Shown: piece by piece, positions 1 to 7,307 of the stretch
How positions within the stretch are numbered: the stretch's first letter is position 1
How the letters are laid out: each line of letters starts with the position of its first letter
DNA from: Firmicutes bacterium UBA7709
Lineage (GTDB): Bacteria; Bacillota_A; Clostridia; Peptostreptococcales; Anaerovoracaceae
Length of the DNA stretch: 7,307 nucleotides
Assembly (NCBI GenBank): GCA_002482405.1
Contig: DLFX01000260.1
Coordinates: 1,672 to 8,978, forward strand
Direction of reading: 5' to 3'
Program-made: the position numbers and the translations under genes
Notes under the pieces: model-generated
What the model was told of the DNA's origin: nothing
Seen by the model: the letters and a program-made list of their open reading frames with translations, nothing else
Database searches by the model: none

Positions 1-2
1 AT

Positions 3-1115
3 CTTGCGATGCTTCTTTCCATGAGCGTCGCCGCCTATGCGGATACGGCGACAGGTGCTGAGGCAACCTCAGCAAACTCCGTCGGCGCTGCCGCCACATT
101 AAAGACAGTGCCCGTCAGCATAGATGGGAAGGCATTGCAAAATACAGCGGTGGAGACCGGTGGGACATTGTTTCTGCCGCTGCGGGCGGTATGTGAAGCC
201 CTTGGGTATTCGGTAACGTGGTCCCAGGCGGACCATTCCGTTACCGTGAAAACGCCGGACAAAACCGTGCTGTTTGAGCCGGAAAAAAATACTGTTTCCG
301 ACGGCGGCCACAGCTATTTTGTGAGCGGGTATCTTGTGAAGGAGACCGATTTCGCTTACGGCGACATCGGCGGGGGCTGCATCGCGGTCAACGGCCGTAT
401 CTATACCGCTTTTGACCTTATGTCGTCCTGCTTTGGCATCGGGAAAACTTATGACCAGACGGCGAATATCTATGCGCTGTCTCTCCTGCCCCAAGGCAAA
501 GCGGCGGTGGAAACTAAAAGGATCTATTCCGATGAAACCAAGCTTCTGACCAATATCCAGTATCCGTATTTCACTCTGGCGGATCAGGCGGTCGCGGACA
601 AAATCAACGGAGTGATCCTTGGCGATGTGAAAACAGCCCAGAAAGAGGCCCAGGATAACCTGGCGGATTCCAGCGAATATCAGAGCCCCAACCGGTGCGA
701 AACTTACTTTGATTACAAAATCGCATATCAGCAGGGAGACCTTCTGTCCGTCGTGCTCTGGGACTATCAGTATTACGGGGGAGCTCACGGCTCAACGAGA
801 CAGATCACCCACACCTTTGACCTGAAAACCGGAGCGGAGTACGCGCTGGCCGATCTCATGAAGGCGGATTCGGGATATGTGGGCTATATCAACGATACCA
901 TCAAGGCGGACATTGTGAAGGCCGGTATGGAAGACGACCAGCTCACAAAGTTTGAATCCATTGCCGACGATCAGGGCTACTACCTGTCCGACGGAGGATT
1001 GGTCATCTATTTCCAGCAGTACGAATACTTCCCCTATGCGGCGGGGATCATGGAATACACCATGCCATACGCGGATCTGAGCCAGTATCTGAAGACGGAG
1101 TTCCAGGAAAAATAA
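3..1115 (+). CDS. Secreted stalk-domain / DUF4163-DUF3298 protein (5' partial)
   Basis: The reading frame is open to the left edge. The first in-window Met (position 9) lies inside the hydrophobic core of a signal peptide ending in an AxA-type site (VAAYA, then DTAT), so the true start and the basic n-region are probably upstream of the window. Numbering from that Met, residues about 34-95 resemble the copper-amine-oxidase N-terminal 'stalk' domain (LFLPLRAVCEALGY, then a VTW strand), with a possible second, weaker copy to about 157. Residues about 172-258 fit DUF4163 and about 262-362 fit DUF3298 (YYGGAH junction, FDLKTG, late YFQQYEYFPYAAG). This DUF4163/DUF3298 pair occurs in PdaC- and RsiV-like envelope proteins. 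No PdaC-type deacetylase domain follows and no membrane anchor is visible, so a catalytic role is not supported. It is probably an exported, cell-wall-associated binding or sensing protein. Whether it shares a transcript with the kinase 55 bases downstream is open; no terminator is seen between them. Confidence 0.85.
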   Translation, partial: LAMLLSMSVAAYADTATGAEATSANSVGAAATLKTVPVSIDGKALQNTAVETGGTLFLPLRAVCEALGYSVTWSQADHSVTVKTPDKTVLFEPEKNTVSDGGHSYFVSGYLVKETDFAYGDIGGGCIAVNGRIYTAFDLMSSCFGIGKTYDQTANIYALSLLPQGKAAVETKRIYSDETKLLTNIQYPYFTLADQAVADKINGVILGDVKTAQKEAQDNLADSSEYQSPNRCETYFDYKIAYQQGDLLSVVLWDYQYYGGAHGSTRQITHTFDLKTGAEYALADLMKADSGYVGYINDTIKADIVKAGMEDDQLTKFESIADDQGYYLSDGGLVIYFQQYEYFPYAAGIMEYTMPYADLSQYLKTEFQEK

Positions 1116-1150
1116 AACAGGTCAGAACAGGCAGCAAAATATAAAATCCT

Positions 1151-1169
1151 AAACACATATAAGGTGTTT
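1151..1169 (+). promoter_or_regulatory. Inverted repeat enclosing the kinase ribosome binding site
   Basis: AAACAC (1151-1156) and GTGTTT (1164-1169) are perfect reverse complements separated by ATATAAG. The only plausible Shine-Dalgarno for the kinase (AAGG, 1161-1164) sits in the loop and stem edge, 6 bases before the ATG at 1171. A 6-bp A+T-rich stem is weak, so this may be chance, a small protein-binding site, or mild translational control. Upstream, TATAAAAT at 1140-1147 resembles a -10 element but has no recognisable -35 partner. Confidence 0.3.
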
Positions 1170-1170
1170 C

Positions 1171-2916
1171 ATGAAAAATATTACCTTAAAGATCATAATT
1201 TCTCTCGTGTGCTGTTCCCTGATCATCGCGCTGATCCTGAGCGGCGTTGCCATTACAAAGAGCAATGCCGTCATGCGGACTGAGGTGAGGAAAGAGCTGG
1301 TTTACGCGTCCCAGAAATATGCAAGCCAGTTCAGCGCCGAGTTCCAAACCCAGGAAAATGTGGTGGACCTCATATGCACGATGGTCTCAGGCTGGTTTGA
1401 CGTCGAGGATTACACAAACGACAGGGAACGGTTTCTGGCCTTGGAAAAAAGGCTGGACCGGATCATAAAAAATACGATGGAAGACATTCCGGAAACCAGA
1501 AGCCTCTATTTTACGTTCAACCCGGAAACAAGCGGTGGGAACGATGAAATCTGGTATTTACGGAGCGAGAAAGGGAAGGTCTATTATACGGAGGCGGACA
1601 ATACCGTGGAAAACTGGCTGGTGGACGGCGCCAATGCCGACGCCTACTATTTTGACGCGATCCGAAAGGGAAAAAGCTGGAGAAGCGTCGAGTACGATCA
1701 GTACCTGAAAACGTATTCCGTAACCTATTCCCGGGCGTGCAGGGACAAAAGCGGCGCACTGGTCGGAGTCATGGGCACAGACATACTGATTGACCATATC
1801 TTCGATACGGTTAAGCACATCCAGATGCGGGAGGGCGGCTCCGCCTTCCTGACGGACGGCGATTTCAATTATCTTGCCGGCAGCACCTCGAAGGAGGACT
1901 TCGCCGTGATGAAAAAGGACGGTATTCTGAATCTGCCGGCGGATTTTCAGAATTCTTCCGACTATACCGCGGTGAAAGGGGAGCATTACCTGACGACCTA
2001 TGCCAAGACGTCCAACGGGTGGATCGTGGCGCTGGTGCAAAGGGAGGAAACCTTGCTGAGGCCTATTCAGGATATGAAGAGGATTCTCTACACCATGGCG
2101 CTCATCACCCTGATCGCAGTTCTTGCCTACTCCTACTATTTCTCCAAGAAATCCCTCGCGCCTATCGTGCAGGAATTCGAGGAAAAAGACATCATCATGC
2201 TGCATCAGTCCAGACAGGCCAAGCTGGGAGAAATGGTCGGGAACATCGCCCACCAGTGGAAGCAGCCCCTGAACGTCATGAACATCATCCTGTCCAACCT
2301 CTGGGACGATTTTGGCCAGGGCAATCTCACGGAAGAACAGCTGAAATCCCATATCGAAGATATGCGGTCCCATATCAGGAATATGTCGGGCACGGTGGAT
2401 GATTTTGCGGACTTTTTAAAACCTTCCAGAAAGAAAGAAAAATTTTCTGTGAATGAAGCCATGGACACCACCCTGGGGTTGATGACGGAAAGCATCAAGA
2501 TCAACAGGATCTCGGTCGTCAGAGAGTCTGGGGAGAAGGCGGAGATTCTAGGCTACAGAAACGAATTTTGTCAGGGAATTTTCAATATACTCAACAATGC
2601 CAGAGACGCCATCATAGACTCGGATCCCGAAAAGCGTGAGATCCGGATCAGGATCTATTCCGTCAGGGATGGGAAACAGAGGTCCGCCGCCGTGATCGAC
2701 ATCACCAACCAAGGAGATCAGATCGCCCCGGAGATCATAAACCGGCTGTTTGAGCCTTATTTCACCACAAAGGATGAAAAGGGCGGCACCGGGATCGGCT
2801 TGTACCTGACGAAGGAAATCATCGAGTCCCATATGAACGGAACGGTGGAGATGTTCAACGTGCCGGGAGGAGTCTGCTGCAGGGTCACGATTCCCAAGGA
2901 GGTTCACAATGACTGA
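1171..2916 (+). CDS. Cache-domain membrane sensor histidine kinase
   Basis: 581-residue sensor kinase that should autophosphorylate on a histidine in response to an extracytoplasmic signal and pass the phosphate to the regulator encoded next. Helix 1 is at residues about 7-29. Residues about 33-300 form an extracellular region with Cache-like features (YFDAIRKGKSW, the VTYSRACRDKSGALVGVMGTDI strand series). Helix 2 is at about 305-325. A short helical linker without an obvious HAMP leads to the H-box, with His361 in GNIAHQWKQPLN. The ATPase domain has the N-box (NILNNA, Asn472/Asn476), the F-box FEPYFTTK (528-534) and the G2 box GGTGIGL (538-544). The G1 position reads NQGDQ (513-517) instead of DxGxG, and the residue after His361 is Gln, not Glu/Asp. 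HQWKQPL/HQWRQPL kinases form a known subgroup, so activity is still likely. The ATG at 1171 follows AAGG by 6 bases. The stop overlaps the regulator start by 8 bases, indicating translational coupling. The ligand cannot be read from the sequence. Confidence 0.93.
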   Translation: MKNITLKIIISLVCCSLIIALILSGVAITKSNAVMRTEVRKELVYASQKYASQFSAEFQTQENVVDLICTMVSGWFDVEDYTNDRERFLALEKRLDRIIKNTMEDIPETRSLYFTFNPETSGGNDEIWYLRSEKGKVYYTEADNTVENWLVDGANADAYYFDAIRKGKSWRSVEYDQYLKTYSVTYSRACRDKSGALVGVMGTDILIDHIFDTVKHIQMREGGSAFLTDGDFNYLAGSTSKEDFAVMKKDGILNLPADFQNSSDYTAVKGEHYLTTYAKTSNGWIVALVQREETLLRPIQDMKRILYTMALITLIAVLAYSYYFSKKSLAPIVQEFEEKDIIMLHQSRQAKLGEMVGNIAHQWKQPLNVMNIILSNLWDDFGQGNLTEEQLKSHIEDMRSHIRNMSGTVDDFADFLKPSRKKEKFSVNEAMDTTLGLMTESIKINRISVVRESGEKAEILGYRNEFCQGIFNILNNARDAIIDSDPEKREIRIRIYSVRDGKQRSAAVIDITNQGDQIAPEIINRLFEPYFTTKDEKGGTGIGLYLTKEIIESHMNGTVEMFNVPGGVCCRVTIPKEVHND

Positions 2917-3664
2917 TTTGAAATGCCTTCGGCTTTTATACGTGGAGGACGACGAGGCAACGAGGGAAGCATTTTCGAAATTTCTGAAGCTGCGGGTAGG
3001 AAAGCTGTACACCGCCGCAAACGGAGAGGAAGGCATCCAGAAGTTCTTTGCGTACAAGCCGAATCTGCTGATCGTGGATCTGATCATGCCCGGAATGTCC
3101 GGCCTCGAAATGATAGGGGAGATCCGGCGGCACGAGAAAGAGTGCGGAATACTGATCACCTCGTCGGTCAACGACGTCGGCACCATTCTGGAAGCGGTGG
3201 ACCTCAAGATCGACCATTATATCGTCAAGCCCATCGATCCTGAGGACCTGGAAAAGAAGCTCGCCAGGATCGCAAAGGAGATACTGGACAGGGAGGGAAA
3301 ACTCCGCGCCGTCAATCTCGCGCGGCTTGAGAACAGCGGCGCCATGGAGGACTTGATCCGGAGGGATTTTCTGCGGATTTTGAAAACCTATTCCGGGAAG
3401 GGGCCCCAGGACGTCAAGGTGCTCCTGTTTGAAAACCAGGTGGAAATCACCGCCATAGATGCGGCTACCGTGATGGAAAGGACCGTAAGCGCCAACCGGA
3501 GGAATCTTTCCATGACGGAGCAGTTTCGCAGGCTTTTCTATGAAGAGATATCGGGGAAATTGGAAGAATGCGTGGAGCTCGCAACGGGTTATCCTGTGAA
3601 GGTGACGTCCCTTCAAACAAATGAATCCAAAAAAACTGACAAAATAGTATTGACAATTGTATAG
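2909..3664 (+). CDS. Response regulator: receiver domain plus DUF2294/MpsC-like domain
   Basis: 251-residue cytoplasmic partner of the upstream kinase. Residues 1-120 are a complete receiver domain: acidic pocket Glu13/Asp14/Asp15, phospho-acceptor Asp57 in LLIVDLIMPGMSG, switch residues Thr84/Ser85, and Lys107-Pro108 in IVKPIDP. After a helical linker (about 121-142), residues about 143-251 show no helix-turn-helix, AAA+, GGDEF, HD-GYP or EAL signature. The pattern RRDFLRILKTYSGKGPQDVKV, a central strand region, and a closing EEISGKLEECVELATGYPVKV with a final strand agrees with my recollection of DUF2294 (MpsC-like family). That assignment is from memory and needs a profile search. Output is therefore probably protein-protein or membrane-linked rather than direct DNA binding. 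The start is fixed by AAGGAGGT at 2896-2903, 5 bases before the ATG and inside the kinase gene. The last codons contain a promoter for downstream transcription. Confidence 0.9.
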   Translation: MTDLKCLRLLYVEDDEATREAFSKFLKLRVGKLYTAANGEEGIQKFFAYKPNLLIVDLIMPGMSGLEMIGEIRRHEKECGILITSSVNDVGTILEAVDLKIDHYIVKPIDPEDLEKKLARIAKEILDREGKLRAVNLARLENSGAMEDLIRRDFLRILKTYSGKGPQDVKVLLFENQVEITAIDAATVMERTVSANRRNLSMTEQFRRLFYEEISGKLEECVELATGYPVKVTSLQTNESKKTDKIVLTIV

Positions 3665-3678
3665 AAAATTAGTAAAAT
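3650..3678 (+). promoter_or_regulatory. Near-consensus housekeeping (sigma-A-type) promoter
   Basis: TTGACA at 3650-3655 and TAAAAT at 3673-3678 are separated by exactly 17 bases, with A+T-rich flanks. The -35 hexamer matches consensus perfectly and the -10 at five of six positions. The -35 lies inside the last codons of the response regulator gene. The predicted start point is about 3685. It would transcribe the structured region ending at the 3779-3822 terminator and, with read-through, the glycine riboswitch and the two genes beyond. No better promoter is visible before the riboswitch. Confidence 0.7.
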
Positions 3679-3684
3679 TCTGAT

Positions 3685-3822
3685 AAGAATTATGCAAATC
3701 ATTGTTTGAGGTGCATGATTTCACTTCTGTAATTGATGTTGCAGTAATAGAGTGAGAATCGCAGGATTAGCTCTCTACAGACCAACGCAAAGCATTGCTA
3801 TGCTCGCGAAGGTCTTTTTTTT
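3685..3822 (+). ncRNA. Candidate small structured RNA or attenuator leader
   Basis: This non-coding stretch has its own strong promoter and ends at a terminator, giving a predicted RNA of about 138 nt. Visible hairpins: AAATCAT (3696-3702) with ATGATTT (3715-3721); and AGAG (3749-3752) with CTCT (3771-3774), enclosing AATC/GATT around a GCAG loop (3757-3768). The terminator follows. I do not recognise an RNA family: it lacks visible features of T-box, 6S, SRP or common riboswitches. It could be a free small RNA, or the first half of a leader in which termination must be relieved before the glycine riboswitch is transcribed. Confidence 0.4.
3779..3822 (+). terminator. Rho-independent terminator upstream of the glycine riboswitch
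   Basis: AGACC (3779-3783) pairs with GGTCT (3811-3815). After a 2x2 AA/AA internal loop come CGC/GCG, then an asymmetric internal loop, then GCAT/ATGC closing a TGCT tetraloop. The right arm runs directly into a T8 tract at 3815-3822. It would end transcription from the kinase/regulator genes and from the promoter at 3650. The interrupted stem suggests incomplete or conditional termination. Confidence 0.75.
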
Positions 3823-3856
3823 ATTCTGCGCATCATGAACATCAAACTGAATATTT

Positions 3857-4008
3857 CGGATGAAAGCAGCCCTAGACATTGCAGACGCCTACCAAACATT
3901 TGCTGCGCAAATGTGGTTAGGTTCGTAGCGGAAAAATGCAAGGCCGAAGCAGCAAACGAGCGCGGTGGCAGTCGCGCTCCGGAAACTAGCAGGCAAAAGG
4001 AAGGCTGC
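3857..4008 (+). promoter_or_regulatory. Glycine riboswitch, aptamer 1 of a tandem pair
   Basis: The conserved core segments appear in the right order: GGCCGAAGCAGCAAA (3942-3956), equivalent to the family's GCCGAAGGGGCAA, and CAGGCAAAAGGAA (3990-4002), equivalent to CAGGYAAAAGGAC. P1 is GCAGCC (3866-3871) with GGCTGC (4003-4008). P2 starts with TTGCA (3879-3883) and TGCAA (3937-3941) and continues into a long arm: CCTACC with GGTTAGG, then ACATTTG (3895-3901) with CAAATGT (3908-3914). P3 is capped by a 7-bp stem, GAGCGCG (3958-3964) with CGCGCTC (3973-3979). The leader CGGATGA (3857-3863) and linker CGGACGA (4009-4015) could form the leader-linker kink-turn known in tandem glycine riboswitches. 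The P2 arm is longer than usual; the usual GGAGAG segment reads CTAGACA. Confidence 0.88.
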
Positions 4009-4010
4009 CG

Positions 4011-4083
4011 GACGATACTTTGGAGAGATTCCGTTCAATCGGAGCGCCAACGAGGAAAGAACCAACAGGCAAAAGGACAGAGG
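4011..4083 (+). promoter_or_regulatory. Glycine riboswitch, aptamer 2 of a tandem pair
   Basis: This aptamer follows the GGACGA linker (4010-4015), as in the classical cooperative tandem arrangement. P1 is CTTTG (4018-4022) with CAGAG (4078-4082), including one G-U pair. The conserved GGAGAGA is at 4022-4028. P2 is TCCG (4030-4033) with CGGA (4040-4043). GCGCCAACGAGGAAAG (4044-4059) matches the GCGCCGAAGGGGCAA core with substitutions, and CAGGCAAAAGGACAGAG (4066-4082) is an essentially perfect 3' core. P3 is nearly absent: about GG/CC around AAAGAA. The core binding segments are kept, so ligand binding is plausible but should be tested separately from aptamer 1. It lies about 113 bases upstream of the dehydrogenase start. 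Confidence 0.88.
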
Positions 4084-4195
4084 AATTATGACCGGAAGCG
4101 ATCATAGGAATATTTGGTTTCCAACTGCTGAGTAAGATAAGCCGGCGGCAAGAATGGGAAGTCCGCCCGGCGCCAAAAGCAAGGAGGAAAAAAAG
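4084..4195 (+). promoter_or_regulatory. Riboswitch expression region with G+C-rich hairpin and ribosome binding site
   Basis: Candidate pairings between aptamer 2 and the start codon: TATGA (4087-4091) with TCATA (4102-4106); TTGG (4114-4117) with CCAA (4121-4124); and a strong hairpin, GCCGGCGG (4141-4148) with CCG-c-CCGGC (4163-4171). TTGGTT (4114-4119) can instead pair with AACCAA (4060-4065) inside aptamer 2. The hairpin is not followed by a T tract, so it is not a standard terminator. AAGGAGG (4181-4187) is a strong ribosome binding site 8 bases before ATG 4196 and is not obviously sequestered. The switching mechanism is therefore unresolved. Confidence 0.45.
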
Positions 4196-5536
4196 ATGAG
4201 AATGTTATTGGTAGGAGCAGGCGCCGTAGGAGAATCGATCCTGCGGATACTGGACACGAGAGACCCGAAGAGGACCTGGCTGGAACACGTAGTCGTAGCG
4301 GATTACAACCTGGAGAGGGCGAAGACTGTCTGCAGGCATTTAAACGGCAGCGACAGATACACGCCGGAATTTCTGGACGCTCACAAGAAGGATGATATCG
4401 TCGGGCTGATCAAAAAGTATAACTGCGACTACGTAATGGACGCCGCGTCGCCGTATTTGTCAAATACCATTTTTGACGCCGCGTTCGAAGGAGGAGCGAA
4501 CTACTCCAGCATGGGCACCTGGTCGGTACCCTACGATCCGCCGAGGTACGGCATCGGTCTTGAAAATTCTTTCAGCGAACCGATGTCCTGGTACAATTTC
4601 GCCGCTCATGAAGATTGGGCGAAGAAAGGTCAGATGGCGGTGATCTGCCTTGGGATCGACCCCGGCGTTGTGGACGTGTTTGCCAAGTTCGCGGCGGAGT
4701 ACTTATTTGACGAGCTTTATGAGATCCACGTCAAGGATGGCGGAAATCTGACGATCCCGGAGGCGGGAGAGGACGATATCACCTTCGGTTTCAACGTGTG
4801 GACGGTGCTGGATGAGTGTATGAATCCCAACGTCGAGTGGGATAAGGAGCGCGGATTTACCGTGGATCCGCCGTTCTCAGGCCTGGAAACCTTCGAGATG
4901 CCGGCAGGCGTAGGGGCAAACACGCTGGTTAAAATCGAGCATGAGGAGACGGTGCTCATGCCGAGATACCTCGAAAAGTACGGCCTCAGAAAATGCTCCT
5001 TCAAGAACGCTCTGGACGACAATCTGGTAGACGCCCTGAAGGTGATCAACGCGCTGGGCCTGAGAAGTCTCAAGCCGGTAGAGGTGGATGGCGTCCAGGT
5101 AGTCCCCAGGGACGTGGTCGCCGCCTGTGCGCCGCAGCCTGTGGATCTTGGAGACGAGATGATCGGGAAAATGTGCGTCGGGATCCACTGCAAGGGAATG
5201 AAAGACGGAAAGACCAGAGAAATCTTTATGTACCAGCCTTTCGACAACCAGCTTTCCATGAAAAACTGGAATATGCAGGCTGTCGTCGCCCAGACAGGCT
5301 TTGGAGCGGCTGTTGGGATCGAAATGATCGGCAAGGGTATCTGGAAGGACGCCGGCGTATTTTCACCGGAATACTTCGATCCGATCCCCTATCTGCAGGT
5401 CATGGACGAAGCGGGCTTTGAATACGGTATCGTAGAAATGGATTCCGAGTATAAAGCCATCCACGATAAAAAAATTATGTCGCAGATTTACAGAGAAGCG
5501 GCAAAGGCACACAAGGAAAAGAGCGCGAAGCGCTAA
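4196..5536 (+). CDS. Saccharopine dehydrogenase-family NAD(P)-dependent oxidoreductase
   Basis: 446-residue cytoplasmic oxidoreductase of the saccharopine dehydrogenase / saccharopine reductase-like superfamily. These enzymes make or cleave secondary amines joining two amino acids or polyamine parts, using NAD(P)(H). An N-terminal Rossmann fold is clear: LLVGAGAVGES with Gly7/Gly9/Gly12, and Asp36 in VVVADYN at the end of the second strand. Other family-like elements are ASPYLSN (84-90), GIDPGVVDVF (153-162) leading into the catalytic/dimer domain, and a C-terminal QTGFGAAVG region (366-374) followed by GVFSPEYFDPIPYL. The substrate cannot be assigned: I see no specific match to lysine, carboxynorspermidine or homospermidine enzymes. 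ATG 4196 is chosen because AAGGAGG lies 8 bases upstream; an in-frame ATG at 4154 would place 14 low-complexity residues over the leader hairpin. The gene is first after the glycine riboswitch and is followed by an amino acid permease, suggesting uptake or export linked to catabolism of a glycine-related compound. Confidence 0.88.
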   Translation: MRMLLVGAGAVGESILRILDTRDPKRTWLEHVVVADYNLERAKTVCRHLNGSDRYTPEFLDAHKKDDIVGLIKKYNCDYVMDAASPYLSNTIFDAAFEGGANYSSMGTWSVPYDPPRYGIGLENSFSEPMSWYNFAAHEDWAKKGQMAVICLGIDPGVVDVFAKFAAEYLFDELYEIHVKDGGNLTIPEAGEDDITFGFNVWTVLDECMNPNVEWDKERGFTVDPPFSGLETFEMPAGVGANTLVKIEHEETVLMPRYLEKYGLRKCSFKNALDDNLVDALKVINALGLRSLKPVEVDGVQVVPRDVVAACAPQPVDLGDEMIGKMCVGIHCKGMKDGKTREIFMYQPFDNQLSMKNWNMQAVVAQTGFGAAVGIEMIGKGIWKDAGVFSPEYFDPIPYLQVMDEAGFEYGIVEMDSEYKAIHDKKIMSQIYREAAKAHKEKSAKR

Positions 5537-5542
5537 AAGGGT

Positions 5543-5590
5543 AAAAAATGGTCTGAGCCGTTCTCAGAGCGGTTCAGACCATAAATTTTT
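5543..5590 (+). terminator. Intercistronic hairpin, possible bidirectional or partial terminator
   Basis: ATGGTCTGAGCCG (5548-5560) pairs with CGGTTCAGACCAT (5570-5582): 13 bp with a single G-U pair and a 9-base loop. It is flanked by A6 (5543-5548) on the left and AAATTTTT (5583-5590) on the right. This symmetry could terminate on either strand. It sits 11 bases after the dehydrogenase stop and just before the permease ribosome binding site. The tail (AAA then T5) is imperfect, so partial read-through or mRNA 3'-end protection is as likely as full termination. No separate permease promoter is evident in the remaining 20 bases. Confidence 0.7.
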
Positions 5591-5610
5591 AACTGTGAAG
5601 GAGAAGTGAT

Positions 5611-7278
5611 ATGAGCGGAAACACTGTTCATGGCGTTGCTGGTCTGAAAAAGCACAAGATCAAAATGTCGGGCGTAGTATTCATGATCTACTGCCTCGTT
5701 GCCGCCGGCGCGTTTGGAATCGAAGAGATGGTTCCCATCAGCGGCCCCGGACTGACTTTGCTGATGCTGGTCCTATTCCCGATTTTCTGGGCACTGCCCA
5801 TCAGTGAAATGATCGCTGAACTGGCTTCTGCCAGGCCTGCCGAAGGAGGGCCCTATATCTGGGCAAGGGATACCCTGGGAGAATTCTGGGGCTGGCAGGT
5901 AGGCTTTTGGAGCACATCTTCCACATGGCTGCAGCAGGCGCTGTACGTCGTACTTATTACAGGATACATGGGAAAATTTTTTCCCATGTCCAACACGATG
6001 GAATGGGTCATTAAATTAGGGGTAATTGCGGTCTTCACCATCATCAACCTGCTGGGAATCGAAGAGGTCTCCAAGGTGAGCACCATCCTTTCCCTCTGCG
6101 TTATCGCCGGCTTTACGGTGGTAACCGTCGTAGGACTTGCCAACTGGAATCATAATCCAATCGAACCCTTTATGAATCCTGAAGAAGGCCTTGTGGGCAA
6201 CCTCGGCGGATCCATCTGTATCGCCATCTGGATGTTCTGCGGTTATGAGTGCATGTCGGTAATGGGGGGAGAATACGAAGATCCCCAGGTCATTCCGAAG
6301 GGACTGATCCTGGCGATGCCGCTCATCGCCCTCAGTTACTTCCTGCCGACCCTGGCGGGCCTGGCCTCTGTGGGAAGCTGGGAAAACTGGGCGGTGGAAG
6401 GCGATGGAGCCGTAGGGTACATGGACGTTCTGATCACTTATGTGGGGCCGGCAGCAGGCCTTGCCTTCCTGGTGATCGCCGTGCTGTCCAACTGTTCGAT
6501 TTTCAATGCCTATATCCTTTCCGGATCAAGGGGATTTTTCGTCATGGCGGATGACCACCTGTTCCCGAGATTTATGGTAAGACTGAGCAAAAATAGAAGA
6601 GTTCCCGTGGTGAGCATCCTGGCCATGGCCGGATTTACCATACTCCTGTGCCAGTGGGATTTCACCGCGTTGGTCATGGCTACGACGCCGCTGATGCTGT
6701 ATCTCTACATGGCCCTTGCCATAGCGGTGAGGAAGCTGAGAAAGATCTATCCGATAGAGGAGAGAAAAGAGAAAGGGCTCTTTGTGATCAAGGGCGGAAA
6801 TTTCGGCCTGAACTTCATGACGGGTCTGCCCTTTGTCATTTCCGCCATCGCCCTCTATGTAAACGGTACGGAATATTTCCTCGCCGGATTCTTACTTCTT
6901 CTGGCCGGCCTGCTGGGTTATCTAGCCTGCAAATGGTTTTACGGCGGACTTTATCGGGTGGATCCCGAGCATTATCCCCTCAACCCCAGGACGAAGCTGG
7001 GCCTCGGAGATACGAAGCAAGTGGGCCTTTACATCCTGCTGAGCGGCATCGTTGCGCTGGCGGGCTCCCTCCTCCTCTACCTTTATGAAGGAAGCTGGGG
7101 CGAGGAGTACTATCTTGAAACCTATGGAAGCGGCCTCTTCAGCAACTTCTGGGGTATGCTGGATCTTTGCAGATACGGAGGCATTGCACTGATCGTCATA
7201 GGCTTCATCATTATAAGAGTCGCAAAAAAGATCGAAATACCGGAGCCTCCCGCGGCCCTTGAAGAAACACAGGGCTAA
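5611..7278 (+). CDS. APC-superfamily amino acid/polyamine permease
   Basis: 555-residue inner-membrane secondary transporter. The APC signature is clear. Helix 1 contains the unwound glycine region GAFGIEEM (33-40). The helix 2-3 connection reads SARPAEGGPYIWARDTLGEFWGWQVGFW (73-100). Helix 6 has CGYECMSVMGGEYEDPQVIPKG (210-231), close in style to the YEGxxxLAGEVENP motif of polyamine/amino acid-polyamine transporters. Hydrophobic segments at about 20-42, 46-66, 90-120, 132-150, 156-178, 198-218, 231-256, 273-300, 333-348, 350-372, 402-418, 421-441, 471-491 and 520-537 suggest 14 helices. The last two follow the usual 12-helix core and flank a roughly 28-residue aromatic loop. ATG 5611 has AAGGAG 7 bases upstream (5598-5603). 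The substrate is unresolved (amino acid, polyamine or a derivative). Pairing with the dehydrogenase and the upstream riboswitch suggests it moves that enzyme's substrate or a glycine-linked amino acid. Confidence 0.9.
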   Translation: MSGNTVHGVAGLKKHKIKMSGVVFMIYCLVAAGAFGIEEMVPISGPGLTLLMLVLFPIFWALPISEMIAELASARPAEGGPYIWARDTLGEFWGWQVGFWSTSSTWLQQALYVVLITGYMGKFFPMSNTMEWVIKLGVIAVFTIINLLGIEEVSKVSTILSLCVIAGFTVVTVVGLANWNHNPIEPFMNPEEGLVGNLGGSICIAIWMFCGYECMSVMGGEYEDPQVIPKGLILAMPLIALSYFLPTLAGLASVGSWENWAVEGDGAVGYMDVLITYVGPAAGLAFLVIAVLSNCSIFNAYILSGSRGFFVMADDHLFPRFMVRLSKNRRVPVVSILAMAGFTILLCQWDFTALVMATTPLMLYLYMALAIAVRKLRKIYPIEERKEKGLFVIKGGNFGLNFMTGLPFVISAIALYVNGTEYFLAGFLLLLAGLLGYLACKWFYGGLYRVDPEHYPLNPRTKLGLGDTKQVGLYILLSGIVALAGSLLLYLYEGSWGEEYYLETYGSGLFSNFWGMLDLCRYGGIALIVIGFIIIRVAKKIEIPEPPAALEETQG

Positions 7279-7307
7279 AAAGAGGCAGAAAAAAAGAGGC
7301 AAAATAA
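7279..7307 (+). other. Purine-rich tail with an imperfect direct repeat
   Basis: The 29 bases after the permease stop contain AAAGAGGCA twice (7279-7287 and 7294-7302), separated by GAAAAA. No terminator hairpin is visible before the window ends, so the operon may continue. AGAGG could be part of a ribosome binding site for a further gene, but nothing can be confirmed. Confidence 0.2.

Follow-up and report, generated by a model that had tools for sequence, protein, structure and literature searches.

A tandem glycine-GGAnGA riboswitch before a saccharopine-dehydrogenase-like gene and an APC permease gene: glycine as an unlikely ligand and a polyamine-type amine as the best reading

Background

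What does an RNA with the fold of a tandem glycine riboswitch sense when the genes behind it encode a saccharopine-dehydrogenase-like protein and an APC permease? The question is raised by a 7,307-nucleotide stretch of DNA from Firmicutes bacterium UBA7709 (contig DLFX01000260.1; the whole stretch analyzed is called the window). An earlier note on this DNA had recognized two glycine-type aptamers joined by a GGACGA linker and had made glycine, or a compound releasing it, a strong lead for the function of two otherwise unassigned genes.

Results

Scanning with cmscan against Rfam assigned positions 3856-4084 of the forward strand to the tandem glycine-GGAnGA riboswitch family RF03166: the match covered the whole model (1-177 of 177) at 140 bits (E 6.1e-31) against a cut-off of 110. 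It was the sole Rfam match in the whole window at E up to 1, one overlapping, lower-scoring match of the same clan having been discarded by cmscan in its favor; the plain glycine model RF00504 was not the best match. Moreover, each half scored alone: aptamer 1 with the leader and linker strands (3856-4015, +) reached 66.2 bits (E 4.4e-14) and aptamer 2 (4018-4084, +), behind a short linker, reached 59.3 bits (E 2.5e-12). Thus the two aptamers claimed in the earlier note are real and lie where it had drawn them, its core strings are present in the sequence, and the covariance search it had proposed returned a significant full-length match, albeit to the RF03166 variant and not to plain glycine RF00504. 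The window RNA is a new member of an already known class.

In the RF03166 alignment the leader CGG pairs with GACG/A of the linker, flanked by unpaired GA-rich strands. The GGACGA linker, confirmed between the aptamers, is therefore the 3' half of a leader-linker helix, which we take to be the kink-turn of glycine riboswitches. A pattern search showed an additional hairpin within the aptamer-1 P2 arm (3886-3922, +). As a side observation, this P2-arm hairpin unit is found in four tandem copies, ~88 bases apart, in genome G231 (L163/L230), where one riboswitch arm seems to have been amplified.

For a survey of relatives, the genomes of 84,980 species, one per species and lacking contigs under 3 kb, were searched with an exact pattern of the aptamer-2 core. 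The search yielded 54 stretches, mostly titled Clostridia or other Bacillota, all 54 of which passed RF03166 (112-175 bits). The first gene was saccharopine-dehydrogenase-like (cluster C0) at 47 loci, a CDF-type transporter at six (L008, L009, L014, L028, L030 and L038; called by Pfam for L009, the other first-gene proteins being 61-67% identical to it) and an APC permease at one (L022, with the dehydrogenase second); at L013 a CDF-type gene followed the dehydrogenase. The survey of homologous loci thus upheld the pairing with the dehydrogenase, which was the first gene in 47/54 and the second in one more, in counts that are not independent because of kinship among the loci.

Within the 296 genomes of the family of Sinanaerobacter, RF03166 exceeded its cut-off at at least 15 places in at least 12 genomes among the matches listed. 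Twelve of these 15 places precede DH-A, as the window enzyme and its orthologues are called here, and two (L133, L134) precede another protein of the dehydrogenase superfamily (the split by downstream gene covers 14 places, leaving out G115:C103; of the matches below 110 bits, L136 and L138-L154 were examined). The L134 protein is 26% identical to DH-A over the match, and that of L133 resembles it and has PF03435; together with L022 they place a second dehydrogenase subfamily behind RNA of the RF03166 class. RF03166 stands in front of 13 of the 17 close DH-A orthologues (68-80% identity), once at 108.5 bits, below the cut-off. Three orthologues (G098, G204, G157) had no RF03166 before DH-A among the matches listed and in their leaders, and that of G099 is cut by the contig end.

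The core of the aptamers was compared with that of plain glycine riboswitches. A U precedes CAGG in all 21 plain glycine aptamers from 11 carrier genomes, as judged by eye (the set being 30 loci minus nine at RF03166 places, L072-L075, L078-L081 and L083; three further rows had no locus); a regular expression caught the U in 18 of the 21 and chose another CAGG in L056, L069 and L077. In the variant, over the 54 loci and the window, the corresponding base of aptamer 1 was A in 44, G in four and U in seven of 55, so that it was A or G in 48/55. In the window, aptamer 1 reads UAGCAGG and aptamer 2 CCAACAGG; with G and A before CAGG, both lack the U of the plain glycine aptamers. The aptamer-2 base is A in the variant, as required by the search pattern for the 54 loci, and the AACCAAC core of aptamer 2 also occurs in loci found with the covariance model, which makes no demand on this base (e.g., L133 and L137). 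We assume that the base before CAGG lines the ligand pocket. The window RNA has the tandem fold and the CAGGCAAAAGGA core strings in common with RF00504, and its relatives also have a P1 linked to a terminator; it differs in the base before CAGG, in the P3 region of aptamer 2 and in the genes controlled.

Gene partners set the two classes apart in the same genomes. None of the 54 first genes behind the variant is a gene of glycine metabolism, whereas, of 14 genes that follow plain glycine riboswitches, 12 could be assigned to a named family, every one of them glycine-linked: gcvT (two), agcS-type symporters (six), GrdX, a sarcosine/glycine reductase subunit, serine hydroxymethyltransferase and thioredoxin reductase, the last presumably through glycine reductase (14 of 18 genes were used, leaving out L058, L068, L071 and L082; L067 and L076 gave no family). 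Since the partners differ in this way, glycine is an unlikely ligand of the window RNA. A plain glycine riboswitch was accordingly rejected as the class, RF03166 winning, the core U being lost and the downstream genes being not glycine-linked.

Weinberg and colleagues (PNAS, 2017) are said to be the source of the glycine variants, in an abstract that reportedly mentions variants no longer recognizing glycine. According to the available portion of a review, glycine variants with a mutated core reject glycine (PMC9481103), and we infer that RF03166 belongs among them. The accessible text of another paper mentions the GGAnGA family once, for a score threshold (PMC12452182). No reported ligand for glycine-GGAnGA or the glycine variants was found in the literature searched, which took in few subscription papers.

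At 48 of the 54 loci a hairpin followed by a T run has its 5' arm on the 3' strand of the aptamer-2 P1, while the same test gave 5/160 in windows further downstream and 0/165 in mononucleotide shuffles. Because they share this strand, P1 and terminator are mutually exclusive in the relatives, an overlap that would be the anatomy of a transcription switch turned ON by its ligand, as suits catabolism or detoxification of that ligand. Such a P1-strand terminator after the aptamers is absent from the window and from L010, L016, L023, L034, L044 and L045. Apart from the full-length match that it has in common with the class, the window is peculiar in this lack of a downstream terminator, in the longer P2 arm of aptamer 1 and in two added leader elements.

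The first of these, element (i) (3690-3822, +), is a structured RNA ending in a terminator-like hairpin and T run (about 3779-3822) that escaped a simple terminator scan. It recurs in L045, L137, L139 and L159, its fold has a z-score of -3.96 (0/200 shuffles as good), and it has no Rfam family, the best matches over 3640-3850 being at chance level. The window, L045 and L159 (alignment A4) served to build a covariance model, R1, which matched five of the 296 family genomes once each, namely G010 and G098 (the model's own) and G231, G273 and G281 (new). Four of the five matches lie within a DH-A leader, and the G273 match is on a different contig from its DH-A. Element (i) is thus a candidate second attenuator upstream of the riboswitch. 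A promoter-like site, TTGACA-17-TAAAAT (3650-3678, +), upstream of the leader fits 11 of 12 consensus positions, with a mean of 0.8 such sites in shuffles of the region, so that about one is expected by chance.

The other, element (iii) (4125-4187, +), has the form CUGCUGAGUAA - hairpin - AAAAGCAAGGAGG and lies over the ribosome-binding site; in its consensus, CUGCUGARUAA and AAAAGCAAGGAGG flank a hairpin of variable sequence. It is defined by pattern, with no covariance model, the variable hairpins being out of register in alignments A2 and A5, and cmscan gave it no Rfam family. The pattern occurs six times in five of the 296 family genomes (L155-L160), always before DH-A, and the reversed pattern had no match in the same genomes; among 391 genomes of the class it was found in one, the known Sinanaerobacter. 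A leader peptide was considered for the ORF of ~15 codons here and was rejected, as the frame is lost in L045 and L034 (by eye). Both elements precede DH-A without RF03166 in G098.

A TTTCCAA motif precedes element (iii) in six leaders of the window type (the window, L161, L162, L163, L164 and L166). In the window this motif has two possible pairing partners, one being the aptamer-2 core (paired in this way in the minimum-energy fold) and the other lying close to the ribosome-binding site. The predicted folds have -43.7 kcal/mol at the minimum and -41.2 kcal/mol with P1 forced, energies that do not settle the sign of control: if TTTCCAA is paired to the aptamer-2 core, this would speak for OFF in the window, whereas the terminators of the relatives would argue for ON.

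Downstream, the genes are as the earlier note had described them, and its broader picture of a tandem glycine-fold riboswitch ahead of a saccharopine-dehydrogenase-like gene and an APC permease gene was borne out; nor was any gcv gene found among the five window proteins scanned. The dehydrogenase gene, DH-A (4196-5536, +; PF03435, PF16653), is related to carboxyspermidine dehydrogenase, its protein is identical to one in public records (P0001), and its kin in the PDB are 4ina, 4rl6, 8deb and 8h4z. For the B. fragilis carboxyspermidine dehydrogenase, the available part of a report gives Glu188, His228, Glu229 and Glu230 as the active site (PMC10413350). By alignment, their equivalents in DH-A are E207, H249, E250 and E251. 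The window enzyme thus has both the His-Glu-Glu triad and the Glu188 equivalent of carboxy(nor)spermidine dehydrogenases, and the triad is kept in 42 of 43 DH-A proteins of at least 400 residues, the window included (the exception, L022, is of the other subfamily). DH-A therefore has fold, triad and Glu188 equivalent in common with carboxyspermidine/carboxynorspermidine dehydrogenase (NF043000; PDB 8deb), but it falls far under the NCBIfam NF043000 cut-off (148.6 vs 800 bits), Ser144 is replaced by Val, which counts against the amine reading, and most carriers show no strong match to the companion decarboxylase nspC.

In numbers, this was so for 35 of 40 carrier genomes, a set that consists of relatives and not of the window's own genome. 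The five with a strong or contig-cut nspC are the same five that carry stronger carboxyspermidine dehydrogenase matches (332-421 bits, also under 800), which argues that most carriers do not simply use DH-A as their enzyme of spermidine synthesis. That DH-A is the known step of spermidine synthesis was therefore rejected.

The second gene encodes an APC-family permease (5611-7278, +; PF13520, PF00324), whose best NCBIfam models, an amino acid transporter and a basic amino acid/polyamine antiporter, score far under their cut-offs. Between both genes, an inverted repeat followed by AAATTTTT (5548-5582, +; by eye) is possibly a partial terminator. Fifty-three neighborhoods were compared (40 reaching up to 20 kb, 11 reaching up to 8 kb, L123 and the window), of which 50 are distinct, L011, L041 and L047 repeating loci present in larger pieces. 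A PotD-PII-PotA-PotB-PotC cluster or its start lies near DH-A in 9/50, all nine at RF03166 loci (L191, L192, L200, L205, L213, L214, L216, L123 and L051; divergent in L214 and L051). An APC permease adjoins the dehydrogenase in 10/50 (the window, L208, L219, L222, L223, L225, L226, L228, L229 and L230; L226 and L228 have no RF03166, and the L225 dehydrogenase is of another subfamily). Pot cluster and dehydrogenase-adjacent APC permease occurred together in none of the 50, L221 having APC fragments ~4 kb off. The protein encoded between the PotD-type and PotA genes in L123, L191, L200, L205, L213 and L216 is of the PII family.

The Pot-type binding protein forms a distinct group present in 14 of 40 genomes (L123 is 64-70% identical to the other 13), and in eight of these 14 it is encoded within 10 kb of DH-A; three genomes that have it also carry a remoter PotD (37-38%). 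The solved structures closest to this protein are those of PotD and PotF. With the presumed aromatic ligand contacts of E. coli PotD as reference positions, alignment showed these contacts to be lost and WTEY, the Tyr of SNY, DD.RE and a later Asp to be retained; thus the ligand of this protein need not be spermidine or putrescine. In L123 a single-direction run comprises DH-A, PotD, PII, PotA, PotB, PotC, a second dehydrogenase and a putrescine aminotransferase (682.8 bits, cut-off 612). Homologues of the aminotransferase occur in 8/40 genomes and, among the compared neighborhoods, stand beside DH-A only in L123, which counts against an amine.

The CDF-type proteins align with zinc transporters, and in all seven (L008, L009, L013, L014, L028, L030 and L038) two of the four positions that we presume to form the zinc site are changed, with F or Y for Asp and A, E, S, V or G for His. 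This suggests that the CDF-type transporters behind the riboswitch may carry an unusual cargo. Among other neighbors, an arylsulfotransferase-family gene follows the riboswitch-controlled dehydrogenase in L007, L012, L019, L020 and L021 (identified by clustering, one Pfam-checked), a malic enzyme gene is present in L006 and, again by clustering, sugar-type ABC genes in L005 and L037; none of these lends support to amines.

Upstream of the leader lie genes for a sensor kinase with a dCache domain (1171-2916, +; PF02743, PF02518) and a response regulator with an MpsC-like domain (2909-3664, +; PF00072, PF10057). The order kinase-regulator-dehydrogenase-permease is kept in L219, L226 and L230, and in L226 (G098) the riboswitch is absent. 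The solved domains nearest to the dCache domain are 3li8 and 3lib, the latter named as an amine-motif domain in the accessible part of a paper (PMC10104139). The kinase was discarded as independent evidence for amines, as one position of the motif, the hydrophobic M215, is not matched in our alignment.

Discussion

With the Pot cluster in 9/50 neighborhoods, the APC permease in 10/50 and one putrescine aminotransferase, the gene partners suggest amines, and the ligand is best read, as judged from these partners alone, as a polyamine- or diamine-type amine or as a close derivative of one. A precedent for a variant aptamer shifted to a polyamine is the spermidine riboswitch, described in the available part of its report as a variant of the SAM aptamer (PMC10853860), a separate RNA with an unlike parent fold. 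We put the odds at about even (roughly 0.5) that the tandem variant RNA senses an amine handled by the downstream proteins and not glycine, with ON control through P1 and terminator in the relatives and control near the ribosome-binding site in the window. Both aptamers would keep the fold of a glycine riboswitch while, with the core positions changed, glycine would most likely no longer be sensed. The likely ligand would be an amine of the downstream enzyme or transporter: a diamine, a polyamine, a carboxylated polyamine or a short omega-amino acid. In most relatives, bound ligand would hold the P1 of aptamer 2 and so prevent the terminator on the same strand, turning ON genes for dehydrogenase, uptake or efflux. 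In the window, where this terminator is missing, control would probably be exerted near the ribosome-binding site, at element (iii).

The main rival, which we consider unlikely, has the RNA sense a larger or basic amino acid (lysine, ornithine or diaminobutyrate, for instance) that the permease would import and the dehydrogenase would join or split. Glycine being itself an amino acid, a widened pocket would be the smaller step; basic amino acid antiporters are among the best permease models, and the dehydrogenase superfamily includes saccharopine and lysine enzymes, as stated in the part of PMC10413350 available. Set against this are the PotABCD-type partner cluster and the putrescine aminotransferase, as well as an active-site triad that is that of the polyamine enzyme and not of saccharopine or lysine dehydrogenases. 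It is very improbable that the RNA still works as a glycine riboswitch, with glycine bound by both aptamers, and that its cargo is an unusual one in which the dehydrogenase uses glycine or a glycine-releasing compound. This reading can draw on the identical fold, on RF00504 scores of 30.2-38 bits for variant aptamers of relatives (some above the RF00504 cut-off of 32) and on the seven first aptamers that retain the U; however, the separate RF03166 model clearly wins, the first genes are unlike those after plain glycine riboswitches in the same genomes, and the review, in its available portion, speaks of variants that reject glycine (PMC9481103), with RF03166 counted among them by our reading. 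The strong lead to glycine drawn in the earlier note was thus not supported.

It is also improbable, if somewhat less so than glycine sensing, that the aptamer pair of the window is a relic and that element (i) or element (iii) does the regulating. Such a state would fit the missing terminator after the aptamers in the window, L034 and L045, the presence of both elements before the same gene without RF03166 in G098, and the absence of RF03166 from three of 17 close family orthologues, with one more contig-cut. Yet the window RNA scores 140 bits with conserved cores, and the TTTCCAA of six leaders precedes element (iii) and, in the window, has pairing options both at the aptamer-2 core and close to the ribosome-binding site, which would couple the riboswitch to that element.

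Returning to the amine reading, a fuller version of it can be offered tentatively, with a probability clearly below that given above. Here glycine-GGAnGA would be a retuned glycine aptamer that senses an amine of a polyamine pathway and turns ON an anaerobic secondary-amine dehydrogenase together with a specialized Pot-type importer, an APC permease or a CDF-type transporter lacking the zinc site; in the clade of the window, three stacked leader elements, including the upstream attenuator and the element over the ribosome-binding site, might integrate several signals.

Conclusions

Through this locus and its relatives, an orphan riboswitch class gains a gene network of dehydrogenases, a Pot-type importer, an APC permease, a CDF-type transporter and, once, a putrescine aminotransferase, and from this network comes a short list of candidate ligands. 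A trap is corrected as well: with an RNA that looks like a glycine sensor, two unassigned genes would have been given a function tied to glycine. Should the ligand prove to be a polyamine-type amine, the fold of the glycine riboswitch would have been retuned to a quite different molecule, and an amine pathway of gut bacteria would become visible.
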